Shown piece after piece: positions 1-64,000 of a stretch of DNA of 64,000 nt. The position numbers and the translations under genes were made by a program. The number at the start of each line of letters is the position of its first letter. The first letter of the stretch is position 1. The stretch covers positions 248,001 to 312,000 of the forward strand of contig NZ_QEWO01000002.1 in NCBI RefSeq assembly GCF_003402235.1. Reading direction: 5' to 3'. The stretch is from Parahaliea mediterranea. Its GTDB lineage: Bacteria > Pseudomonadota > Gammaproteobacteria > Pseudomonadales > Halieaceae. The notes beneath the pieces were generated by a model. The model was not told the origin of the DNA. It saw only the letters and a program-made list of their open reading frames with translations, and did not search any database.

Positions 1-1072
1 GCAGATCGGGGCCAAACAGCAGCGCCAGCCCCAGCAGCAAAAACAGTGCGTGAACGCCCCAGAACCCGCCGAGCATGGCCATCTCGCCGTCTTCCACAGC
101 AGAGCGCGCATTGGCCAGCAGCAACAGGTAGGCAAGATACAACAGGAAGGCCGGGGCCATTTTGATATAGCGCCCGCGACGGTGGTCGGTGCGGCTCATG
201 CACAGGGCGATAAGCGCGACAATGGGCACCATCACCGGCAGCGACAGGCGCCAGTGCAGCGCGGCGATATCCTGGGGCGCATCAGAAGCCAGCAGCGCCG
301 CCGTCGGGCGCCCATCCACCGGCGCAGCGGTGCGAATGCCCCCTTCCGGCTCCGGGATCAGCTCGCCGAAGCGCTCGAAACGGGTCACGCGGTAGTCCAG
401 GTCGCCCGGCACGCCCTCGTAGCGGTAGCCCTTGCGCAGCTCCAGGTAACGGGCCCCGGTGTCCGGGTCCATGCGCACCTCGCCTTCCTGGGCCACGGTG
501 AGCACCATGCGCGGGTCGTCACTGTCGCGGCCGCCACCCTGGGACAAGAACACCGACTGCATGGCCCCGGTTTCCGGGTCGATATCGCGGGCATAGCTGA
601 CCACGCCGCTGCCACGGCGCGTCTGGAAGCGCCCGGCAGCCAGGGTTTGCAGGCCCTGGGACGAGCTTGGGTCCTGCAGCAATTCGGCGGACCGGGCGGC
701 GCCGAGGGGGGTGATAAGCAGGCTCAGCAGGCCCACCACCACGGCCACCACCAGCGCCGGCACCATGGTGTAGGCTGCTAGCCGGGCGGGGCTGACCCCA
801 CAGGCGCTGAGCACCACCATTTCGCTTTCCACATACAGGCGGCCGTAGGACATCAAAATGCCGATAAACAGGCCCAGCGGCACAATCAGCTCCAGAAAGC
901 CAGGCAGGCGGAAGAACATCACCGGCAGCAGGATATCCGCCGCCAGGTCGCCCACCGCGGCCTCGGCCAGGTACTTCACAAAGCGGCCGCTGAAAATCAC
1001 CACCAGCAACACAAAACTCACGGCGAGCATGTGGGTGAGAACGTCGCGGGTGAGGTAGCGCAGGATTTTCAT
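1..1072 (-). CDS. lptF: Lipopolysaccharide export permease LptF (3' end outside window)
   Basis: LptF is an inner-membrane subunit of the LptB2FG ABC transporter that extracts LPS and passes it to the Lpt bridge. The reading frame opens at ATG 1072 and stays open to the window edge, giving about 357 codons of a family that is usually near 360-370 residues, so only the last few are missing. The N-terminus (MKILRYLTRDVLTHMLAVSF) leads into a hydrophobic segment, and the stretch SYGRLYVESEMVVLSACG is typical of YjgP/YjgQ permeases. A periplasmic domain follows, then three hydrophobic segments near the C-terminus. It is divergent from pepA, the arrangement known for lptF in E. coli, which favours LptF over LptG. 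Confidence 0.93.
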   Translation of the reverse strand, partial: MKILRYLTRDVLTHMLAVSFVLLVVIFSGRFVKYLAEAAVGDLAADILLPVMFFRLPGFLELIVPLGLFIGILMSYGRLYVESEMVVLSACGVSPARLAAYTMVPALVVAVVVGLLSLLITPLGAARSAELLQDPSSSQGLQTLAAGRFQTRRGSGVVSYARDIDPETGAMQSVFLSQGGGRDSDDPRMVLTVAQEGEVRMDPDTGARYLELRKGYRYEGVPGDLDYRVTRFERFGELIPEPEGGIRTAAPVDGRPTAALLASDAPQDIAALHWRLSLPVMVPIVALIALCMSRTDHRRGRYIKMAPAFLLYLAYLLLLANARSAVEDGEMAMLGGFWGVHALFLLLGLALLFGPDL

Positions 1073-1166
1073 TCAGTGGCAGGCGTAGGAGAAAGGCGCG
1101 TATCGGTTCAGTTTGGGCGCCCGACATCATACACTACCGCGTCTCGATGCGAAGCAAGGAAACCCC

Positions 1167-2654
1167 ATGACCGCTATCACTTTCAGCGCGCGCCAGAGCG
1201 CCGACGCCAGCAAAGGCAAAACCCAGTGCGCCATCGTCCCCGTCTTTGGCAAACACCTGTCCGACGCTGCCCTGGATTTTGACAAAGTAGGCGATGGCCT
1301 CGCCAACGCCGTGATGGCCCTCGGTGATTTCGAGGGCAAGCCCGGCCAGAGCAGCATGCTGCCGGCCATTGGCAACGCCAAGCGGGTACTGCTGCTGGGC
1401 TTTGGCCCACTCGACAAAATCACCCTGGCCACCGTGCGCGAGGTGACCGACGCCCTGTACCGCCGCCTGAACAAGTGCGGCGCCACCGACGCCGTGCTGC
1501 ACCTGGGCGACCTGGCCGGCAGCAAGCTGGACCTGGAAGAAGCCCTGGAACAGTTTGCCCGCCTGCTGACCGCGGCGGCCTACCGCTACACCGAGACGGT
1601 GTCCAAGCCGCGCAAGGCACTGGCCCTGAAAAAACTGGCGGTGAACCCGGGCAAGGCGCTGCCTGCCGGCAAGGCCCAGGCTGCATTGGAACGCGGCGCC
1701 CACATTGGCGGCGGCGTCAACCTGGCGCGCAACCTGGCCAACCTGCCGGGCAACATCTGCACCCCCACCTACCTCGCCCAGCAGGCCCGCAGCCTGTGCC
1801 GCGGCCACAAGAACCTCACCGCGCGCATTCTCGACGAGAAGAAAATGCAGGAGTTGGGCATGGGCTCGCTGCTGTCGGTATCCGCCGGCAGCGACCAGCC
1901 CGCCAAGCTCATCATCATGGAATACAAGGGCGGCAAGGCCAAAGACCAGCCCTACGTGCTGGTGGGTAAGGGCATCACCTTCGACACCGGCGGCATCTCC
2001 CTGAAGCCCGGCGCCAAAATGGACGAGATGAAATTTGACATGGGCGGCGCCGCCTCGGTGTTTGGCACCCTGCAGGCCGTGCGTGACCTGCAGCTGCCGC
2101 TGAACGTGGTGGGCATTGTGGCCGCCGCTGAGAACATGCCGAGCGGCGGCGCCACCAAGCCCGGCGACGTAGTGACCAGCATGTCCGGCAAAACCATCGA
2201 GATTCTCAACACCGACGCCGAAGGGCGCCTGGTGCTGTGCGACGCCCTCACCTACGCCGAGCGCTACAAGCCCGCCGCCGTGGTGGACATTGCCACTCTC
2301 ACCGGCGCCTGCGTGGTGGCCCTGGGCTCGCATGCCTCGGGCCTGTACGCCAACAAGGACGAGCTGGCCGACCAATTGCTGGAAGCCGGCCAGCAAACCT
2401 TCGATCGCGCCTGGCGCATGCCCCTGTGGGACGATTACCAAAAGCAGCTGTCGTCCAACTTTGCCGATATGGCCAACATCGGCGGCCCAGGCGGCGGCAG
2501 CATTACCGCGGCCTGCTTCCTGGCGCGCTTTGCCGACAAGTACGACTGGGCCCACCTGGACATTGCCGGCTCCGCCTGGGACAGCGCCCCCAAGGGTGCC
2601 ACCGGCCGCCCAGTGGCCCTGCTCACCCGCTACCTGCAACAGCGCGCGGGCTGA
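1167..2654 (+). CDS. pepA: Leucyl aminopeptidase PepA (M17 family)
   Basis: This is a cytosolic two-metal aminopeptidase that removes N-terminal residues from peptides; in E. coli it also binds DNA (XerCD accessory, carAB regulation). The protein has 495 residues, normal for the family. The M17 signature NTDAEGRL lies at about residues 348-355, and the metal/catalytic segment VGKGITFDTGG has its lysine at about 268. An in-frame TTG 54 bases upstream exists, but ATG 1167 is preceded by AAGGA at 1156-1160 and gives the normal N-terminus MTAITFS. It is followed after six bases by holC and then valS, as in E. coli. Confidence 0.97.
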   Translation: MTAITFSARQSADASKGKTQCAIVPVFGKHLSDAALDFDKVGDGLANAVMALGDFEGKPGQSSMLPAIGNAKRVLLLGFGPLDKITLATVREVTDALYRRLNKCGATDAVLHLGDLAGSKLDLEEALEQFARLLTAAAYRYTETVSKPRKALALKKLAVNPGKALPAGKAQAALERGAHIGGGVNLARNLANLPGNICTPTYLAQQARSLCRGHKNLTARILDEKKMQELGMGSLLSVSAGSDQPAKLIIMEYKGGKAKDQPYVLVGKGITFDTGGISLKPGAKMDEMKFDMGGAASVFGTLQAVRDLQLPLNVVGIVAAAENMPSGGATKPGDVVTSMSGKTIEILNTDAEGRLVLCDALTYAERYKPAAVVDIATLTGACVVALGSHASGLYANKDELADQLLEAGQQTFDRAWRMPLWDDYQKQLSSNFADMANIGGPGGGSITAACFLARFADKYDWAHLDIAGSAWDSAPKGATGRPVALLTRYLQQRAG

Positions 2655-2660
2655 TACAGC

Positions 2661-3086
2661 GTGACCCGGGTCGGCTTTTACGTGGTTCAGGCCAGCGGCG
2701 AGGCCGAGCGCCTGCGCGTTGCCGCGCGGCTGGCAGACAAAGCCTTCGCCCGCGGTCACCGTATCTACATCAATGCGGCCGACGAAGCCCAGGCCGCCCA
2801 GCTCGATGCGCTGCTGTGGAGCTTTCGCCCGGCCAGCTTCCTGCCCCACGGCCTGGCCGGCACCGCGCAGGCGCAGCAGATCGCCATCGGCTGGGGCCAG
2901 GAGCCGGTCGATCACGACGACCTGCTGATCAACCTGCAGCTGGGCATTCCGGGGTTTTTTGGCCGCTTTCAGCGAGTGGCTGAGGTGGTTACCCAGGAGC
3001 CGGACAGCCTGGCTGTCCTGCGCGACTCATGGCGCTTTTACCGCGAGCGCGGCTACCAGCTCGAAAAGCACGACCTGCCCGCCTGA
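2661..3086 (+). CDS. holC: DNA polymerase III chi subunit HolC
   Basis: Chi links the clamp-loader complex (through psi) to single-strand DNA-binding protein. The 141-residue product starts at a GTG only six bases after pepA, so the two are almost certainly cotranscribed. MTRVGFYVV at the start, the conserved W-S-F-RPASFLPH stretch around residues 53-61 and LLINL near residue 90 fit the chi family. The position between pepA and valS is the conserved location of holC. Confidence 0.92.
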   Translation: MTRVGFYVVQASGEAERLRVAARLADKAFARGHRIYINAADEAQAAQLDALLWSFRPASFLPHGLAGTAQAQQIAIGWGQEPVDHDDLLINLQLGIPGFFGRFQRVAEVVTQEPDSLAVLRDSWRFYRERGYQLEKHDLPA

Positions 3087-3199
3087 GCTGCCCGCCTGGG
3101 CCGTCAACGCAGCCCCGCGGTGCTGGCCCAGCATCGGCCCAGCGCGTATAATTCCGCTCTTTTTTCAGCCCATTCCGACTTTCTCCGGATTTCTTTTCC

Positions 3200-5968
3200 A
3201 TGGACAAAACCTTCCAACCCGCCGACATCGAAACCCGCTGGTACCAGCAGTGGGAAAGCAGCGGCTACTTCCAGCCCCAGGGCGGCGACAACGCTTTCAG
3301 CATCATGATCCCGCCGCCCAACGTCACCGGCAGCCTGCACATGGGCCATGGCTTCCAGGAAGCCATCATGGACGCCCTGATCCGCTACCACCGCATGCGC
3401 GGCGACAACACCCTGTGGCAACCCGGCACCGACCACGCCGGCATCGCCACCCAAATGGTGGTGGAGCGCCAGCTGGAAGCGCAGGGCCTCACCCGCCATG
3501 ACCTCGGCCGCGACAAGTTCATCGAGAAAGTGTGGGAGTGGAAGGAGCAGTCCGGCGGCCAGATCACCCAGCAGCTGCGCCGCCTGGGCGCATCGCCGGA
3601 CTGGTCGCGCGAGCGCTTCACCATGGACGAGGGCCTGAGCAAGGCGGTGCAGGAAGTGTTCATTCGCCTCTACCGCGAGGGTTTGATCTACCGCGGCAAG
3701 CGCCTGGTGAACTGGGACCCGGCCCTGCACACCGCCGTGTCCGACCTGGAGGTGCTGTCGGAAGAAGAGCAGGGCTCCCTGTGGCACTTCCGCTACCCGC
3801 TGGCCAGCGGCGACGGCCACCTCACCGTGGCCACCACCCGCCCGGAAACCATGCTCGGCGATACCGCGGTGGCGGTTCACCCGGAGGATGAGCGCTACGC
3901 CCACCTGGTCGGGCAGGCCATCGCCCTGCCCCTCACCGGCCGCGAAATTCCCATCATTGCCGACGATTACGTGGACCGCGAATTCGGCACCGGCTGCGTG
4001 AAAATCACCCCGGCCCACGACTTCAACGACTACGAAATGGGCAAGCGCCACAACCTGCCCATGATCAACATCCTGGACGACAATGCCGCCCTCAATGACG
4101 AGGTGCCAGAGGCCTATCGCGGCCTCGACCGCTTCGAGGCGCGCAAGCAGGTGGTGGCCGACCTGGACGCGCTGGGCCTGCTGGACAGGATCGAGCCCCA
4201 CACCCTCAAGGTGCCGCGCGGCGACCGTTCCGGCGTGGTTATCGAGCCCTACCTGACCGACCAGTGGTACGTGGACGCAAAAACCCTGGCCAAACCCGCC
4301 ATCGAAGCGGTGGAGAACGGCGACATCCAGTTTGTGCCCAAGCAGTGGGAAAACACCTACTACGCCTGGATGCGCGACATCCAGGACTGGTGCATCAGCC
4401 GCCAGCTGTGGTGGGGCCACCGCATTCCCGCCTGGTACGACGAAGCCGGCAACATCTACGTTGGCGAGAACGAAGCCGCCGTGCGCGCCGAGCACAACCT
4501 GGGCGCCGACATCACCCTGCGCCAGGACGAAGATGTACTGGACACCTGGTTCAGCTCCGCCCTGTGGACCTTCTCCACCCTGGGCTGGCCGGAGGAAACG
4601 CCGGAACTGGCCACCTTCCACCCCAGCTCGGTGCTGGTGACCGGCTTTGACATCATCTTCTTCTGGGTCGCCCGGATGATCATGATGACCCTGCACTTCC
4701 GCCGGGAAGTGCCCTTCCACACCGTTTACGTGCACGGCCTGGTGCGGGACGCGGAAGGCCAGAAAATGTCCAAGTCCAAGGGCAACGTGCTGGACCCGAT
4801 CGACCTGATCGACGGCATCGACCTCGAAGCACTGGTGACCAAGCGCACCGCCGGCATGATGCAGCCCCAGCTGGCGGCAAAAATCGAAAAGGCCACGCGC
4901 AAGCAGTTCCCCGAGGGCATTGCCGCCTACGGCACCGACGCTCTGCGCTTTACCTATTACTCCCTTGCCTCCACCGGCCGTGACATTCGCTTTGATATTG
5001 GCCGCATCGAGGGCTTTCGCAATTTCTGCAACAAAATCTGGAACGCCGCCCGCTACGTGCTGATGAACTGCGAAGGCCAGGACTGCGACCAGAACGGCGA
5101 TGGCGAGGTGGAGTTGTCGCTGGCCGATCGCTGGATCATCGGCCAGTTGCAGCAGACCGAGGCCGCTGTTGCCAAAGCGGTGGAGGCCTACCGCTTCGAC
5201 CACGCCTCCCAGGCCCTCTACGAATTTATCTGGAACCAGTATTGCGACTGGTACCTGGAGCTGTCCAAGCCGGTGCTGTGGGACGACGAGGCAAGCGAAG
5301 CCGCCAAGCGCGGCACCCGCCGCACATTGATCCGGGTGCTGGAAGCCGCCCTGCGCCTGCTGCACCCTTTCATGCCCTTCATTACCGAAGAGGTATGGCA
5401 GGCCGTGGCGCCGCTGGCTGGAAAATCCGGCGCCACCATCATGCTGCAACCCTATCCCATTGGCGAGGGTGAAAGCGTGGACAGCGCCGCGAACGCAGAT
5501 ATAGAATGGCTCAAAGGCGTGATCGTGGGCCTGAGAAACATTCGTGGCGAAATGAATATTCCGCCCGGCAAAGCACTCACGGCACTGCTCAAAAATGGCG
5601 GCGAAAGCGATAAATCCAGACTGGAACAAAATGCCACCGCCCTGAAAAAACTGGCCCGGCTGGATGACATCCGCTTTGTGGCCGATGGCGAGGAAGCGCC
5701 GGTAGCAGCAACGGCACTGGTGGGGGATCTGGAAATCCTGGTGCCAATGGCGGATCTGATCGACAAGGACGCCGAGCTTAAGCGCCTCGCCAAGGAAATT
5801 GAAAAGCTGGAAAAAGAGCTGTCGCGCATTGAAGGCAAACTGAACAACGCCGCCTTCGTCGACAAGGCCCCCGATGCGGTTGTGGCCAAGGAACGCGAAA
5901 AGCAGCAGGCCCAGCAGATGGCGCTAGGCAAGCTCCGGGAACAGGAGCAGCGCATAGCGCAGATGTAG
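3200..5968 (+). CDS. valS: Valyl-tRNA synthetase
   Basis: A class I aminoacyl-tRNA synthetase that charges tRNA-Val and edits mischarged threonine. The 922 residues are close to the family norm of about 950. The HIGH-type motif appears as HMGH at residues 47-50 within [13 protein letters not shown], and KMSKS lies at 522-526. The editing domain is present around residues 190-340, including [17 protein letters not shown]. The C-terminal 70 residues are rich in Lys and Glu and should form the tRNA-binding coiled coil. It is the last gene of the pepA-holC-valS run; the 113-base gap before it may hold its own promoter. Confidence 0.98.
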
Positions 5969-6074
5969 GCGGCGGCCTGGCCGCAGCCACATCAACCTCG
6001 GTCGGTAAGGTTTCAATGCCCCGCCGCATTGGGTGGCGGGGAATAATAAGAAGTGGTAACCGAGGGAAAGTGGT

Positions 6075-6287
6075 ATGAGTGATCGTGTCCATGGCACAGT
6101 AAAATGGTTTAACAATGCCAAGGGGTTTGGCTTCATCACCCGCGAGGAAGGTGACGACGATGTTTTCGTGCACTTCCGTTCCATTCAGGGTGATGGCTAC
6201 CGCACACTCAATGAAGGCCAGTCGGTCGAGTTCAAGCTCGTCGAAGGCCCGAAAGGTCTGCAGGCTGAAGATGTGTTAAAGCTGTAG
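6075..6287 (+). CDS. CspA-type cold shock protein
   Basis: A 70-residue single-domain cold shock protein, probably an RNA chaperone. RNP1 (KGFGFI) and RNP2 (VFVHF) are both intact, and [14 protein letters not shown] is the classical N-terminal stretch. GAGGG precedes the ATG at normal spacing. The 106 bases between valS and this gene contain an inverted repeat CCCCGCC/GGCGGGG around 6018-6040 without a T-run, so it may be leader structure rather than a terminator. I cannot tell whether it is cold induced. Confidence 0.95.
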
Positions 6288-6400
6288 GACCAGCGTCGCC
6301 GCAGGGGAAGCACGGGCAGCGAAGCGCTTCCCCGCTGACAGGACGGCCCCACCCATCGTTGCACATTACGCCACCACGGTAACGGCATGGCCTGCTGTTG

Positions 6401-6419
6401 CCGGTTGTCCGGTTTTTTT
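6401..6419 (+). terminator. Weak rho-independent terminator candidate after the cold shock gene
   Basis: CCGG-TTGT-CCGG is followed directly by seven T residues. The stem is only four G/C pairs plus a possible G-T pair, so strength is doubtful. It lies in the 256-base gap between the two cold-shock-domain genes, where I see no open frame with coding character. Confidence 0.3.
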
Positions 6420-6544
6420 GGGCACAGGTGGCGCACATGGGTGGTGAAAAAAGGAGCGTACGCCACAGACCTTGTGCGCTCTCGCGGCACTTGGCCGCTA
6501 CCAACACAACAAACGACAATTGACAATCCACAATGGGGACCATC

Positions 6545-7003
6545 ATGACAACGACCATCCGTATTATTCTCAGCCTGCTGATTGCCGCCCTCGCCTACGG
6601 CGCCGCTTCAGTGATCGCCGGCGCCGACCTCAGCAACGTGCCGCTGCTGCTGTGCTTTGCCGCTGCCACCCTCATCACCGCCCTGCTGCCCACCGCACAC
6701 AGCGCCCCGCAAGCTCACGCGCGGCGCGCCGGCGACGAGGGCCGCCGGCAGCCCAAAAGCCCTGCCCAGGTGGCCTCGAACGTCCCCGCCGGCGCACCGC
6801 GCGAGACGGGCTCGGTGAAATGGTTCAACGTCTCCAAGGGTTTTGGTTTTATCATCCGCGAGGACGGCGAAGAAATCTTCGTTCACTTCCGCTCCATCCG
6901 CGGCGACGGGCGCCGCAGCCTGCGCGACGGCCAGCGGGTGGACTTTGTGGTGGGCAGCAGCGCCAAGGGCCCCCAGGCCGAGGACGTGGTTGCCCTCGAC
7001 TGA
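6545..7003 (+). CDS. Membrane-anchored cold-shock-domain protein
   Basis: The 152-residue product has two hydrophobic segments (about residues 5-25 and 30-50), a polar linker rich in Ala/Arg/Pro (about 52-88) and a complete cold shock domain (89-152) with GSVKWFNVSKGFGFI and IFVHF. The predicted layout is a small inner-membrane hairpin presenting a nucleic-acid-binding domain, probably to the cytosol. An in-frame ATG at 6533 would add four residues. This differs from the known CSD-DUF1294 proteins, where the CSD is N-terminal and the membrane part C-terminal. Its CSD closely resembles the soluble paralogue 257 bases upstream, which suggests local duplication. Function unknown. Confidence 0.85.
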   Translation: MTTTIRIILSLLIAALAYGAASVIAGADLSNVPLLLCFAAATLITALLPTAHSAPQAHARRAGDEGRRQPKSPAQVASNVPAGAPRETGSVKWFNVSKGFGFIIREDGEEIFVHFRSIRGDGRRSLRDGQRVDFVVGSSAKGPQAEDVVALD

Positions 7004-7024
7004 GCCGGCGGGCCTCAGGCAGGC

Positions 7025-7684
7025 TCAGTCGGCCTTGCCCAGGCGCTTGATCAGATCCAGCCAGTAGGCGCTGATCATACTGGCGCCGCAGTGCAGCACC
7101 GCCTGGGGCGGCAGGTCGTTGTCGCCCAGGGCCAGCTCCACCACACCGTAAAACGTGTCAACGGAAATCCGCGCGTGGATGAGCATTTCCTCGTCCACCG
7201 CCACGCCCAGGGCCTCGGCCACCAGGTCGCTGAAGCGGCGCGCCACAATCTCGTGGGACTCCATGCGCAGCTCCTGCAGGGGCTGCACCGCCCGCAGGGC
7301 CTGGGTGATTTCGTGCCCGCCCACCTGGTCGCGAGTGGCCCGGTAGGTTTCCAGCAGCAACTCCTCGACATTGCCCATCAGCCCGGCCACGCCACCGTCG
7401 GCGTAGTGGCGCTCATGCCACTGCTCAAAGATCACGTTCTGGCGATCCATCAGCACCGCACCCAGGGCATACAGCACAGCATATTTGTTGGGGAAGTAAC
7501 GGTACAGGGCGGGCACGGTAATGCCGGCGTTCTCGGCAATCAGGTTGGTGGAGATGCGCTCCACCCCCACTTCCACCAGCAACTCGGCGGCGGCCATCAG
7601 AATGTTTTCGTAGGTGCGCTTGGCCCGCGCCTGGCGCGGTCGGTTTTTTTCCAGCAGTTCGACCGGGGGTCGCATTCGGCTCAT
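7025..7684 (-). CDS. TetR/AcrR family transcriptional regulator
   Basis: A 219-residue regulator with an N-terminal TetR helix-turn-helix at about residues 18-65 (QARAKRTYENILMAAAELL, then GITVPALYRYFPNKYAVLYAL) and a variable ligand-binding C-terminus. The frame is open further upstream, but ATG 7684 has GGAG at good spacing and gives a normal TetR N-terminus. It is divergent from the methyltransferase gene across about 115 bases, so autoregulation and control of that neighbour are plausible. The ligand cannot be deduced. Confidence 0.9.
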   Translation of the reverse strand: MSRMRPPVELLEKNRPRQARAKRTYENILMAAAELLVEVGVERISTNLIAENAGITVPALYRYFPNKYAVLYALGAVLMDRQNVIFEQWHERHYADGGVAGLMGNVEELLLETYRATRDQVGGHEITQALRAVQPLQELRMESHEIVARRFSDLVAEALGVAVDEEMLIHARISVDTFYGVVELALGDNDLPPQAVLHCGASMISAYWLDLIKRLGKAD

Positions 7685-7799
7685 GGTGATTTCTCCGGCT
7701 GTCGCACACGGATGGCGAGGCGCGACTGGTATTCCTTCACCGCAAAATGCCACAATGATCTGCCAGCCTCTAGCAAAATCTGACGAAAAGGACAGCCCC

Positions 7800-8423
7800 T
7801 TGACCCGATCGAGACCCGTGGTAGCCAGAACGTTTCGCGGGGTCAGCATCCCCACCTCCAGTCACCCAGCCATTCGCAAGGTACGCCGCCAGGGCACGGT
7901 GCCGTCCATCCACGGCAACAAGTTCTGGAAATCCAGCGCCCTGCTGATTGACTACCTGAAGAAGCACCCGCCGGCGCACTGCAAGCGGGTCATTGATGTC
8001 GGCTGCGGCTGGGGCATTGGCGGCATCTGGTGCGCAAAAAAACTCGGTGCCAAGGTCACCTCGGTGGATGCCGACCCGGATGTGTTCCCCTACCTGCATG
8101 AAGTGGCTGCGATCAACGGGGTCGAGGTCAAAACGCAGGCCCGCCGCTTCGAGCAGCTGACGGTGAAGCAGCTCAGCAAGTACGACATGCTGATCGCCGC
8201 CGATATCTGCTTCTGGGACGAACTGGTCAAGCCGGTCTCCAACATGGTGAACCGGGCGGTAAAAGCCGGCGTCAAGCACATCTACATTGCCGACCCGGAG
8301 CGCTCCACCTTTCTGGAAATGGCCGAGGGCTGTGTCGAGCGCCACTGTGCCGACCTGATTGAATGGCGCACCCGCGGCAACGTGGAGGCGCGCGGGGCCA
8401 TCATGGCCATTGAGAACGCCTGA
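7800..8423 (+). CDS. Class I SAM-dependent methyltransferase, ETF-beta lysine-methyltransferase-like
   Basis: A 207-residue Rossmann methyltransferase. Motif I is VIDVGCGWGIGG (about residues 64-75), followed by the acidic motif II VTSVDAD. The DMLIAADICFWDELV stretch is reminiscent of the methyltransferase-16/ETF-beta lysine methyltransferase group, so a protein substrate is possible but not shown. I chose TTG 7800 because AAAGGA lies about ten bases upstream and it removes a basic extension that overlaps the divergent tetR gene. The end overlaps the convergent TonB-C gene by 23 bases. Confidence 0.75.
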   Translation: MTRSRPVVARTFRGVSIPTSSHPAIRKVRRQGTVPSIHGNKFWKSSALLIDYLKKHPPAHCKRVIDVGCGWGIGGIWCAKKLGAKVTSVDADPDVFPYLHEVAAINGVEVKTQARRFEQLTVKQLSKYDMLIAADICFWDELVKPVSNMVNRAVKAGVKHIYIADPERSTFLEMAEGCVERHCADLIEWRTRGNVEARGAIMAIENA

Positions 8424-9804
8424 GCGGCAGCCACAGATAATCGCGCCGCAGCGCGCTCGCCAGGGGCTGGCCCTGGCGATCAAGCCGGGGGCGAAAGCGC
8501 ACATCGCGCAATTCGCGCAGCACGGCAAACTGCGCGTTCTCGGCCGCGTCGGGCACACTGACCACTTGCGCATTGCGCACCCTGCCCTGCTCGGTCACTT
8601 CAAAGCTCACCGTCACCGGCCCGTCCGCCGCCTGCCCTGGCACCAGCGCCTGCCAGAAGGCGCCGTTATCCGGCAGCTCCACCGGCGCGTCGAACCAGTC
8701 CCGCCACTGCGCTTCGGCGCCGGCTTCTATCAAGTCCTTTGCCAGTGCGGCGTAAAACTCGCCCGCCCGGCGGCTCTGGCCGTGCCACTGGAACCAGTCC
8801 GCCAGGGCCAGCTGGGCGGCAAAGGTGTACGGCGCACCCGCTGGTGCGGTAGCCAGGTAGTCCTGCAGCAGCTTGCGCCCGCGCAACAGGCCATTGCGGC
8901 GCTGCTGTTCCAGGCGCTGGCGTTCGTGATCCAGTTCATTGGCACTCAGCGGCCGATAGGCGCGCTGCAGGCGCATGCCCGCCTCGTCAAAGGGCGGCGG
9001 CAGGGAATCCTGCAGCAGGTAGAGATTACGCAACTGGCTCTGCACCAGCTGCCAGCGCAGCGCCGGAGTCAGCGCCTGTGCCGCGCCGTCATCCCCCAGC
9101 AGGCGATCGTTCAAATCCAGCAGTGCCAGCAGGCGGCTGCGCCCCTGGCTGGACCTCACCCCCAGTCGCAGCGCCTCCCGCTGCCAGCGTAAATAAGCCA
9201 GCTGTACGGTCACCGCGGCCTCGTCCCGGGGTTGCCGGCCAGCCCCCTGCAGGAAGTAGAGGTAGTCATAGCGATCGTCCAGCTGCTCCAGGTCGCCGGT
9301 CTGCCGGGCCAGGCTGATCAGGCGCTGCAACAGACTCAGCTGGCCCTCGCTACGCAAGCCTTCATTGATGCGCTGCAGGTGCAGGGCCCGGGTGTACAGG
9401 GATTGCGCGCCGGCCAGATCGCCACTGCGGGCCTGCAAATCCGCCATGGCTTCAAGGTTTTCCACCAGACCCGCCGCGTAGGGGCCGCCCTGGCGCTGCA
9501 GCGCCTCGATTTGGCGGATGTAGGCCGCAAGCGACTGCGCTGCATCGGCGGGCGCCGGCGCCGCAAAGCCAGCGGGTGGCGCAGGCAGCGTGCCATCACT
9601 CCACTGCTGGCCGCTGCGCACCAGCCGCTCGCCATAGGGGCTGGCGGTGTCATCGGCCAGGGCACCGGCCGCCGTCAGCGCAAGCACGCACGCCAGTGCT
9701 GGGGCGGTCAGTGCCCGGGCGGCCAGTACAGGAGTCAGCACAGGGGCCAGAAAAGCGGCCAGCCCCACATGGCGATGCGGCGTGCGAAGGCACAGGCGTG
9801 TCAT
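8401..9804 (-). CDS. Periplasmic protein with helical repeats and C-terminal TonB-like domain
   Basis: The 467-residue product has an N-terminal signal or anchor (hydrophobic to about residue 48, possible cleavage after AGALA), a helical, TPR-like middle (AGAQSLYTRALHLQRINEGL and following) and a C-terminal TonB-C-like fold: VSFEVTEQGRVRNAQVVSVP, then FRPRL. Proteins of this shape contact TonB-dependent receptors or act as accessory energy transducers, but no Pro-rich TonB linker or ExbBD partner is present here. A Fur-box-like sequence lies about 185 bases upstream, suggesting iron control. A terminator-like hairpin sits between that site and the start codon. Confidence 0.75.
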   Translation of the reverse strand: MTRLCLRTPHRHVGLAAFLAPVLTPVLAARALTAPALACVLALTAAGALADDTASPYGERLVRSGQQWSDGTLPAPPAGFAAPAPADAAQSLAAYIRQIEALQRQGGPYAAGLVENLEAMADLQARSGDLAGAQSLYTRALHLQRINEGLRSEGQLSLLQRLISLARQTGDLEQLDDRYDYLYFLQGAGRQPRDEAAVTVQLAYLRWQREALRLGVRSSQGRSRLLALLDLNDRLLGDDGAAQALTPALRWQLVQSQLRNLYLLQDSLPPPFDEAGMRLQRAYRPLSANELDHERQRLEQQRRNGLLRGRKLLQDYLATAPAGAPYTFAAQLALADWFQWHGQSRRAGEFYAALAKDLIEAGAEAQWRDWFDAPVELPDNGAFWQALVPGQAADGPVTVSFEVTEQGRVRNAQVVSVPDAAENAQFAVLRELRDVRFRPRLDRQGQPLASALRRDYLWLPLRRSQWP

Positions 9805-9880
9805 GGCTTCCTCATAGGCAGATTGGCGCCGCCGGGGCTGGCGGCTGAATGAGGGAAGAGTAAGTGATTGGCGCGTGCAT

Positions 9881-9910
9881 AAAAAGGCGGGCGCCCAGGG
9901 GGGCGCCCGC
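9881..9910 (-). terminator. Rho-independent terminator (minus strand)
   Basis: Read on the minus strand, a perfect 10-base-pair stem (GCGGGCGCCC / GGGCGCCCGC) with a four-base loop is followed by five T residues. It is the strongest terminator in the window. It lies downstream of the SLC13-type permease gene and also downstream of the Fur-box region, yet upstream of the TonB-like gene. Confidence 0.8.
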
Positions 9911-9972
9911 AATGCTGCCGCATTCCCGGCATCCGGTAGTGTCGCCGGGGGTCTGCAGGACTTAAGTTAGCT
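9881..9972 (-). ncRNA. Candidate Fur-regulated small RNA (about 90 nt)
   Basis: A Fur-box-like region with a possible -10 (TAAGAAT, plus-strand complement at 9979-9985) is followed after about 90 bases by a strong intrinsic terminator, with no start codon and frame of normal size between them. This is the layout of iron-stress small RNAs such as RyhB and PrrF. I see no clear RyhB or PrrF core match. The alternative is a leader with an attenuator for the TonB-like gene. Confidence 0.3.
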
Positions 9973-9988
9973 CAGGTAATTCTTATTT

Positions 9989-10007
9989 GCAAACGATTCT
10001 CGTTAAT
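9989..10007 (-). promoter_or_regulatory. Fur box candidate
   Basis: GCAAACGATTCTCGTTAAT resembles the gammaproteobacterial Fur consensus (GCAAATGATTCTCATTTGC type). Flanking TGAGAATTTT at 10011-10020 and ATTCTTATTT at 9979-9988 extend it to two or three overlapping hexamer arrays. It lies between the end of the permease gene and the TonB-like gene, so the regulated transcript would run on the minus strand. Confidence 0.6.
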
Positions 10008-10047
10008 AAATGAGAATTTTTCGTAAAAGGTGATGGAGGCGCCCTGC

Positions 10048-11772
10048 CTAGAAGGGAAACACCAGAGGCAGCAGCACCAGCACCACCGCCGAATAGGCCA
10101 GCGAGACAGGCAGGCCCGCGCGCACGTAGTCGCGCAGGGTGTAGCCGCCCAGGTTCTGCACCATCAGGTTGGTGGTGTAACCATAGGGGGTGAGGAAGCT
10201 GGCGCTGGCGCCAAAGGCAACCGCCATGACAAAGGGCATGGGGCTCAGGCCATAGCTTTCCGCCAGCCCGAAGGCAATGGGAAAGCTCAGGGCGGCGGCG
10301 GCGTTGTTGGTCATCATCTCGGTCAGCAGCAGGGTGCCCAGGTACACGCCAGCCAGCGCGGCGTAGGGCCCCAGGCTGGACAGCTCGCTGTGCAGGCCGC
10401 CAGTCAACTGGGCAACCAGCCCGGAGTTGGTCAGCGCCTGGGACAGGGTTAGGGCGGAGCCGATGATCAGCCAGATTTCAAACGGAAAGCGCCGGCGCAG
10501 TTCGGATGCGCGCACCAGGCGCAGCGCCAGCATCACCACCAGCAGCAGCGACAGGCCCTTGATCAGCGGCAGCAGCTCCAGCACCGACAGGGTGACAATG
10601 CCGGCCAGCCCCAGGCTCACCACCCAGTTCTGCAGCGGCGTGGTGTTGGTGCCGTTGACCGCGTCGTCGATCACCACAAAGTTCTTGCCCAGGTTGTTGC
10701 GATCGTGGAAGTCGGGACCCGTGGCCAGCATCAGGTTGTCGCCGGCCTGAATGGTAATGTTGCCGAGTTTGCCGGACAGGCGCTTGCCGCCGCGGCGCAT
10801 GCCCACGACCGCCGCGTCAAAGAGCGAGCGGAAGCCGCTGTCCTTGATGGTCTTGCCCTCGATGCTGGCGTTGGGCATGACGATGACTTCCATCATGTTT
10901 TCCCGCAGCAGGCCCTCCTCCACGGCAAACAGCTGCAGGCCGTCCAGGGCATCCAGCACACCCACCTGTTTGATGTCGCCGGAGAAAATCAGCTTGTCGC
11001 CGGCCTCGATGTACTCACTGGGCGCCACCGGGGAGATCAGGTGTTCGTCGCGCACAATCTCAACCAGAAAAAGATCGTCCAGGTCGCGCAGCTGGTTATC
11101 GGCGATGGTCTTGCCGATCAGGCTGGAGCCGGCGGTAACTTCCGCCTCGATCAGGTATTCATTGATGTCGATGCGCTCGCTGCTATCGGCGGGAAGCAAG
11201 CGCACCGAGAGAAACATGACCGCCAGGCCAATCACGGTGGCGCTGCCGCCCACCACGATAAAGTCGAAGAACGACAGGCCCTGGCCTGTGGCATCTTCCA
11301 GGAAGCTGCTCACGATCAGGTTGGTGCTGGTGCCGATCAGGGTCATGGTACCGCCCAGGATGGCGGCATAGGACAGGGGGATCAGCAGGCGCGAAGCCGG
11401 GTGGTGGCGGTTGTTGCGCACGGTCTGGGCCAGGGTGGCCACCACCGCGGTGTTGTTGACGAAGGCGGAAAACAGCGCGGTCACGCCGCCCAGGCGCAGC
11501 AGACTCAGGCCAAGGCTCGGGCCAACCAGCTTGCCCGACAGGCGATTCAGCCAGGACAGCCGCTCCAGCCCCACCGATACCAGCAGCAACAGGATCAGCG
11601 TAATCAGCCCGCTATTGGACGCCTTGTCGAGAATCTCGTCGGTATCCACCAGGCCGGCAAAATAGCTTGCCAGCATGGCGCCGACGAAAATGCGCGACGC
11701 CGGCCAGTCAGTGAAAATCAGGCTGCCCAGCAGGAACAGGAAAACAGCCGAAATCAGTAACTGGTCGATCAT
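10048..11772 (-). CDS. SLC13/DASS-type permease with two TrkA-C (RCK_C) domains
   Basis: A 574-residue inner-membrane transporter. N-terminal transmembrane helices (from about residue 3) include TSTNLIVSSFL, the SNT-like substrate/sodium motif of the DASS family. Two soluble TrkA-C-like domains follow at about residues 200-375 (for example IGKTIADNQLRDLDDLFLVEI), and then a second membrane half contains LTEMMTNNAAAALSFPIA and FLTPYGYTTNLMV. Substrate could be an anion such as sulfate or a dicarboxylate; sequence alone does not decide. ATG 11772 gives the natural N-terminus MIDQLLISAVFLFLLG. It is divergent from the redoxin gene across 121 bases. Confidence 0.88.
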   Translation of the reverse strand: MIDQLLISAVFLFLLGSLIFTDWPASRIFVGAMLASYFAGLVDTDEILDKASNSGLITLILLLLVSVGLERLSWLNRLSGKLVGPSLGLSLLRLGGVTALFSAFVNNTAVVATLAQTVRNNRHHPASRLLIPLSYAAILGGTMTLIGTSTNLIVSSFLEDATGQGLSFFDFIVVGGSATVIGLAVMFLSVRLLPADSSERIDINEYLIEAEVTAGSSLIGKTIADNQLRDLDDLFLVEIVRDEHLISPVAPSEYIEAGDKLIFSGDIKQVGVLDALDGLQLFAVEEGLLRENMMEVIVMPNASIEGKTIKDSGFRSLFDAAVVGMRRGGKRLSGKLGNITIQAGDNLMLATGPDFHDRNNLGKNFVVIDDAVNGTNTTPLQNWVVSLGLAGIVTLSVLELLPLIKGLSLLLVVMLALRLVRASELRRRFPFEIWLIIGSALTLSQALTNSGLVAQLTGGLHSELSSLGPYAALAGVYLGTLLLTEMMTNNAAAALSFPIAFGLAESYGLSPMPFVMAVAFGASASFLTPYGYTTNLMVQNLGGYTLRDYVRAGLPVSLAYSAVVLVLLPLVFPF

Positions 11773-11893
11773 ACAGGGGTCTCTTGGGCCTTGGCCGGGT
11801 TGCGCAAGCATACGCAATCGCCCGATACAGGGACAAGCTGGCCCGGCCCAGATACACTAACCAAATTCGCATAAGCTAATAACGGCCCGCCTC

Positions 11894-12532
11894 ATGCAAC
11901 GTGTTCTTATTGTTTTTGCCGCCCTGCTGCTGCTTGCCATCGCCCTGCTGTACAGCTGCCAGGATCAGTTGAAGGAAGCGGCCTACAGCAAGGTTACCGA
12001 AGGCATGTTTGTGCCGGCGGACACCGACAGCTTTGACCCGGGCCCGGCGCTGGGTTCGCGCTTCCCCGGGGTGCACGCCCGCCACAAGGGCGAGACAGTG
12101 CGCCTGCTGGATGACTTTGCCGGCCCGGCGGGCACAGTGCTGGTTGCCAGCCGCTCGCTGGTCTGGTGCCCCTACTGCATGAAGCAAATGGTGCAGCTGC
12201 AGGCCCACAAGGCGGCCTTCGACGCCGCCGGCATCGGCCTGGTGGCCATCACCTACGACAGTCCCGCCGAGCAACAGGCCTTTGCCGACAAGCACGGCAT
12301 TACCCTGCCCCTGCTGTCGGACATCGACGCCATGAGCTTCAAGACTCTGGGTATTCTCAACGAGCAGTACCAGTCGGGTGATCGCCAGTACGGCATCCCC
12401 CATCCGGGGATGATCATCATCGATCCCAAGGGGCGGGTGGCCGGCAAGCTGTTCATCGAGGCCTATAGCAGCCGGGTGGACTCAGCCGCCGCGCTGGACT
12501 TTGCCCAGCGCGTGCTGGCCAGCGGCGACTGA
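11894..12532 (+). CDS. Membrane-anchored peroxiredoxin/AhpC-TSA-like protein
   Basis: A 212-residue protein with an N-terminal hydrophobic anchor or signal (about residues 3-20), then an AhpC/TSA-type thioredoxin fold. A redox motif WCPYC lies at residues 91-95, followed by GLVAITYDSPAEQQAFADKH and PHPGMIIIDPKGRV. The location is probably periplasmic or on the membrane outer face. The CxxC arrangement suggests a thiol-disulfide exchange or bacterioferritin-comigratory-like role. It ends one base from the end of the convergent DUF3604 gene. Confidence 0.82.
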   Translation: MQRVLIVFAALLLLAIALLYSCQDQLKEAAYSKVTEGMFVPADTDSFDPGPALGSRFPGVHARHKGETVRLLDDFAGPAGTVLVASRSLVWCPYCMKQMVQLQAHKAAFDAAGIGLVAITYDSPAEQQAFADKHGITLPLLSDIDAMSFKTLGILNEQYQSGDRQYGIPHPGMIIIDPKGRVAGKLFIEAYSSRVDSAAALDFAQRVLASGD

Positions 12533-12533
12533 C

Positions 12534-14513
12534 CTAGCTGGCCGGGGTATACCAGACCGGTGATGTCCAGGCGCGCTCCTGCACCACCGGGCGGTGCTCG
12601 GCGGCGCAGCAGTTGGCGAAGGCGTCTGGCACGCTGCCTGGGTTGTCGCACTGCACGCCGGCGGCAATGCACTGGCGCTGGCTCCAGCGGCAGCTGGGGT
12701 TTTCCACCACGCGGGAATAGTAATAGGCCGACTGGCCCGGGTTGAAATCGGCGTCCTGCCACACCGTACATAGCTCGGCAAAGCCATCGCCATAGGTGGC
12801 GCAGGTGTCGGTGTTCACGCCGGCGCCGTTGTCGGCATTGCCGGCAACGTCCAGCACACGCTCGTGGCGCTCACCGCCGGCGTCAATCCAGCTCTTGATG
12901 ACCTGCAGGCGCTGCAGTGGCATGCCTGGCTGATCGGCCGTGCCGCTGTCCTGGCGGGCGGCCAACAGAAAGGTGGGTTTGGCATCGGCCGCCGGCGGCG
13001 CGCTCATCTGCCCACCCATCGGCACACCGCCAGCATAGGCCCTGGCGATGCGATCCGGCTGCTGGCACAGGTCTTCGGCGTAGTCCCAGCCAGCAAAAAA
13101 GCGCGCTTCGATGCGCGGGCCGCTGGTGCCGTAGGCTTCACGGCGACGCATGGCATCAAACAGGGCGTCGCGGCTGTTTTCTTCGGCCCACAGTACCGCC
13201 AGGCCGCCGGGGTTGTACTCCAGTTTGTCCGGCAACCCCGGGGGCACTTCCTTCGCTGCGGGCACGCCGGCGCCGCCGTGGCCCAGGAAGCGGTCTTCCT
13301 CCACCGCGCCCGGCGCGCCCAAATGAGTGTCGGTGCTGGCGATAAAGCCCTGCTGGTAGGGGTTGACCCCCAGTTCGCGCTCGATCTGCATGCCCTCGCC
13401 CAGCGCCCGGCGCAAAAAGCCAGTTTCCGGGCCGGGTGGATTGTCAAAACCTGAGATATTGTCGATGGGCTGCTGCTCGAAGGCGCAGAGCTCATCCTGG
13501 GTCACGCCAGCCTGGTAGAAGCACTCGGAGGCTCCCTTGTGCTGCATGATCTCGGCCAGCGGCTCGAACTGCTGGCGCAGGCGGGCGTACTCGGCATCCA
13601 TCGGGCTGCCATCGTCCTTGAGCCCGCTGTACATGTAGCCGGCACTGAGGTTGGCATTGTGCGGAATCACCAGGGAATCGCAGGCACCATCGGCGCTGTT
13701 GCACTGCTCATCCAGGCTGCGCCACAGGCTGGAGGCCTGGGGGCCATCGATAAAACTGATGGGCCGCAGTGGCACCACGGCGTTGCGGAACACCACATTG
13801 CGGTGCAGGTTGCCACCGCTCTCGGCTTCGCCGCCGGTCCACTCGTAACCGACGAAGGTGGTAAAGCTGCAGTCGGCGCTGCGGTCATAGTAGGCCTCTG
13901 CGGCCTCGCGCATCTCCCGCCAGGGCCCTTTGGCCGCCTCCAGGCAGAGTTCGTCATTTTCGCCGCACAGGCCAAGGTGAGAGGCCTGGATAGAGGCCCA
14001 GGCGTTGAACAGGTAGAACGCACCCCGGGGCCAGTGCCGGTACACCAGGCACTGCCAGCTGCTGTAGCCCTCCATGTCGGGCGTATTGCACATGGCCACT
14101 TCGCCAATCAGCTCCGAGTGGTCCGACACCATGGCGAAATCCAGCGGCCGGCGCAGCTGCAGCGAACGCACGCCCTGACCGTCCTCCGTCCAGGGTTGTA
14201 TCGGCAGCTGCTCGCCGCGGGCAAAGGCGTAGGCCTGGGCCGGTGAGGTACGTGTGCCCTGGGTGCTGGCATCCAGCGAATAGCGGGTATGCACATGCAA
14301 GTCGCCAAAGAAGGGCTGTTTGTGCGCCTGGTAGTTGTCGCAGGGCGCGCGTTGCTCGCTGTAATCCGGCTCCGCTGCAGCGCCCACCGACAGCGCCATG
14401 CACACACCCGCAAGCACATAGCGCACTGCGCGCGCGTGGCGCCGCACTCTCGCGCAAACCCCCTGCACGCAAACCCCCTGCGCACAAACCCCTTGGTTGG
14501 GCAGAACTTTCAC
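12534..14513 (-). CDS. Secreted DUF3604 protein (PHP-like metal-binding)
   Basis: A 659-residue protein of unknown function. A signal peptide ends near GAAA (residues about 44-48). The family motif GDLHVHTRYSLDA follows with His73 and His75, and a second conserved pair Asp131-His132 sits in MVSDHSE; this resembles the metal site of PHP-type hydrolases, so a metal-dependent hydrolase role is inferred. GTG 14513 is supported by AAGGA upstream. The signal peptide carries an in-frame repeat GVCAQ-GVCVQ-GVCAR. It is divergent from the KstD-like gene and related to a second DUF3604 protein at 19867-21729. Confidence 0.85.
   Translation of the reverse strand: MKVLPNQGVCAQGVCVQGVCARVRRHARAVRYVLAGVCMALSVGAAAEPDYSEQRAPCDNYQAHKQPFFGDLHVHTRYSLDASTQGTRTSPAQAYAFARGEQLPIQPWTEDGQGVRSLQLRRPLDFAMVSDHSELIGEVAMCNTPDMEGYSSWQCLVYRHWPRGAFYLFNAWASIQASHLGLCGENDELCLEAAKGPWREMREAAEAYYDRSADCSFTTFVGYEWTGGEAESGGNLHRNVVFRNAVVPLRPISFIDGPQASSLWRSLDEQCNSADGACDSLVIPHNANLSAGYMYSGLKDDGSPMDAEYARLRQQFEPLAEIMQHKGASECFYQAGVTQDELCAFEQQPIDNISGFDNPPGPETGFLRRALGEGMQIERELGVNPYQQGFIASTDTHLGAPGAVEEDRFLGHGGAGVPAAKEVPPGLPDKLEYNPGGLAVLWAEENSRDALFDAMRRREAYGTSGPRIEARFFAGWDYAEDLCQQPDRIARAYAGGVPMGGQMSAPPAADAKPTFLLAARQDSGTADQPGMPLQRLQVIKSWIDAGGERHERVLDVAGNADNGAGVNTDTCATYGDGFAELCTVWQDADFNPGQSAYYYSRVVENPSCRWSQRQCIAAGVQCDNPGSVPDAFANCCAAEHRPVVQERAWTSPVWYTPAS
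14454..14495 (-). repeat. 15-base tandem repeat inside a signal-peptide coding region
   Basis: Two nearly identical 15-base units (GCAAACCCCCTGCAC and GCAAACCCCCTGCGC) and a third degenerate unit lie at 14454-14495. In the minus-strand DUF3604 gene each encodes a GVC-containing pentapeptide. The period is a multiple of three, so copy-number change would keep the frame. Confidence 0.85.
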
Positions 14514-14686
14514 CGTGTTATTCCTTATGCGAGTGAATTGTGGCGACCATAGGCCCCGCGACCAAACCCGTCAATCGGCAGGGCCGGCATGTTGAACTGG
14601 CGGCGTGATTGTTGTTGCCGCGCGTGTTCATCGCCCCGCTGGCATGCTTCCATACAGGTAAAGAGCGCACGAATAAAAGCCAATAA

Positions 14687-16423
14687 ATGCCCCAACACCG
14701 TGAAGATAACGATAACGTGACACAGCAGGATTATGCGGTTGACTGGCTGGTGGCAGGCGCCGGCGCCGGCGGCATGACCGGCGCCGTGGTGGCCCACCAG
14801 CTGGGCGGTAGCGTGCTGCTGGTTGAGAAAGAGCCCGTTTATGGCGGCACCACCGCCAAATCCGGCGGCGTGGCGTGGATTCCCGCCAATCACCGCCTGG
14901 GTGAGTTTGGCATTGAAGACAGCAGCGAGCGCGCCTACCAGTACCTGCACGGCCTGATTGGTGACAGCGTGCCCGCGCCCCGCGTGCGCGCCTACGCCGA
15001 GCGCGCCAGCGAAATGCTGCGCTTCATGATGCGCCACAGCCATGTGCACTACACGCCGCTGCCGGCCTACATGGATTACTACGACAGCGTGCCGGGCTAC
15101 CTGAATGGCGGGCGCTCCATGGACCCGGCACCGCTGCACATCCGCCACCTGGGCGCGGCGGCCAGCACCATGAGTCGGGATCACTACACTGGCCTGCTGT
15201 TGCCCTTCAACGTGTCGGTGGTGGAGGGGCGGCGCCTGCAGGACATGGACGCCGGCGCCTACCTGCTCGGCGCAAAACTCGCCGCCCGCTACTACCTGGA
15301 CCTGCCCGCCCGCCTGGCCAGGCGCGGCGACGACCGGCTGACCCTGGGCCCGGCCCTGGTAGCCCGCCTGCGGCGCTCGCTGCTGGACCGGGACATACCG
15401 CTGTGGCTGGATACGCCGATAACCGAGATGTTGTATGAAAACGGCCGCGTGTGCGGCGCGAAGGTGTTGCGTCGGGGTGAGCCGGTGACGGTGCGCGCCA
15501 AACGTGGCGTTCTGTTATGCACGGGCGGTTTTGCGCGCAATGCCGGCCTGCGCCGGCAGTACCAGCCCCAGCCCTCCAGCGACCGCTGGACCGCGGCGGC
15601 CCCCGGCGCCACCGGCGACGGCATTGCCCTGGGCGAACAGGTCAACGCTGCGCTGGGCTTCATGGGCAGCGCCTGGTGGTCACCCACCTACCTGCTGCCC
15701 GATGGCCGCAGCCTGGCGCTGATTTCCGGCAAGTCCAACCCGGGCTCCATCATGGTCAACCGACAGGGCAAACGCTTCACCAACGAAGCCCAGCCCTACG
15801 AGGACGTGGTAAAGGACCAGTATGCCTCCGAGGGCCGCGGCGAAGGCGCGGTGCCCTGCTACCTGATTTTTGACGCACAGTTCCGGGAGAAATATACCGC
15901 CGGGCATATCAAACCGGCGAAGATCACCCCCGACAGCCGTCTGCCGCAGGATTACTTCGACAAGGGCCTGTTGAGCCGCGCCGACACCCTGTTCGAACTG
16001 GGGGCAACACTGGGCATGGACGGGCACGCCCTGGCGCAGACGGTGGCCGACTTCAACCACCACGCCCGCCTCGGCAAGGACCCGCTCTTTGGCCGCGGCG
16101 ACAGCCTGCACGACCGTTACTACGCGGACCCGAAGGTGCAGCCCAACCCCTCCCTGGCGCCGCTGGAAAAAGCGCCCTTCTATGCCCTGCGCTGCGAACC
16201 GGGAGACCTGGACACCAAGGGCGGCCTGCTGTGCAATGAACACGCCCAGGTGCTGGACCGGAGCGGTGATGTGATTGCCGGCCTGTACGCCGCGGGCAAC
16301 GCGAGCGCCGCGGTGATGGGCGACACCTACCCCGGTGCCGGCTCCACCATCGGCTCCGCCATGACCTTCGCCTACATCGCTGCCCGTCATGCCCTGGACA
16401 ACGGCGCAAACCAACAGCCATGA
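14687..16423 (+). CDS. FAD-dependent 3-ketosteroid delta-1-dehydrogenase-like oxidoreductase
   Basis: A 578-residue flavoprotein. The FAD dinucleotide motif is GAGAGG at residues 24-29. The GGTTAKSGGVAWIPAN stretch (about 57-72) and the C-terminal TYPGAGSTIGSAMTFAYIA are hallmarks of the KstD / fumarate-reductase-like group, which introduces a 1,2 double bond into the steroid A ring. It is followed 35 bases later by a KshA-like Rieske oxygenase; KstD and KshA together open steroid ring B. The start is uncertain: ATG 14687 has a weak ribosome site, and GTG 14717 is an alternative. No other ring-degradation genes (hsaA-D) occur in the window. Confidence 0.82.
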   Translation: MPQHREDNDNVTQQDYAVDWLVAGAGAGGMTGAVVAHQLGGSVLLVEKEPVYGGTTAKSGGVAWIPANHRLGEFGIEDSSERAYQYLHGLIGDSVPAPRVRAYAERASEMLRFMMRHSHVHYTPLPAYMDYYDSVPGYLNGGRSMDPAPLHIRHLGAAASTMSRDHYTGLLLPFNVSVVEGRRLQDMDAGAYLLGAKLAARYYLDLPARLARRGDDRLTLGPALVARLRRSLLDRDIPLWLDTPITEMLYENGRVCGAKVLRRGEPVTVRAKRGVLLCTGGFARNAGLRRQYQPQPSSDRWTAAAPGATGDGIALGEQVNAALGFMGSAWWSPTYLLPDGRSLALISGKSNPGSIMVNRQGKRFTNEAQPYEDVVKDQYASEGRGEGAVPCYLIFDAQFREKYTAGHIKPAKITPDSRLPQDYFDKGLLSRADTLFELGATLGMDGHALAQTVADFNHHARLGKDPLFGRGDSLHDRYYADPKVQPNPSLAPLEKAPFYALRCEPGDLDTKGGLLCNEHAQVLDRSGDVIAGLYAAGNASAAVMGDTYPGAGSTIGSAMTFAYIAARHALDNGANQQP

Positions 16424-16458
16424 GCCCATAAAAAGCCCTGAGCCCACAAGGAGCCGCC

Positions 16459-17490
16459 ATGAGTAAATACGCCTACCTGGAAGCGGGCCGCTACGCCCGC
16501 GGCTGGCACATCGTGCTGTTTTCCCGCGAGTTGGAGCCCGGGGAGGTCAAGCGCTTCCACTACTTCGACCGCGAGTTTGTCATCTGGCGCGGAGAATCCG
16601 GCGAGGCCTTCGTGGTGGATGCCTACTGCCCCCACCTCGGCGCCCACCTGGCCAGCGACGGTGGCCGCATTCGCGGCAATGCCATCGCCTGCCCCTTTCA
16701 CGGCTGGGTGTTTGAGGGCAGTGGTGAATGCATCGAGATCCCCTACGCCAAACAGATACCGCCGCGCGCCAGGCAAGCCCTGAAGGGCTGGCCAGTGCTG
16801 GAGCGCAACGGGTTTATCGCCATCTGGTACTGCCCGGAGGATTCCGAGCCGGTGGACTACCTTCCCGCCATTGACGACTGGGGCCCGGGCAAATGGGGCG
16901 ACTGGCAGTTCCAGCGTTCACGCATTCGCGCCCAGCCCTGTGATGTGATCGAAAACATCGTCGACATTGCCCACTTTCCCCATGTCCACGGCGGCAATGT
17001 GCACGCCTTCGAAAACCGCTTCGGTGACTTCACTGTTACCCAGATTTCCCGGGTCAAACGCGACCCACAAGCGGGTATGATCACCCCGCCCGGCCTGCCC
17101 TTCGACCTGGTGGACGCCCGCAACCAGGGCGCGGGCATGGAGGCCGATGCCTGGGGCGACGCCACCTATCACGGGCCGTCGATCATGTATTACTACACCG
17201 AATCACGCAGCCCGGACATCAGCTTCAAGAGCTGGTGGGTGAACTACCACACGCCGGTCAACGACAGCGAAGTGGATCTGTGCTCCGCCGTGATCATGAG
17301 CAGCCTGACGGACGCGGCGCTGCCTGAGGAATTCACCCAGCTCTACCCGGCAGTGGCCCACGCCGCCTTTGGGCAGGATGTGCTGATCTGGCAGGACAAG
17401 GTGTACCGGGAAGATCCCATCCTCTGCGACGGCGACGGCCCGATCAATAAACTGCGGCGCTGGTACGAGCGCTTTTATCTACCGGCCTAG
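16459..17490 (+). CDS. Rieske non-heme iron oxygenase, KshA-like (3-ketosteroid 9-alpha-hydroxylase oxygenase component)
   Basis: A 343-residue oxygenase. The Rieske cluster ligands are Cys57, His59, Cys78 and His81 (CPHLGAHLA ... CPFHGW). The mononuclear iron site is the facial triad candidate His172/His177 after the bridging Asp169 in DIAHFPHVHG. Size and motifs match the KshA group of ring hydroxylases acting on steroids or related polycyclics. AAGGAG precedes the ATG, and the gene is coupled to the KstD-like gene. A reductase partner (KshB) is not adjacent; the Fpr at 34128 is a possible but unproven donor. Confidence 0.82.
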   Translation: MSKYAYLEAGRYARGWHIVLFSRELEPGEVKRFHYFDREFVIWRGESGEAFVVDAYCPHLGAHLASDGGRIRGNAIACPFHGWVFEGSGECIEIPYAKQIPPRARQALKGWPVLERNGFIAIWYCPEDSEPVDYLPAIDDWGPGKWGDWQFQRSRIRAQPCDVIENIVDIAHFPHVHGGNVHAFENRFGDFTVTQISRVKRDPQAGMITPPGLPFDLVDARNQGAGMEADAWGDATYHGPSIMYYYTESRSPDISFKSWWVNYHTPVNDSEVDLCSAVIMSSLTDAALPEEFTQLYPAVAHAAFGQDVLIWQDKVYREDPILCDGDGPINKLRRWYERFYLPA

Positions 17491-17561
17491 GGTGTCTTCG
17501 GCCCTGTCTATCCCTTAGCTGCCAGCGCCGGCCATGCCTGCCCGGTGAGCAGCGGGGCCCG

Positions 17562-18317
17562 TTAGATTTTGCGGGCAATGTACATGCCGTAACCGTAGTG
17601 CCGCTGGTGCTGGTGGTAAAGGGCGATGTCGCGCCGCTCTGCTGCCACCAGCGCCGTTGCGGCAGGGCTGTTGCCGTGTTGGGCCAGGAAGCCGGGAAAG
17701 CGCGCCTCAAGCGGCTGGTAGTAATTATCCAGCCAACAGGCAGGCGGCAGCACAAAGTAAGCCAGCGGTGAAAAGCCCTGGCGCTCCAGCATCTTGAGCT
17801 TGGCCGATGCGGTATCAATGCCCGGGTAGACCGACTCCCAGTGCTCGCGCAATGCCTGTGGTGGTGCCGACGTCAACCAGGTCAGCTCCGACACCACCAG
17901 CAGGCCGCCGGCCTTCAGACAGGGCGCCCACTCACGCAGGCCCCGCTCAAAGCCAATGTTGTAGATGGCCCCCTCGGACCAGATGACATCCAGCTCCCCC
18001 TCGGCAAAGGGCAGGTCCTCCATCGACCGGCACAGTGGGCTGATGCGTTGCGCAACGCCCTGCTCCCGGGCCCGGCGGGTAAGCACATCGAGAAAGTCCT
18101 GCAGGAAGTCAACCGCGGTAATGTGGACGTTAGGCATACGCGCCAGCACCAGACTGGCGGCGCCGGTGCCACAGCCAATGTCGGCAATGCGCAATGGCGC
18201 GCAGCGCTCGAGCCCCGCCAGGGCCAGGGCCTGCTCGGTCTGCGCACGGCCGCCCGGGCCCTGCCGCTCGGCCTCTTTGTGCAGATCAATCAGTAGGGCC
18301 AGTTCGTCCATCGTCAT
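17562..18317 (-). CDS. Class I SAM-dependent methyltransferase
   Basis: A 251-residue methyltransferase with motif I IADIGCGTGAASL (about residues 46-58), acidic motif II ITAVDFLQDF and ELDVIWSEGAIYNIGF as the motif-IV region. The frame is open further upstream, but ATG 18317 (MTMDEL) has GGAG at seven bases and avoids overlap with the preceding gene. The substrate is unknown. It probably forms an operon with the SnoaL-like gene 25 bases upstream. Confidence 0.8.
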   Translation of the reverse strand: MTMDELALLIDLHKEAERQGPGGRAQTEQALALAGLERCAPLRIADIGCGTGAASLVLARMPNVHITAVDFLQDFLDVLTRRAREQGVAQRISPLCRSMEDLPFAEGELDVIWSEGAIYNIGFERGLREWAPCLKAGGLLVVSELTWLTSAPPQALREHWESVYPGIDTASAKLKMLERQGFSPLAYFVLPPACWLDNYYQPLEARFPGFLAQHGNSPAATALVAAERRDIALYHQHQRHYGYGMYIARKI

Positions 18318-18342
18318 CGCTCCACAGGGCTCCCCTGCCTGT

Positions 18343-18942
18343 TTAGCAGTCCGCCTTGCGGTTGGTTTTGTGGCGCTTTTTGCAGCGCCGCTGGGATTCG
18401 GTTTCGCTGCCGGTTTCTTCACCGGTGCTGTCGGCGCTATCACGGCTGGCTGCGTCTTCGTCGGCATGTTCACCGTCCGTCTCGCCGGCAACGCCGCCAA
18501 TGGCCTGGGCCACGTTCTCAATCATCGCGTTGGGTATCGGCATGCTCAGGTTGTACTGGGCAATTTTCCAGCCGCTGTCGGTTTTCAGTAGCAGGCCAGA
18601 GCCGCGGCACAGGCCGAGCTTGTCGTTGTCGAGCAGCTCATCGAACCAGGCCACCTCGCCAGAGGCAGCAATATCGATGTGGCGCGCCCGGGGGCGATAG
18701 GTCCAACCCTGGCCCTTGTCGAAGTAGGGCTTGGCAAAGGCGATAAACTCTGCCCCCTGCCAGCGCTCGCTGGCGTCGGTACCAAGGAAGACGATGTCCG
18801 TGGTCATCTGCTGGCGATAAGTGGGCAGGTCGGCCCGGGCGGCGGCATCGTGAAAGCGATCCAGCACGGCGGTAATGTCATCCTGCGGCGCGGCGTGAAC
18901 GCCGAGGGACAATAAAAACAACAGGGCAAGCCATTTCTGCAT
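18343..18942 (-). CDS. Secreted SnoaL/NTF2-like protein with charged C-terminal tail
   Basis: A 199-residue product with a cleavable signal (MQKWLALLFLLSLGVHA) and an NTF2/SnoaL-like domain at about residues 20-140 (DDITAVLDRFHDAAARADL, MTTDIVFLGTDASERWQG, SGWKIAQYNLS). The last 45 residues switch from acidic Asp/Glu/Ser/Thr-rich to basic CKKRHKTNRKADC, with two cysteines. The NTF2 fold serves in isomerases and in non-catalytic binding proteins; no catalytic residue can be assigned. GAGGATGCCCC precedes the ATG. Confidence 0.75.
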   Translation of the reverse strand: MQKWLALLFLLSLGVHAAPQDDITAVLDRFHDAAARADLPTYRQQMTTDIVFLGTDASERWQGAEFIAFAKPYFDKGQGWTYRPRARHIDIAASGEVAWFDELLDNDKLGLCRGSGLLLKTDSGWKIAQYNLSMPIPNAMIENVAQAIGGVAGETDGEHADEDAASRDSADSTGEETGSETESQRRCKKRHKTNRKADC

Positions 18943-19031
18943 GGGGCATCCTCGAATCAGTGAAGTCGCCAGAGTAGCCCCTGCCGCAAAGGCGGCGCAA
19001 GGTGGGGGCGAGGGCGTGTGGCCGCCTTGCC

Positions 19032-19808
19032 TCAGCCCTTGGCCACCATGCCCCCGTCCAGGGCCAGTACCTGGCCTGTCATCCACTCCGAAGCGCGGGA
19101 GGAGAGGAAAATCGCCGTGCCGGCGGCGTCTTCCATCGCGCCCATGCGCGCAATGGGGAAGTGGGCAGACAGCTGCTCTTCGCTAGCGGCCTCCATCATG
19201 TAGGCGGTCATCTGGCTGGGGAACAGGCCGGGGGCAATGGCGTTCACGTTGATGCCAGCCCCGGCCAGCTCCACCGCCAGGTGGCGGGTTAAATGGTGGA
19301 TGGCCGCCTTGCTGGCGGTGTAGGCAAAGTTCTGCATGGCGGTGTCGATGCTGAGGCCGTTGACGGAGCCGATGTTAATCACCCGCGCCCTGCCCCCCTG
19401 CCCGGCGGCCGCGCGCAACAGGGGCAGCAGCCGCTGCACCAGGAAGAAGGGCGCCTTCACGTTCAGGTCCATGGTTTTGTCCCAGCCCTTCTCGGGAAAA
19501 CTCTCTACCGGCGCTCCCCAGGTAGCACCGGCGTTGTTCACCAGAATATCCAGCTGTGTCTCCCCTTCGGCGATGGCTGAGGCAAAGGCGTCGATACCCT
19601 CAAGGGCCGACAGGTCGGAGGGAATGGCCACGCAATCGCCGTACCGGGCCAGTTCCTGCTGCGCCTGATTCAGCTCGTCCACCTTGCGGGCGGTGATATA
19701 GACCTTGGCCCCCTGCTCCAGAAAGCCGCGGGCAATCATGGCACCTATGCCGCGGGAGCCGCCGGTGACAACGGCAACCTTGCCGCGAATATCAAACAGG
19801 TTCTGCAT
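19032..19808 (-). CDS. Short-chain dehydrogenase/reductase (RhlG/FabG-like)
   Basis: A 258-residue SDR with nucleotide motif TGGSRGIG (about residues 16-23), NNAGA, the catalytic YTASK and the C-terminal MTGQVLALDGG. The family oxidises or reduces hydroxyl/keto groups with NAD(P)H. ATG 19808 has AAGGAG at good spacing; the frame continues upstream only into the opposite reading of the DUF3604 gene. It follows that gene by 58 bases and may be the last gene of the acyl-CoA cluster that begins at 27211. Confidence 0.88.
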   Translation of the reverse strand: MQNLFDIRGKVAVVTGGSRGIGAMIARGFLEQGAKVYITARKVDELNQAQQELARYGDCVAIPSDLSALEGIDAFASAIAEGETQLDILVNNAGATWGAPVESFPEKGWDKTMDLNVKAPFFLVQRLLPLLRAAAGQGGRARVINIGSVNGLSIDTAMQNFAYTASKAAIHHLTRHLAVELAGAGINVNAIAPGLFPSQMTAYMMEAASEEQLSAHFPIARMGAMEDAAGTAIFLSSRASEWMTGQVLALDGGMVAKG

Positions 19809-19866
19809 GTTGGCTCCTTGGTAGTGTGAAGCGTTGTTGCGAAGTGTTGGTATGCAGCGTTGTCGA

Positions 19867-21729
19867 TCAGCGGCTGGGCCGGTACCAGATGGGCGAGCTG
19901 TAGGCCCGCTCCTGCAGGGTATCCGGGTAGCCGGGGGCCTCTTCCTGGCCCAGCGCCAGGGCGTCCAGGTAGGAGTGGCGGGCGGTGGGCACCTGCAGCA
20001 CCCGCACGTAATAAAAGGCCGGCTGGCCCGGGTTGAAATTTGGGTCTTGCCAGTAGGCCAGCAGTTGCGGCGCACCCGCCTCCACCGCCACCTCGCCGGT
20101 GCGCGGGTCCACGCTGGATTCGGCGGGGGGCAGTTGCCCGCGGGCATTTGCGCTGCGCTCGCCAGACCACACCACGTCAAATACCTGTTCACGGGGCTCG
20201 CCGCTCGCGCTCAGCCAACCTTTGACGATCTGCACACGCTCAAGGCCCGCGCCAACCGGGTCTTTTACCGCCTGCACCAGAAAGCCCGGCGCGCCACCTT
20301 CGGTGGCAGCTGGCAGAACGCCGCCCATCGGCACGCCAGCGGCGGTGGCAGCCTCATACAGGGAGGGGCTTTGCAACTGCGCCTCGCTCAGCTGCCAGCC
20401 GCCAAAAAACTGCAGGCCAATGCGCGGCCCGGTGGTGGCGTACACCTCGCGCCGCTTCATGGCCGCCATGATGGCTTCGCGGCTGTTGTCCTCGGCCCAT
20501 ACCGCCGCCATGCCCGAGGCGGACATGGCCCAGCCATTGGTGCCGCCCTCCTCGTCGCTCCAGCCCAGTTGCTTGTTGGCGGGAATGGAGTCGGTGGCAA
20601 ACTTGCCGTGGAAGTTGTCTTCCTCGGCGGTGGACAGGCCGGTATGGGCGTCGGTGGAACCGATAAAGCCCAGCTCGTAGGGGTTGCTGCCAAGTTCCGC
20701 CGCCAACTGCATGCCCCGCAGCAGGGCCGGGCGCAAGTAGTCACCCACCTCGGCTTTGTAGGGGGTATGCCAGCGCTGAATGTAGTGGGGATACTCCTCG
20801 AAATCCGCGAAGGGGTCGTTCGGTGACAGGTCCGGGTGGGTTTCCGAGTCGCCCTTCAGCTGGGTGATCTCGGCGATGGGCTCCCACTTGCGCCGGGTGG
20901 CCACGTAGTCCGCATCGAAGGGCTCGCCGCGCAGGCTGACCGTATCGAACATGTAGCCCTTGGAAATGTTGGAATTGTGCGGAATAGCCAGAAAGTCGAT
21001 GCCGGTTTCGGCGCGGGTGCTCTCCAGCCAGGCCCAGAGGTCTTCCGGGAAGGGGCTGTCGTCAAGGCCAAAGGGTTCGAACGCGCTGGCCTTCTGGGCA
21101 TCCGCGTCGGAAATCACCACCCGGTGCAGGTTGGCGCCGCCGGGAATGGAGCTCCACTCCCAGCCAATAAAGGCGGTGAAGGTGCCGGGCTCATTAAAGC
21201 GGTCGGCGGTGTCGATAATGCTGCGCCAGGTGCTGCTCTCCACAGCGCCCATGGGCGGCAGCCAACCCACCTGGCCGCCAAGTTGGGCGGCCTCGGCGGC
21301 CTGCCGCGCGTCCCCGGGCTCTGGCAGCACGTCCACGAAGAGTTGCCGGCCCTGCCCCTGGCCAATCTTGCGCTGCAGTACCCAGGCGGCAATGCGCGCC
21401 TTGAGCGCATCCAGCAGGCCGAGGTCGTCGGTATCCACACCATTGAAGTAGGTGTGGTTGATCACCCCGAGAAATTCCGCGTGGTCTGACACCACGAGAA
21501 AGTCCAGCGGGGTGCCAATCTGTACCCGCGCCTTGTGGTAGGGATGCAGCACCGGCTCGCCCCGGGCATAGCGGTAGGCGGTATCCGGGTCCGCCACCAG
21601 GTTGTTGTTGGCGAAGGCATCGGAGGAATAGGAGGTGTGCAGGTGGGTGTCGCCCCACAGCAGTTGCGGGGCGGCGCTGGCCGCAGTGGACAGGCTCATT
21701 GCAGTACACAGGCCAATCAATCGGCGCAT
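19867..21729 (-). CDS. Secreted DUF3604 protein (second copy)
   Basis: A 620-residue paralogue of the protein at 12534-14513. The signal peptide ends near STAASAA (about residue 20). The motif WGDTHLHTSYSSDA has His29 and His31, and VVSDHAEF has Asp82-His83. The C-terminus shares FNPGQPAFYYVRV and a terminal SSPIWYRP with its paralogue (FNPGQSAYYYSRV, TSPVWYTP). It is probably a periplasmic PHP-like metalloenzyme of unknown substrate. It sits inside the acyl-CoA oxidation cluster, 37 bases after the carboxyltransferase gene, which ties it by context to lipid or steroid catabolism. Confidence 0.87.
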   Translation of the reverse strand: MRRLIGLCTAMSLSTAASAAPQLLWGDTHLHTSYSSDAFANNNLVADPDTAYRYARGEPVLHPYHKARVQIGTPLDFLVVSDHAEFLGVINHTYFNGVDTDDLGLLDALKARIAAWVLQRKIGQGQGRQLFVDVLPEPGDARQAAEAAQLGGQVGWLPPMGAVESSTWRSIIDTADRFNEPGTFTAFIGWEWSSIPGGANLHRVVISDADAQKASAFEPFGLDDSPFPEDLWAWLESTRAETGIDFLAIPHNSNISKGYMFDTVSLRGEPFDADYVATRRKWEPIAEITQLKGDSETHPDLSPNDPFADFEEYPHYIQRWHTPYKAEVGDYLRPALLRGMQLAAELGSNPYELGFIGSTDAHTGLSTAEEDNFHGKFATDSIPANKQLGWSDEEGGTNGWAMSASGMAAVWAEDNSREAIMAAMKRREVYATTGPRIGLQFFGGWQLSEAQLQSPSLYEAATAAGVPMGGVLPAATEGGAPGFLVQAVKDPVGAGLERVQIVKGWLSASGEPREQVFDVVWSGERSANARGQLPPAESSVDPRTGEVAVEAGAPQLLAYWQDPNFNPGQPAFYYVRVLQVPTARHSYLDALALGQEEAPGYPDTLQERAYSSPIWYRPSR

Positions 21730-21766
21730 GGTGTTCTCCTTGTCGTTGTTATTGTTCGCCCGGGGA

Positions 21767-23293
21767 TTATGCCCCCGCGCTGCGCAGTGCCGCCAGCACC
21801 ACCTCGCGGGTTCCGGCCGGGTCGATCACCGCGTCAATCTCCAGGAATGAAGCGGCCTCGGTGGCCTTGCCCAATTCATACAGCTGCCCCACCAGCGTGT
21901 TAAACAGCGCCTCGCGTTCGGCGGGGTCTTCCACGGCGTCCAGTTCCTTGCGATAGCCCAGGCGCACCGCGCCCTCCAGGCCCATGCCGCCGAATTCGCC
22001 GGTGGGCCAGGCGGCGGCATACACCGGAGCGGCAAAACTGCCCGCCGTCATGGCCATGGCGCCAAGGCCGTAGCCCTTGCGCAGGAAGATGGCCACCAGC
22101 GGCACCGTCATAGAAGCCCCGGCGACAAACAGCGACGACATGCGCCGCACCGCCGCCGCCTTTTCGCTGGCCGGCCCCACCATAAAGCCGGGGGTATCGG
22201 TGAGGGACAGCACCGGCAGGCCGAAGCTGTTACAGATCTGCAAGAAGCGCGCGGCCTTTTCCGATGCCTCGGCATCCACCGCCCCGCCCAGCTGCTGGCA
22301 GTCGTTGGCGATCAGCGCCAGCGGCCTGCCTTCCATGCGAATAAAGCCGGTGACAATACTGCGGCCGTAAACCCGTCGCAGCTCCAGGAAGCTGCCCTCG
22401 TCGGCCAGGGTTTCGATAACCCGCCGCACCGGGTAGGCCCAGCGCCGGTCTTGCGGGATGATATCGCGCAGGCCTTTCTGGTCGGCGCAGCGCCAGTGGG
22501 CCACCGGGCCCTGAAAATAGGACAGCAGTTGCCGTGCCAGGCGGGTGGCATCCGCCTCGTCCTCGGCGAGGATATCAATCACCCCGTTGCGCAGCTGGTC
22601 TTCGGCCGGGCCGATCTCCCGCGCGTCCACCACGCCCATGCCGCCGCCTTCGATCATGGCCGGGCCGGCCATGCCGATCCACGAATTGCGGGTGGCAATG
22701 GTGAAGTCCGCGCAGCCGAACAGGGCGGCGTTGCCGGCAAAGCAGTAGCCGTTGTTGACGGCAATGCGCACCACCTTGCCCGTCAGTGCCGCCCAGGCGC
22801 GGAAGGACTGCAAATTGAGTCCGGCGATCTGGGTCGTGACGTCGGTATCGCCGGGCCGGCCCCCGCCGCCCTCGGTGTACATCACCACCGGCAGACGGTG
22901 TTCGGCCGCCAGGTCACAGATGCGATCCAGCTTGTGGTGGTGAAAGTAACCCTGGGTGCCGGCCAGCACGGCGTAGTCGTTCACCACCACGGCGGCACGG
23001 GCACACTCGGGGGCTACGGTGTCGCTGTTGATGGTGGCGGTGCCGGTGATAATGCCGTCGGCAGCGGTGGCGCGTTGCAGCTCCTGGTAATCGCGGCGGC
23101 TGCGCTGGGCGGCCACCGCCAGCTGGCCGTACTCCAGAAAGCTGCCCTCATCCACCAGGTCAGCCAGGTTCTCCCGGGCGCTGCGGTTGCCCCTGGCGTG
23201 GCGTTTTTGCAGGGCCTCGGCCCGCTCCCCGTCGAGGGTGCGGGCCAGGCGCGCGCGCAGGGCGGCGAGTTCGGGCCTTATTTCCCCTGCCAT
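21767..23293 (-). CDS. Biotin-dependent acyl-CoA carboxyltransferase subunit
   Basis: A 508-residue protein of the AccD5/PccB/MccB carboxyltransferase family, which moves CO2 from carboxybiotin to an acyl-CoA. Family landmarks include KRHARGNRSARENLADLVDEG-type N-terminus, the GGGGRPGDTD loop, oxyanion-type GSFAAPVYAAAWP and GMGLEGAVRLGYRKEL near the C-terminus. Acyl specificity cannot be read. No biotin carboxylase or biotin-carrier gene is in the window, so the partner must be elsewhere or this subunit is repurposed. It overlaps the enoyl-CoA hydratase gene by 16 bases. Confidence 0.88.
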   Translation of the reverse strand: MAGEIRPELAALRARLARTLDGERAEALQKRHARGNRSARENLADLVDEGSFLEYGQLAVAAQRSRRDYQELQRATAADGIITGTATINSDTVAPECARAAVVVNDYAVLAGTQGYFHHHKLDRICDLAAEHRLPVVMYTEGGGGRPGDTDVTTQIAGLNLQSFRAWAALTGKVVRIAVNNGYCFAGNAALFGCADFTIATRNSWIGMAGPAMIEGGGMGVVDAREIGPAEDQLRNGVIDILAEDEADATRLARQLLSYFQGPVAHWRCADQKGLRDIIPQDRRWAYPVRRVIETLADEGSFLELRRVYGRSIVTGFIRMEGRPLALIANDCQQLGGAVDAEASEKAARFLQICNSFGLPVLSLTDTPGFMVGPASEKAAAVRRMSSLFVAGASMTVPLVAIFLRKGYGLGAMAMTAGSFAAPVYAAAWPTGEFGGMGLEGAVRLGYRKELDAVEDPAEREALFNTLVGQLYELGKATEAASFLEIDAVIDPAGTREVVLAALRSAGA

Positions 23294-24060
23294 ACCGGGG
23301 CGCGCTTCTCGACAAACGCTTTTACGCCCTCGGCGGCATCGGCGCTGTTAATGCACAGGTGCTGCAGGTCCGCCTCTGCGGAAATAATCTCCGCCACATC
23401 GGCCTCCATGGCCTGGTTGAGGGCCTGTTTGGCATAGCGCAGGGCCAGCGGCGCCTTGCCTGCCAGTTCCTGGGCCCAGGCCAGGGTGGCGGGCACGAGC
23501 TCATCGGCGGGCACCACGCGGTTGCACAGGCCCAGGGCCTGGCACTTCTCGGCGCGCAGTTTTTCGCCGGTGGCAATCAGCTCAAAGGCGCGCTTGCGGC
23601 CGATGCTGCGGGCCAGGTGCCAGGTGGCGCCGCCATCCGGCACCAGGCCAATGGCGGCAAAGGCCTGATAGATAAAGGCGTCTTCGGCCATCACGGTGAG
23701 GTCGCACACCATGGCGAAGGCGCTGCCGATACCGGCGGCGGCGCCGTTGACGGCGCTGATCCAGGGCTTGCCGGATTCGCTGATGGCCATCAGCACCGGC
23801 TTGTATTCCTCATTCAGCTGGCGACGCACATCAAAGTCATCGCCCTGCACTTCCATCAGGTCGGCGCCGGCGCTGAAGGCGCGGCCCACGCCGGTAAGCA
23901 CCACCACGCGAATGCTGTCGTCGGCATTGACCTCATCCACCGCCGCGCCGATATCACGGCGCAATTCGGCGCTGAAGGCATTGAGGCTGTCGGGGCGGTT
24001 CAGGCTGACCAGGGCCACGTTGTCGTGGCGTTCAATGGTGACGGTTTCGAGTGCGGACAT
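23278..24060 (-). CDS. Enoyl-CoA hydratase/isomerase family protein
   Basis: A 260-residue crotonase-fold protein that probably hydrates a 2-enoyl-CoA in beta-oxidation. Oxyanion-hole segments are AFSAGADLMEVQ (about residues 62-73) and NGAAAGIGSAFAMVCDLTV (about 104-122), followed by FAAIGLVPDGGATW. The position equivalent to one catalytic Glu in rat hydratase appears as Ala in the GAAAGIG segment, while an acidic residue is present in LVPDGG, so isomerase or another crotonase chemistry is possible. It lies within the minus-strand acyl-CoA operon. Confidence 0.87.
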   Translation of the reverse strand: MSALETVTIERHDNVALVSLNRPDSLNAFSAELRRDIGAAVDEVNADDSIRVVVLTGVGRAFSAGADLMEVQGDDFDVRRQLNEEYKPVLMAISESGKPWISAVNGAAAGIGSAFAMVCDLTVMAEDAFIYQAFAAIGLVPDGGATWHLARSIGRKRAFELIATGEKLRAEKCQALGLCNRVVPADELVPATLAWAQELAGKAPLALRYAKQALNQAMEADVAEIISAEADLQHLCINSADAAEGVKAFVEKRAPVWQGK

Positions 24061-24092
24061 GTCGGTTTCCTTACGGTGGTAGGCGCGGCGGC

Positions 24093-25223
24093 TCAGTGGA
24101 TACTGCCGCCGTCGCGCAATTGTGCCAGTTCCTGCTCGCCAAAGCCCATGGCTTTGAGTACGGCATCGGTATCTTCACCCAAACTGTGTGCGCCGTGGGC
24201 CACCGTTGACGGCGTGCGGCTGAAGCGCGGCGCCGGCGAGGGCTGGGTGACGCCGTCCAGTTCCATGTAGGTGTTGCGCTCCACATTGGCCGGGTGTTTG
24301 GGCGCATCCACAAAGGACAGCACCGGCGCAAAGCACACGTCGGTGCCTTCCATGATCTCGCACCACTGGGCCTGGGTTTTCTGCTTGAAGATATCCGCCA
24401 GCTTCTCCTTCAGCGCCGGCCACTGGGCCTGGTCGTGCTGGGCCTTGAAGGCCTCGGGCAGCTGCGCCAGCTCCATCAGCAGGGCGTAGAACTGGGGCTC
24501 GATGGAGCCGATGGCCACGTACTCGCCGTCGGCGCATTCGTAGGTGTCGTAGAAGTGCGCCCCGCCATCGAGCATGTTGGCGCCGCGCTTGCCGGCATCC
24601 CATACCCCCAGGGCCTGGAAGCTGTGGAACATCCACATCAGCTGGGCGGCGCCGTCCACCATGGCGGCGTCGATCACCTGGCCCTTGCCGGAGCTGGCGG
24701 TTTCCAGCAACGCCGCCAGCACCCCGTTCACCAGCAGCATGCCGCCACCGCCCATGTCGCCCACCAGGTTCAGGGGCGGCACCGGCTTTTCGCCGGCGCG
24801 GCCAGTGGCGTACAGGGCCCCGGTAATGGCGATGTAGTTGATGTCGTGGCCGGCGGCATTGGCCAGCGGCCCGTCCTGCCCCCAGCCCGTCATGCGGGCG
24901 AACACCAGCTTGGGGTTACGCTGCAGGCAGACCTCGGGGCCAATACCCAGCTTTTCGCACACGCCGGGGCGGTAGGGGTCGATCAGCACATCGGCGTTTT
25001 CCACCATGCGCAGCAATACTTCAACGCCCGCCGGGTCCTTGAGGTTCAGAACCACCGACTTCTTGCCGCGAAAACTCACGTCCTTCATGGCCTTGGGGTC
25101 GGGGGCGCCGGCGCGTTCGATGCGAATCACTTCCGCGCCCATGTCGGCCAGCATCATGCCCCCCATGGGAGCGGGGCCAATGCCCGCCAGCTCGATCACG
25201 GTAAAACCGTTCAGTGGTCCCAT
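24093..25223 (-). CDS. CaiB/BaiF CoA-transferase family, alpha-methylacyl-CoA racemase-like
   Basis: A 376-residue family III CoA enzyme. The N-terminus (GFTVIELAGIGPAPMGGMML) and DMGAEVIRIER fit the family. The AMACR catalytic pair is present as His in TGWGQDGPLANAAGHDINY and Asp in NLVGDMGGGGM, which favours racemase over CoA-transferase activity. AMACR inverts 2-methylacyl-CoA so that branched chains, including sterol side chains and pristanoyl-type acids, can enter beta-oxidation. The neighbours are beta-oxidation genes in one operon. Confidence 0.88.
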   Translation of the reverse strand: MGPLNGFTVIELAGIGPAPMGGMMLADMGAEVIRIERAGAPDPKAMKDVSFRGKKSVVLNLKDPAGVEVLLRMVENADVLIDPYRPGVCEKLGIGPEVCLQRNPKLVFARMTGWGQDGPLANAAGHDINYIAITGALYATGRAGEKPVPPLNLVGDMGGGGMLLVNGVLAALLETASSGKGQVIDAAMVDGAAQLMWMFHSFQALGVWDAGKRGANMLDGGAHFYDTYECADGEYVAIGSIEPQFYALLMELAQLPEAFKAQHDQAQWPALKEKLADIFKQKTQAQWCEIMEGTDVCFAPVLSFVDAPKHPANVERNTYMELDGVTQPSPAPRFSRTPSTVAHGAHSLGEDTDAVLKAMGFGEQELAQLRDGGSIH

Positions 25224-25232
25224 GTCTGCTCC

Positions 25233-26006
25233 TCAGCGCGGTTGCATGCGGATGGCGCCATCCAGGCGGATGCACTCACCATTCACGTAGTCGTTTTCGG
25301 CGATAAACACCGACAGGTGGGCGATTTCCGCCGGCTTGCCCAGACGCTGCGGGTAGCACACGCTGGCCTCCAGCGACTGGTAGGCAGCCTCCGGCAGGGA
25401 TTCAAACAGCGGGGTGTGAATCAGGCCCGGCACAATGGTGTTCACGCGCACACCGTAGCTGGCAAGGTCCCGGGCCATGGGCAGGGTCATGCCGATCACG
25501 CCGCCCTTGGAGGCGGAGTACGCCAGCTGGCCCACCTGCCCTTCCATGCCGGCGATGGAGGCGGTGTTGATGATCACGCCGCGGCCACCGTCGCCGTTGA
25601 TGGGCGCGTTGTTGGCCATTTGCTCCGCCGCGTAGCGGGACACATTGAAGGTGCCCACCAGGTTGACGTTGATGACGCGCATATAATCGTCCAGCGGATG
25701 CACGCCCTTTTTGCTCAGAATCTTGCAGGCGCTGCCGATACCGGCGAAGTTGTTGCAAATGTGGATGGCGCCGAATTTTTCCACCACCCCGGCAACGGCC
25801 GCTTGCACCGACGCCTCGTCGGCGACGTTCACATTCCAGAAGGCAACGTTGTCGGCGCCGAGCTGGCCAATCACCTCGTTGGCGTTGGCTTCGTTCATGT
25901 CGAAGATGGCGACCTTGGCGCCCTTGGCCACGTAGGCTTCCACCGTGGCGCGGCCGAGGCCGGAGGCACCGCCGGTGACAATGGCAATTTTTCCTGCGAG
26001 TTCCAT
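25233..26006 (-). CDS. SDR-family 3-hydroxyacyl-CoA dehydrogenase (type 2/17-beta-HSD10-like)
   Basis: A 257-residue SDR with TGGASGLGRATVEAY at the N-terminus, NNFAGIGSA instead of the usual NNAG, the catalytic YSASKGGVIGMTLPMARDL and a C-terminal YVNGECIRLDGAIRM. Resemblance to HSD10-like 3-hydroxyacyl-CoA dehydrogenases, which also act on hydroxysteroids, and its operon position suggest the third step of beta-oxidation of a branched or steroid-derived acyl-CoA. It ends nine bases before the AMACR-like gene. Confidence 0.87.
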   Translation of the reverse strand: MELAGKIAIVTGGASGLGRATVEAYVAKGAKVAIFDMNEANANEVIGQLGADNVAFWNVNVADEASVQAAVAGVVEKFGAIHICNNFAGIGSACKILSKKGVHPLDDYMRVINVNLVGTFNVSRYAAEQMANNAPINGDGGRGVIINTASIAGMEGQVGQLAYSASKGGVIGMTLPMARDLASYGVRVNTIVPGLIHTPLFESLPEAAYQSLEASVCYPQRLGKPAEIAHLSVFIAENDYVNGECIRLDGAIRMQPR

Positions 26007-26035
26007 GTTGTAATTCCTCTGCTAACTAATGACGG

Positions 26036-27211
26036 TCAGAAATTGCGTGTATTGAACGGGGTATAGCCATCACCCAGGCAGTCGCGGCTGATGATGATTT
26101 TCATCACCTCCGAGGAGCCTGCGTAGATGGTTGAAATCTTGGCATCGGTATACTGCCTGCTGATGGGATACTCGTCCATGTAACCGGCGCCGCCGTGCAT
26201 CTGCACGCCCACATCCGCCACCTTCACCTGCAACTCGCTGGTCACCAGCTTGGCCTTGGCGGCATCCACCGCGGTCAGGGAGCCGGCATTGAAGGCGCGG
26301 ACACACTGGTCAACATAACACTGGGCCAGATCCAGTTCAGTGCGCAATTCGGCCAGTTTGAACTGTGTATTCTGGAACGCCGCCACCGGCTTGCCGAAGG
26401 CCTTGCGCTCCTTCACATAGTCGGCGGTCAAATCCCAGGACAGCTGGGCAGCGCTCAAATAACCCACCGCGCCAATCAGCCGCTCCTCGGCCAGGCCCTG
26501 CATGAGGTAGATAAAGCCCTTGCCCGGCTCGCCGAGCACGTTGGCCTTGGGCACCTTCACATTGTTGAAGAACAGCTCGGCGGTGTCCTGGCCCTTCAGG
26601 CCCATTTTCTTCAGGTTGCGGCCACGCTCAAAGCCTTCCATGCCCCGCTCCACCAGGAACAGGGTCATGTGATGGGGGTTGTTGTCCGGGTCGGTCTTGG
26701 CGGCCACCACCACCAGGTCGGCATTGATACCGTTGGAAATATAGGTTTTGGAACCATTCAGCACCCAGTGGTCGTCGGCCTCCACAGCGGTGCTGCGCAT
26801 GCCGGCAAGGTCAGACCCGGCATCGGGCTCGGTCATGGCAATCGCGAGGATGGTTTCGCCACTGGCACATTTGGGCAGGAAGCGACGGCACTGTTCTTCA
26901 CTGCCAAAGCGGGTGAGGTAGGGCCCCACCAGGCGGCTGTGCAGGGAGTTGTACCAGTCACCGGCCCGGGCGTAGGCGGTTTCCTCGATGATGATCTGCT
27001 CGAAGCGAAAATCCGCATCACCCATGCCGCCGTAGGCTTCATCCGGCCACACCATCAAAAAACCCTGTTCGCCGGCCCGGCGGAAGGCCTCGCGATCGAC
27101 AATGCCCGCCTCACGCCACTGCTCCATCTGTGGCACAATCTCCGCGGCCAGGAACTTGCGGTAGGCGTCCCGGAACATCTGTTGTTCTTCGGTAAATTCA
27201 CGGCTTAGCAC
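26036..27211 (-). CDS. Acyl-CoA dehydrogenase
   Basis: A 391-residue flavoprotein, first gene of the minus-strand acyl-CoA cluster. Landmarks are AIAMTEPDAGSDLAGM, WVLNGSKTYISNG, the C-terminal region MHGGAGYMDEYPISRQYTDAKI, whose Glu is the likely catalytic base, and STIYAGSSEVMKIIISR. The chain-length class cannot be decided. GTG 27211 is the likely start. The 133-base gap to the divergent diguanylate cyclase gene should hold the promoter; no clear regulator site stood out. Confidence 0.93.
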   Translation of the reverse strand: MLSREFTEEQQMFRDAYRKFLAAEIVPQMEQWREAGIVDREAFRRAGEQGFLMVWPDEAYGGMGDADFRFEQIIIEETAYARAGDWYNSLHSRLVGPYLTRFGSEEQCRRFLPKCASGETILAIAMTEPDAGSDLAGMRSTAVEADDHWVLNGSKTYISNGINADLVVVAAKTDPDNNPHHMTLFLVERGMEGFERGRNLKKMGLKGQDTAELFFNNVKVPKANVLGEPGKGFIYLMQGLAEERLIGAVGYLSAAQLSWDLTADYVKERKAFGKPVAAFQNTQFKLAELRTELDLAQCYVDQCVRAFNAGSLTAVDAAKAKLVTSELQVKVADVGVQMHGGAGYMDEYPISRQYTDAKISTIYAGSSEVMKIIISRDCLGDGYTPFNTRNF

Positions 27212-27344
27212 GGTCGGCCTCCAGGGCTGGATAATAATGGCTGGCTAGTATGGTGAGCGCCAGAAAAGCCAACAATGACCTGTGCCTACAGATAAATTGA
27301 CTTAAACTGACAAGAAAAAAGACGGGGCTTTGGGGGCACATTCA

Positions 27345-28526
27345 ATGGAGCAGATGCTGACGGAAAGCCAGACGCTTCCACTCTACACACTCTACATTCT
27401 GGTGTTTTCGCTCACCTGCGCACAGGTGCTGGTGCTGTACTTCCTGAGTGCATCCCACACGGCGCCCCAGGGGCTCGGCCTGTTCACCGTGTACTTCATG
27501 GCCTCGCTGACCGGCTGGATTCTGTTCGCCCTGCAACAGGGGCAGGCCGCCGGCGCGCTGGGGGTTGACCCGGCCACTGTCGTGGCCCTGCTCAATGCGT
27601 ATCTGCTGTTTCTGGCCTGTGGCCAGCGTGCCGGCATCCAGCGCGGCCGCGCTGTGGTGGGTGTCCTGTGCCTGGCAGCGGCCTTCAGCGCCTTCTACCT
27701 GAGTGCCCAGCGCATGTTCACCGTGCAGCTGGTGGGCTGTGCGCTGCTGTGGGCCGCGGCCGGGGTCATCAGCGCCCAGCGCGGCTGGCGCCAGGCCAAT
27801 GTCGGCGACGGCTTGATCGCCGGCGCGGGCCTTGGCCTGGCGGCGGGGCTCGCCTGGCTGGCGCTCAAAGGCGGCCAGCCGGGCCGCGACCAACAGCTCG
27901 CCCTGGCTCTGTATGCCTGTGCTCACGCGCTGGTAGCGGTGGGCTTTCTCGGGTCTGCACTGCTGGAGTACCAGCAGCAGCTGTCGCAGCTGGCCACCCG
28001 CGACTCCCTCACCCGCCTGTTCAACCGGCGCGGGCTGGAGGAGGCCCTGCACCTCACCCTGGCCGCGGCGGCGCGCCACAATACCCGCACTTCCGCCGTG
28101 CTGGTTGACATCGACCAGTTCAGCCGCATCAACGACAGCTTTGGCGCCGAAACGGGCGACGCCGTGCTGCAACAGGTAGCGGGCCTGTTGCAGGACCAGT
28201 GCCGGGGCAGCGACGTGGCGGCACGCATCGGCGGCGAACAATTCCTGCTGGTGCTGCCCAACGCCGACGGCGAGGCGGCGCGCATTGTGGCGGAGCGGCT
28301 GCGCAGGGCGGTCAGTGACAGTGTGTTTCGCGCCGAGCGCCAGCCGGTGGCGGTGTCGGTGAGCGCCGGTGTGGCGACCCTGGAGGGCACCACCACGGTG
28401 GACGAGCTGGCCCTGGCCGGGGCCCGCGCCCTGCAGGTGGCCCGCCGCGAGGGCCACAACCGGGTGGCGGTGGTGGACCAGCAAACCCACCTGTTCCGCA
28501 CCGGCGCTGCGCCGGAGGGCGTGTAA
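27345..28526 (+). CDS. Membrane diguanylate cyclase with variant GGEQF active site
   Basis: A 393-residue protein with about six or seven transmembrane segments (residues about 10-205), a short linker and a C-terminal GGDEF domain at about 215-385. The domain shows DSLTRLFNRRGLEE, VLVDIDQFSRINDSFG and RIGGEQFLLVLPN. The active-site motif reads GGEQF instead of GGDEF/GGEEF, with Gln at the fourth position, so c-di-GMP synthesis is uncertain. ATG 27345 is preceded by GGGGG; an in-frame TTG 27330 is possible. It ends four bases before an AraC-family gene, implying coexpression. Confidence 0.85.
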   Translation: MEQMLTESQTLPLYTLYILVFSLTCAQVLVLYFLSASHTAPQGLGLFTVYFMASLTGWILFALQQGQAAGALGVDPATVVALLNAYLLFLACGQRAGIQRGRAVVGVLCLAAAFSAFYLSAQRMFTVQLVGCALLWAAAGVISAQRGWRQANVGDGLIAGAGLGLAAGLAWLALKGGQPGRDQQLALALYACAHALVAVGFLGSALLEYQQQLSQLATRDSLTRLFNRRGLEEALHLTLAAAARHNTRTSAVLVDIDQFSRINDSFGAETGDAVLQQVAGLLQDQCRGSDVAARIGGEQFLLVLPNADGEAARIVAERLRRAVSDSVFRAERQPVAVSVSAGVATLEGTTTVDELALAGARALQVARREGHNRVAVVDQQTHLFRTGAAPEGV

Positions 28527-28530
28527 GCCC

Positions 28531-29529
28531 ATGCGTAACCGCTCCATTTCGGTGTATTTCGCCCGCGCCATTCTGGAAAACGCCGTGAGCCGCGGCCTGG
28601 ACCCGGCGGAGCTGCTGCGGCGCAACCGCATCTCACCCCGGCTACTGAACGAACCCAACGCGCGCATTTCCATCGAGCGCTTCGCCGACCTGCAAGTGAG
28701 CACCATGGTGGCGATGGATGACGAATCCCTGGGCTATGCCAACCGCCGCCACCCGGTGGGGTGCTGGTCCATGATGTGCCATGCGGTCATCGGCAGCGAA
28801 ACCCTGGGCCAGGCCCTGGCCCGGCACTGCCGCTTTTACCAGCTGATCGACTTCGACATGCACCCGGAATTCACCGTTGGCGAGGATACCGCCAGCGTGC
28901 GTGTGTTCAGCCAGCAGAGCACGCCGCTGGCCCCCTACATGGCGGAGCTGACCCTGTTCAACGTGCATCGTTTTGCCAGCTGGCTGGTGCAGGAACACCT
29001 GCCGGTGCAGCAGGTGCGGTTGAGTTACCCGATGGCCGCCGACGTCAACGACTACCGCCACATGTTCCTGGCCAACCCGGTGAGTTTTGAGGAGGACGAC
29101 TGCGCCATGGTGTTCTCCCGCGCGCTGCTGGAGAAGCGCATCACCCAGAACGAGCAGAGCCTGCGCCACTTCCTGCGCCACCCGGTGCTGATCATGATGA
29201 CCCAGAACTACGCCCGCAACAGCTGGACCACCCGGGTGCGGGAGATGATCTCGCGCAACATGCTGGCCATGCCCGAGTTGCCCGAGGTGGCGGCGCAGCT
29301 GGAAATGCACCCCCAGACACTGCGCCGGCGCCTGTCCGCCGAGGGCACCACCTTCAAGGACATCAAAAACCAGCTGCGCCGGGATACCGCCCTGCACTTC
29401 CTCGGCAAGCGCGGGCTGTCCATCGAGGAAATTGCCCACCGCTCGGGCTTCTCCGAGTCCAGCGCCTTCATCCGCGCCTTCAAGGGCTGGACCGGGGTCA
29501 CCCCCTACAGCTACCGCAAGGGCATCTGA
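28531..29529 (+). CDS. AraC-family transcriptional regulator (Arabinose_bd N-domain type)
   Basis: A 332-residue regulator. Residues about 15-200 match the Arabinose_bd-like N-terminal domain of OruR/ArgR-type AraC proteins. The C-terminal AraC helix-turn-helix pair spans about 240-330, with MPELPEVAAQLEMHPQTLRRRLS and LSIEEIAHRSGFSESSAFIR. ATG 28531 lies four bases after the diguanylate cyclase stop. Proteins of this type often control neighbouring fatty-acid or sterol catabolic genes, so the divergent acyl-CoA cluster is a candidate target (inference). Confidence 0.9.
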   Translation: MRNRSISVYFARAILENAVSRGLDPAELLRRNRISPRLLNEPNARISIERFADLQVSTMVAMDDESLGYANRRHPVGCWSMMCHAVIGSETLGQALARHCRFYQLIDFDMHPEFTVGEDTASVRVFSQQSTPLAPYMAELTLFNVHRFASWLVQEHLPVQQVRLSYPMAADVNDYRHMFLANPVSFEEDDCAMVFSRALLEKRITQNEQSLRHFLRHPVLIMMTQNYARNSWTTRVREMISRNMLAMPELPEVAAQLEMHPQTLRRRLSAEGTTFKDIKNQLRRDTALHFLGKRGLSIEEIAHRSGFSESSAFIRAFKGWTGVTPYSYRKGI

Positions 29530-29570
29530 GCTAGCACAAGCGCATCTGAACTATCGCAAGGGCATCTGAC
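29511..29570 (+). repeat. Three tandem 20-base repeats spanning the AraC gene stop codon
   Basis: Three direct units with consensus CTANCGCAAGGGCATCTGAN run at 29511-29530, 29531-29550 and 29551-29570. The first encodes the last residues and stop of the AraC protein; the other two copies lie just downstream. Each copy carries the same TGA. Because the period is not a multiple of three, loss of the first stop would shift frame. Confidence 0.9.
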
Positions 29571-29650
29571 CCGCCGCCTCACAGCATTGGCGGGGGCCAC
29601 CAGGCTTTCGCTATAGTGGTGGTGATGCCACCGTCAATAGTGAGTCTGTC

Positions 29651-32560
29651 GTGAAAAAACTGCTGCGCACGCTGGCCCTGATCTACCTGGGCTACCTCGC
29701 CGTCTGCGTGCTGATCATCCTGCCGCTGCTGAATTTTGTGCCACCCTGGTTTGTGCACAAGCAGTACCAGCGCGACCTCGACATGGAACTGGCCCTGTTC
29801 AACCCCTTCGCCCTGTCGCTGCAGGTGCGCCAGGCGCGCCTGTCGGAAGCGCCCGGCACCCCGGTGGCGGGCTCCCCCACCGGGGCCACCTTCGCCAGCC
29901 TGGACCGGGCCGAGGTGAACCTGTCCCTGGCCAGCCTGTGGCGCACCGGCTGGGTCTTCGATGCCCTGGCGCTGCAGGGCGTCAACCTGCATCTGCGGCG
30001 CCTGGCGGATGAATCCCTCAACATCAGCGACTTCCTGGTGCCCGGGGATACGCCAGACAGCGAACCCACCGGCGCCCTACCCGGCGTCACGGTGGATGAC
30101 ATCCACCTGTCGGCGCACCGCATCCGGGTCAGCGACGAGGCCCGCCCCACCCCCTACACCACCCACTGGGACGACCTGCAGGCGCGCATGTCGGACCTGT
30201 CCACGGTGCTGGAAGCGGGCCATCCCTACCAGCTGCGGGTGTACGACGAGAGCGGCGGCAACCTGCAGTGGGAGGGGGAGCTGTCCATCCCGCGCGGGCA
30301 CAGCGCCGGGCGCATTGAACTCAGCGCCATTGGCCTGCGCCCCTTCTGGCGCTTCATCAAAGACCAGGTGGACTTTGAACTGCTGGACGGCCACCTGCAT
30401 GTGGTGGCCGACTACCGGGTGGACTGGTCGGCGGGCCTCAGCTATGCGCTGGACAATGCCGCGCTGGATATCGCCAGCGTCTCGGTGGCAGCGGCAGACC
30501 GGGCGGCACTGCCGGATACCAGCATTGACCTTGCCACCCTGGGTATTGCCGGCATCGCCGTGGATGGCGATCGCCAGCAGGTCAGCATCGAGCGCATCGA
30601 CGCCGACGGCCTGAACATCCGCGGCTGGCTGGAGGGCGACAGGCTCTCCCTGGCCGAGCTGTTCAACACCCGCTTTGCAGCATCCGGCGGTGACAAAGAT
30701 GCGCCGGCGAAAGCCACCGACACCGGGCCACCGTGGCAGGTCAGCGTCGGCCAGGCCGCGGTAAACGGCGCCAAGGTGGCCTGGCGCAGCCAGTTTACCG
30801 AGCCGGCCCAGCTGCACATCACGCCGCTGGACATCAGCGTGGACAGCCTGCACTGGCCGGTGCGCCAGGCCAGCCCCCTCGGCCTATCGCTGACCGTGAA
30901 CGACACCATGACAGTCCAGGTGGATGGCGAACTGCATCTGACATCCGGCGACGGCACACTCAACCTGGCCGTGGACAAGGTGCCACTGGCCTGGTTTGCC
31001 CCCAATATCCCGGCGGTTCTCAACGCCCGCATCGACTCCGGCCAGGCCCGCACCCGGGGCAGCCTGGCCCTGGCCGGCTTTGCCCCCCAGACGGTGACGC
31101 TCACCGGCGCCGTGGAGGACTTTGGCGTGCACCTGTATCAGGCCGACGACGCCTTTACCCGCTGGGACAGCCTGGCTTGGGAGGATCTGGCGGTGGACTT
31201 GCCGGGGCGCAGCGTAGCGCTGGCCCAGCTGCACCTGGACGGCTATTCCGGGCGCGTTCACATCCAGAAAGACGGCAGTCTCAACATCCAGCGCCTGCTG
31301 CGCGAAGAAGCCGAGGCGAATGCCCGGCAGCAGGCGAACAATGGCAAGGCAGCCGACAATAGCGCCGCACAGGAAGCCGACAGCGCCACCGAAGATGCCC
31401 CCGCCGAGCCCTGGCAGTTCAGCGCGCCGGCCATTTTCATCAGCGACAGCGAAGTGGATTTTATGGACGAATCCCTACCGCTGTTCTTTCGCACCGTGAT
31501 CGGCGATGTGAACGGCGACATCAGCGGCCTGTCCAGCGACCCGGACAGCACACTGGCTGTGGACATCACCGGCTCGGTGGACGGCTACGCCCCGGTAGTG
31601 CTGGCGGGTAGCGCCAGGGCCTTTCACGTACCCCCGGCGCTGGATTTGAACCTGACCTTCCAGGGGGTGGACCTGGCCCGCCTCACCCCCTACTCCGGCA
31701 CCTACGCCGGCTACGCCATCGACCGCGGCACCCTCAACCTGGACCTCAACTACAGCCTGGCCGAAGATCGCCTGCAGGGAGACAACAAGGTTGTCATCCG
31801 CCAGCTCAAGCTGGGGGAGAAAATCGACAGCGACAAAGCCCTGGACATCCCCCTGCAGCTCGGCATCGCCCTGCTGACCGATGCCAACGGCGTCATCGAC
31901 CTGGCGGTGCCGGTCAGTGGCGATGTCAACAATCCCCAGTTCGAGTTGGGTTCGGTGATCATGGGCGCCTTCGTGAACCTGATTACCAAGGCCATTACCG
32001 CACCCTTCACCCTGCTGGCCAACCTGGTGGGCACTGAAGACGACCTGCAGCGCGTCAACTTCGCCGCCGGCAGCAGCGCGCTGGATGACCACGGCCGGCA
32101 GAAGCTGATGGAACTGGCCGAGGCCATGGCCCAGCGGCCCCAACTCAAGCTGGTGATTGGCGGGCGCCTCAACCCCGACAGTGATCGCAAAAAACTGCAG
32201 CAGCAACTGCTGCAACAGGCCCTGCTGGACGGCGGGCTGACGGCGGAGGATATCAGCGGCAAGAGCGCCGCCTGGGCCGAGGCCATTGCCCTGCGCTACG
32301 CCGCCCTGCCCCCCGAGGCGCAGATTGCCAGCGAAGACGGCGAGCCCCCCTCGCCCCTGGCCCAGGCGCGGCGGGTGCAGGCCCGCTTCCCTGTGCCGGA
32401 TGCGGCGCTCAAAGCCCTGGCCGAGGAGCGCGCCGCCAGCAGCAAGCGGCTGCTGGTGAACGAGGGCAAGGTGGCCGCGGACCGCGCGGTGATCGAGCAG
32501 ACCGACCCGGCGGCGGACTACAACAGTTTCAGCGGCGTGGAGATGTCAGTCGACACCTGA
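29651..32560 (+). CDS. DUF748/AsmA-like protein
   Basis: A 969-residue protein with one N-terminal transmembrane segment (about residues 5-28) and a large periplasmic part. It resembles DUF748 members of the AsmA/bridge-like superfamily, some of which are implicated in phospholipid transport between membranes. Near the C-terminus, residues about 795-840 (VNFAAGSSALDDHGRQKLME, then RPQLKLVIGGRL) resemble an OmpA-like peptidoglycan-binding stretch. It starts at GTG 29651. A Gln/Asn/Ala/Glu-rich low-complexity segment lies at about 550-585. The end overlaps the convergent sprT-like gene by 15 bases. Confidence 0.85.
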   Translation: MKKLLRTLALIYLGYLAVCVLIILPLLNFVPPWFVHKQYQRDLDMELALFNPFALSLQVRQARLSEAPGTPVAGSPTGATFASLDRAEVNLSLASLWRTGWVFDALALQGVNLHLRRLADESLNISDFLVPGDTPDSEPTGALPGVTVDDIHLSAHRIRVSDEARPTPYTTHWDDLQARMSDLSTVLEAGHPYQLRVYDESGGNLQWEGELSIPRGHSAGRIELSAIGLRPFWRFIKDQVDFELLDGHLHVVADYRVDWSAGLSYALDNAALDIASVSVAAADRAALPDTSIDLATLGIAGIAVDGDRQQVSIERIDADGLNIRGWLEGDRLSLAELFNTRFAASGGDKDAPAKATDTGPPWQVSVGQAAVNGAKVAWRSQFTEPAQLHITPLDISVDSLHWPVRQASPLGLSLTVNDTMTVQVDGELHLTSGDGTLNLAVDKVPLAWFAPNIPAVLNARIDSGQARTRGSLALAGFAPQTVTLTGAVEDFGVHLYQADDAFTRWDSLAWEDLAVDLPGRSVALAQLHLDGYSGRVHIQKDGSLNIQRLLREEAEANARQQANNGKAADNSAAQEADSATEDAPAEPWQFSAPAIFISDSEVDFMDESLPLFFRTVIGDVNGDISGLSSDPDSTLAVDITGSVDGYAPVVLAGSARAFHVPPALDLNLTFQGVDLARLTPYSGTYAGYAIDRGTLNLDLNYSLAEDRLQGDNKVVIRQLKLGEKIDSDKALDIPLQLGIALLTDANGVIDLAVPVSGDVNNPQFELGSVIMGAFVNLITKAITAPFTLLANLVGTEDDLQRVNFAAGSSALDDHGRQKLMELAEAMAQRPQLKLVIGGRLNPDSDRKKLQQQLLQQALLDGGLTAEDISGKSAAWAEAIALRYAALPPEAQIASEDGEPPSPLAQARRVQARFPVPDAALKALAEERAASSKRLLVNEGKVAADRAVIEQTDPAADYNSFSGVEMSVDT

Positions 32561-33079
32561 GCCCGGGCGCAGCGCCTCGCCACAGGCGCGGCACAGGTAA
32601 CTGCCGCTGCCGCGCCGCACCCGGTTGTGACGGGTGGTGGACAAATCGTGCTGGCGGCAGCCGCAGTGGTAGGCATGGGTGCGCTGGCGGCGCTGGGGAA
32701 TGTCCGACAGGTCGCGATCGAAGGTCACCTCTGGCGGCGCGCCCAGCAGCGCCATTACCGCCTGCCATTCGCGGCCGTGGGGCGCCACCCGGCGGCGCCG
32801 GTAGAGGCTGTGCACAATGTAGTGAGCCACCTCGTGGGGCACCGTGCCTTCCAGGTTCTCCCGGTAGTACTTGGCGAATATCCAGGGGTTGTAGCGAATC
32901 CACTGGCTTCGGCCGTCGCTGCGGAACATGCCGGCGGTGCGCCCGCGCAAATCAAAGCGCACTGACGGCACGGGAAATTCCCGCCCCAGCGCCCTGGACA
33001 CCCTGGCCACGCAATCGGCGGTGGCGGCTTCCACTTCCCGCCGCTGTGCGGCGCCAATGGGTTGAATGGTCTGGCTCAC
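32546..33079 (-). CDS. SprT-like zinc metalloprotease family protein
   Basis: A 177-residue SprT-like protein. The HExxH motif appears as HEVAH at residues 82-86 in TVPHEVAHYIVHSLY. The C-terminus carries a zinc-ribbon-like set of cysteines (YHCGCRQH ... CRACGEAL). Bacterial SprT is poorly understood; eukaryotic relatives (SPRTN) cut DNA-protein crosslinks. It starts at GTG 33079, overlapping the end of the LysR gene by four bases, so the two are probably cotranscribed. Confidence 0.88.
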   Translation of the reverse strand: MSQTIQPIGAAQRREVEAATADCVARVSRALGREFPVPSVRFDLRGRTAGMFRSDGRSQWIRYNPWIFAKYYRENLEGTVPHEVAHYIVHSLYRRRRVAPHGREWQAVMALLGAPPEVTFDRDLSDIPQRRQRTHAYHCGCRQHDLSTTRHNRVRRGSGSYLCRACGEALRPGSGVD

Positions 33080-34017
33080 GGCTGTTTCGCGTCCTTCTTT
33101 GCCGCTGCGGCAACAGATTGGCCGGGCAGTCTATCAGCCCAGCTCTGCTCGCACAGGTCCAGCCACGCGCTGAGGGCGGCGCCGTGGAACTTGTCACGGT
33201 GCAGGATGAGGTTGAGCCGGCGGCGAAAATCGCGCCCCGGCACCGCCAACGGCACCAGCGAGCCACGGGCAAAGGCCTCCACCAGGCTGATCCGCGACAG
33301 GCAGCCCACCCCCAGGCCCGCCTCCACCGCGCGCTTGATGGCCTCGGTGTGGGGCAGTTCCAGGGCAATGGTGAGGTCCGGCAGAATGCCGTGCATGGCG
33401 CGGTCGAAGGTCTGGCGGGTGCCGGAGCCGCGCTCGCGCACAATCCACTCAAGGCCCAGCAGATCCCTGTCCGACAGTTTGCGCCGCCCCGCCAGCGGGT
33501 GGCCGGGGGCGGCAAACACCTGCAGTTCGTCTTCGCGCCAGTGGCGGGTTTCCAGGTCCGGGTGGTTCAGCTCACCCTCCACCAGGCCCATGTCCAGTTC
33601 GAAGGCGGCGACCTTGTCGGCAATGCGCTCGGTGTTGTCCACCGTCAGGGCCACGTCGGCCCCGGGAAAGCGGCGCCGGAAATCCGCAATCATGGGCACC
33701 GCCAGGTAGTTGCCAATGGTGAGGGTGGCCCCCACCTGCAGCCGCCCCGCCACCTCGGCCCCCGCCAGCGCCTGTTCCAGCTCCCGCGCCTGGGCCAGCA
33801 GGTTTTCTGCCCGTGGGCGCAGCTGGGCGCCCAGCTCCGACAGCTGCAGTCGCTTGCCCCGGCGGTCGAACAGCTGCACGTCAAACTGGCCTTCCAGGTC
33901 CTTGAGCGCCCCGCTGGCGGCGGACTGGGACATGGCCAGATCCGCCGCGGCCCGGCTCACATTCTCATGGCGGGCAGTGGCGATGAACACCTCTAGCTGA
34001 CGCAGGCTGAAGCGCAT
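33076..34017 (-). CDS. LysR-family regulator, FinR-like
   Basis: A 313-residue LysR regulator with an N-terminal winged helix (FSLRQLEVFIATARHENVSR, then SQSAASGALKDLEGQF) and a C-terminal effector domain. It is divergent from a ferredoxin-NADP reductase gene. In Pseudomonas the same arrangement is finR-fprA, where FinR activates the reductase gene under superoxide or sulfur-related stress. The function is therefore inferred from neighbourhood and family, not from an identified effector site. Confidence 0.85.
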   Translation of the reverse strand: MRFSLRQLEVFIATARHENVSRAAADLAMSQSAASGALKDLEGQFDVQLFDRRGKRLQLSELGAQLRPRAENLLAQARELEQALAGAEVAGRLQVGATLTIGNYLAVPMIADFRRRFPGADVALTVDNTERIADKVAAFELDMGLVEGELNHPDLETRHWREDELQVFAAPGHPLAGRRKLSDRDLLGLEWIVRERGSGTRQTFDRAMHGILPDLTIALELPHTEAIKRAVEAGLGVGCLSRISLVEAFARGSLVPLAVPGRDFRRRLNLILHRDKFHGAALSAWLDLCEQSWADRLPGQSVAAAAKKDAKQP

Positions 34018-34037
34018 GGCGTATATCCGAAAAAGTG

Positions 34038-34055
34038 ATAATTGATATCCATTAT
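34038..34055. promoter_or_regulatory. LysR-type operator candidate between finR-like and fpr genes
   Basis: ATAAT-N8-ATTAT is an imperfect palindrome containing the T-N11-A core of LysR operators (T39 and A51). It lies 20 bases upstream of the regulator start codon and 73 bases upstream of fpr, a fitting place for shared control. Confidence 0.45.
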
Positions 34056-34127
34056 TCCCGCTTTGCCAATATAAGAAAAGCCCCTACAGTGCCGCCATCA
34101 CCCACGCTGGTAAAAGGAATCCGCTCC

Positions 34128-34901
34128 ATGGCCACACTGCTCCGGGAACAGGTCACCGAAGTCCACCACTGGACCGACAGCCTGTTCAGCTTCAAAACCA
34201 CCCGCGACCAGGGCTTTCGCTTCAAGAACGGCTATTTCACGATGATTGGCCTGGAGCACGAAGGCAAGCCCCTGCTGCGCGCCTACAGCCTGGCCAGCGC
34301 CAACTACGAGGACCAGTTGGAATTCTTCAGCATCAAGGTGCCCGACGGCCCGCTGACCTCCAAGTTGCAGAACATCAAGGTGGGCGACGAGTTGCTGATC
34401 AACAGCAAGGCCACTGGCACCCTGGTGCTGGACAACCTGCTGCCCGGGCGCAACCTCTACCTGATTGCCACCGGCACAGGCCTGGCCCCCTTCCTGTCCA
34501 TCATCAAGGACCCGGAAATCTACGAGGCCTTCGACCGGGTGATCCTGACCCACGGCTGCCGCTTTGTGGAAGAGCTGGCCTACCAGGAAGTGATTACCGA
34601 GCACCTGCCCAATCACGAATACCTGGGTGAGGACGTGCGCAGTAAACTGGTGTACTACCCCACCGTGACCCGCGAGGAGTTTCGCAATACCGGCCGGCTC
34701 ACCGACCTGCTGGACAACGGAAAACTGCCGGCGGACATTGGCCTGGACCCGATCAACCCCGAGCACGACCGCTTTATGATCTGCGGCAGCCCGAGCATGC
34801 TGAAGGACATCTGCGCCCTGCTGGATTCCCGCGGCTTTAGCGAATCGCGCCACGGCAAGCAGGCCCACTACGTGATTGAGCGGGCCTTCGTGGAGAGCTG
34901 A
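34128..34901 (+). CDS. fpr: Ferredoxin--NADP reductase
   Basis: A 257-residue FAD enzyme moving electrons between NADPH and ferredoxin or flavodoxin. FAD-binding RAYSLASANYED lies at about residues 50-61, NADP-binding ATGTGLAPFLSI at about 110-121, and MICGSPSMLKDI near 215-226. The C-terminal IERAFVES resembles the bacterial subclass I enzymes (Azotobacter/Pseudomonas type). ATG 34128 has AAAAGGAA upstream; an upstream GTG at 34035 is not needed. The divergent FinR-like gene suggests oxidative-stress control. Confidence 0.93.
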   Translation: MATLLREQVTEVHHWTDSLFSFKTTRDQGFRFKNGYFTMIGLEHEGKPLLRAYSLASANYEDQLEFFSIKVPDGPLTSKLQNIKVGDELLINSKATGTLVLDNLLPGRNLYLIATGTGLAPFLSIIKDPEIYEAFDRVILTHGCRFVEELAYQEVITEHLPNHEYLGEDVRSKLVYYPTVTREEFRNTGRLTDLLDNGKLPADIGLDPINPEHDRFMICGSPSMLKDICALLDSRGFSESRHGKQAHYVIERAFVES

Positions 34902-34926
34902 GGCACGGCACCAGCCCTTCTGTAAG

Positions 34927-34950
34927 GCGGGCCCCTGCAAGGCGGCCCGC
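34927..34950. terminator. Hairpin between convergent genes
   Basis: GCGGGCC and GGCCCGC form a seven-base-pair stem around a ten-base loop in the 57-base gap between fpr and the convergent acyl-CoA synthetase gene. No T-run follows on either strand, so it may be a weak bidirectional terminator. The same stretch contains a short imperfect direct repeat (TGTAAGGCGG / TGCAAGGCGG). Confidence 0.35.
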
Positions 34951-34958
34951 GCAGGGCC

Positions 34959-36689
34959 TCAGGCCGCGTTCGCGGTGTCGAGGCCCTCGCGCAATTCGCG
35001 CTTCAGGAACTTGCCGTTGGCATTGCGCGGCAGCGGCTCATCCAGAAACCACAGGTAGCGCGGCACTTTGTAGGGCGAGAGCAAACCTGTGCAGTGCGCG
35101 CGCAGGCCATCGGCATCGGGCGTTGCGCCCTCGCGCAGGTGTACCGCCGCCCCCACTTCCTCCCCCAGGCGGTCGTCCGCCACGGCAAATACCACGCACT
35201 CCGCCACATCGGGGTGGGCGAACAGGGCGTTTTCCACCTCTGCGCAGTACACGTTCTCGCCGCCGCGCAGCACCATGTCCTTGGCCCTATCCACCAGGAA
35301 GATAAAACCGTCCTCGTCAAGGTAGGCAATGTCGCCGGTGTGCAGCCAGCCCTCGGTGATGGACTCGGCGGTGGCATCGGGGCGGTTCAGGTAGCCGGCA
35401 ATCACCGGCGCGCCACGCACCCACAGCTCCCCCACCTCCCCCGATGGCAGGGGCTCCCCCGCCGGGCCAACGCAGCGCGCCTCGAAGGTGGGCATGGCGG
35501 GGCCGACACTGGCCGGCTTGCTGGCAAAAAACACCGAGGATACGGCGGCGATAATGCCGCAGGTTTCGGTCATGCCATAGCCGGTGTTGGGGCGGGCTGC
35601 GGCGGTGCGCTGGCCAATCTTTTCCACCAGATCCGGCTGCAGGGCGGCGCCACCGCCACCCAGGGTTTTCAGGGATGAAGTATCGCGCCGCTCGAAGTCC
35701 GGGTGCATGAGGATTTCCCGCGCCATCATTGGCACCGCATTGAACACACTGACCTGCTCGCGCTCGATCAACGCCAGGGCCTCGGCCGGGTCCCACTTGT
35801 ACATATGCACAAGGCGCCCGCCGGCCACTGTCGTTGCGTGGGCCACGCAGTTGTTGCCGGTAACGTGGAACAGCGGGGTCGCCAGCAACGACACCGGCGG
35901 CGGTGGCGGCGTGGCGGCACCCGTTGCCGCGCCGTCCTTATCCCCATCGCCGCCCTCGCTCAGCCCGGCCTTGGCCAGGGCCAGTGGCTGCACCGCGTTG
36001 GCGAAGGCCACGTTCAGTATGTTGTTGACACAACCGCGGTGGGTCAGGCGCGCGCCTTTGGGGCGGCCGGTGGTGCCGGAGGTATAGAAAATACAGGCGT
36101 CTTCATCCGGGGCAATGCTCACCTGGGGCAGCTCGCCAGGGGTGTTGACCACCGTCATCCACTCGGTGGCCCAGTCGGGCGCCGGCTCGGTCAGACGCAC
36201 CGCGGCCACCACCAGGTCGGGGAAGTGGGTGCGAATCTCGGCAAAGCGCTGCAGGCGTTCACGATCACAGATCAGCACCTTGGGCGCCGCATCTTCCAGT
36301 GCGTACTGCATCTCGCCGGCCACCCACCAGGCGTTCATGCCCACCACAACGGCCCCCATGGACACCACGGCCCAGTAGGTGAGCATCCACTCGGGGTAGT
36401 TGCGCATGGCAATGGCCACCCGATCGCCGCTCTGGATGCCCTGTTGCGCCAGCCAGGCCGCCACCGATGCGCTGATCTGGTGGGCGCCGGTGTAGCTCAG
36501 GCGCTCGTCGTTGAACACTAGGTAATCCGCATCGCCGTGGGCGGCGCTGCCAAGCCACACTTCGCGCAGCGAGGGCGGCGCGTGCCGGTAGCTGCGCAGG
36601 GGCACGCCGGCCACCTCCACGGTTTCCACTTCAAACATCTGCCCTGGCGCGGTGAGTTCCTGCCAGGCGGCCCTGAGTTCCTGATACAC
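34959..36689 (-). CDS. AMP-dependent acyl-CoA synthetase/ligase
   Basis: A 576-residue ANL-superfamily enzyme that activates a carboxylic acid with ATP and CoA. Motifs are CIFYTSGTTGRPKGARLTH (P-loop, about residues 198-216), NTGYGMTETCG, LHTGDIAYLDEDGF, DRAKDMVLRGGENVY and the C-terminal lysine in GKFLKREL. A Gly/Asp/Ala/Pro-rich insert (GLSEGGDGDKDGAATGAA, then PPPPP) lies at about residues 243-268, an unusual low-complexity loop before the LLATPLFH core. The start is GTG 36689 with GAGGGG upstream. The substrate is probably a fatty or steroid-derived acid. Confidence 0.9.
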   Translation of the reverse strand: MYQELRAAWQELTAPGQMFEVETVEVAGVPLRSYRHAPPSLREVWLGSAAHGDADYLVFNDERLSYTGAHQISASVAAWLAQQGIQSGDRVAIAMRNYPEWMLTYWAVVSMGAVVVGMNAWWVAGEMQYALEDAAPKVLICDRERLQRFAEIRTHFPDLVVAAVRLTEPAPDWATEWMTVVNTPGELPQVSIAPDEDACIFYTSGTTGRPKGARLTHRGCVNNILNVAFANAVQPLALAKAGLSEGGDGDKDGAATGAATPPPPPVSLLATPLFHVTGNNCVAHATTVAGGRLVHMYKWDPAEALALIEREQVSVFNAVPMMAREILMHPDFERRDTSSLKTLGGGGAALQPDLVEKIGQRTAAARPNTGYGMTETCGIIAAVSSVFFASKPASVGPAMPTFEARCVGPAGEPLPSGEVGELWVRGAPVIAGYLNRPDATAESITEGWLHTGDIAYLDEDGFIFLVDRAKDMVLRGGENVYCAEVENALFAHPDVAECVVFAVADDRLGEEVGAAVHLREGATPDADGLRAHCTGLLSPYKVPRYLWFLDEPLPRNANGKFLKRELREGLDTANAA

Positions 36690-36870
36690 CGTTGCATGCC
36701 CCTCTTGTAATGGCTTTTAGCGAAGCGCCTGGCAGCATACCTGCTCTTCGAAAATGCCTCAATGGAGCGGGCTCTGATGGTGCCCAGATGTACGCCAGGG
36801 TCAATTTCTTTGTGGTTTTGTGTCATTGTTAGGCCCACCGACTCCACACAGACTGTGCCGCCGTACCGCG

Positions 36871-36904
36871 TCATCGCAATCAGCCACATCATCGCAAACA
36901 GCCA
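36871..36904 (+). repeat. Two 16-base direct repeats upstream of the phosphotransferase gene
   Basis: TCATCGCAATCAGCCA (36871-36886) and TCATCGCAAACAGCCA (36889-36904) differ at one base and have an 18-base period. They lie in the 236-base divergent region between the acyl-CoA synthetase and phosphotransferase genes, 22 bases before the latter. Nothing else with coding or RNA character is evident in that gap. Confidence 0.75.
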
Positions 36905-36925
36905 TAGCCCACTGCAGGAAGCGCC

Positions 36926-37945
36926 ATGAATACACAACAACTCGACACCAGCCGCCTTACCGACTACCTGCGTCAGCATATTCCGGGCCTGGACGCCGAG
37001 CTGTCCGCCGAGAAATTCCCCGGCGGCCAGTCCAACCCCACCTTCAAGCTGAGCAGCGGCAACCGCGCCTTTGTGCTGCGGCGCAAGCCGCCGGGTGAAC
37101 TGCTGCCCTCGGCCCACGCGGTGGATCGTGAGTACCGGGTGATCAGCGCCCTGCAGGACACCGACGTGCCGGTGCCGCGCACCTATGTGCTGTGCGAGGA
37201 CGAGAGCGTGATTGGCTCCATGTTCTACGTGATGGAGTACATGGAGGGGCGCATCCTGTGGGACCCAGTGCTGCCCGAGGCCAGTGACAACAGCGAGCGC
37301 GCCGCCTATTACGACGCCATGAACAAAACCATGGCCGCGCTGCATTCGGTGGATGTGCAGAAGGTAGGGCTGGCCGACTACGGCAAACCGGGCAACTACT
37401 TCGAGCGACAGGTGGGGCGCTGGACCAAGCAGTACCGCGCGTCAGAGATGGATCGCATCGAGGCGATGGAAAAACTCATTACCTGGCTGCCGGCCAACAT
37501 GCCCGCCGACGACGGTACGGTGAGCCTGGTGCACGGCGACTACCGCCTGGACAACATGATGTTCCACCCAGACAAGCCCGAGGTTATCGCCCTGCTGGAC
37601 TGGGAACTGTCCACCCTCGGCCATCCGCTGGCGGACTTGGCCAACCAGTGCATGGCGTGGATGCTGCCACGGGACAGCAGCATGAAAGGACTGGCCGGGG
37701 TGGATCGCGCGGCGCTGGGCATTCCTTCCGACGAGGAGTACATCGCCCGCTACTGCGAACGCACCGGCCGCAGCGGCATCGACAACTGGAACTTCTACCT
37801 GGCGTTTTCCCTGTTCCGCCTGGCGGCCATTGTGCAGGGCATTCGCAAGCGGGCGGAAATTGGCACCGCCTCCAGCGCCGAGGCCGACGCCCGCGGCAAC
37901 CTGGTTTACCCCCTGGCGGAGATGGGGCTCAGCCTGACCGAATAG
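36926..37945 (+). CDS. APH-like phosphotransferase (ACAD10/11-associated type)
   Basis: A 339-residue kinase-fold protein. Motifs are the nucleotide-binding FPGGQSNPTFKL (about residues 31-42), FVLRRKPPG with the Lys, the Brenner-type catalytic HGDYRLDNMMFH (about 194-205) and LLDWELSTLG. This group matches the N-terminal kinase domain of human ACAD10/11, which phosphorylates 4-hydroxyacyl-CoA so that it can be oxidised. Its bacterial relatives usually sit among acyl-CoA genes, as here. AGGAAG precedes ATG. It abuts the convergent patatin gene with no intervening base. Confidence 0.9.
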   Translation: MNTQQLDTSRLTDYLRQHIPGLDAELSAEKFPGGQSNPTFKLSSGNRAFVLRRKPPGELLPSAHAVDREYRVISALQDTDVPVPRTYVLCEDESVIGSMFYVMEYMEGRILWDPVLPEASDNSERAAYYDAMNKTMAALHSVDVQKVGLADYGKPGNYFERQVGRWTKQYRASEMDRIEAMEKLITWLPANMPADDGTVSLVHGDYRLDNMMFHPDKPEVIALLDWELSTLGHPLADLANQCMAWMLPRDSSMKGLAGVDRAALGIPSDEEYIARYCERTGRSGIDNWNFYLAFSLFRLAAIVQGIRKRAEIGTASSAEADARGNLVYPLAEMGLSLTE

Positions 37946-39643
37946 TCAGGCTGCGGCGCTGCGCTTGCCGGCCCGGGCCTTGCCCTTGGCCGGCGTTTTG
38001 CTTTTTAGCGCGCCGGTTTTGGCCGCCGCCTTGTTGGGGGAGCCGGCCTCGGAGCGTGTCTGAGAGACAGCCTGGGAGCGTGTCCGGGGCTTGCGCTGGG
38101 GCACCGTTGCGGTGCGCTCGCGCAGCGCCTCGCGGTCGGTACGGGTGGCCGGGGGCCGGCGGCGCGAGGAGCGCGGGCGGCGGTAATCCGCTTCGGTGGG
38201 GCGCAGGTCGCCGTATTCAAAGCGCTGCAGAATCTCTTCCATGGTGCGGCTGATCTTGGTGCACACCCGGATGGATTCGATATGGGGATAGGCGCTGTGC
38301 TCGCCCCCCTCCACCAGCGCCAGCAGTTCCTTGTCGGAAATGTGCGACAGCAGCTTGGCGGGGTTGTACCAGCGGAAGCTGGGAATAATATTGATATCGC
38401 CGCTGTATTCCTGATCCATCAGGCTGTGAATGCCGTTCAGCAGCAGGTTAAAGCGCGGCCAGTTGTCACCCTGCCTCTGGGCGATGCCGCGATAGAAATT
38501 GAGCAGCTCGCGCCCCATGCCAATCCCCAGGCTGCCGAGCGCCGAGGACAGCTTGCTGCGCTTGCCGCCGCGGTTTAAGAAGGGCGTGGCGATGGGGTTC
38601 ACCATGCTGACGATAAAGTGGTTGGTGCTGAACAGGCGGCTCAGGCGCTTGGCCGGCAGGTCGTCGGCGATGGAGCCGTCCACCCACTTGCGGGTGGGCA
38701 GGTAGGGCTGGGCTTCGCCGTGGACATTCTTGGCCATCAGCATCACCGGCGGGAACACCCCCGGTACCGCGCAGGACGCCATGACCGCCGCGCGCACATA
38801 CACGTTAGGTGAGGTGATGGCGTTGAGCAGGCGCGAGCGCTGGTGCTTCTCGGCAGGGGCCACGGTGATGCTGATCTGGCGGCCGGTTTTTTCGTAGGCC
38901 TCCTGGAAGGTTAAATCCGGCACCAGGCGATCGACGATGGATTCCAGGTCGCGCACATCAATCTGTGGGTTGTTGCCGAAGAACATGCGGGAAAATACGC
39001 TGGCTTCTTTCTCTGCCTCGAAGTGCAGGCTGGAGGGGTCAAACAGCGTTTCCAGCTCTGCATCGCTGTGGGTGCCCACCACGCCGGCCACCAGGGAGCC
39101 GGCGCTGGAGCCGGAGATCACCCGCGGCAACAGGCCCTGGGCGTGCAGCACCCGCACCACCCCCATGTGATAGAAACCCAGCACACCACCGCCGCTCAGC
39201 ATCAGGGCGGAGCGCCCGAAGCAGATGTTGGAACGGTAGAAGAAGTCGATTTTGTCCTGGGTGCTGATTTCCTCGGATTTCAGTTCCGCGAGAAAGCGCA
39301 GGGAGTCATCTATTTCGTCGATGTACTGCTCAATCAGCTGTTTGGTGCCGAATTTGGCGCGCTGATACAGACTGCTGCGGCCCATGCCGCCCATATTGCC
39401 GTGAATGCCCTCGTTGAGGGCAAACAGCAGGCCCTGGTAGTCGTGGCGCGAGCGCAGGGCCCGCAGGCGATCCAGCCGCAGGCGGATCTGGGCGTAGTCG
39501 TACTGGCTGGTCTGGTCCACTTCCCGCCAGCGCTTTTGCCCCGAGTATTCATCGTGGGCGATGGCCGCCTCGCGCCACTGCTCGTAGCTGGTGCTCTTGT
39601 CCATCTGTTTTTCCAGCTGGCGGAGTTTGCGGGCGTTTCTCAC
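37946..39643 (-). CDS. Patatin-like phospholipase with DUF3336 domain and basic tail
   Basis: A 565-residue protein. DUF3336-like helices occupy about residues 1-140. The patatin domain follows with the oxyanion loop SGGGVLG, the nucleophile motif GSSAGS (catalytic Ser/Asp dyad) and the Asp in WVDGSIADD. The last 85 residues are extremely basic and rich in Ala, Arg, Ser, Thr and Pro (for example KSKTPAKGKARAGKRSAAA), like histone-H1 or phasin-regulator tails. GTG 39643 has GAGGT upstream; ATG 39604 is an alternative. The probable role is hydrolysis of membrane lipid or triacylglycerol stores. Confidence 0.9.
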   Translation of the reverse strand: MRNARKLRQLEKQMDKSTSYEQWREAAIAHDEYSGQKRWREVDQTSQYDYAQIRLRLDRLRALRSRHDYQGLLFALNEGIHGNMGGMGRSSLYQRAKFGTKQLIEQYIDEIDDSLRFLAELKSEEISTQDKIDFFYRSNICFGRSALMLSGGGVLGFYHMGVVRVLHAQGLLPRVISGSSAGSLVAGVVGTHSDAELETLFDPSSLHFEAEKEASVFSRMFFGNNPQIDVRDLESIVDRLVPDLTFQEAYEKTGRQISITVAPAEKHQRSRLLNAITSPNVYVRAAVMASCAVPGVFPPVMLMAKNVHGEAQPYLPTRKWVDGSIADDLPAKRLSRLFSTNHFIVSMVNPIATPFLNRGGKRSKLSSALGSLGIGMGRELLNFYRGIAQRQGDNWPRFNLLLNGIHSLMDQEYSGDINIIPSFRWYNPAKLLSHISDKELLALVEGGEHSAYPHIESIRVCTKISRTMEEILQRFEYGDLRPTEADYRRPRSSRRRPPATRTDREALRERTATVPQRKPRTRSQAVSQTRSEAGSPNKAAAKTGALKSKTPAKGKARAGKRSAAA

Positions 39644-39682
39644 TGCAGTACCTCGGGGATCGGTGAATTAAGGCAGTTTACC

Positions 39683-41239
39683 TCACTGTTGGTCACTGCC
39701 GCGCTTCTGCGCATCCTGTCGATACTGCTCTACCAGATGCTTTTTGTACAGTTTGCCGTTATCGGCCCGGGGCAGGCGCTCATGGAAGTCCAGGCTGCGC
39801 GGCACCTTGATGTGGGACAGGCGATCCCGCAGCCATTCCAGCAGCTCAAAGGCCACTTCGTCGGTGGCATCGGCCCAGTTCTGGGGCTCCACCACCGCTT
39901 TTACCTCCTCGCCAAACTCTTCGTTGGGAATGCCAAATACCGCCACATCGGCCACTTTATCGTGGGTAATCAGCAGGTTTTCCACTTCCTGCGGGTAAAT
40001 GTTGACCCCGCCCGAGATGATCATGAAGTTCTTGCGATCAGTGAGGTAGAGAAAGCCGTCCTTGTCCAGGTAGCCCACATCGCCGGTGGTGGCCCAGCCG
40101 CGCTCGTTGTAGGCCTCGGCGGTCTTGCCCGGCTCGCCGTGGTACTCAAAGGTTGCCTGGGGGCCGGAAAAATACACCGTGCCAATCTCCCCCTCCGGCA
40201 GCTCGTTGCCTTCGTCGTCGACGATATGCACCTGCCCCAGCAGGGCCGGGCCCACCGAGCCCTTGTGCGTGAGCCAGCTGGCAGCGTCGATAATGGTAAT
40301 GCCTATGCCTTCGCTGGCGGCGTAGTATTCGTAGATCACCTCGCCCCACCAGTTGATCATCTGCTCCTTGACCTCCACCGGGCAGGGGGCGGCGGCGTGA
40401 ATGGCAAAGCGCATGCTGGACACGTCGTAGCGCTGGCGGGTCTCCTCGGGCAGCTTGAGCATGCGAATGAACATGATGGGCACCCACTGGCTGTGGCTCA
40501 CCCGGTGCTCCTCAATCAGTCGCAGGGCCTGCTCCGGCTCGAACTTCTCCATCACCACCGAGGTGCCGCCCTGGTAGATGTTCATGAAATTGTAATGCAG
40601 GGGAGCGGCGTGATAGAGCGGTGCCGGCGACAGGTAGACGGTTTCTTCGCTGAAGCCAAAGGCCGCGCCAAGGGTATTGGCCAGGGGGAAGTCCGCCAGC
40701 ACGTCGTCGCTGTGGGGGGCGACAAACACGCCCTTGGGCTTGCCGGTGGTGCCGGATGAGTACAGCATGGCCACGCCATTGCCCTGGTCCTCGATGGGCT
40801 CTGCGGGCTGGGCGTCCACCGCCTCTTCCCAGGCTTCAAAGCCCTCGCAGATGCCGCCCACCATCAACCAGCCGGCAAGGTCCGCCCCCAGTTCCTTGAG
40901 GCCGCAGGCCACTTCCTTCAGTTTGTGCGAGCCGATAAACACCCGCGCGCCACAGTTCTGCAGAATGTAGGCCGCCTCTTCCTTTTGCAGGTGGGTGCTG
41001 AAGGGCGTAAAAATCACACCCGCGCGCTGGGCCGCCCAGCAGATTTCCAGGAACTGGCGGTTGTTCTCCATCATCATGGCGATGTGCTCGCCCTTCTTTA
41101 CCCCCAGTTTGCGCAGCAGCTGGGCACCCTGGTTACTGCGCTCGTCGAGCTGGGCATAGGTGACGATCTCCCCCGACTCGCCCATGATGATGGCGGGCTT
41201 ATGGGGGTAGGTCTGGGCAGTAATACTGGGATGTGGCAT
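39683..41239 (-). CDS. AMP-binding acyl-CoA synthetase
   Basis: A 518-residue ANL-superfamily ligase. MLYSSGTTGKPKGVFVA is the P-loop (about residues 155-171), YYAASEGIG takes the place of the usual YGxTE, and TGDVGYLDKDGFLYLTDRK, ISGGVNIYPQEVE and NGKLYKK complete the family set. The sequence differs clearly from the other ligase at 34959-36689, so the two probably accept different acids. ATG 41239 has AGAGGTAAG upstream; the frame continues 21 codons further but without support. Confidence 0.9.
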   Translation of the reverse strand: MPHPSITAQTYPHKPAIIMGESGEIVTYAQLDERSNQGAQLLRKLGVKKGEHIAMMMENNRQFLEICWAAQRAGVIFTPFSTHLQKEEAAYILQNCGARVFIGSHKLKEVACGLKELGADLAGWLMVGGICEGFEAWEEAVDAQPAEPIEDQGNGVAMLYSSGTTGKPKGVFVAPHSDDVLADFPLANTLGAAFGFSEETVYLSPAPLYHAAPLHYNFMNIYQGGTSVVMEKFEPEQALRLIEEHRVSHSQWVPIMFIRMLKLPEETRQRYDVSSMRFAIHAAAPCPVEVKEQMINWWGEVIYEYYAASEGIGITIIDAASWLTHKGSVGPALLGQVHIVDDEGNELPEGEIGTVYFSGPQATFEYHGEPGKTAEAYNERGWATTGDVGYLDKDGFLYLTDRKNFMIISGGVNIYPQEVENLLITHDKVADVAVFGIPNEEFGEEVKAVVEPQNWADATDEVAFELLEWLRDRLSHIKVPRSLDFHERLPRADNGKLYKKHLVEQYRQDAQKRGSDQQ

Positions 41240-41420
41240 CGCGGGCTTACCTCTTGACTGACAGCGCCAGGTGGCTGTGCTGGTTATGTTTATGGTCAGC
41301 AAGGACTATAGTGTGTCGGTAAAGTGCCAGGCAATCCCACGCTGTCAGTTCCGATAGCATCTGCCGCCGCGCTGGATTGCCCGCCACCCGGCTTCTGGAC
41401 CAATACACACCGCTCACTTT

Positions 41421-41433
41421 GGCATACTATGCC
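41421..41433. promoter_or_regulatory. Small palindrome upstream of the D-glutamate/5-oxoproline operon
   Basis: GGCATA-C-TATGCC lies 61 bases before the DUF1445 start codon in the 254-base gap that precedes the operon, and contains a possible -10 (CATACT). It could be the promoter/operator for the seven-gene operon. I see no strong -35 and no other obvious gene in the gap. Confidence 0.35.
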
Positions 41434-41493
41434 GGTGAAGCACACCGGCCCCCGACGGCATTCGCCTGACACCGGGGCATCACGAGGTCATCC

Positions 41494-42291
41494 ATGTCGT
41501 CTGACACTCTGCAACAACTCTCTCCCGCCGAACTGCGCCAGCGCATTCGCCAGGGGCAACACCGCGGCAATACCTCGGGCTACGCCCAGGGCTTTGTGCA
41601 GTGCAATCTCGCCATCCTGCCGGCGGACTGGGCGGCGGATTTTCTGCGCTTCTGCCAGCTCAACCCGCGCCCCTGCCCGCTGGTGGGCATGTCCACCCGC
41701 CCCGGCGATGTGGCGCTACCACCTTTGGGGAATATAGACATACGCACCGACGTGCCAAGCTACCGCGTCTTCCGCCACGGGGAATTCGTCGAAGAAGTGC
41801 ATGACATCAGCGCGCTGTGGCGCGACGATCTTGTGGTTTTTGCACTGGGGTGTTCGTTCTCCTTCGAGGAGGCGTTGCTGGCCGACGGCCTGGACGTGCG
41901 CAATGTCAGCATGGGCGTGAATGTACCGATGTACCGCACCAACATTGCCTGCCAGCCGGCGGGTGCCTTTGCCGGCAACATGGTTGTCAGCATGCGCCCC
42001 TTCAAGGCGGCCGACGCCATACGCGCGGTGCAGATCTGCACCCGTTTTCCCTCGGTGCACGGCGCGCCGGTACACCTCGGTGACCCGGCGCTGATCGGCA
42101 TCGGTGACCTGGCGCAGCCGGACTACGGCGACGCGGTCACCGTGGCCGAGGACGAACTGCCGGTGTTCTGGGCCTGTGGCGTCACGCCGCAGGTGGCGCT
42201 GGAGGCAGCAAAGCCGCCTTTTGCCATCACCCACAGCCCGGGCTGCATGCTGGTGACCGACCTGCGCAACAGTCGCCTGGCGGTGCTGTAA
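41494..42291 (+). CDS. DUF1445 protein (putative D-glutamate cyclase-type hydro-lyase)
   Basis: A 265-residue DUF1445 (YcsI-like) protein. Visible conserved stretches are [18 protein letters not shown] (about residues 29-46), [27 protein letters not shown], the arginine/asparagine-rich [11 protein letters not shown], and the C-terminal [18 protein letters not shown]1445 is one of two domains of mammalian D-glutamate cyclase (DGLUCY), which converts D-Glu to 5-oxo-D-proline. Bacterial members are usually annotated only as putative hydro-lyases. It is the first gene of the operon, with GAGGT before its ATG. Confidence 0.87.
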
Positions 42292-42317
42292 CAGAAATGA
42301 CAGGGGACTCTGGAACA

Positions 42318-43052
42318 ATGCGCCTGAACTGCGATCTGGGCGAAAGCTACGGCAGCTGGACCATGGGGCTGGACGCCGAGGTCATGCCCCACATTCACCA
42401 GGCCAACGTGGCCTGTGGCTTTCATGGCGGCGACCCGGTGACCCTGCGCAACACCCTGCGCCTGGCCGCCCGGCACGGCGTGAGCGTGGGCGCCCATCCC
42501 GCCTACCCGGACCTGGTGGGCTTTGGCCGGCGCAGCATGGCCCTGAGCCGCGACGAACTGGTTGCCACCCTGCTCTACCAAGTGGCAGCGCTGGATGGCA
42601 TGGCCGCCAGCGAGGGCCTGCAGCTGGCCTACGTCAAACCCCACGGTGCCCTGTACAACGACATGATGGCCAATGCCGAGGTGCGCGCCGGCGTGATGGA
42701 GGCCCTGGCCGCCTACCACCGCCCCCTGCCGCTGATGCTGCTGGCCACCCCGGCGGCTGGCGATCACCGCGCCGAAGCCAGCGCCACCGGCGTTGCCGGC
42801 CTGCTGTTTGAAGCCTTTGCCGACCGCTGTTACGACGACGACGGCGCCCTGCTGTCGCGGCGCAAACCGGGCGCGGTGCACGACCAGCAGCGCACCCTGG
42901 CCCAGGTGCGCCAGCTGGTTGACGAAGGCACCGTTACCTCGGTGAGTGGCAAGCGCCTGCGCCTGGATGCGGATACGCTCTGCGTTCACGGCGACAACGC
43001 CGAGGGCGTGCGCGCCATCGCGGCCATTCGCGCCATCGTCGACGAGGCCTGA
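42318..43052 (+). CDS. pxpA: 5-oxoprolinase subunit A (LamB/YcsF family)
   Basis: A 244-residue PxpA, part of the ATP-dependent PxpABC 5-oxoprolinase that opens pyroglutamate to glutamate. The N-terminus MRLNCDLGESYGSW, VACGFHGGDP, GAHPAYPDLVGFGRR and YVKPHGALYN are diagnostic. I chose ATG 42318, which has TGGA upstream and matches family N-termini; ATG 42297 would add seven residues. The gene lies 26 bases after DUF1445 and three bases before pxpB. Confidence 0.95.
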   Translation: MRLNCDLGESYGSWTMGLDAEVMPHIHQANVACGFHGGDPVTLRNTLRLAARHGVSVGAHPAYPDLVGFGRRSMALSRDELVATLLYQVAALDGMAASEGLQLAYVKPHGALYNDMMANAEVRAGVMEALAAYHRPLPLMLLATPAAGDHRAEASATGVAGLLFEAFADRCYDDDGALLSRRKPGAVHDQQRTLAQVRQLVDEGTVTSVSGKRLRLDADTLCVHGDNAEGVRAIAAIRAIVDEA

Positions 43053-43055
43053 TTC

Positions 43056-43733
43056 ATGCGTTTGTCCCAGGCGGGCGAAGCCGCCCTGATGCTCTATCTG
43101 GGGGATGAGACCAGCCCGGCCGTATCGGCCCGGGTGCAGGCCGCGGCGCAGGCGGTAGAGGCAGCCCTGGGGGATGACCTAGTGGATCTGGTGCCCTCCT
43201 ACGCCTCGCTGCTGATCATCTACAACCCCCTGACCACCGACCACTTCAGCGTTGGCCGGCGCGTGCGCAGCGCCGTGGGCGGGCTCGACACCGGCAATGC
43301 CGGCGAGGGCCGCGAGGTGCGCCTGCCGGTGTACTACCATCCCGAAGCCGGTGAAGACCTGGAGGCTCTGGCCCAGCGCGCGGGCCTTGGCGTGGACGAG
43401 GTGATCGCCATCCACAGCGCCACCGAATACCGCGTCTACGCCATCGGTTTTGCCCCGGGTTTTGCCTACCTTGGCCAGGTGGACGAGCGCATTGCCGCGC
43501 CGCGCCTGGCCACCCCGCGCCAGCGGGTGCCACGGGGCGCGGTGGCCATAGCCGACCGCCAGACTGCGGTGTACCCGGCGGTATCCCCGGGCGGCTGGAA
43601 CCTGATCGGCCGCTGCCCCACCCGCATGTTCGACCCTGCGGCCGAGCCCACCATGCCGGTGGCCGTGGGCGACAGAGTCCGCTTTGAGCCCATCGACCGC
43701 AGCCGCTTTCTGGCGCTGGGGGGCGAGCTGTGA
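43056..43733 (+). CDS. pxpB: 5-oxoprolinase subunit B (KipI-like)
   Basis: A 225-residue PxpB, the KipI-like subunit of 5-oxoprolinase. Typical features are VPSYASLLIIYNP (about residues 49-61), the central YAIGFAPGFAYLGQVD, RVPRGAVAIADRQTAVYP and SPGGWNLIGRCP. In Bacillus the relative KipI inhibits the sporulation kinase KinA, but the pxpA and pxpC neighbours here indicate the enzyme role. It ends in a four-base overlap with pxpC. Confidence 0.95.
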   Translation: MRLSQAGEAALMLYLGDETSPAVSARVQAAAQAVEAALGDDLVDLVPSYASLLIIYNPLTTDHFSVGRRVRSAVGGLDTGNAGEGREVRLPVYYHPEAGEDLEALAQRAGLGVDEVIAIHSATEYRVYAIGFAPGFAYLGQVDERIAAPRLATPRQRVPRGAVAIADRQTAVYPAVSPGGWNLIGRCPTRMFDPAAEPTMPVAVGDRVRFEPIDRSRFLALGGEL

Positions 43734-44680
43734 GCCTGCAGGTGGTGCAACCCGGGCTGATGAGCCTGCTGCAGGACGGCGGCCGCTACGGCCAGCAGCG
43801 TATCGGCCTCACCACCGGTGGCCCCCTGGACCCGGAGGCCTTTGCCCTGTGCAACCGCCTGCTGGGCAACGATGCCACCGCCACCGCGGTGGAAGTCAGT
43901 TTCGGCGGCCTGGTGCTGACGGCTACCGTGGATACGCGCATTTGCGTTACCGGCGCCGCGCTGCCCCTGCGCATCAATGGCAAAGAACAGGCGCGCTGGT
44001 GCGTGCACCGGGTGGGCGCCGGCGATGAGATTGCGGTGGACTTTTTGACTGCCGGCACCGCCGCCGGTTGCCGCGCCTACCTGGGCGTGGCCGGTGGCTT
44101 TAGCGTGGCGCCGCAGTTTGGCAGCAGCAGCACCGTGGTGCGCGAGCACATTGGCGGCCTCAAGGGCGAAAAATTACAGCCCGGCGATACGCTGCCCTGC
44201 GCAGCCAGCAGCGGCGGCCCCCTGCGCCGGCTGCCCGAAGCACTGCGCCCGGTGTATGGCAACAGCGTCGTGCTGCGGGTGATTCCCGGCTACCAGCAGG
44301 CGCACTTTTCACCCCTGCAGCAACGCCGCTTCTACAGCAGTGAATACACCGTGAGCGAGCGCTGCGACCGCATGGGCTATCGCCTGGAGGGCACCGCCAT
44401 CGCCTGTGATATCGAGGGCATACTGTCCGAGGGCATCTGCTTTGGCGCCATCCAGATTCCCGCCGATGGCCAGCCAATCGTACTGTTAAACGACCGCCAG
44501 ACCATTGGCGGCTACCCCAAGATCGGCGCCGCCCTGTCACTGGACGTGGCGCGCCTGGTGCAACTCACCCCCGGCGCCACGGTGCGCTTTGAAGCAGTGA
44601 GCCGCGATGCCGCCCACAATGCCCTGCACCTGGCCGCGCACCGCTTGCGTACCCTGCCACTGGCGGAGTTTTCCTTATGA
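43730..44680 (+). CDS. pxpC: 5-oxoprolinase subunit C (KipA-like biotin-dependent-carboxyltransferase fold)
   Basis: A 316-residue PxpC. Landmarks are VQPGLMSLLQDGGRYGQQ (about residues 5-22), the GGPLDPEAFALCNRLLGN stretch, YLGVAGGF, RCDRMGYRLEG and NDRQTIGGYPKIG near the C-terminus. The fold is shared with allophanate hydrolase subunit 2 and urea amidolyase. GTG 43730 overlaps the pxpB stop (GTGA), and its own stop overlaps the next start (ATGA), so translation of pxpB, pxpC and DUF4392 is coupled. Confidence 0.95.
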   Translation: MSLQVVQPGLMSLLQDGGRYGQQRIGLTTGGPLDPEAFALCNRLLGNDATATAVEVSFGGLVLTATVDTRICVTGAALPLRINGKEQARWCVHRVGAGDEIAVDFLTAGTAAGCRAYLGVAGGFSVAPQFGSSSTVVREHIGGLKGEKLQPGDTLPCAASSGGPLRRLPEALRPVYGNSVVLRVIPGYQQAHFSPLQQRRFYSSEYTVSERCDRMGYRLEGTAIACDIEGILSEGICFGAIQIPADGQPIVLLNDRQTIGGYPKIGAALSLDVARLVQLTPGATVRFEAVSRDAAHNALHLAAHRLRTLPLAEFSL

Positions 44681-45534
44681 ATGAACAGGACCTGTCGGTC
44701 GCCATCGAGAATGCGCTGGTGGCGCGCAACCTGCGCCAGATGCGCGTGGCCCAGGCCGCTTTGCAGCCCGGCTACTACCTGCGCGCGGCGCGGCTGCTGC
44801 AACAGGCCGGCACCGCCCGGGCCGGGGCCCGGGTGCTGATTGGCACCGGCTTCCCGGTGGTGGATACCTTCGAGACCGACGGCCCGGTGGGCGCCATCGC
44901 CCTCTATGAAGCGCTGGCGGCGCTGGGCTACCAGCCGACCCTGGCCTGCGCGGCGCCACTGGCGGCGGCCCTGGCGCCGGACTTTGCCGTGCTGGAGCTG
45001 ACCGGCAGTGATCTTGAGGGCGCCCGCCACCAGGCCCGCGACGCCCTCACCGCCCTGCAACCGGCGGCGGTGGTCTCCATCGAGCGCCCGGGGCTCGCCG
45101 CCGATGGCCGCTACTACAACATGCGCGGCGAGGATATCAGCGCCCGCTGCGGCATCTTCGACCCCTTTATGGAACTGGCCGACTGCCCCACCATTGCCAT
45201 TGGCGATGGCGGCAACGAGATCGGCATGGGCAATATCGCCAGCGCCATCAGCGCGCTGGATATTCGCGTGTCCGTCACCACCTGCGACGAACTGCTGGTG
45301 GCGGATGTCTCCAACTGGGGGGCCTACGGCCTGATCGCCTTCCTCGGTATGTGGCGGGGGCGCGACCTGCTGGGCGCCGTCTCCCCCATTGCCATCCTCG
45401 ACTATCTTTCCCAGCGGGGCAGCGTGGACGGCGTCACCCGGGAAAACACCCCCACCGAGGACGGCCTGGACGCCGCCGAAGGGCTGGCGGTACTGGCACA
45501 GCTGCGCGCCCTGACCGGCTTCGCGGATCGCTGA
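44677..45534 (+). CDS. DUF4392 protein, D-glutamate cyclase C-terminal-type domain
   Basis: A 285-residue protein. Visible conserved blocks are VLIGTGFPVVDTFETDGPVG (about residues 53-72), VVSIERPGLAADGRYYNMRG, IAIGDGGNEIGMGNI (about 170-184), VTTCDELLVADVSNWGAYG and ENTPTEDGLD. DUF4392 is the C-terminal domain of mammalian D-glutamate cyclase; its partner domain DUF1445 is encoded by the first gene of this operon. The two halves that are fused in animals are separate here and flank pxpABC. The start overlaps the pxpC stop. Confidence 0.87.
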   Translation: MNEQDLSVAIENALVARNLRQMRVAQAALQPGYYLRAARLLQQAGTARAGARVLIGTGFPVVDTFETDGPVGAIALYEALAALGYQPTLACAAPLAAALAPDFAVLELTGSDLEGARHQARDALTALQPAAVVSIERPGLAADGRYYNMRGEDISARCGIFDPFMELADCPTIAIGDGGNEIGMGNIASAISALDIRVSVTTCDELLVADVSNWGAYGLIAFLGMWRGRDLLGAVSPIAILDYLSQRGSVDGVTRENTPTEDGLDAAEGLAVLAQLRALTGFADR

Positions 45535-45561
45535 CGACAACACAGAGCAAAGGGACAGCCC

Positions 45562-46419
45562 ATGAGCATCGTATACCTGAACGGCGAATACCTGCCGATG
45601 ACCGAGGCCCGCATTTCTCCCATGGATCGCGGCTTCCTGTTTGGCGACGGCATTTATGAAGTCATTCCCTCCTACAACGGCAAGCTGGTGGGTTTTGGCC
45701 CCCACATGGACCGCATGCAGGACGGCCTTAACGCGCTGGAAATTGCGCTGCAACTGGACCAGACCGAATGGCGCCAGATTGCCCAGACCCTGATTGAGCG
45801 CAATGGCGGCGGCAATCTTGGCATCTACTTCCACGTCAGTCGCGGCGCCGACGTGATTCGCAACCACGCCTACCCCAGCGCCATCGAAGCCACCCGCTAC
45901 GCCTTTGCCTTCGAGATTCCGCCGGCGCCGCTGGCCGACAAGGCGGCGGCCACCTGCTACAAGGTGTCCACCACCGAAGACCTGCGCTGGAAGCGCTGCA
46001 ATATCAAGTCCACCGCCCTGCTCGGCAACGTCATGCACTACCAGCACGGCTACGCCCAGGGCAACAGCGAGACCATCCTCTACAACACCCGCGAAGAACT
46101 GACCGAGGCCGCCGCCTGCAACGTTTACGTGGTAAAGAACGGCGTGGTGGCCACGCCTGAGCTGGACTACCAGAAGCTGCCCGGCATCACCCGCCTGATC
46201 CTGCTGGACATCCTGCGCAAGGACGGCAGCATTCGGGTTGAGGAACGGGTGGTGAGCCTGCAGGAGCTGCGCGACGCCGACGAGGTGTGGCTGTCCTCCT
46301 CCAGCAAGGAGCTGGCGCCGGTGGTGCAGGTGGACGGCGTTGCGGTGGGCGACGGCAAGCCGGGGGATGTGTGGCTGGCCGCCCAGACTCTGTTCAGCCA
46401 GCACCGCTACGACTACTGA
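45562..46419 (+). CDS. dat: D-amino-acid aminotransferase (PLP fold type IV)
   Basis: A 285-residue class IV aminotransferase. The PLP lysine is Lys149 in DLRWKRCNIKSTALLGNVM, close to the DIRWLRCDIKS pattern of Bacillus D-amino-acid transaminase (Lys145). MDRGFLFGDGIYEVIPSYNGKL and YFHVSRGADVIRNHAYP also match D-transaminases rather than IlvE. The enzyme exchanges amino groups among D-Ala, D-Glu and other D-amino acids and their 2-oxo acids. Its stop overlaps the racemase start as TGATG, so translation is coupled. It lies 27 bases after DUF4392. Confidence 0.92.
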   Translation: MSIVYLNGEYLPMTEARISPMDRGFLFGDGIYEVIPSYNGKLVGFGPHMDRMQDGLNALEIALQLDQTEWRQIAQTLIERNGGGNLGIYFHVSRGADVIRNHAYPSAIEATRYAFAFEIPPAPLADKAAATCYKVSTTEDLRWKRCNIKSTALLGNVMHYQHGYAQGNSETILYNTREELTEAAACNVYVVKNGVVATPELDYQKLPGITRLILLDILRKDGSIRVEERVVSLQELRDADEVWLSSSSKELAPVVQVDGVAVGDGKPGDVWLAAQTLFSQHRYDY

Positions 46420-47507
46420 TGAGCCGCCCGAGTCAGGCCCGCCTGGATCTTGCGGCCCTGCGCCACAACGTGGCGCTGGCCAGCGAGCTGGCGCCCAACG
46501 CCAGGGTAATGGCGGTGGTCAAGGCCAATGCCTACGGCCACGGCGCGGTGACCATGGCGCGCGAACTGGAACCGCGCGTGGACGCCATGGCCGTGGCCTG
46601 CCTGGAAGAGGCGCTGGAGCTGCGCGAATCCGGCATCCGTGCCCCCATCCTGTTGCTGGAGGGCGTGTTCGAGCCGGCGGAACTGGCGGTGGCCGCCCGC
46701 GAGCAAATCTGGGTCACCGTGGACAACGCCACCCAACTGGCATGGCTGGAGCAGGCCCGGCTGGATAAACCCCTGCAATGCTGGCTGAAGGTAGACACCG
46801 GCATGCATCGCCTTGGCACCGAGCCGGGCCAGGCCCAGCGCTATTTCGAACGCATCACCAGCTGCCCCAACAGCCTCGGCAAGCCGGTGGTGTCCACCCA
46901 CTTCGCCAGCGCCGACGATACCGGCAGCGAAACCACCCGCCGCCAGCTCGCCCTGTTCGAACAGGCCACCGCGGCCCTGGGCGTCCTGCGCAGCGCGGCC
47001 AACTCGCCGGGCCTGCTGGCCTGGCCGGCCTCCCACTACGATTGGGTGCGCCCGGGCTACATGCTGTGGGGCAACTCGCCCTTTGGTACCGCCCTGCAGG
47101 CCAACGCCGCCCGCCTGCGCCCGGTGATGACCCTCTGCTCCGCGGTGATTTCCGTGCGCGATGTGGCCAGCGGCGAAGCCGTGGGCTACGGCGAAAGCTG
47201 GCGCGCCGAGCGCCCCTCGCGCATTGCCACCGTCACCATCGGCTACGGCGACGGCTACCCGCGCACCGCCCGCAACGGCACCCCGGTGCTGGTCAACGGC
47301 CAGCGGGCGCCGCTGGCCGGGCGGGTGTCGATGGACATGATCACAGTGGATGTCACCGACCTGGTCCCGGTGCAGGTGGGCGACCCGGTGGTGCTGTGGG
47401 GCGAGGGCCTGCCGGTGGCGGAGGTGGCCGAGCCGGCGGGCACCATCGGCTACGAACTGCTGACCCGCATGCCGCCGCGCTGCCCGCGCATTGTGGTGAA
47501 CGCCTGA
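46419..47507 (+). CDS. alr: Alanine racemase
   Basis: A 362-residue fold type III PLP enzyme. The PLP lysine is Lys35 in AVVKANAYGHG. The opposite catalytic tyrosine is in IATVTIGYGDGYPR, and GRVSMDMITVDVTD completes the family set. It converts L- and D-alanine. The frame is open upstream inside dat, but ATG 46419 overlaps the dat stop and yields the normal N-terminus. Its placement behind dat and the cyclase/oxoprolinase genes suggests a catabolic or D-Glu-balancing role in addition to wall synthesis. Confidence 0.95.
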   Translation: MSRPSQARLDLAALRHNVALASELAPNARVMAVVKANAYGHGAVTMARELEPRVDAMAVACLEEALELRESGIRAPILLLEGVFEPAELAVAAREQIWVTVDNATQLAWLEQARLDKPLQCWLKVDTGMHRLGTEPGQAQRYFERITSCPNSLGKPVVSTHFASADDTGSETTRRQLALFEQATAALGVLRSAANSPGLLAWPASHYDWVRPGYMLWGNSPFGTALQANAARLRPVMTLCSAVISVRDVASGEAVGYGESWRAERPSRIATVTIGYGDGYPRTARNGTPVLVNGQRAPLAGRVSMDMITVDVTDLVPVQVGDPVVLWGEGLPVAEVAEPAGTIGYELLTRMPPRCPRIVVNA

Positions 47508-47558
47508 GTAGCGCATCTGCTACCATGGACACACCCTCAACTCAGGAACGCGCTGCCC

Positions 47559-49094
47559 TTGGTTTCCGACAGCGAACAGCACCCCGCCGCCACCGATAGC
47601 ACCCAGCCCCTGCGCGATGGCAGCCTGTTGGCCGCCATCGACCTGGGCAGCAACTCCTTCCACCTCATCATCACCCGGGTTGAACACGGCGAAATCCGCC
47701 CGGTGGAGGCGCTGGCGGAAAAAGTCCAGCTGGGCGCCGGCCTGGTGGATCACCAGCTCAGCCAGGAGGCCATCGACCGCGGCCTGGAATGCCTGGCCCG
47801 CTTCGGCCAGCTGCTTGGCAGCGTGGAGCCCGAGCGCATCCGCATTGTGGCCACCCACACCCTGCGGGTGGCCCACAACCGGCGCGATTTCACCCGCCCG
47901 GCCCGCGACCTGCTGGGCACTCCGGTGGATGTTATCTACGGCCGCGAAGAAGCGCGTCTGGTCTACCTCGGCGTGGCCCACACCCTGGCCGACGACGCCC
48001 AATCGCGGCTGGTGATTGATATCGGCGGCGGCAGCACCGAGCTGATCGTGGGCGAGCGCTTTGAGCCGCGGGAGTTGGAAAGCCTGCAGATGGGCTGCGT
48101 GTCCTACAGCCGCGAATTTTTCGATGGCGAGACCATCAGCGTGGATCGCTACCGCGCCGCCTGCAACCGGGCCCGGCTGGAGCTGTCCCACATCCGCCAG
48201 CGCTATCACAGCGGCCACTGGGTGGACTGCGTTGGCTCCTCCGGCACCCTGCAGGCCATCGAGGGCATTCTGCAGGCCCACGGCTGGAGCAGCGGCGGTA
48301 TCGACAGCGCGGGGCTGGCCAAACTGGAACAGCGGCTGCTGCGCTTCAAGCGCTTCAGCGCCATCAAGCTGGACGGACTGTCGCCCCAGCGCCGCAATGT
48401 CATTCTGGCCGGTGTGGCCATCACCCGCGCCCTGTTTGATGTGCTGGGCATCCAGCACATGCGCACCTCCAAGGGGGCGCTGCGCGAGGGCGTGATCTAC
48501 GACCTGCTGGGGCGCCTGTCCCACGAAGACGTGCGCGAGCGCAGCATCAATGCCCTGATGCAGCGCTACAACGTGGACACCGCGGCGGCCGCGGTGGTGG
48601 AGCAGCGGGCGCGTGTGCTGTTCGATGCAACACGCAAAACCTGGGAACTGAAAAAAGCCGACTGGGATCTGCTGTACCGCGCCGGCTGCACGCTGGATGT
48701 GGGCATGGCCATCTCCCACAAGCACTACAACCGCCACTCGGCCTACCTGCTGCAGAACACCGACCTGGCGGGCTTCTCGCAGGAAGAACAGGAACAGCTC
48801 GCCCTGCTGGTGCGCTGCCACCGGGGCAAACTCGATGCGGCCCTGTGGGCGGATCTGGCCGAACCGGAGGTAACGCGGCTGGTGCGCCTGATCACCCTGC
48901 TGCGCCTGGCCTACCTGTTCAAGCACGTGGAACAGCTGGAGCAGCTGCCGGCCTTCAAGCTGCGCGCCGGCAAGCGCTCGCTGAAACTCTCCTGCCCCGA
49001 GGGCTGGCTGGAACAGCACCCCCTCACCGCCTGGGAGCTGCAACAGGAGTGCGCGGTGCTGGGCAAGCTGGGGCTGAAGCTCAGCGTGCAGTAG
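47559..49094 (+). CDS. ppx: Exopolyphosphatase (Ppx/GppA family)
   Basis: A 511-residue member of the ASKHA-fold Ppx/GppA family, which hydrolyses polyphosphate or pppGpp. N-terminal AAIDLGSNSFHLIITRV, VIYGREEARLVYLG, the phosphate motif VIDIGGGSTELIVG (about residues 152-165) and a C-terminal HD-like helical domain with ISHKHYNRHSAYL are visible. The length of about 500 fits Ppx. The start is TTG 47559 with AGGAA upstream. No ppk is nearby. It ends with a 14-base overlap on the convergent hydrolase gene. Confidence 0.93.
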   Translation: MVSDSEQHPAATDSTQPLRDGSLLAAIDLGSNSFHLIITRVEHGEIRPVEALAEKVQLGAGLVDHQLSQEAIDRGLECLARFGQLLGSVEPERIRIVATHTLRVAHNRRDFTRPARDLLGTPVDVIYGREEARLVYLGVAHTLADDAQSRLVIDIGGGSTELIVGERFEPRELESLQMGCVSYSREFFDGETISVDRYRAACNRARLELSHIRQRYHSGHWVDCVGSSGTLQAIEGILQAHGWSSGGIDSAGLAKLEQRLLRFKRFSAIKLDGLSPQRRNVILAGVAITRALFDVLGIQHMRTSKGALREGVIYDLLGRLSHEDVRERSINALMQRYNVDTAAAAVVEQRARVLFDATRKTWELKKADWDLLYRAGCTLDVGMAISHKHYNRHSAYLLQNTDLAGFSQEEQEQLALLVRCHRGKLDAALWADLAEPEVTRLVRLITLLRLAYLFKHVEQLEQLPAFKLRAGKRSLKLSCPEGWLEQHPLTAWELQQECAVLGKLGLKLSVQ

Positions 49095-50061
49095 CGCGGC
49101 TGATATCGCCCAGGTAGTCAATCAGCAGGCGATTTACCGCCTCGGATGCTTCCAGCTGCACCATATGCCCGGCGCCCGGGATCATATCGACCCGGCGCAA
49201 ATCCGGGAAAATCGCCCGCATCTGGCCGATGGGGTCCTCGCCGTGAAAACCCTCCAGGTCCACGTCGTGGCTTGAGCCAATAAAATACGCCGGCACCGCA
49301 CTCTGCACGCCCTCGTAGGGGCGGCGCTGCTGCCACTTGATGTCAAAGGCGCGGTACCAGTTGAGGCCGCCGGTGAAGCCAGTACGGCTGTACTCCGACA
49401 CAAAAAACTCCAGCTCCAGCTCGCTCAGCCAGGGCCAGGGCAGCGGCGGCGGCTCCTCCATCGCATCGATGTAAGACGTGCCCGGCGGGTGCTTGAACAT
49501 CTCGAAGAAGTCACAGGCGCCGCTCAGGGTGTGGTAAACCTTATGCAGAAAGCGCCGCGGCTGGGCGGCCAGTTCCTCGTCCGCCCGGGGCGGCTCACGA
49601 AAGTACTCAATGTGCAGGAAGTGCTGCTCGGCCATGCGCCGGTACTCGGCAAAGGGCGGTTCGTCCGGGTTGTGCGGCGCGGCCGGGTTTTCAAGCCCGA
49701 TCACCGCCCGCACCCGCTGCGGGTGGCGCAGGGCCAGGTCGTAAATGGCAAAGGCGCCAAAGTCCAGGCCGGCAAACACCGCGCTTGGCAGCGCCAGGTG
49801 ATCCAGCAGCCCCACCAGGTCGCCGGTGATGTGGTCGATGTCGTAGGCACCCACCTCGGCGGGCGCTTCCGTCTGCCCCATACCGCGCATGTCCGGGGCG
49901 ATCACCCGGTAACCCGCCGCGGCCAGCGCGCTGATCTGCCGGTGCCAGCTGAACCACAAGTGGGGGAAACCGTGGCACAGCACCACCGGCAGCCCCTCGC
50001 CCTGTTCCACATAGTGCATGTGGATGCCGTTGATGGTGGCGTGGTGGTGTGTCCACTGCAT
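49081..50061 (-). CDS. Alpha/beta hydrolase, epoxide hydrolase-like
   Basis: A 326-residue alpha/beta hydrolase. The nucleophile elbow is GLDFGA with Asp100, so the nucleophile is Asp rather than Ser; together with HGFPHLWFSW (HGxP motif, about residues 30-39) and the C-terminal His in GAGHMVQLEA this is the epoxide hydrolase pattern. Haloalkane dehalogenase is a less likely alternative. ATG 50061 gives MQWTHHHATINGIHMHYVEQ, a normal family start. The substrate is unknown. Confidence 0.88.
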   Translation of the reverse strand: MQWTHHHATINGIHMHYVEQGEGLPVVLCHGFPHLWFSWHRQISALAAAGYRVIAPDMRGMGQTEAPAEVGAYDIDHITGDLVGLLDHLALPSAVFAGLDFGAFAIYDLALRHPQRVRAVIGLENPAAPHNPDEPPFAEYRRMAEQHFLHIEYFREPPRADEELAAQPRRFLHKVYHTLSGACDFFEMFKHPPGTSYIDAMEEPPPLPWPWLSELELEFFVSEYSRTGFTGGLNWYRAFDIKWQQRRPYEGVQSAVPAYFIGSSHDVDLEGFHGEDPIGQMRAIFPDLRRVDMIPGAGHMVQLEASEAVNRLLIDYLGDISRATAR

Positions 50062-50205
50062 GAGCTGACTCCGCTGCGTTGTTATTCTGGCAGGCCATGC
50101 TGCCACAGCCATCAAAAACTGTCAGTGCAGCCTTTCAGCCCGTTGCGGCTTGGCGCATCCGATGGTGCATGCTTCAATACGCCCTTTTTGCCACGGAGCT
50201 TCGCC

Positions 50206-51582
50206 ATGCGCCGCCTTGCCACCGCATTCTCTTTTGCCACCGCCCTATCCCTCACCAGCGCCGCCAGCAATGCGGCCAACGTCATCCTGATTGTGGGCGA
50301 TGGCATGGACGACCAGCAGGTCACCATCGCGCGCGACTATCTGAAGGGCGCCAACGGGCAGCTGCTGATGGATACCCTGCCGGTGCGCGGCGCGGTACAG
50401 ATTCTCACCGTGGAAGACAGCCTTGAGGGCAAACCGGTGTACGTGGCCGACTCCGCCAACACCGCCACCAGCCTGGCCACCGGCGTAGTCACCAGCCGCG
50501 GGCGCATTGCCACCAGTGCCGGCGACGACCGCGACCTGCCCACCATCGCCGAGCTCGCCAAGGCGGCGGGCCTGCGCACCGGCGTGGTCAGCACCGCCAG
50601 CGTCACCGACGCCACCCCGGCGTCATTTGCCGCCCATGTCAGCTACCGCATGTGCGAAAGCCCGGAGCTGATGGCCGACATCACCTACGCCGGCGTCCAT
50701 CTGGGCGACTGCAAGCAGGATATGAAAGCCAACGGCGGGCCCGGCTCCATCAGCGAGCAGCTGGCCGCATCCGGCCTGGACGTGCTGCTGGGCGGCGGCG
50801 CCAAGCACTTCCAGAGCGCCGTGGAAGGCGGCACCGAAAGCGTGCTGCGCAGCGCCCAGCTGAACGGCTTTAACGTGTTGCGCAAGCGCGACGAACTGCT
50901 GGCCGCACAGCCCGGCGAGCGCCTGCTGGGCCTGTTCTCTCCCGGCACCATGCCCGTGCGCCTGCGCGGTGAAGACGGTCGCCTGGCCGAAGCCCCCCGC
51001 CCCAGCCTGCTCAACCGGATACACGAATACCTGGGCAGTGTGGAACTGCCAGAGCCCATGCACTGCGAGCCCAACCCCGACGCCGCCGGCATGCCCAGCC
51101 TGCAGGAGATGACTGACGTGGCCCTGCAGCAACTGTCACACAACAACGAACGCGGCTTCTTCCTGATGGTGGAATCCGCCTCCATCGACAAGCAATCCCA
51201 CGAGCGCAAACCCTGCGGCTCCATCGGCGAACTCGAGCAGCTCAACGAAGCGCTGGCTAGCGCCCTGGCCTTTGCCGAACAGCACCCGGACACCCTGGTG
51301 CTGGTGACTGCCGACCACAGCCAGGCCGCCCAGTTGATTCCCCAGCGCAGCATGTTCGAGGCCTACACCATCCCCGTTTACACCCCCGGCAAACTGGCGC
51401 GCATCATCACCCCCGAGGGCAGCATCATGGGTGTGAACTACGCCACCAACGACTTCGGCTACGAAGAACACACCGGCGCCAACGTGCCCCTGTACGCCAA
51501 CGCAGCCGCCGAGGGCCGCGTCAACACCTTCCAGCGCCAGCCGGAGCTATTCGGGATTATGCGGGACTTTTTGGGGTTGTAA
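50206..51582 (+). CDS. Periplasmic alkaline phosphatase (PhoA-type fold)
   Basis: A 458-residue alkaline phosphatase. The signal peptide is MRRLATAFSFATALSLTSAASNA-like, and the mature part opens with NVILIVGDGMDD, whose Asp33 is a metal ligand. The phosphorylated serine is Ser83 in VADSANTATSLATG, and VLVTADHSQA carries the later metal ligands. It also shows MVESASIDKQSHE, typical of the family. It should hydrolyse phosphomonoesters in the periplasm. The 144-base upstream gap contains no convincing Pho box. Confidence 0.93.
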   Translation: MRRLATAFSFATALSLTSAASNAANVILIVGDGMDDQQVTIARDYLKGANGQLLMDTLPVRGAVQILTVEDSLEGKPVYVADSANTATSLATGVVTSRGRIATSAGDDRDLPTIAELAKAAGLRTGVVSTASVTDATPASFAAHVSYRMCESPELMADITYAGVHLGDCKQDMKANGGPGSISEQLAASGLDVLLGGGAKHFQSAVEGGTESVLRSAQLNGFNVLRKRDELLAAQPGERLLGLFSPGTMPVRLRGEDGRLAEAPRPSLLNRIHEYLGSVELPEPMHCEPNPDAAGMPSLQEMTDVALQQLSHNNERGFFLMVESASIDKQSHERKPCGSIGELEQLNEALASALAFAEQHPDTLVLVTADHSQAAQLIPQRSMFEAYTIPVYTPGKLARIITPEGSIMGVNYATNDFGYEEHTGANVPLYANAAAEGRVNTFQRQPELFGIMRDFLGL

Positions 51583-51701
51583 GAACCGCCGGGAGCGCTC
51601 GCCGCTTATTGCGCCCAACACGCCCCGCCCCTTCCTGCCCTGAGTACCAGCGCTCGCTAACCCACGCAGGTTGACTCACCCAAGAGCTCACCTGCCAGAG
51701 C

Positions 51702-51742
51702 TTGCCATCGCCACCGACAGGTGTACCATGTACACCTGTCGG
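51702..51742 (+). promoter_or_regulatory. Toxin-antitoxin promoter with 13-base-pair operator palindrome
   Basis: CCGACAGGTGTAC (51714-51726) and GTACACCTGTCGG (51730-51742) form a perfect inverted repeat with spacer CAT. A -35-like TTGCCA at 51702-51707 and a -10-like TACCAT at 51724-51729, 16 bases apart, place the palindrome over the -10. This is the classic layout for autorepression by an antitoxin with a helix-turn-helix. Confidence 0.75.
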
Positions 51743-51760
51743 CCAAGGAGGGTACGATGG

Positions 51761-52093
51761 ATGCACCAAGCCATTGCGTTTGTAGAAACCACAGTTTTCA
51801 CCAAACAAATCTCGGCTCTGGCTAGCGATGAAGACCTTTGGAGACTGCAACTGGAGTTGATTGCCCAGCCCACCAAGGGCGACCTCATCCGCAATACAGG
51901 AGGTCTTCGCAAGATTCGTATGGCCACTTCAGGCTTGGGTAAAAGCAGCAGCCTTCGGGTCATTTATTTTCTGGCTCACGCCGAGAAAATTTATTTGCTG
52001 CTCGCCTACCCAAAGAGCACCAAGGATGATTTGACCGCAGCCGAAAAGAGCGTGCTCAAGCAACTGGTGAACCGATTAAAAGGAGAGAAGTGA
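51761..52093 (+). CDS. RelE/HigB-type toxin (PF06296-like)
   Basis: A 110-residue RelE-superfamily protein, probably a ribosome-dependent mRNA interferase. FVETTVFTKQISALASDEDL, GDLIRNTGGLRKIRMA, SLRVIYFL and YLLLAYPKSTKDDLT follow the phage Gp49/HigB-like RelE family. AAGGAGG lies nine bases before ATG 51761; the ATG at 51757 is out of frame. The operator palindrome ends 18 bases upstream. It overlaps the antitoxin start (TGATG). Confidence 0.88.
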   Translation: MHQAIAFVETTVFTKQISALASDEDLWRLQLELIAQPTKGDLIRNTGGLRKIRMATSGLGKSSSLRVIYFLAHAEKIYLLLAYPKSTKDDLTAAEKSVLKQLVNRLKGEK

Positions 52094-52377
52094 TGAGCGT
52101 GTTTAACGAACTGAAAACCTCTCTTGAAGAGGCCGCCGATATTGAAGCCGGAAGCCGCAAAGCGTCCCGTGTGACGCGCTATACCGTGGTGGACGTGAAG
52201 GCGGTCAGGGAACAGCTATCCATCACCCAGGTTGAGTTGGCGGCCGCATTGTCGACCAGCGTAGATACCATCAAGAGCTGGGAAACCAAGCGGCGCAACC
52301 CGACGGGACTGGCTGCCAAGGTACTCACCCTGATTCGCGATAACCCGGCCCTGTACCAGGAAATCTCAGCCCGCTAG
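52093..52377 (+). CDS. XRE/NadS-type antitoxin
   Basis: A 94-residue helix-turn-helix protein. DVKAVREQLSITQVELAAAL and STSVDTIKSWETKRRNPTG form the Cro/C1-type helix-turn-helix in the C-terminal half; the N-terminal part should bind toxin. It resembles NadS-like antitoxins encoded after RelE toxins. The toxin-first order is the HigBA-type order. It should repress via the palindrome at 51714-51742. Confidence 0.88.
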   Translation: MSVFNELKTSLEEAADIEAGSRKASRVTRYTVVDVKAVREQLSITQVELAAALSTSVDTIKSWETKRRNPTGLAAKVLTLIRDNPALYQEISAR

Positions 52378-52427
52378 CGCGTAGGCGCTGTAGCACTATA
52401 CAAGCCGCACAAACCGCATTGCGGGCA

Positions 52428-53354
52428 CTACAAATTCACCCAGCTATTCAAGGCCTTCAAGCGGAATTCCTGCCCGTCATAACTCAGCACCACGGAGTCG
52501 GACAGCACTTCCACCACTTTCACTCCCTTGCCGAGGGACTGGCCATTGCCAGCGGTGGTGCTGTTAATGGTGACGGTGGAGCCGCCCTCTCCACGATAGT
52601 CGTGGTGGCTGTAGAACAGGGTGGGAATGGCATCCTTGCGCTGCTGCGACAGAGTGCTGAGGAAGGGCGCGCTGTGTTCTTCCAGCTCGGCGTTGCGCAG
52701 TTCGGCCTGGGCCTTTGCCACCAGGGCTTCCACATCCAGCGGTTGTTCCTCGGCTGTGTCGCTCTCGGTGCTGATCGTTTCAGCGCCTTGGCGGGCAGGC
52801 TGGCGGGCAGGCTGAGAGTCGGGCTTGCGGGTTGGGGCTTCGTCGGCGGCGGCCGCCTGGGGCTGCTGGTACAGGGCACTCACCTCGGGCGAGGCGGGCG
52901 CGGGCCTTGCCGGCAGCTGGCGCACGGTGGGCTCTGCGGCTGGCTCGGCCACCGTCTCGGCACGCATCTTGTCACCCGCCCCCTCCCCGGCTTGTTCGCC
53001 CACAGATTTTTCGCCTGTGGTGCGCGCTGTTTTATTCGCGCTATCAACCGGCTTTAGAGCCTGGCCGGCATGGGCCCCGGATTCGCCAGTCACCGGTGCC
53101 GGTACACCCGGCAATGCCGCCGCACCGGGGGCCGGCTCGGCGGGCGATGCCGGTTGTGGTGCCGCGTCCGGGCGAAACAGCAGCCAGGCACTGGTCGCCA
53201 GTGCCACCACCAGCGCCAGCCCCAGGGCGCCCACTTTCCAGGCCGAAGGGGCAACGGTGGCCTCGGCATAGTGCGCGGTGGCAATACCCGGCACTTCGCC
53301 GGGGTTGGCCCGCTCGCGCTGGGAGCGATTGATGGCATCCAGAATCAGCGACAC
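52428..53354 (-). CDS. gspB: General secretion pathway protein B (GspB)
   Basis: A 308-residue inner-membrane protein. MSLILDAINRSQRER is the typical GspB N-terminus, a transmembrane helix lies at about residues 42-62, a Pro/Ala/Glu-rich linker follows, and the C-terminal T2SSB domain runs from about 225 to 308 (VTINSTTAGNGQSLGKG, VVLSYDGQEFRLK). With GspA it helps insert the type II secretin through peptidoglycan. The start is GTG 53354, 13 bases after gspA. No other gsp genes are in the window. Confidence 0.88.
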   Translation of the reverse strand: MSLILDAINRSQRERANPGEVPGIATAHYAEATVAPSAWKVGALGLALVVALATSAWLLFRPDAAPQPASPAEPAPGAAALPGVPAPVTGESGAHAGQALKPVDSANKTARTTGEKSVGEQAGEGAGDKMRAETVAEPAAEPTVRQLPARPAPASPEVSALYQQPQAAAADEAPTRKPDSQPARQPARQGAETISTESDTAEEQPLDVEALVAKAQAELRNAELEEHSAPFLSTLSQQRKDAIPTLFYSHHDYRGEGGSTVTINSTTAGNGQSLGKGVKVVEVLSDSVVLSYDGQEFRLKALNSWVNL

Positions 53355-53367
53355 CCGCGGTACCTCG

Positions 53368-55110
53368 TCATAACAGCTTCTCCGACTGCGCCCGGCTGGG
53401 GTCGATGCCCAGCAACTCGTTCAGTTTCAGCAGGGTGCGCACGCCCACCACGCCGTCGTTGTCCAGTTGATTGGCCTGCTGGAACAGCTCCACCCGGCTC
53501 TTGAGGGCGCGGTTGAACTGGTTTTGCGCCAGTGCCTGGGGCTGGCCATCGAGCCTGGCGAACATCTTCGCCACCGCCGCCACCGCCGGGCCACTGTCAC
53601 CCAGGGCCAGCGGCCCCCGGTAGCCATCGGGCACCTGCCACAGCAGGTAGTATTCCCCCTGCCAAAGGCCCGCCAGCTCCCGCAGGGCCACGCTCTGGAC
53701 GCCGCCGCCCACCGTGGCCAGGCGCGCCTGTTGGCCACTGAGCCCCAGCAACACCGCCGCCGCGCGAAACCGCTCGGGCGTCACCAGCTCCAGCACCAGG
53801 GGCCGGTCGTAGGCCAACAGGGCATCCCAGGTTTGCACCTGGTCCCGGTAGCAGCCCAGGCCATTCACCGGCTCTGCAGGGCAGACCGCCAGCGGTGGCG
53901 TGGCAGCAGATTGCAGGCGCCACAGCAACAGCCCGGCCTCGGCAGGGGTCATTTCCCATGCCGGGTGGCTTGTCACTGGCTGGGGTTCGGATGAAGCTTC
54001 GGCGGCAGCGGTCTGTGCTGAGGTTTGAACAGCGCCCTGAAAAGACTGCTGCGCAGGATTTGGTGTCGGGCTTGGTGCCGGACTCTGCATGTGCGCCGGT
54101 GCAGGCGTGTCTGCCGGCCCGCGCGCTTTATTCACTGCCGCTGCCACAGGCTCTGCTGCCTGCGCTGCGCCAGATTCAGGCGCGCGCCCGGGCTGCTGCG
54201 ACAGCTGCCACCACCCGCCGGCACCGATCGCCGCCAGAATCACCACGCCCCCGGCCAGCGCCCAGCCAAGCCGCGAACGCGGGCGCTGGACTGCGCCCTC
54301 GCCCATCACCTCCCGCGCGGCGGTGGCCACCATGACACGATCCACCCGGCCTTTGTTCTGGCCATAGGCGCCGAGCAGGGCCCGGTCGCAGAGCACATTG
54401 ATGAGGCGGGGAATGCCCCGGGTCAGGCGGTGAATGTCGCGCACGGCCGCGGCGGGGAACAGCTCCCGGTCGGCGGTGAGCCCGGCCACCTGCAGCCGAT
54501 GACGAATGTAGGCGCGGGTTTCCTCCGGGTTGAGGGGTTCCAGATTGTAGCGGGCGGTAATGCGCTGGTTGAGCTGGCGCAGCTCCGGGCGCTGCAACAG
54601 GCTGGCCAGCTCGGGCTGGCCGATCAGCACGATCTGCAGGAGTTTTTCGTGATTGGTCTCAAGGTTGGTGAGCAGGCGAATCTGCTCCAGCACGTCAAAG
54701 TTGAGGTGCTGGGCCTCGTCGATCAGCAGCACGGTTTTGCGGCCCCGGGCATGGTTGGCCAGCAGAAAGGCGTGCAGTTTGTCGGTGAGGGTCTTCAGGC
54801 TGGTGGCTTCGCCGGCGTAATCAATGCCCAGCTCGTCGCACACGCTGGCCAGCAGCTCCAGCGCATCCAGCGCCGGGTTGAGGATGATGGCGATATCGGT
54901 ATCGTCGGGCAGTTGCTCCAGCAGGCAGCGGTTGATGGTGGTTTTGCCCGTGCCCACCTCGCCGGTGAGCAGAATAAAGCCGCCGCCGGCACCCACCCCG
55001 TACAGCAGGTGCGCCAGCGCGTCCCGGTGGCGGGGGCTCATAAAGAGATAGCGCGGATTCACCGCAATGGAAAACGGCGCTTCTTTCAACCCGAAGTACT
55101 GGTGATACAT
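53368..55110 (-). CDS. gspA: GspA/ExeA-type AAA ATPase with peptidoglycan-binding C-terminus
   Basis: A 580-residue protein. MYHQYFGLKEAPFSI starts the ExeA family. Walker A is GEVGTGKTT (residues 50-58), Walker B is TVLLIDEAQHL, and the ATPase domain ends near 270. A transmembrane helix follows at about 287-307, then an Ala/Pro/Gln-rich linker, then a periplasmic part whose end (NQLDNDGVVGVRTLLKLNEL) is a peptidoglycan-binding-1 domain. The frame is open 62 codons upstream but ATG 55110 gives the family N-terminus. Confidence 0.9.
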   Translation of the reverse strand: MYHQYFGLKEAPFSIAVNPRYLFMSPRHRDALAHLLYGVGAGGGFILLTGEVGTGKTTINRCLLEQLPDDTDIAIILNPALDALELLASVCDELGIDYAGEATSLKTLTDKLHAFLLANHARGRKTVLLIDEAQHLNFDVLEQIRLLTNLETNHEKLLQIVLIGQPELASLLQRPELRQLNQRITARYNLEPLNPEETRAYIRHRLQVAGLTADRELFPAAAVRDIHRLTRGIPRLINVLCDRALLGAYGQNKGRVDRVMVATAAREVMGEGAVQRPRSRLGWALAGGVVILAAIGAGGWWQLSQQPGRAPESGAAQAAEPVAAAVNKARGPADTPAPAHMQSPAPSPTPNPAQQSFQGAVQTSAQTAAAEASSEPQPVTSHPAWEMTPAEAGLLLWRLQSAATPPLAVCPAEPVNGLGCYRDQVQTWDALLAYDRPLVLELVTPERFRAAAVLLGLSGQQARLATVGGGVQSVALRELAGLWQGEYYLLWQVPDGYRGPLALGDSGPAVAAVAKMFARLDGQPQALAQNQFNRALKSRVELFQQANQLDNDGVVGVRTLLKLNELLGIDPSRAQSEKLL

Positions 55111-55241
55111 AGCAGCCCGTGCAAGCCCGATGTTTGTCCGGCAATCGTCCGGCGGTCGTCCGGTTAGCAGCCCGGCGATGATCCGGTGCCAACGCGGGGT
55201 CCGTAAAAGCCCAGCATTATGCCCAAGGGCCGCCGCCCCGG

Positions 55242-55805
55242 CTATGCTGTCGCGACGCTTTCCACCCCGGCGAGCAACTCCAGCGCCTCGTCGCACCAGG
55301 CCAGGAACTGCTCACCCTGGCGAATGCCGGCGATCAGGGCCAGGTACACGCCCTTGCGGCGCAGGGGCAGGGCTTGCGGTTGATCGTAATGGCGGCGGCG
55401 GATTTTCTCGTAGAGGTAGAGGCGGCCCATCATCTCCTCGCGCCGCAGTGCGATCTCGGCGGACAGGCGGCTCACGTTGTCCGGGCTCAGGTTGTAGAGC
55501 TTCACCCAAAGGTCGTCCTTGGCCTCCTGCACCCGGCTCTCGCCCCACACCCAGTCGGCCAACGCCTCGCGCCCGGCACCGGTAAGGCGGTGCACGGCCT
55601 TGTCGGGCTTGCCCTGCTGGGCCACCACTTCCTTCTCCAGCCAGCCCTTGGCCACCAGCTTGCGCAGCTCCTGGTAGATTTGCTGGTGGCTGGCGTGCCA
55701 GAACAGGCCGAGGGACACATCAAAGGCCTTGGCCAGCTCGTAGCCGGACATTTCGTCCTCGATCAGGGCAGTCATGATGGCGTGGGACAGGGCCATATAG
55801 CGCAT
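55242..55805 (-). CDS. PadR-family transcriptional regulator
   Basis: A 187-residue PadR/Vir-type regulator with an N-terminal winged helix (LSHAIMTALIEDEMSGYELAKAF, then QIYQELRKLVAKGWL, then VHRLTGAGREALADW) and a helical dimerisation C-terminus. It is divergent from the nitronate monooxygenase gene across 148 bases, so that gene is its likely target. PadR proteins commonly respond to phenolics or other toxic small molecules; the effector here is unknown. Confidence 0.9.
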   Translation of the reverse strand: MRYMALSHAIMTALIEDEMSGYELAKAFDVSLGLFWHASHQQIYQELRKLVAKGWLEKEVVAQQGKPDKAVHRLTGAGREALADWVWGESRVQEAKDDLWVKLYNLSPDNVSRLSAEIALRREEMMGRLYLYEKIRRRHYDQPQALPLRRKGVYLALIAGIRQGEQFLAWCDEALELLAGVESVATA

Positions 55806-55867
55806 CCTCGGCAGTGCGGTGATTGGCTGGGAGGATAACGCGGACGCACGCCATATACAAAAAGTTG

Positions 55868-55884
55868 CATATCAAAATAATATG
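55868..55884. promoter_or_regulatory. AT-rich palindromic operator candidate for PadR
   Basis: CATAT-N7-ATATG lies in a sharply AT-rich island (about 55850-55905) within otherwise GC-rich DNA. Two TTGCAT direct repeats (55865-55870 and 55892-55897) frame it. Position between the divergent PadR and monooxygenase genes makes it a plausible shared operator. Confidence 0.45.
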
Positions 55885-55953
55885 AAATAAATTGCATAAC
55901 CACTGATCAACCCCATTTCACCCCCACTCCACACAGAAAGAGGAAGTGCTCAC

Positions 55954-56919
55954 ATGGCCTTGCCCGAATCCCTCTCCAGCCGCCTGCGCCTGCCGGCTGT
56001 CGCCTCGCCCATGTTTATCGTCTCCAACCCGGACCTGGTCATCGCCCAGTGCAAGGCCGGCATCGTCGGCTCCTTCCCCGCGCTGAACGCCCGCCCCGCC
56101 GCAGAACTGGACGTGTGGCTCAAGCGCATTACCGAAGAGCTGGACGCCTACAACCAGGCCAACCCCGACGCCCCAGCCGCGCCCTTCGCGGTCAACCAGA
56201 TTGTGCACGGCTCCAACGATCGCCTGCAGCACGACATGGAGATGTGTGTGAAGTACAAGGTGCCGATTGTGATCACCTCACTGGGCGCCAAGGAATTCGT
56301 GAACGAGGCCGTGCACTCCTACGGCGGCATCACCCTGCACGACGTGATCAACAACCGCTTCGCGAAAAAGGCTATTGAGAAAGGGGCCGACGGACTGATT
56401 GCCGTAGCGGCGGGCGCTGGCGGCCACGCCGGCGGTATTTCCCCCTTTGCCCTGATCCAGGAAATCCGCGAGTGGTTTGACGGCCCGCTGCTGCTGTCGG
56501 GCTCCATCGCCACCGGCGACGCCATCCTCGCCGCCCAGGCCATGGGCGCCGACCTGGGCTACATCGGCTCTGCCTTCATCGCCACCGAAGAAGCCAATGC
56601 CGAGCAAGCCTACAAACAGGCCATCGTCGACAACGGCGCCTCCGACATCGTCTACACCAACCTGTTCACCGGTGTGCACGGCAACTACCTGCGTCCCTCC
56701 ATCGAGGCCGCCGGCCTGGACCCGGACAACCTGCCCGCCTCAGACCCCAGCGCCATGAGCTTTGGCTCCGGCGGCGACTCCGCCTCCAAGGCCTGGAAGG
56801 ACATCTGGGGCTGCGGCCAGGGCATCGGCGCAGTGAAAGACGTGGTGCCCGCAGCCGAGCTGGTGGCGCGCCTGCAGCGCGAATACCAGGCGGCGCGGGC
56901 GCGTTTGCTGGCGGCGTGA
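55954..56919 (+). CDS. Nitronate monooxygenase
   Basis: A 321-residue FMN-dependent TIM-barrel protein of the nitronate monooxygenase/2-nitropropane dioxygenase family, which oxidises alkyl nitronates such as propionate 3-nitronate. Visible parts are PMFIVSNPDLVIAQCKAGIV (about residues 18-37), PFAVNQIVHGSND, GADGLIAVAAGAGGHAGGIS and the phosphate-binding LLLSGSIATGDAILAAQAMGAD. AGAGGAAG precedes ATG. PadR control is inferred from the divergent neighbour. Confidence 0.92.
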   Translation: MALPESLSSRLRLPAVASPMFIVSNPDLVIAQCKAGIVGSFPALNARPAAELDVWLKRITEELDAYNQANPDAPAAPFAVNQIVHGSNDRLQHDMEMCVKYKVPIVITSLGAKEFVNEAVHSYGGITLHDVINNRFAKKAIEKGADGLIAVAAGAGGHAGGISPFALIQEIREWFDGPLLLSGSIATGDAILAAQAMGADLGYIGSAFIATEEANAEQAYKQAIVDNGASDIVYTNLFTGVHGNYLRPSIEAAGLDPDNLPASDPSAMSFGSGGDSASKAWKDIWGCGQGIGAVKDVVPAAELVARLQREYQAARARLLAA

Positions 56920-56929
56920 TGCGCTCCGG

Positions 56930-56955
56930 TGGCACCCACTCGCGCGTGGGTGCCA
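56930..56955 (+). terminator. Strong hairpin after the nitronate monooxygenase gene
   Basis: TGGCACCCAC and GTGGGTGCCA form a perfect ten-base-pair stem with a six-base loop, eleven bases past the stop codon. The downstream sequence (TCGATTTC) is only weakly T-rich, so efficiency is uncertain. Confidence 0.5.
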
Positions 56956-57100
56956 TCGATTTCACCTCAATTCCCAGCGCTGCACCAACCCGGCGCTAAC
57001 CCATCCGACACAGGCCAACAGGGCCCGCATTATCGGCAGACTATCTGCCACCTTTACCAGCGCCGGACTGACTATCGATACCCGCGCGCGCAAACCCGCG

Positions 57101-57129
57101 TTGACGCGACGACCCCGTACGCCTAGTTT
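57101..57129 (+). promoter_or_regulatory. Sigma-70-like promoter candidate for the TonB-dependent receptor gene
   Basis: TTGACG (57101-57106) and TAGTTT (57124-57129) are separated by 17 bases and lie 44 bases before the receptor start codon. The -10 match is weak. No Fur-like site is evident in the 253-base gap, and the rest of the gap shows no coding character. Confidence 0.35.
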
Positions 57130-57172
57130 TACAGGGAGGTGCCATAACACACAGATAACAGAGGTGCTCACC

Positions 57173-59542
57173 ATGACCGGGATTTCCCTACACCCGCAAC
57201 AGGCGCTCGCCGCCCTGACCCTGGCTGCGGCACTGCCCGTCGCCCTGGCGCCAGCACAGGCGCAGACCCAGACCGATCGGCCCACTGCCCTTGAAGAGGT
57301 GGTTGTGACTGCCCAGCGGCGCGAGCAGGATCTGCAGCGCACCTCCGTGTCGGTTACTGCCCTGAGTGGTGAGTTGCTGGCGGATGCGGATCTGCCGGAA
57401 CTCTCCAGCCTGGAGAATCTGGTGCCCAACCTGAACTTTCGCATCGGCAGCGACGGTGGCAACAGCACGCTGCAGGCCTTCATTCGCGGTGTGGGCCAGT
57501 TCGATTTCGCCATTACCACCGACCCGGGCGTGGGCATGTACATCGACAACGTCTACCAGTCGCGCACCATTGGCGCCAACCTGGAGTTTGCCGACATTGA
57601 ACAGGTTCAGGTGCTGCGCGGCCCCCAGGGCACGCTCTACGGCAAGAACACCATTGGCGGCGCCATTAACGTGGTGACCAAGAAGCCGGGCGACGAGGTG
57701 GAGTTCCAGCTGGAAGGCGTCACCGGTTCCTACCAGCACCGGGAACTGAACGGCTACCTTTCTATTCCATTGATCAGCGACACACTGGCGGCCAGTGCGG
57801 CGTTTTTGGTGCGCGAGTCCGACGGCTGGCAGGAGCGCCGCGGGCAGGATGCCGGCAACGACGACATGGCCGGCGGCCGGGTTCATCTGCTGTGGACACC
57901 GGGGGAGCGCTTCGACAGCCACCTGGTGCTGGACGCCGCACACCAGCGCCAGAACGTGTATCCCCGGGTGCTGGCCACTTTCAACAACGCGGAATTCTTT
58001 CCCTTTCTGTACAACACCTTTGTCAGCCCCGGCGACCCCTGCTGTACACCCAATACCGATATCGACAAAAGCAATGTACTGAACGAACTGGAGCGGGACG
58101 ACCTGGATTCACGCGGTGCCAGCTGGACCAATACCTGGCGCTGGGACGATCTGCAACTCCAGTCCATAACCGGCTATCGTAAACTCGAGTCGGAGATTTA
58201 TCGCGACAGTGACAACAACCCGCAGGATTACTTTTCCGTGGGCAGCAAGATTGACGGCGACCAGTTCAGCCAGGAGTTTATTGCTTCCGGGCTGGCCCTG
58301 AACGACAAGCTGGACTGGGTTGCCGGCCTCTACTACCTGGATGAAGACGCCGAGCACGACAGCGACATTACAGTGGCCTCGGGGCTGTTCGAGGCGCTGT
58401 CCAGCCAGCCGCTGGATGTGACCCTGCCAGATGGCACGCCAGTGGCCTTTCTGGCGGTGCCGCTGGACCTCACCCTGCACTACGCGCGCCAGCAACAGAC
58501 CACCAGCTACGCAGCCTATGTACACGGTATCTACAGCCTCAGCGACCACCTGCGGCTGACCCTCGCCGCGCGCTACACCGACGAGGAAAAAGAACTGGAT
58601 ATGTTCTCGGTGCGCCGCGCCAGCCAGACGGCCTTCATCACCCCCGGGGCCACCGACCCTGGCGCCTGCGGCGATGTGGTGGCCAGCGGCAACGGCAGTC
58701 GCTACCAGTGCAAGGAGCGCTGGAATGAGATCTCCCCGAAAATTGGCCTGGAGTGGGACATCAGCGATGACATCATGACCTACGTAAGTGCCTCCCAGGG
58801 TTTTCGCAGTGGTGCATTCAACGGCCGCCCCACCGCACTGGCCGAAATTTCCGTGGCCGACCCGGAGATCCTCACAGCCTATGAATGGGGACTGAAATCC
58901 GCATGGCTGGACCGGCGCCTGATTGTGAACGGCGCCCTGTTCTACAACGACTATCAGGACCAGCAATTTCTGGTCAACCGCTCGTCGGCCTCTCTCGGGG
59001 GCGGCCTGGCGCTGATCGTCGACAATGCCGGTGACTCCAGCATCACGGGCGCTGAATTGGAAATCTCCGCCCTGCCCATGGAGGGACTGACCCTCACCGG
59101 CAGCCTTGGCTGGATTGACGCCGAGTTCGACACCTTCGAGAGCATCAACCCGGCCACCGGGCAAGTGGAGGATCTCAGCAACCGCCCCTTCCAGGACACC
59201 CCGGAATGGACCGGCAGCCTGATGGCCCAGTACGAGTGGGTGTTCAGCCAAGGCGGCAGCCTGAAGTTACTGGCGGATGTGTATTACAAGGACGATGTCT
59301 ACTACACCAACGACCGGGCCGCCCGCGACTTTGACGTGCTGCACCCGGACGGCTTTACCACCTGGAACGCCGGTGTGATCTACACCACCCCACAGTCCCA
59401 CTGGCAGGTGGCCCTGCACGGGCGCAACCTCGGGGACGAGCGGGCGATCAATGGCGGCTTTACCATTGATGCCTTTGGCGCAACCGATGTGAGCTACACC
59501 GCCCCGCGCCGCTACTTCCTATCACTGCGCTACCAGTTGTAG
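57173..59542 (+). CDS. TonB-dependent outer-membrane receptor
   Basis: A 789-residue receptor. Signal peptide to about residue 30 (ending APAQAQ), TonB box-like LEEVVVTAQRREQDLQ (about 38-53), plug domain (VLRGPQGTLYGKNTIGGAINVVTKKPG at about 140-165) and a beta-barrel ending in aromatic-rich RRYFLSLRYQL. It is of the large class seen in alphaproteobacteria and marine gammaproteobacteria that often imports carbohydrates, vitamins or aromatics rather than siderophores. GAGGT supports ATG 57173. The neighbouring TPP-enzyme/aldehyde dehydrogenase pair is convergent, so a shared substrate is only a guess. Confidence 0.93.
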   Translation: MTGISLHPQQALAALTLAAALPVALAPAQAQTQTDRPTALEEVVVTAQRREQDLQRTSVSVTALSGELLADADLPELSSLENLVPNLNFRIGSDGGNSTLQAFIRGVGQFDFAITTDPGVGMYIDNVYQSRTIGANLEFADIEQVQVLRGPQGTLYGKNTIGGAINVVTKKPGDEVEFQLEGVTGSYQHRELNGYLSIPLISDTLAASAAFLVRESDGWQERRGQDAGNDDMAGGRVHLLWTPGERFDSHLVLDAAHQRQNVYPRVLATFNNAEFFPFLYNTFVSPGDPCCTPNTDIDKSNVLNELERDDLDSRGASWTNTWRWDDLQLQSITGYRKLESEIYRDSDNNPQDYFSVGSKIDGDQFSQEFIASGLALNDKLDWVAGLYYLDEDAEHDSDITVASGLFEALSSQPLDVTLPDGTPVAFLAVPLDLTLHYARQQQTTSYAAYVHGIYSLSDHLRLTLAARYTDEEKELDMFSVRRASQTAFITPGATDPGACGDVVASGNGSRYQCKERWNEISPKIGLEWDISDDIMTYVSASQGFRSGAFNGRPTALAEISVADPEILTAYEWGLKSAWLDRRLIVNGALFYNDYQDQQFLVNRSSASLGGGLALIVDNAGDSSITGAELEISALPMEGLTLTGSLGWIDAEFDTFESINPATGQVEDLSNRPFQDTPEWTGSLMAQYEWVFSQGGSLKLLADVYYKDDVYYTNDRAARDFDVLHPDGFTTWNAGVIYTTPQSHWQVALHGRNLGDERAINGGFTIDAFGATDVSYTAPRRYFLSLRYQL

Positions 59543-59546
59543 GCCG

Positions 59547-59574
59547 CCTGTCGGGAACCGCTCAGGCCGACAGG
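59547..59574. terminator. Bidirectional hairpin between receptor and aldehyde dehydrogenase genes
   Basis: CCTGTCGG (59547-59554) and CCGACAGG (59567-59574) form a perfect eight-base-pair stem with a 12-base loop. It lies between the convergent stops and overlaps the end of the dehydrogenase gene. No T-run is present. Confidence 0.45.
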
Positions 59575-61019
59575 TTGAAACACACCGTCTTGGTTTGCAC
59601 CATCTGGGCGATGGCGTGGCGCACGCCTTCGCGGCCCATTGAGCCCCGCTTGCTGCCACCAAAGGGCATGGCGTCCAGGCGATAGTCGGTGGAGTCGTTC
59701 ACCAGCACGCCAGCGCACTCCAACTCGCGGATGGCGCGCATGGCCTCCTGCAGGCTGTCGGTGAAAATGGCGCCGTGAATCATGTAGTCGGGGCGGTTGG
59801 CCGCGGCGATGGCTTCATCCAGTGCGTCGTAGCTGTGCAGGCTGACCACCGGCCCGAAAACCTCGGTGTCGCACACGCTCACCTGGCGCTGCCCCACGTC
59901 CAGCACGGTGGGCAGATAGGCCACGGCTCCCACGGCCTCGCCGCCGCACAACAGATTGGCGCCCTGGGACAGGGCCTGCTGCACCCACCGGTCCACCCGC
60001 TGCACATCGGCCGGGGAGATCAGCGGGCCGACATCGCAGTGCTCGCTGCCGGGGTCTCCCACCTGCAGGGCGCGGGCCTGGCAGGCAAAGCGTTCGGCAA
60101 ACTCCCGGTAGATGCGCTGCTGCACGAAGATGCGCTGCACGCCCACGCAGTTCTGCCCGGAGGCCCAGTAGGCACCACTCACGCAGGACGGGACTGCGCG
60201 ATCCAGGTCGGCCCGGTCGCTGACAATCACTGGCGAGTTGGCGCCCAGCTCCATGAGCAGGCGCTTCATGCCCGCCTGCCGGGCGATGGCCTGCCCCGCC
60301 GCTTCGCCGCCGGTGAAGGACACCAGCGCCACCTCCGGCGCGCCCACCAGCGCCGCGCCAAAGTCGCTGCCGTAGCCGGTGAGCACGTTCACCACCCCCG
60401 GCGGCAGGCCTGCCTCCAGCAGCACCCGCACCAGCATCAGGGCGCTGAGGGGCGCCTGTTCGGCGGGTTTGAGAATGGTGGCGTTGCCGGCGGCGATGGC
60501 CGGCCCCAGTTTGTGGGCCACCAGGTTGAGGGGGTCATTGAACGGCGTGATGGCCACCACAATCCCGAGGGGCTCGTACTGGTAGTAGCCACTGCGCCCC
60601 GCTCCGCCCTCCACACTGTCAAAGTTCAGGGTTTCGCCAACAATGCGCGTGGCCTCCTCGGCGGACAGCCGCAGGGTATGGATGCAGCGCGCCACCTCTT
60701 TTTGCGCGGCGCTGATCGGCTTGCCGCTTTCGCTAGTAATGCAGCGGGCAAATTCCGCGGCCCTGGCCTGCACCAGTTCCGCCGCCCGCCGCAACAGGAC
60801 GGCGCGCTCACCGCTGCCAAGGGCGCGGCTGCGCCGGGCGCCGCTACGGGCATATTCCAGGGCCCGGGCCACCTCGGCCGGGCCGGCGCAGGCCACCTCC
60901 TGCAGCACGTCCCGGGTCCAGGGGTTATACACCGGCATGCAGCGCTCGCCGGCCTGCCACTGACCGCCCAGCAACAAGGTGCGCCCCACCGGCAGGTAAT
61001 GCTCCGCCGCTGCGATCAC
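59562..61019 (-). CDS. NAD(P)-dependent aldehyde dehydrogenase (phosphonoacetaldehyde/lactaldehyde dehydrogenase-like)
   Basis: A 485-residue aldehyde dehydrogenase. The catalytic nucleophile is Cys291 in SGQNCVGVQR, the general base Glu257 in MELGANSP, and Asn161 lies in ITPFNDPLN. The FNDPLN/GQNC pattern is seen in the lactaldehyde, phosphonoacetaldehyde and sulfoacetaldehyde dehydrogenase branch. The start is GTG 61019, overlapping the stop of the TPP-enzyme gene by four bases, so it probably oxidises the aldehyde made by that enzyme. Confidence 0.88.
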   Translation of the reverse strand: MIAAAEHYLPVGRTLLLGGQWQAGERCMPVYNPWTRDVLQEVACAGPAEVARALEYARSGARRSRALGSGERAVLLRRAAELVQARAAEFARCITSESGKPISAAQKEVARCIHTLRLSAEEATRIVGETLNFDSVEGGAGRSGYYQYEPLGIVVAITPFNDPLNLVAHKLGPAIAAGNATILKPAEQAPLSALMLVRVLLEAGLPPGVVNVLTGYGSDFGAALVGAPEVALVSFTGGEAAGQAIARQAGMKRLLMELGANSPVIVSDRADLDRAVPSCVSGAYWASGQNCVGVQRIFVQQRIYREFAERFACQARALQVGDPGSEHCDVGPLISPADVQRVDRWVQQALSQGANLLCGGEAVGAVAYLPTVLDVGQRQVSVCDTEVFGPVVSLHSYDALDEAIAAANRPDYMIHGAIFTDSLQEAMRAIRELECAGVLVNDSTDYRLDAMPFGGSKRGSMGREGVRHAIAQMVQTKTVCFNLSA

Positions 61020-62638
61020 AGTTTGTTTTTCCTCAGCACAAGGCCGTCGTATTCGCGGCTGTCGATAATGGCCTCCACAATCACCGGCCCGTCCATGCCC
61101 ACGGCTTGCTGCAGGGCATTGCGGTAGCTTTCAGGATCCTCCGCCTTCAGCACCGGCACACCGAACAGGTTGTCGCCGCCGATGGTGCCGGCTTCGCGAA
61201 TGGGGGTGCCGTAGATCGGGTTGTCTTTCTTCTCCTGTTTGATGCGGATCAGGGCCAGGTCGTTGTCGGTAAACACCACGAATACGATCTTCAGGTTCAG
61301 CCGTACCGCCACCGCCAGCTCGCCACAGGTCATCAGGAAGCCGCCGTCGCCAATCACCGAGCACACCGGCAGCTCGGGCCGGCACAGCTTGGCGGCAATC
61401 GCCGCCGGAATAGCAAAACCCATGGCCGACCAGCCGTTGGTCATCAGCTGTTTGCCGGGGGCAGGCGTCGGCCACTTCTGGCCAATCAGGTGAATGTGGG
61501 CACCCACGTCGCAGGTCATGATGCCCTCCTGGGGCCATACCTCGCGCAGCACATCCAGCGCGGCACAGGGGCCGAAGGTGGTGGAATCTGGCGACATGCG
61601 CGCAAACATGGCGCTGCGCCGCGCGCGCATGGCGTCCAGGTCCCAGTTGCCGGGGCTGGCGCCTGCGCCCGTGAGGGCCTGCAGCGAATGGGCGATGTCG
61701 CCGACCACATCGGTCACCTCGGGATACTGGGCACGGTCGATATCCACGGCCACGGTGTCCAGGTTGAGCAGCGCCGCCGCCGGCATCCACTGCTCGTAGT
61801 TGAATTCCACCGGGTCGTAGCCAACGCCGATCACCAGATCGGCCTGGCTGTAGGTTTCGGCCACCACATCCGACAGCGCGTGGAACAGCACGCCGGCGTA
61901 GAGGGGGTGATCTTCGGCCACCATGCCCTTGGCCATCGGGTTCAGCACAATGGGTGCCTGCAGGGCTTCTGCCAGGGCAATGGCCTGCGCGGCCACCCCG
62001 GCGCGCACGGCCCCAAGGCCAAGCACCAGCAGGGGTTTGCTGGCCGCGGCCAGGCGTTCAGCCGCCTCGGCCAGTGCCTCCGCAGCCGCCTGTGCCGGCG
62101 CCGGGATTGTGTCAGGCTCTGCCGAGGGGCCGGCGGCCTGCGCGCTCAGGCCCACCGGCAGGCCGATATGCACCGGCCCCGGGCGCTCGCTCATGGCAAG
62201 CCGGCCGGCATCCATCACAATCTTGCGGGCGTTGTCCGCACTCAGCCGGGTCGTGGCCTTGGTAACCGGCGCCATCAGCGCCTGGTGATCAATCCCCATC
62301 TGGGTCACCCGGTGGCGCATTGGCTCTGGCATCTCGTCGGTCAGGGCGATCATCGGCGAGCGATCCAGCAGGGCGCTGCCAATCCCGGTGGACAGGTTGG
62401 TGGCGCCGGGGCCGAAGGTGCCAAAGCACACGCCGGGTGCCCCGCTCAGGCGGCCGCACACATCCGCCATGAACGCTGCACCGCCCTCGTGGGTGGCAAG
62501 CACGAACTCAATGCCGTCCGTCTGCCGCAGGGCTTCCATGTAATCCACCCAGCCACCGCTGGGCACGCCAAATACATGCTTGACGCCCAGATCACGCAGG
62601 GCTTCCACTACTTCAAATGCGACGGTTTTTGCAGTCAT
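61016..62638 (-). CDS. TPP-dependent 2-oxoacid decarboxylase/acetolactate synthase-like enzyme
   Basis: A 540-residue thiamine-diphosphate enzyme. The cofactor-activating Glu is Glu51 in ATHEGGAAFMADV, FGPGATNLSTGIGSAL follows, and the C-terminal TPP/Mg motif is GDGGFLMTCGEL with a downstream Asn. It lacks a clear FAD-AHAS regulatory partner, and its coupling to an aldehyde dehydrogenase points to decarboxylation of a 2-oxo acid (benzoylformate, sulfopyruvate or phosphonopyruvate-decarboxylase type) giving an aldehyde. The frame is open upstream, but ATG 62638 gives the normal N-terminus MTAKTVAFEVVEALRDLG. Confidence 0.85.
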   Translation of the reverse strand: MTAKTVAFEVVEALRDLGVKHVFGVPSGGWVDYMEALRQTDGIEFVLATHEGGAAFMADVCGRLSGAPGVCFGTFGPGATNLSTGIGSALLDRSPMIALTDEMPEPMRHRVTQMGIDHQALMAPVTKATTRLSADNARKIVMDAGRLAMSERPGPVHIGLPVGLSAQAAGPSAEPDTIPAPAQAAAEALAEAAERLAAASKPLLVLGLGAVRAGVAAQAIALAEALQAPIVLNPMAKGMVAEDHPLYAGVLFHALSDVVAETYSQADLVIGVGYDPVEFNYEQWMPAAALLNLDTVAVDIDRAQYPEVTDVVGDIAHSLQALTGAGASPGNWDLDAMRARRSAMFARMSPDSTTFGPCAALDVLREVWPQEGIMTCDVGAHIHLIGQKWPTPAPGKQLMTNGWSAMGFAIPAAIAAKLCRPELPVCSVIGDGGFLMTCGELAVAVRLNLKIVFVVFTDNDLALIRIKQEKKDNPIYGTPIREAGTIGGDNLFGVPVLKAEDPESYRNALQQAVGMDGPVIVEAIIDSREYDGLVLRKNKL

Positions 62639-62800
62639 GACGACCTCTTGTTGCCGGGAATGTGGGAGCAGTCTAGCGAAGGGGGGGTATATGGGATAAA
62701 TACAATTTGTGGCGGGAGCTATAACAAAAAGCGCGTTTGTGATGAACGCCAGCGCGCCGCAACCGGCTAACCTCGGCGCTGCGCAAAAGCGGAGCCCGAC

Positions 62801-63061
62801 ATGCCCACCATCAGCGAATTCTTCGGCATTTACATCAGGATGTACTACGACGATCACAGTCCGCCGCACTTTCACGCCTATTACAACGAGCACCAGGCGT
62901 TGATCTGCATTGAAACACTGGCGATCATAGACGGCGAACTCCCCAGGCGCGTGCGCTCCCTGGTACTGGAGTGGGCCGTTGAGCACCGACAGGAGCTGCG
63001 CGAGGACTGGCAGTTGGCTCAACGGCACCAGCCACTGAATTCAATTGACCCATTGGAGTAA
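62801..63061 (+). CDS. DUF4160 protein
   Basis: An 86-residue DUF4160 protein. The family stretch ISEFFGIYIRMYYDDHSPPH with FHAYYNEHQA (residues about 4-33) is clear, with a cluster of His residues. DUF4160 genes are often followed by DUF2442 genes, as here after five bases, and the pair is frequently regarded as a toxin-antitoxin-like or mobile module; function is unproven. GGAG precedes ATG. Confidence 0.85.
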   Translation: MPTISEFFGIYIRMYYDDHSPPHFHAYYNEHQALICIETLAIIDGELPRRVRSLVLEWAVEHRQELREDWQLAQRHQPLNSIDPLE

Positions 63062-63066
63062 CACCC

Positions 63067-63303
63067 ATGCGCCGAGTCACGCAGGTTGAAACCAAAGCCG
63101 GCTACATCCTGCTACTAACCTTCGACGACGGCACGACGGGCGATGTGTGTATTGCCGACCGTCTGTTTGGGCCAATGTTCGCCCCGCTGAAAGACCCGGC
63201 CCTGTTCGCCCAGGCCAGAGTCGATGAGTTCGGCGCAGTGTGCTGGCCGAACAAGGCCGACCTGGCGCCCGATGCGCTGTACCGGCAAATCACCGCCCAC
63301 TGA
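63067..63303 (+). CDS. DUF2442 protein
   Basis: A 78-residue DUF2442 protein: YILLLTFDDGTTGDVCIADRL, then GPMFAPLKDPALFAQARVDEF and VCWPNKADLAPDALY, all typical. It is probably cotranscribed with DUF4160. The product may bind the DUF4160 protein; no catalytic residues are evident. Confidence 0.88.
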   Translation: MRRVTQVETKAGYILLLTFDDGTTGDVCIADRLFGPMFAPLKDPALFAQARVDEFGAVCWPNKADLAPDALYRQITAH

Positions 63304-63305
63304 CG

Positions 63306-63327
63306 AAAAAAGCCGCCCGAGGGCGGC
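63306..63327 (-). terminator. Rho-independent terminator of the LVIVD-repeat gene
   Basis: Read on the minus strand, GCCGCC-CTCG-GGCGGC is followed by six T residues. It lies just after the stop of the minus-strand gene and just after the stop of the convergent DUF2442 gene. Confidence 0.75.
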
Positions 63328-63351
63328 CAAACTGCACAGCAGGTAAGGGGC

Positions 63352-64000
63352 TCAGCGCGGCGGCCAGGGTGTGTCCGGCACGCCGCTCTGGGGTTCGCCC
63401 AGCAGCGGCGTGCTCAGGGCGTAGATGGCGTAGTTGGTAAACAGCCACAACACGTTGCGGTCGTACTCCACATAGATACCGTAGCTGAGGTTGCCGGTGA
63501 CATAGTCCGGCGCCTCTTCCGGGGTGGGAAAACGCGGCACGTAGTAGCCGGCAATGGTCGCGTTGGTGGGGTCGCTCACGTCGAATATCTGCACCCCGGC
63601 GTTATAGAAGGCGTAGGGTACTATGCCCTGCTTCCAGCGGCCGGGCTGGGTGGTGTGATAACCCGGGCGCTTGGGGCCAAAGCTCCCCTTGCGCTGGCAG
63701 TAGTCGGTAAAGGACGCCTCTGCCGGCGGTGTGGGCCGCGGCAGTTTGGCGGCCACCTTCGGCGCGCTGACATCACTGGCGTCAACCACGAAGATGTCCT
63801 TGTAGGGTTCGTAGCATTCGTCGTTCATGGGGTAGCCGTTGGTGAGCACGTAGCCGGTGCGCTCGTACTGGCTGACATCCACATTGTCGAACTCGGTGCC
63901 GGCAAACTTGGGTGGCACGTTGAGGCTGCCCACTTCCTTCATGTTGGCCGGGTCGCTGACATCGAGGATGCGCAGGCCAAGTCCGGCCATGCCGCCGAAG
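63352..64000 (-). CDS. LVIVD-repeat beta-propeller protein (5' end outside window)
   Basis: The C-terminal 216 or so residues of a protein with LVIVD-type blades: LRILDVSDPANMKEVGSLNV, DIFVVDASDVSAPKV and GVQIFDVSDPTNATIAGYYV. Blades of this kind build a beta-propeller in secreted or surface proteins; the start and any signal peptide lie beyond the window edge. It ends in a good intrinsic terminator. Function unknown. Confidence 0.85.
   Translation of the reverse strand, partial: FGGMAGLGLRILDVSDPANMKEVGSLNVPPKFAGTEFDNVDVSQYERTGYVLTNGYPMNDECYEPYKDIFVVDASDVSAPKVAAKLPRPTPPAEASFTDYCQRKGSFGPKRPGYHTTQPGRWKQGIVPYAFYNAGVQIFDVSDPTNATIAGYYVPRFPTPEEAPDYVTGNLSYGIYVEYDRNVLWLFTNYAIYALSTPLLGEPQSGVPDTPWPPR

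Follow-up and report, generated by a model that had tools for sequence, protein, structure and literature searches.

The window, which is the whole stretch of 64,000 nucleotides that was analysed, contains an operon of seven open reading frames (ORFs) that lie on the + strand and span positions 41494-47507 (Table 1). The preliminary description of this DNA had reported seven genes in one direction with gaps or overlaps of at most 27 bases, and the ORF coordinates bear this out. Its family assignments also hold, with all seven products above the Pfam gathering scores; reservations apply to PxpC and Dat, whose scores against curated NCBIfam cut-offs are given below. The next gene downstream of alr is ppx/gppA, at 47559 on the same strand, an adjacency that is not constant in relatives. 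A promoter/terminator scan returned no promoter-like site on the + strand, and an Rfam scan of the window returned no match.

Table 1. Genes of the operon; positions count from the first base of the 64,000-nt window.
Gene	Position	Strand	Product and remarks
cycN	41494-42291	+	DUF1445 / PF07286 protein, D-glutamate cyclase N-terminal-type domain, "putative hydro-lyase"
pxpA	42297-43052	+	LamB/YcsF family, 5-oxoprolinase subunit A; start at the first ATG, 42297, or at ATG 42318
pxpB	43056-43733	+	carboxyltransferase domain C/D, 5-oxoprolinase subunit B
pxpC	43730-44680	+	carboxyltransferase domain A/B, 5-oxoprolinase subunit C; GTG start; 4-base overlap with pxpB
cycC	44677-45534	+	DUF4392 / PF14336, D-glutamate cyclase C-terminal-type domain, dinuclear metal site; 4-base overlap with pxpC
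dat	45562-46419	+	class IV aminotransferase, probable D-amino acid transaminase; 27-base gap after cycC
alr	46419-47507	+	alanine racemase; 1-base overlap with dat

PF07286 and PF14336 are both found above cut-off in this operon, carried on the separate genes cycN and cycC. The product of cycN scores 221 bits with PF07286 (gathering score 25) and 413 with the NCBIfam model NF003969 (cut-off 324), and it matches 2PIF at 5e-82 in phmmer; its AlphaFold model (pLDDT 91) has a TM score of 0.85 to the same structure. Outside the protein's own family, only the NrpR-like MJ0159 (3NEK) passes an E-value of 0.001 when the model is searched with Foldseek, and no racemase fold is among the matches. Cys61, Cys120, and Cys228 of CycN are conserved in 131 of 131 ORF rows (redundant rows included), and in the AlphaFold model the last two are each flanked by a strand and a helix. 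Three of 58 genomes (G049, G055, and the fragmentary assembly G006) have DUF1445 but not DUF4392, and PF07286 is present in the control genome of Bacillus subtilis, where the gene, ycsI, is situated among pxp genes.

The product of cycC scores 218 bits with PF14336 (gathering score 27.9), has no NCBIfam match, and is a homologue of TON_0340 (model TM 0.72-0.77), a solved DUF4392 protein that was reported to be a weak Mn phosphatase (PMC5132392). The acids E66, D68, E136, D177, E181, and D262 of CycC, which correspond to the six metal-site acids named in that report, are all present in 158 of 158 ORF rows (redundant rows included). The two domain families are also those of the vertebrate D-glutamate cyclase (C14orf159/9030617O03Rik; PMC5132392); there, however, they form one fused mitochondrial protein (PMC5339696), whereas here they reside in two genes that flank pxpABC. 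The mouse two-domain protein converts free D-Glu to 5-oxo-D-proline, which was seen in the chromatogram with both enantiomers as standards (PMC5339696). According to a table row in PMC11580864, the human cyclase has a split counterpart in gut bacteria; PMC6131576 names D-glutamate cyclase without studying it.

The three enclosed genes probably encode the ATP-dependent 5-oxoprolinase. PxpA gives 293 bits with PF03746, the single match to this family in the operon's own genome (G000), and 324 with NF003816 (cut-off 213); PxpB gives 241 bits with PF02682 and 166 with TIGR00370 (cut-off 146). PxpC gives 279 bits with PF02626 and 246 with the general model TIGR00724 (cut-off 230), but its score of 202 with the PxpC equivalog NF045499 is below the cut-off of 500. 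The gene order and the families are those of prokaryotic PxpABC in B. subtilis and in the pxpTABC operon of Corynebacterium glutamicum. The latter also encodes a transporter and a GntR regulator and is used for external 5-oxo-L-proline (PMC13274462); in contrast, pxpABC here lies between the cyclase-type genes and is joined to dat and alr.

Dat scores 160 bits with PF01063, above the gathering score, and its best solved relatives carry the name D-amino acid aminotransferase. The motif Arg100-x-His102, which we take to be the carboxylate-binding pair, and the PLP lysine Lys149 align with 3DAA. All 127 rows with at least 50% identity have these residues, and two rows at or below 45% carry Phe in place of His102. 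We call the enzyme a probable D-amino acid transaminase because its scores are below the curated cut-offs of TIGR01121 (214.6 versus 277) and PRK06680 (234 versus 320); the TIGR01121 cut-off is passed in 0 of 58 genomes. Alr scores 235 and 154 bits with PF01168 and PF00842 and 373 with TIGR00492 (cut-off 168). It is the only alanine racemase found in the operon's genome (a single PF00842 match, at the operon), and Dat is the only strong D-aminotransferase match there.

Glutamate racemase MurI (TIGR00067) is above cut-off in 0 of 37 Halieaceae genomes, compared with 15 of 21 genomes from the rest of the order; 7 of the 37, the operon's genome included, show weak partial matches (22-28 bits). 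Since no MurI passes the cut-off and the operon holds the only alr and the only strong dat match of its genome, Dat and Alr are probably the source of D-glutamate there. Bacillus and Staphylococcus also have a D-amino acid transaminase route to wall D-Glu, in which Dat uses D-Ala as donor and replaces MurI or works beside it; unlike in that route, dat here shares its operon with a D-Glu/5-oxoproline module. The absence of MurI is not specific to the module, because MurI is missing over cut-off in 190 of 276 genomes of the class as well as in 40 of 50 module carriers. With MurI present in the other 10 carriers, its absence was rejected as the cause of the module.

The preliminary description had proposed a search for co-occurrence of these families in other genomes, and the gene block does recur. 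When only loci with enough flank are counted, 27 of 30 in Halieaceae preserve the full series cycN-pxpA-pxpB-pxpC-cycC-dat-alr, and the five-gene core cycN-pxpABC-cycC is found in 53 of 61 loci from named genomes (other gammaproteobacteria included). Among the latter, dat is present in 54/61 and alr in 24/61. The core is found in 15 of 24 Alteromonadaceae loci; it stands without dat in 8 of these 24 and in 7 of the 61 named-genome loci, and cycN-cycC occur by themselves in two additional Alteromonadaceae loci. Conversely, two relatives (G029, G036) retain dat-alr and are missing cycN/cycC. Over 87 loci, gene-to-gene divergence correlates with r of 0.69-0.82 among the core genes and of 0.55-0.67 when dat is compared with them. 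The idea that the seven genes are one fixed system is thus not sustained: because alr is often absent outside Halieaceae and dat is absent in several Alteromonadaceae, what is conserved as a unit is the five-gene core. Among the phylum's five most remote loci, three (L174, L176, and L177; 35-36% identity) have CycC-type genes with no core partner in the stretch examined.

Our main reading, which we hold at a probability of about one half, is that the operon is a hub for the salvage and homeostasis of wall-derived D-glutamate, joined in Halieaceae to the supply of D-Glu. The input would be D-Glu or gamma-D-Glu peptides freed by peptidoglycan turnover. CycC, with its two-metal Mn site, would act with CycN to close D-Glu to 5-oxo-D-proline, and PxpABC, driven by ATP, would reopen 5-oxoproline to glutamate; the core CycN-PxpABC-CycC would in this way interconvert D-glutamate and 5-oxoproline. 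In Halieaceae, Alr would make D-Ala and Dat would reversibly transfer its amino group to 2-oxoglutarate to give D-Glu, replacing MurI; run in reverse, Dat and Alr would turn surplus D-Glu and pyruvate into 2-oxoglutarate and L-Ala. We infer what is catalysed at each step, which way the flux runs, and which form of 5-oxoproline PxpABC uses. Points against the hub include the loci in which the core lacks dat or cycN-cycC stand alone, the distant CycC-type genes without a core partner, the weak phosphatase activity reported for TON_0340 (PMC5132392), the scores of Dat below curated cut-offs, the frequent absence of MurI irrespective of the module, and the lack of recycling-gene matches beside the module in Halieaceae.

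The stereochemistry leaves a gap, in that the product of the mouse cyclase is 5-oxo-D-proline (PMC5339696), while the substrate described for PxpABC, in C. glutamicum, is 5-oxo-L-proline (PMC13274462). The route put forward in the preliminary description, from L-Ala through D-Ala, D-Glu, and 5-oxoproline to Glu, passed over this gap and is one direction among several. If PxpABC acted on 5-oxo-D-proline, cyclase and oxoprolinase without Dat would constitute a futile cycle, yet the core occurs without dat. Because it does, some net product would be expected from the core itself, and an alternative, which we consider unlikely, supplies one: CycC would make 5-oxo-D-proline, CycN or another partner would racemise it, and an L-specific PxpABC would yield L-Glu, such that the core alone would convert D-Glu to L-Glu at the expense of ATP. 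The invariant cysteines of CycN, two of them between strand and helix, and the occurrence of DUF1445 apart from DUF4392, as well as in B. subtilis, are consistent with this. However, CycN as a two-cysteine racemase is retained as an alternative rather than claimed, since the strand-Cys-helix pattern is accompanied by no racemase fold in the Foldseek matches and the mouse fusion yields 5-oxo-D-proline (PMC5339696). It is likewise doubtful that the core is an undescribed, peptide-side branch of peptidoglycan recycling that turns wall D-Glu by way of 5-oxoproline into usable glutamate and works as an ATP-driven D-to-L inverter, with DUF1445 as a cofactor-free 5-oxoproline racemase and DUF4392 as a Mn-dependent cyclase; if true, this would also distinguish what each domain of the human enzyme does.

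The genes beside the module bear on the origin of the D-Glu. In Alteromonadaceae, peptidoglycan-recycling genes (MurQ, NagZ-like GH3, MurR-type, and NamZ) adjoin the module in 12 of 27 loci, representing 8 of 15 genera, whereas the same queries match in 0 of 20 control windows drawn from those genomes. At one locus (L208), GH3, a NagX-like gene, and cycN form an uninterrupted run; two others (L178, L182) have NamZ, a kinase-MurQ fusion, a Na+ symporter, and a MurR-type regulator. In this family the module lies inside or beside MurNAc recycling clusters of the NamZ-NagZ-MurQ-MurR type. Such clusters are known for treating the sugar part of peptidoglycan; the D-Glu in the peptide part would be the task of the module. 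No match to the five recycling queries was found beside the module in 32 Halieaceae loci, and for this reason the wall link for Halieaceae is borrowed from Alteromonadaceae. The earlier suggestion that the D-Glu comes from wall turnover is thus supported by the Alteromonadaceae neighbourhoods but not by those of Halieaceae. (The absence of MurI and the recycling-gene neighbourhood are two findings beyond the preliminary description.)

The same neighbourhoods would also suit a gamma-D-glutamyl cyclotransferase salvage, in which CycN/CycC would free 5-oxo-D-proline from gamma-D-Glu-diaminopimelate that remains after wall turnover, and PxpABC would hydrolyse it to D-Glu, for reuse in the wall or for conversion through Dat/Alr into 2-oxoglutarate and L-Ala; the whole set of seven genes would then run one way without a futile cycle. 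D-Glu is gamma-linked in peptidoglycan, and the chemistry of this link suits release as a lactam, but we know of no enzyme of the CycN/CycC families that acts on peptides. Since the substrate of the mouse protein is free D-Glu (PMC5339696) and 5-oxo-D-proline is only a putative substrate of PxpABC, we regard this salvage as improbable.

Quite unlikely, in our estimate, is the overflow valve of the preliminary description, in which Alr and Dat make D-Glu and the excess leaves as 5-oxoproline to return as Glu. Such a valve would be needed because Dat is without the feedback control of MurI. This reading agrees with the lack of MurI above cut-off in Halieaceae and with the presence in the operon of the sole Alr and the sole strong Dat match of its genome, but it would not account for the module carriers that also have MurI, the core that occurs without dat and alr, or the two relatives that keep dat-alr without cycN/cycC.

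The preliminary description had also considered D-amino acids from marine organic matter, for which there is little support. As food, external D-amino acids or 5-oxoproline would fit the marine hosts, a LysR-type regulator family that occurs at 26 of 80 loci and is frequently situated between cycC and dat, the ABC transporter and BPD_transp_2 permease before pxpA at a distant locus (L175), and the DctP-type binding protein after cycN at another (L183). However, the transporters identified near close module loci are of the EamA (L081 and its cluster-mate L086) and MFS (L202) types and the Na+ symporter of the recycling clusters, and no amino-acid transporter is found among the annotated neighbours (a subset of the genes) of these loci, which makes this use very unlikely.

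Judged by sequence, all the enzymes of the operon are of known kinds; no description of the assembled pathway was found in the open literature searched. In the reading of the operon as a hub for wall-derived D-glutamate, bacterial relatives of human D-glutamate cyclase would gain a genomic role, and 5-oxoprolinase would be tied to cell-wall metabolism. Halieaceae would be a lineage whose supply of D-Glu probably rests on one Dat-Alr pair, and whose cell wall therefore probably depends on the same pair. Which cyclase domain does what, and which enantiomer PxpABC uses, are now questions that can be tested with five purified proteins.

In three Pseudoalteromonas loci and a few others, pxpA and the cyclase genes are clustered without pxpBC. 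A reading in which PxpA acts without PxpBC was dropped, because each of the 13 distinct genomes checked (14 entries, with G039 and G382 sharing their coordinates) has one PxpA and, somewhere in the genome, a PxpB-type gene.

The seven ORFs that the preliminary description had reported are present in the window at the places it gave; all are + strand, neighbours overlap or are separated by no more than 27 bases, and Pfam returns the family it had named for each: PF07286 (DUF1445, here cycN), LamB/YcsF (pxpA), CT_C_D (pxpB), CT_A_B (pxpC), PF14336 (DUF4392, here cycC), Aminotran_4 (dat) and Ala_racemase N/C (alr). NCBIfam agrees, apart from three reservations: PxpC exceeds the cut-off of the general NCBIfam model only, Dat scores below the curated cut-offs, and CycC has no NCBIfam match. 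Every enzyme of the operon belongs to a known kind, and the operon is real, conserved, and functionally coherent.

Profile searches detect PF14336 in 34 of 37 Halieaceae genomes versus 3 of 21 from the rest of the order, and PF07286 in 34/37 versus 5/21; the Halieaceae that lack PF14336 are genomes G006 (88% complete), G029, and G036. The Halieaceae sample comprises 32 loci, 30 with enough flank for gene counts; all seven genes are intact in 27 of these, two lack cycN in the cluster, and one lacks pxpB and pxpC. More widely PF14336 is rare (2/276 genomes of the class and 11/397 of the phylum, with the window's own genome counted in both), and it occurs in 27 of 147 Alteromonadaceae genomes. 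Among named genomes, the best 80 of 527 confirmed loci were taken, a sample that, consisting of best query matches, is tilted towards intact relatives; Halieaceae are present in both locus samples. These best 80 include Amphritea, Marinobacterium, Neptunomonas, Pseudoalteromonas, Colwellia, Rheinheimera, Leucothrix, Cocleimonas, and Sedimenticola, and 61 of them have enough flank. The order cycN-pxpA-pxpB-pxpC-cycC is found in 53 of the 61, dat in 54, and alr in 24, at identity cut-offs of 45% for dat and 42% for alr, which leave out the distant alr genes of loci L127 and L138; alr is constant in Halieaceae only (30/30 loci with enough flank). Across 87 non-redundant loci, pairwise divergences among the five core genes correlate at r 0.69-0.82, and that of dat with the core genes at r 0.55-0.67. 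Taken together, these gene counts and divergence correlations argue that the conserved unit is the five-gene core, which dat often accompanies and alr less often.

The core also occurs in dispersed form. Three Pseudoalteromonas loci cluster cycN-pxpA-cycC-dat with pxpBC elsewhere in the genome, and Neptunicella has a cycN-cycC pair, its pxpA and pxpB lying elsewhere; one PxpA gene, and one or more of PxpB type, are found in each of the 14 genome handles checked (13 distinct). G036 has flanks like those of the window (acyl-CoA ligase, dat, alr, ppx), lacks the five-gene core there, and carries a divergent pxpABC elsewhere, an arrangement that would be expected from loss of the core. The DUF4392 loci that diverge most in the phylum sample are the five L174-L177 and L183 (32-36% identity): pxpA and a fused pxpBC lie ~7 kb from the DUF4392 gene of L175, cycN accompanies that of L183, and the fetched stretches of L174, L176, and L177 contain no core partner genes.

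MurI (TIGR00067) is above cut-off in 0/37 Halieaceae genomes versus 15/21 others of the order; 7 of the 37 still show weak, partial matches (22-28 bits). A profile search of the window's genome finds one alanine racemase, inside the operon. There the operon dat is the sole strong match to TIGR01121 at 214 bits (two others score 146 and 70), and the cut-off of this model is reached in none of the 58 genomes of the order. The solved proteins that align best with Dat are those named D-amino acid aminotransferases, and its Arg-x-His pair and lysine are kept in 127/127 aligned ORFs at ≥50% identity. With no MurI match over cut-off in the family, and with a single Alr and a sole strong Dat match that keeps these residues, the D-Glu of the Halieaceae wall is likely made via Alr and Dat. 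The association between MurI absence and the module is weak, since MurI is below cut-off or absent in 190/276 genomes of the class and in 40/50 module carriers, and MurI and module occur together in 10/50. MurI exceeds its curated cut-off in just 86/276 sampled gammaproteobacterial genomes, so D-Glu supply without MurI may be common in Gammaproteobacteria.

CycN Cys61, Cys120, and Cys228 are kept in 131/131 aligned ORFs. Its structural matches are 2PIF/3DB9 and, distantly, the NrpR-like MJ0159, 3NEK (E 1e-6, TM 0.41-0.48). NrpR is a sensor of 2-oxoglutarate, which would fit a five-carbon dicarboxylate ligand for CycN. The six metal-site acids of TON_0340 are all kept in the CycC alignment, and the CycC structure model matches the TON_0340 structure; TON_0340 itself was reported to be a weak Mn-dependent phosphatase whose physiological substrate is not known (PMC5132392). 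The mouse protein that has both domains turns D-Glu into 5-oxo-D-proline (PMC5339696), and this enantiomer is the expected cyclase product here; the substrate described for PxpABC is 5-oxo-L-proline (PMC13274462). Either PxpABC in this lineage accepts the D form, and the core then depends on Dat or on wall synthesis to draw off its product, or the lactam is inverted by a partner protein before PxpABC. Inversion is mildly favoured by loci that have the core without dat, such as L195, L199-L201, L203, L208, and L209 in Alteromonadaceae; the mouse product counts against it. Searches of open papers on this point turned up no bacterial test of D-form use by PxpABC or of lactam inversion.

In Alteromonadaceae, peptidoglycan-recycling genes are often neighbours of the core; the module loci were searched with five query proteins taken from loci L182 and L121, at ≥100 bits. 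At least one is matched in 12/27 module loci and at least two in 7/27, with none in the other 15; neither 20 control windows drawn from these genomes nor 32 Halieaceae module loci have any match. The enrichment has a Fisher p of 3e-4, which assumes independent loci, as these are not; without L182 and L192 (the latter taken to be the same contig as L121), 10/25 loci have matches. The 12 loci are spread over 8 of the 15 genera represented. In addition, the exo-muramidase NamZ is found in L182 (Pfam), L178 (homology), and L180 (weaker homology); L208 has an unbroken run of GH3, a NagX-like gene, and cycN; and GH3 lies directly 5' of cycN in three Pseudoalteromonas loci of the named-genome sample. 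A GlcD/YdiJ-like oxidase of the FAD and 4Fe-4S type is found close to the module in L113, L117, and L132 (Pseudoalteromonas) and in L182, possibly for D-lactate freed by MurQ.

Wall-recycling query proteins and coordinates of features at the operon and at distant DUF4392 loci
Feature	Position	Type	Model match
Seven-gene operon	window 41494-47507		
Query GH3		NagZ-like	NF003740 195 bits, slightly below cut-off 207
Query regulator		MurR/RpiR-type	below equivalog cut-offs
Query fused kinase-MurQ etherase			MurQ part over cut-off
Query Na+/solute symporter			
Query fusion		AmpD-like amidase domain + PBP4B	NCBIfam AmpD below cut-off; PBP4B over cut-off
3573-aa open frame (genome G639)	L179:4680-15401	two DUF4392 domains + DUF4781 match	
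cycN adjoining that frame	L179:15573-16640		
Gene two genes from distant DUF4392 gene (genome G477)	L177:11953-13335	Mur-ligase domain	

The open literature searched yielded no paper linking PxpABC with D-glutamate, none on peptidoglycan recycling with D-glutamate and pyroglutamate, and none on YcsF/DUF1445 combinations, though DUF1445 may have been noted next to pxp genes before; B. subtilis ycsI is such a case. Among the open papers listed for DUF1445, DUF4392, or 'D-glutamate cyclase', none deals, by its title or opening abstract lines, with a bacterial operon like this one. As far as searched in open papers, what is new is the gene assembly, its wall-recycling link in Alteromonadaceae, and, in Halieaceae, its joining to what is probably the only D-Glu supply.

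Other genes recur at module loci. Two extra families lie between cycC and dat in L082, L093, L096, L098, and L102 (Amphritea and relatives), annotated in L093 as a cysteine-desulfhydrase-like PLP enzyme and an AsnC-type regulator; a D-cysteine-desulfhydrase-like gene is directly 5' of cycN in Neptunicella L181. A same-strand acyl-CoA synthetase family gene (annotated in L074) lies 5' of cycN in L074, L078, L080, L087, L089, and L112, immediately before it except in L112; all of these save L087 have an MTTB-type methyltransferase family gene (annotated in L080) after dat, past a LysR-family gene. In L027 (genome G034) pxpB, dat, and ppx are each matched as two adjoining pieces, resembling frameshifts or assembly errors. 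A second DUF4392 paralogue, 28% identical, is found at L036 in genome G004, which also carries the full operon; no module genes surround it within the fetched 18 kb. In L183 (genome G748) cycN and a DctP-type binding protein are followed downstream by a 1412-aa frame that ends in a DUF4392 domain.
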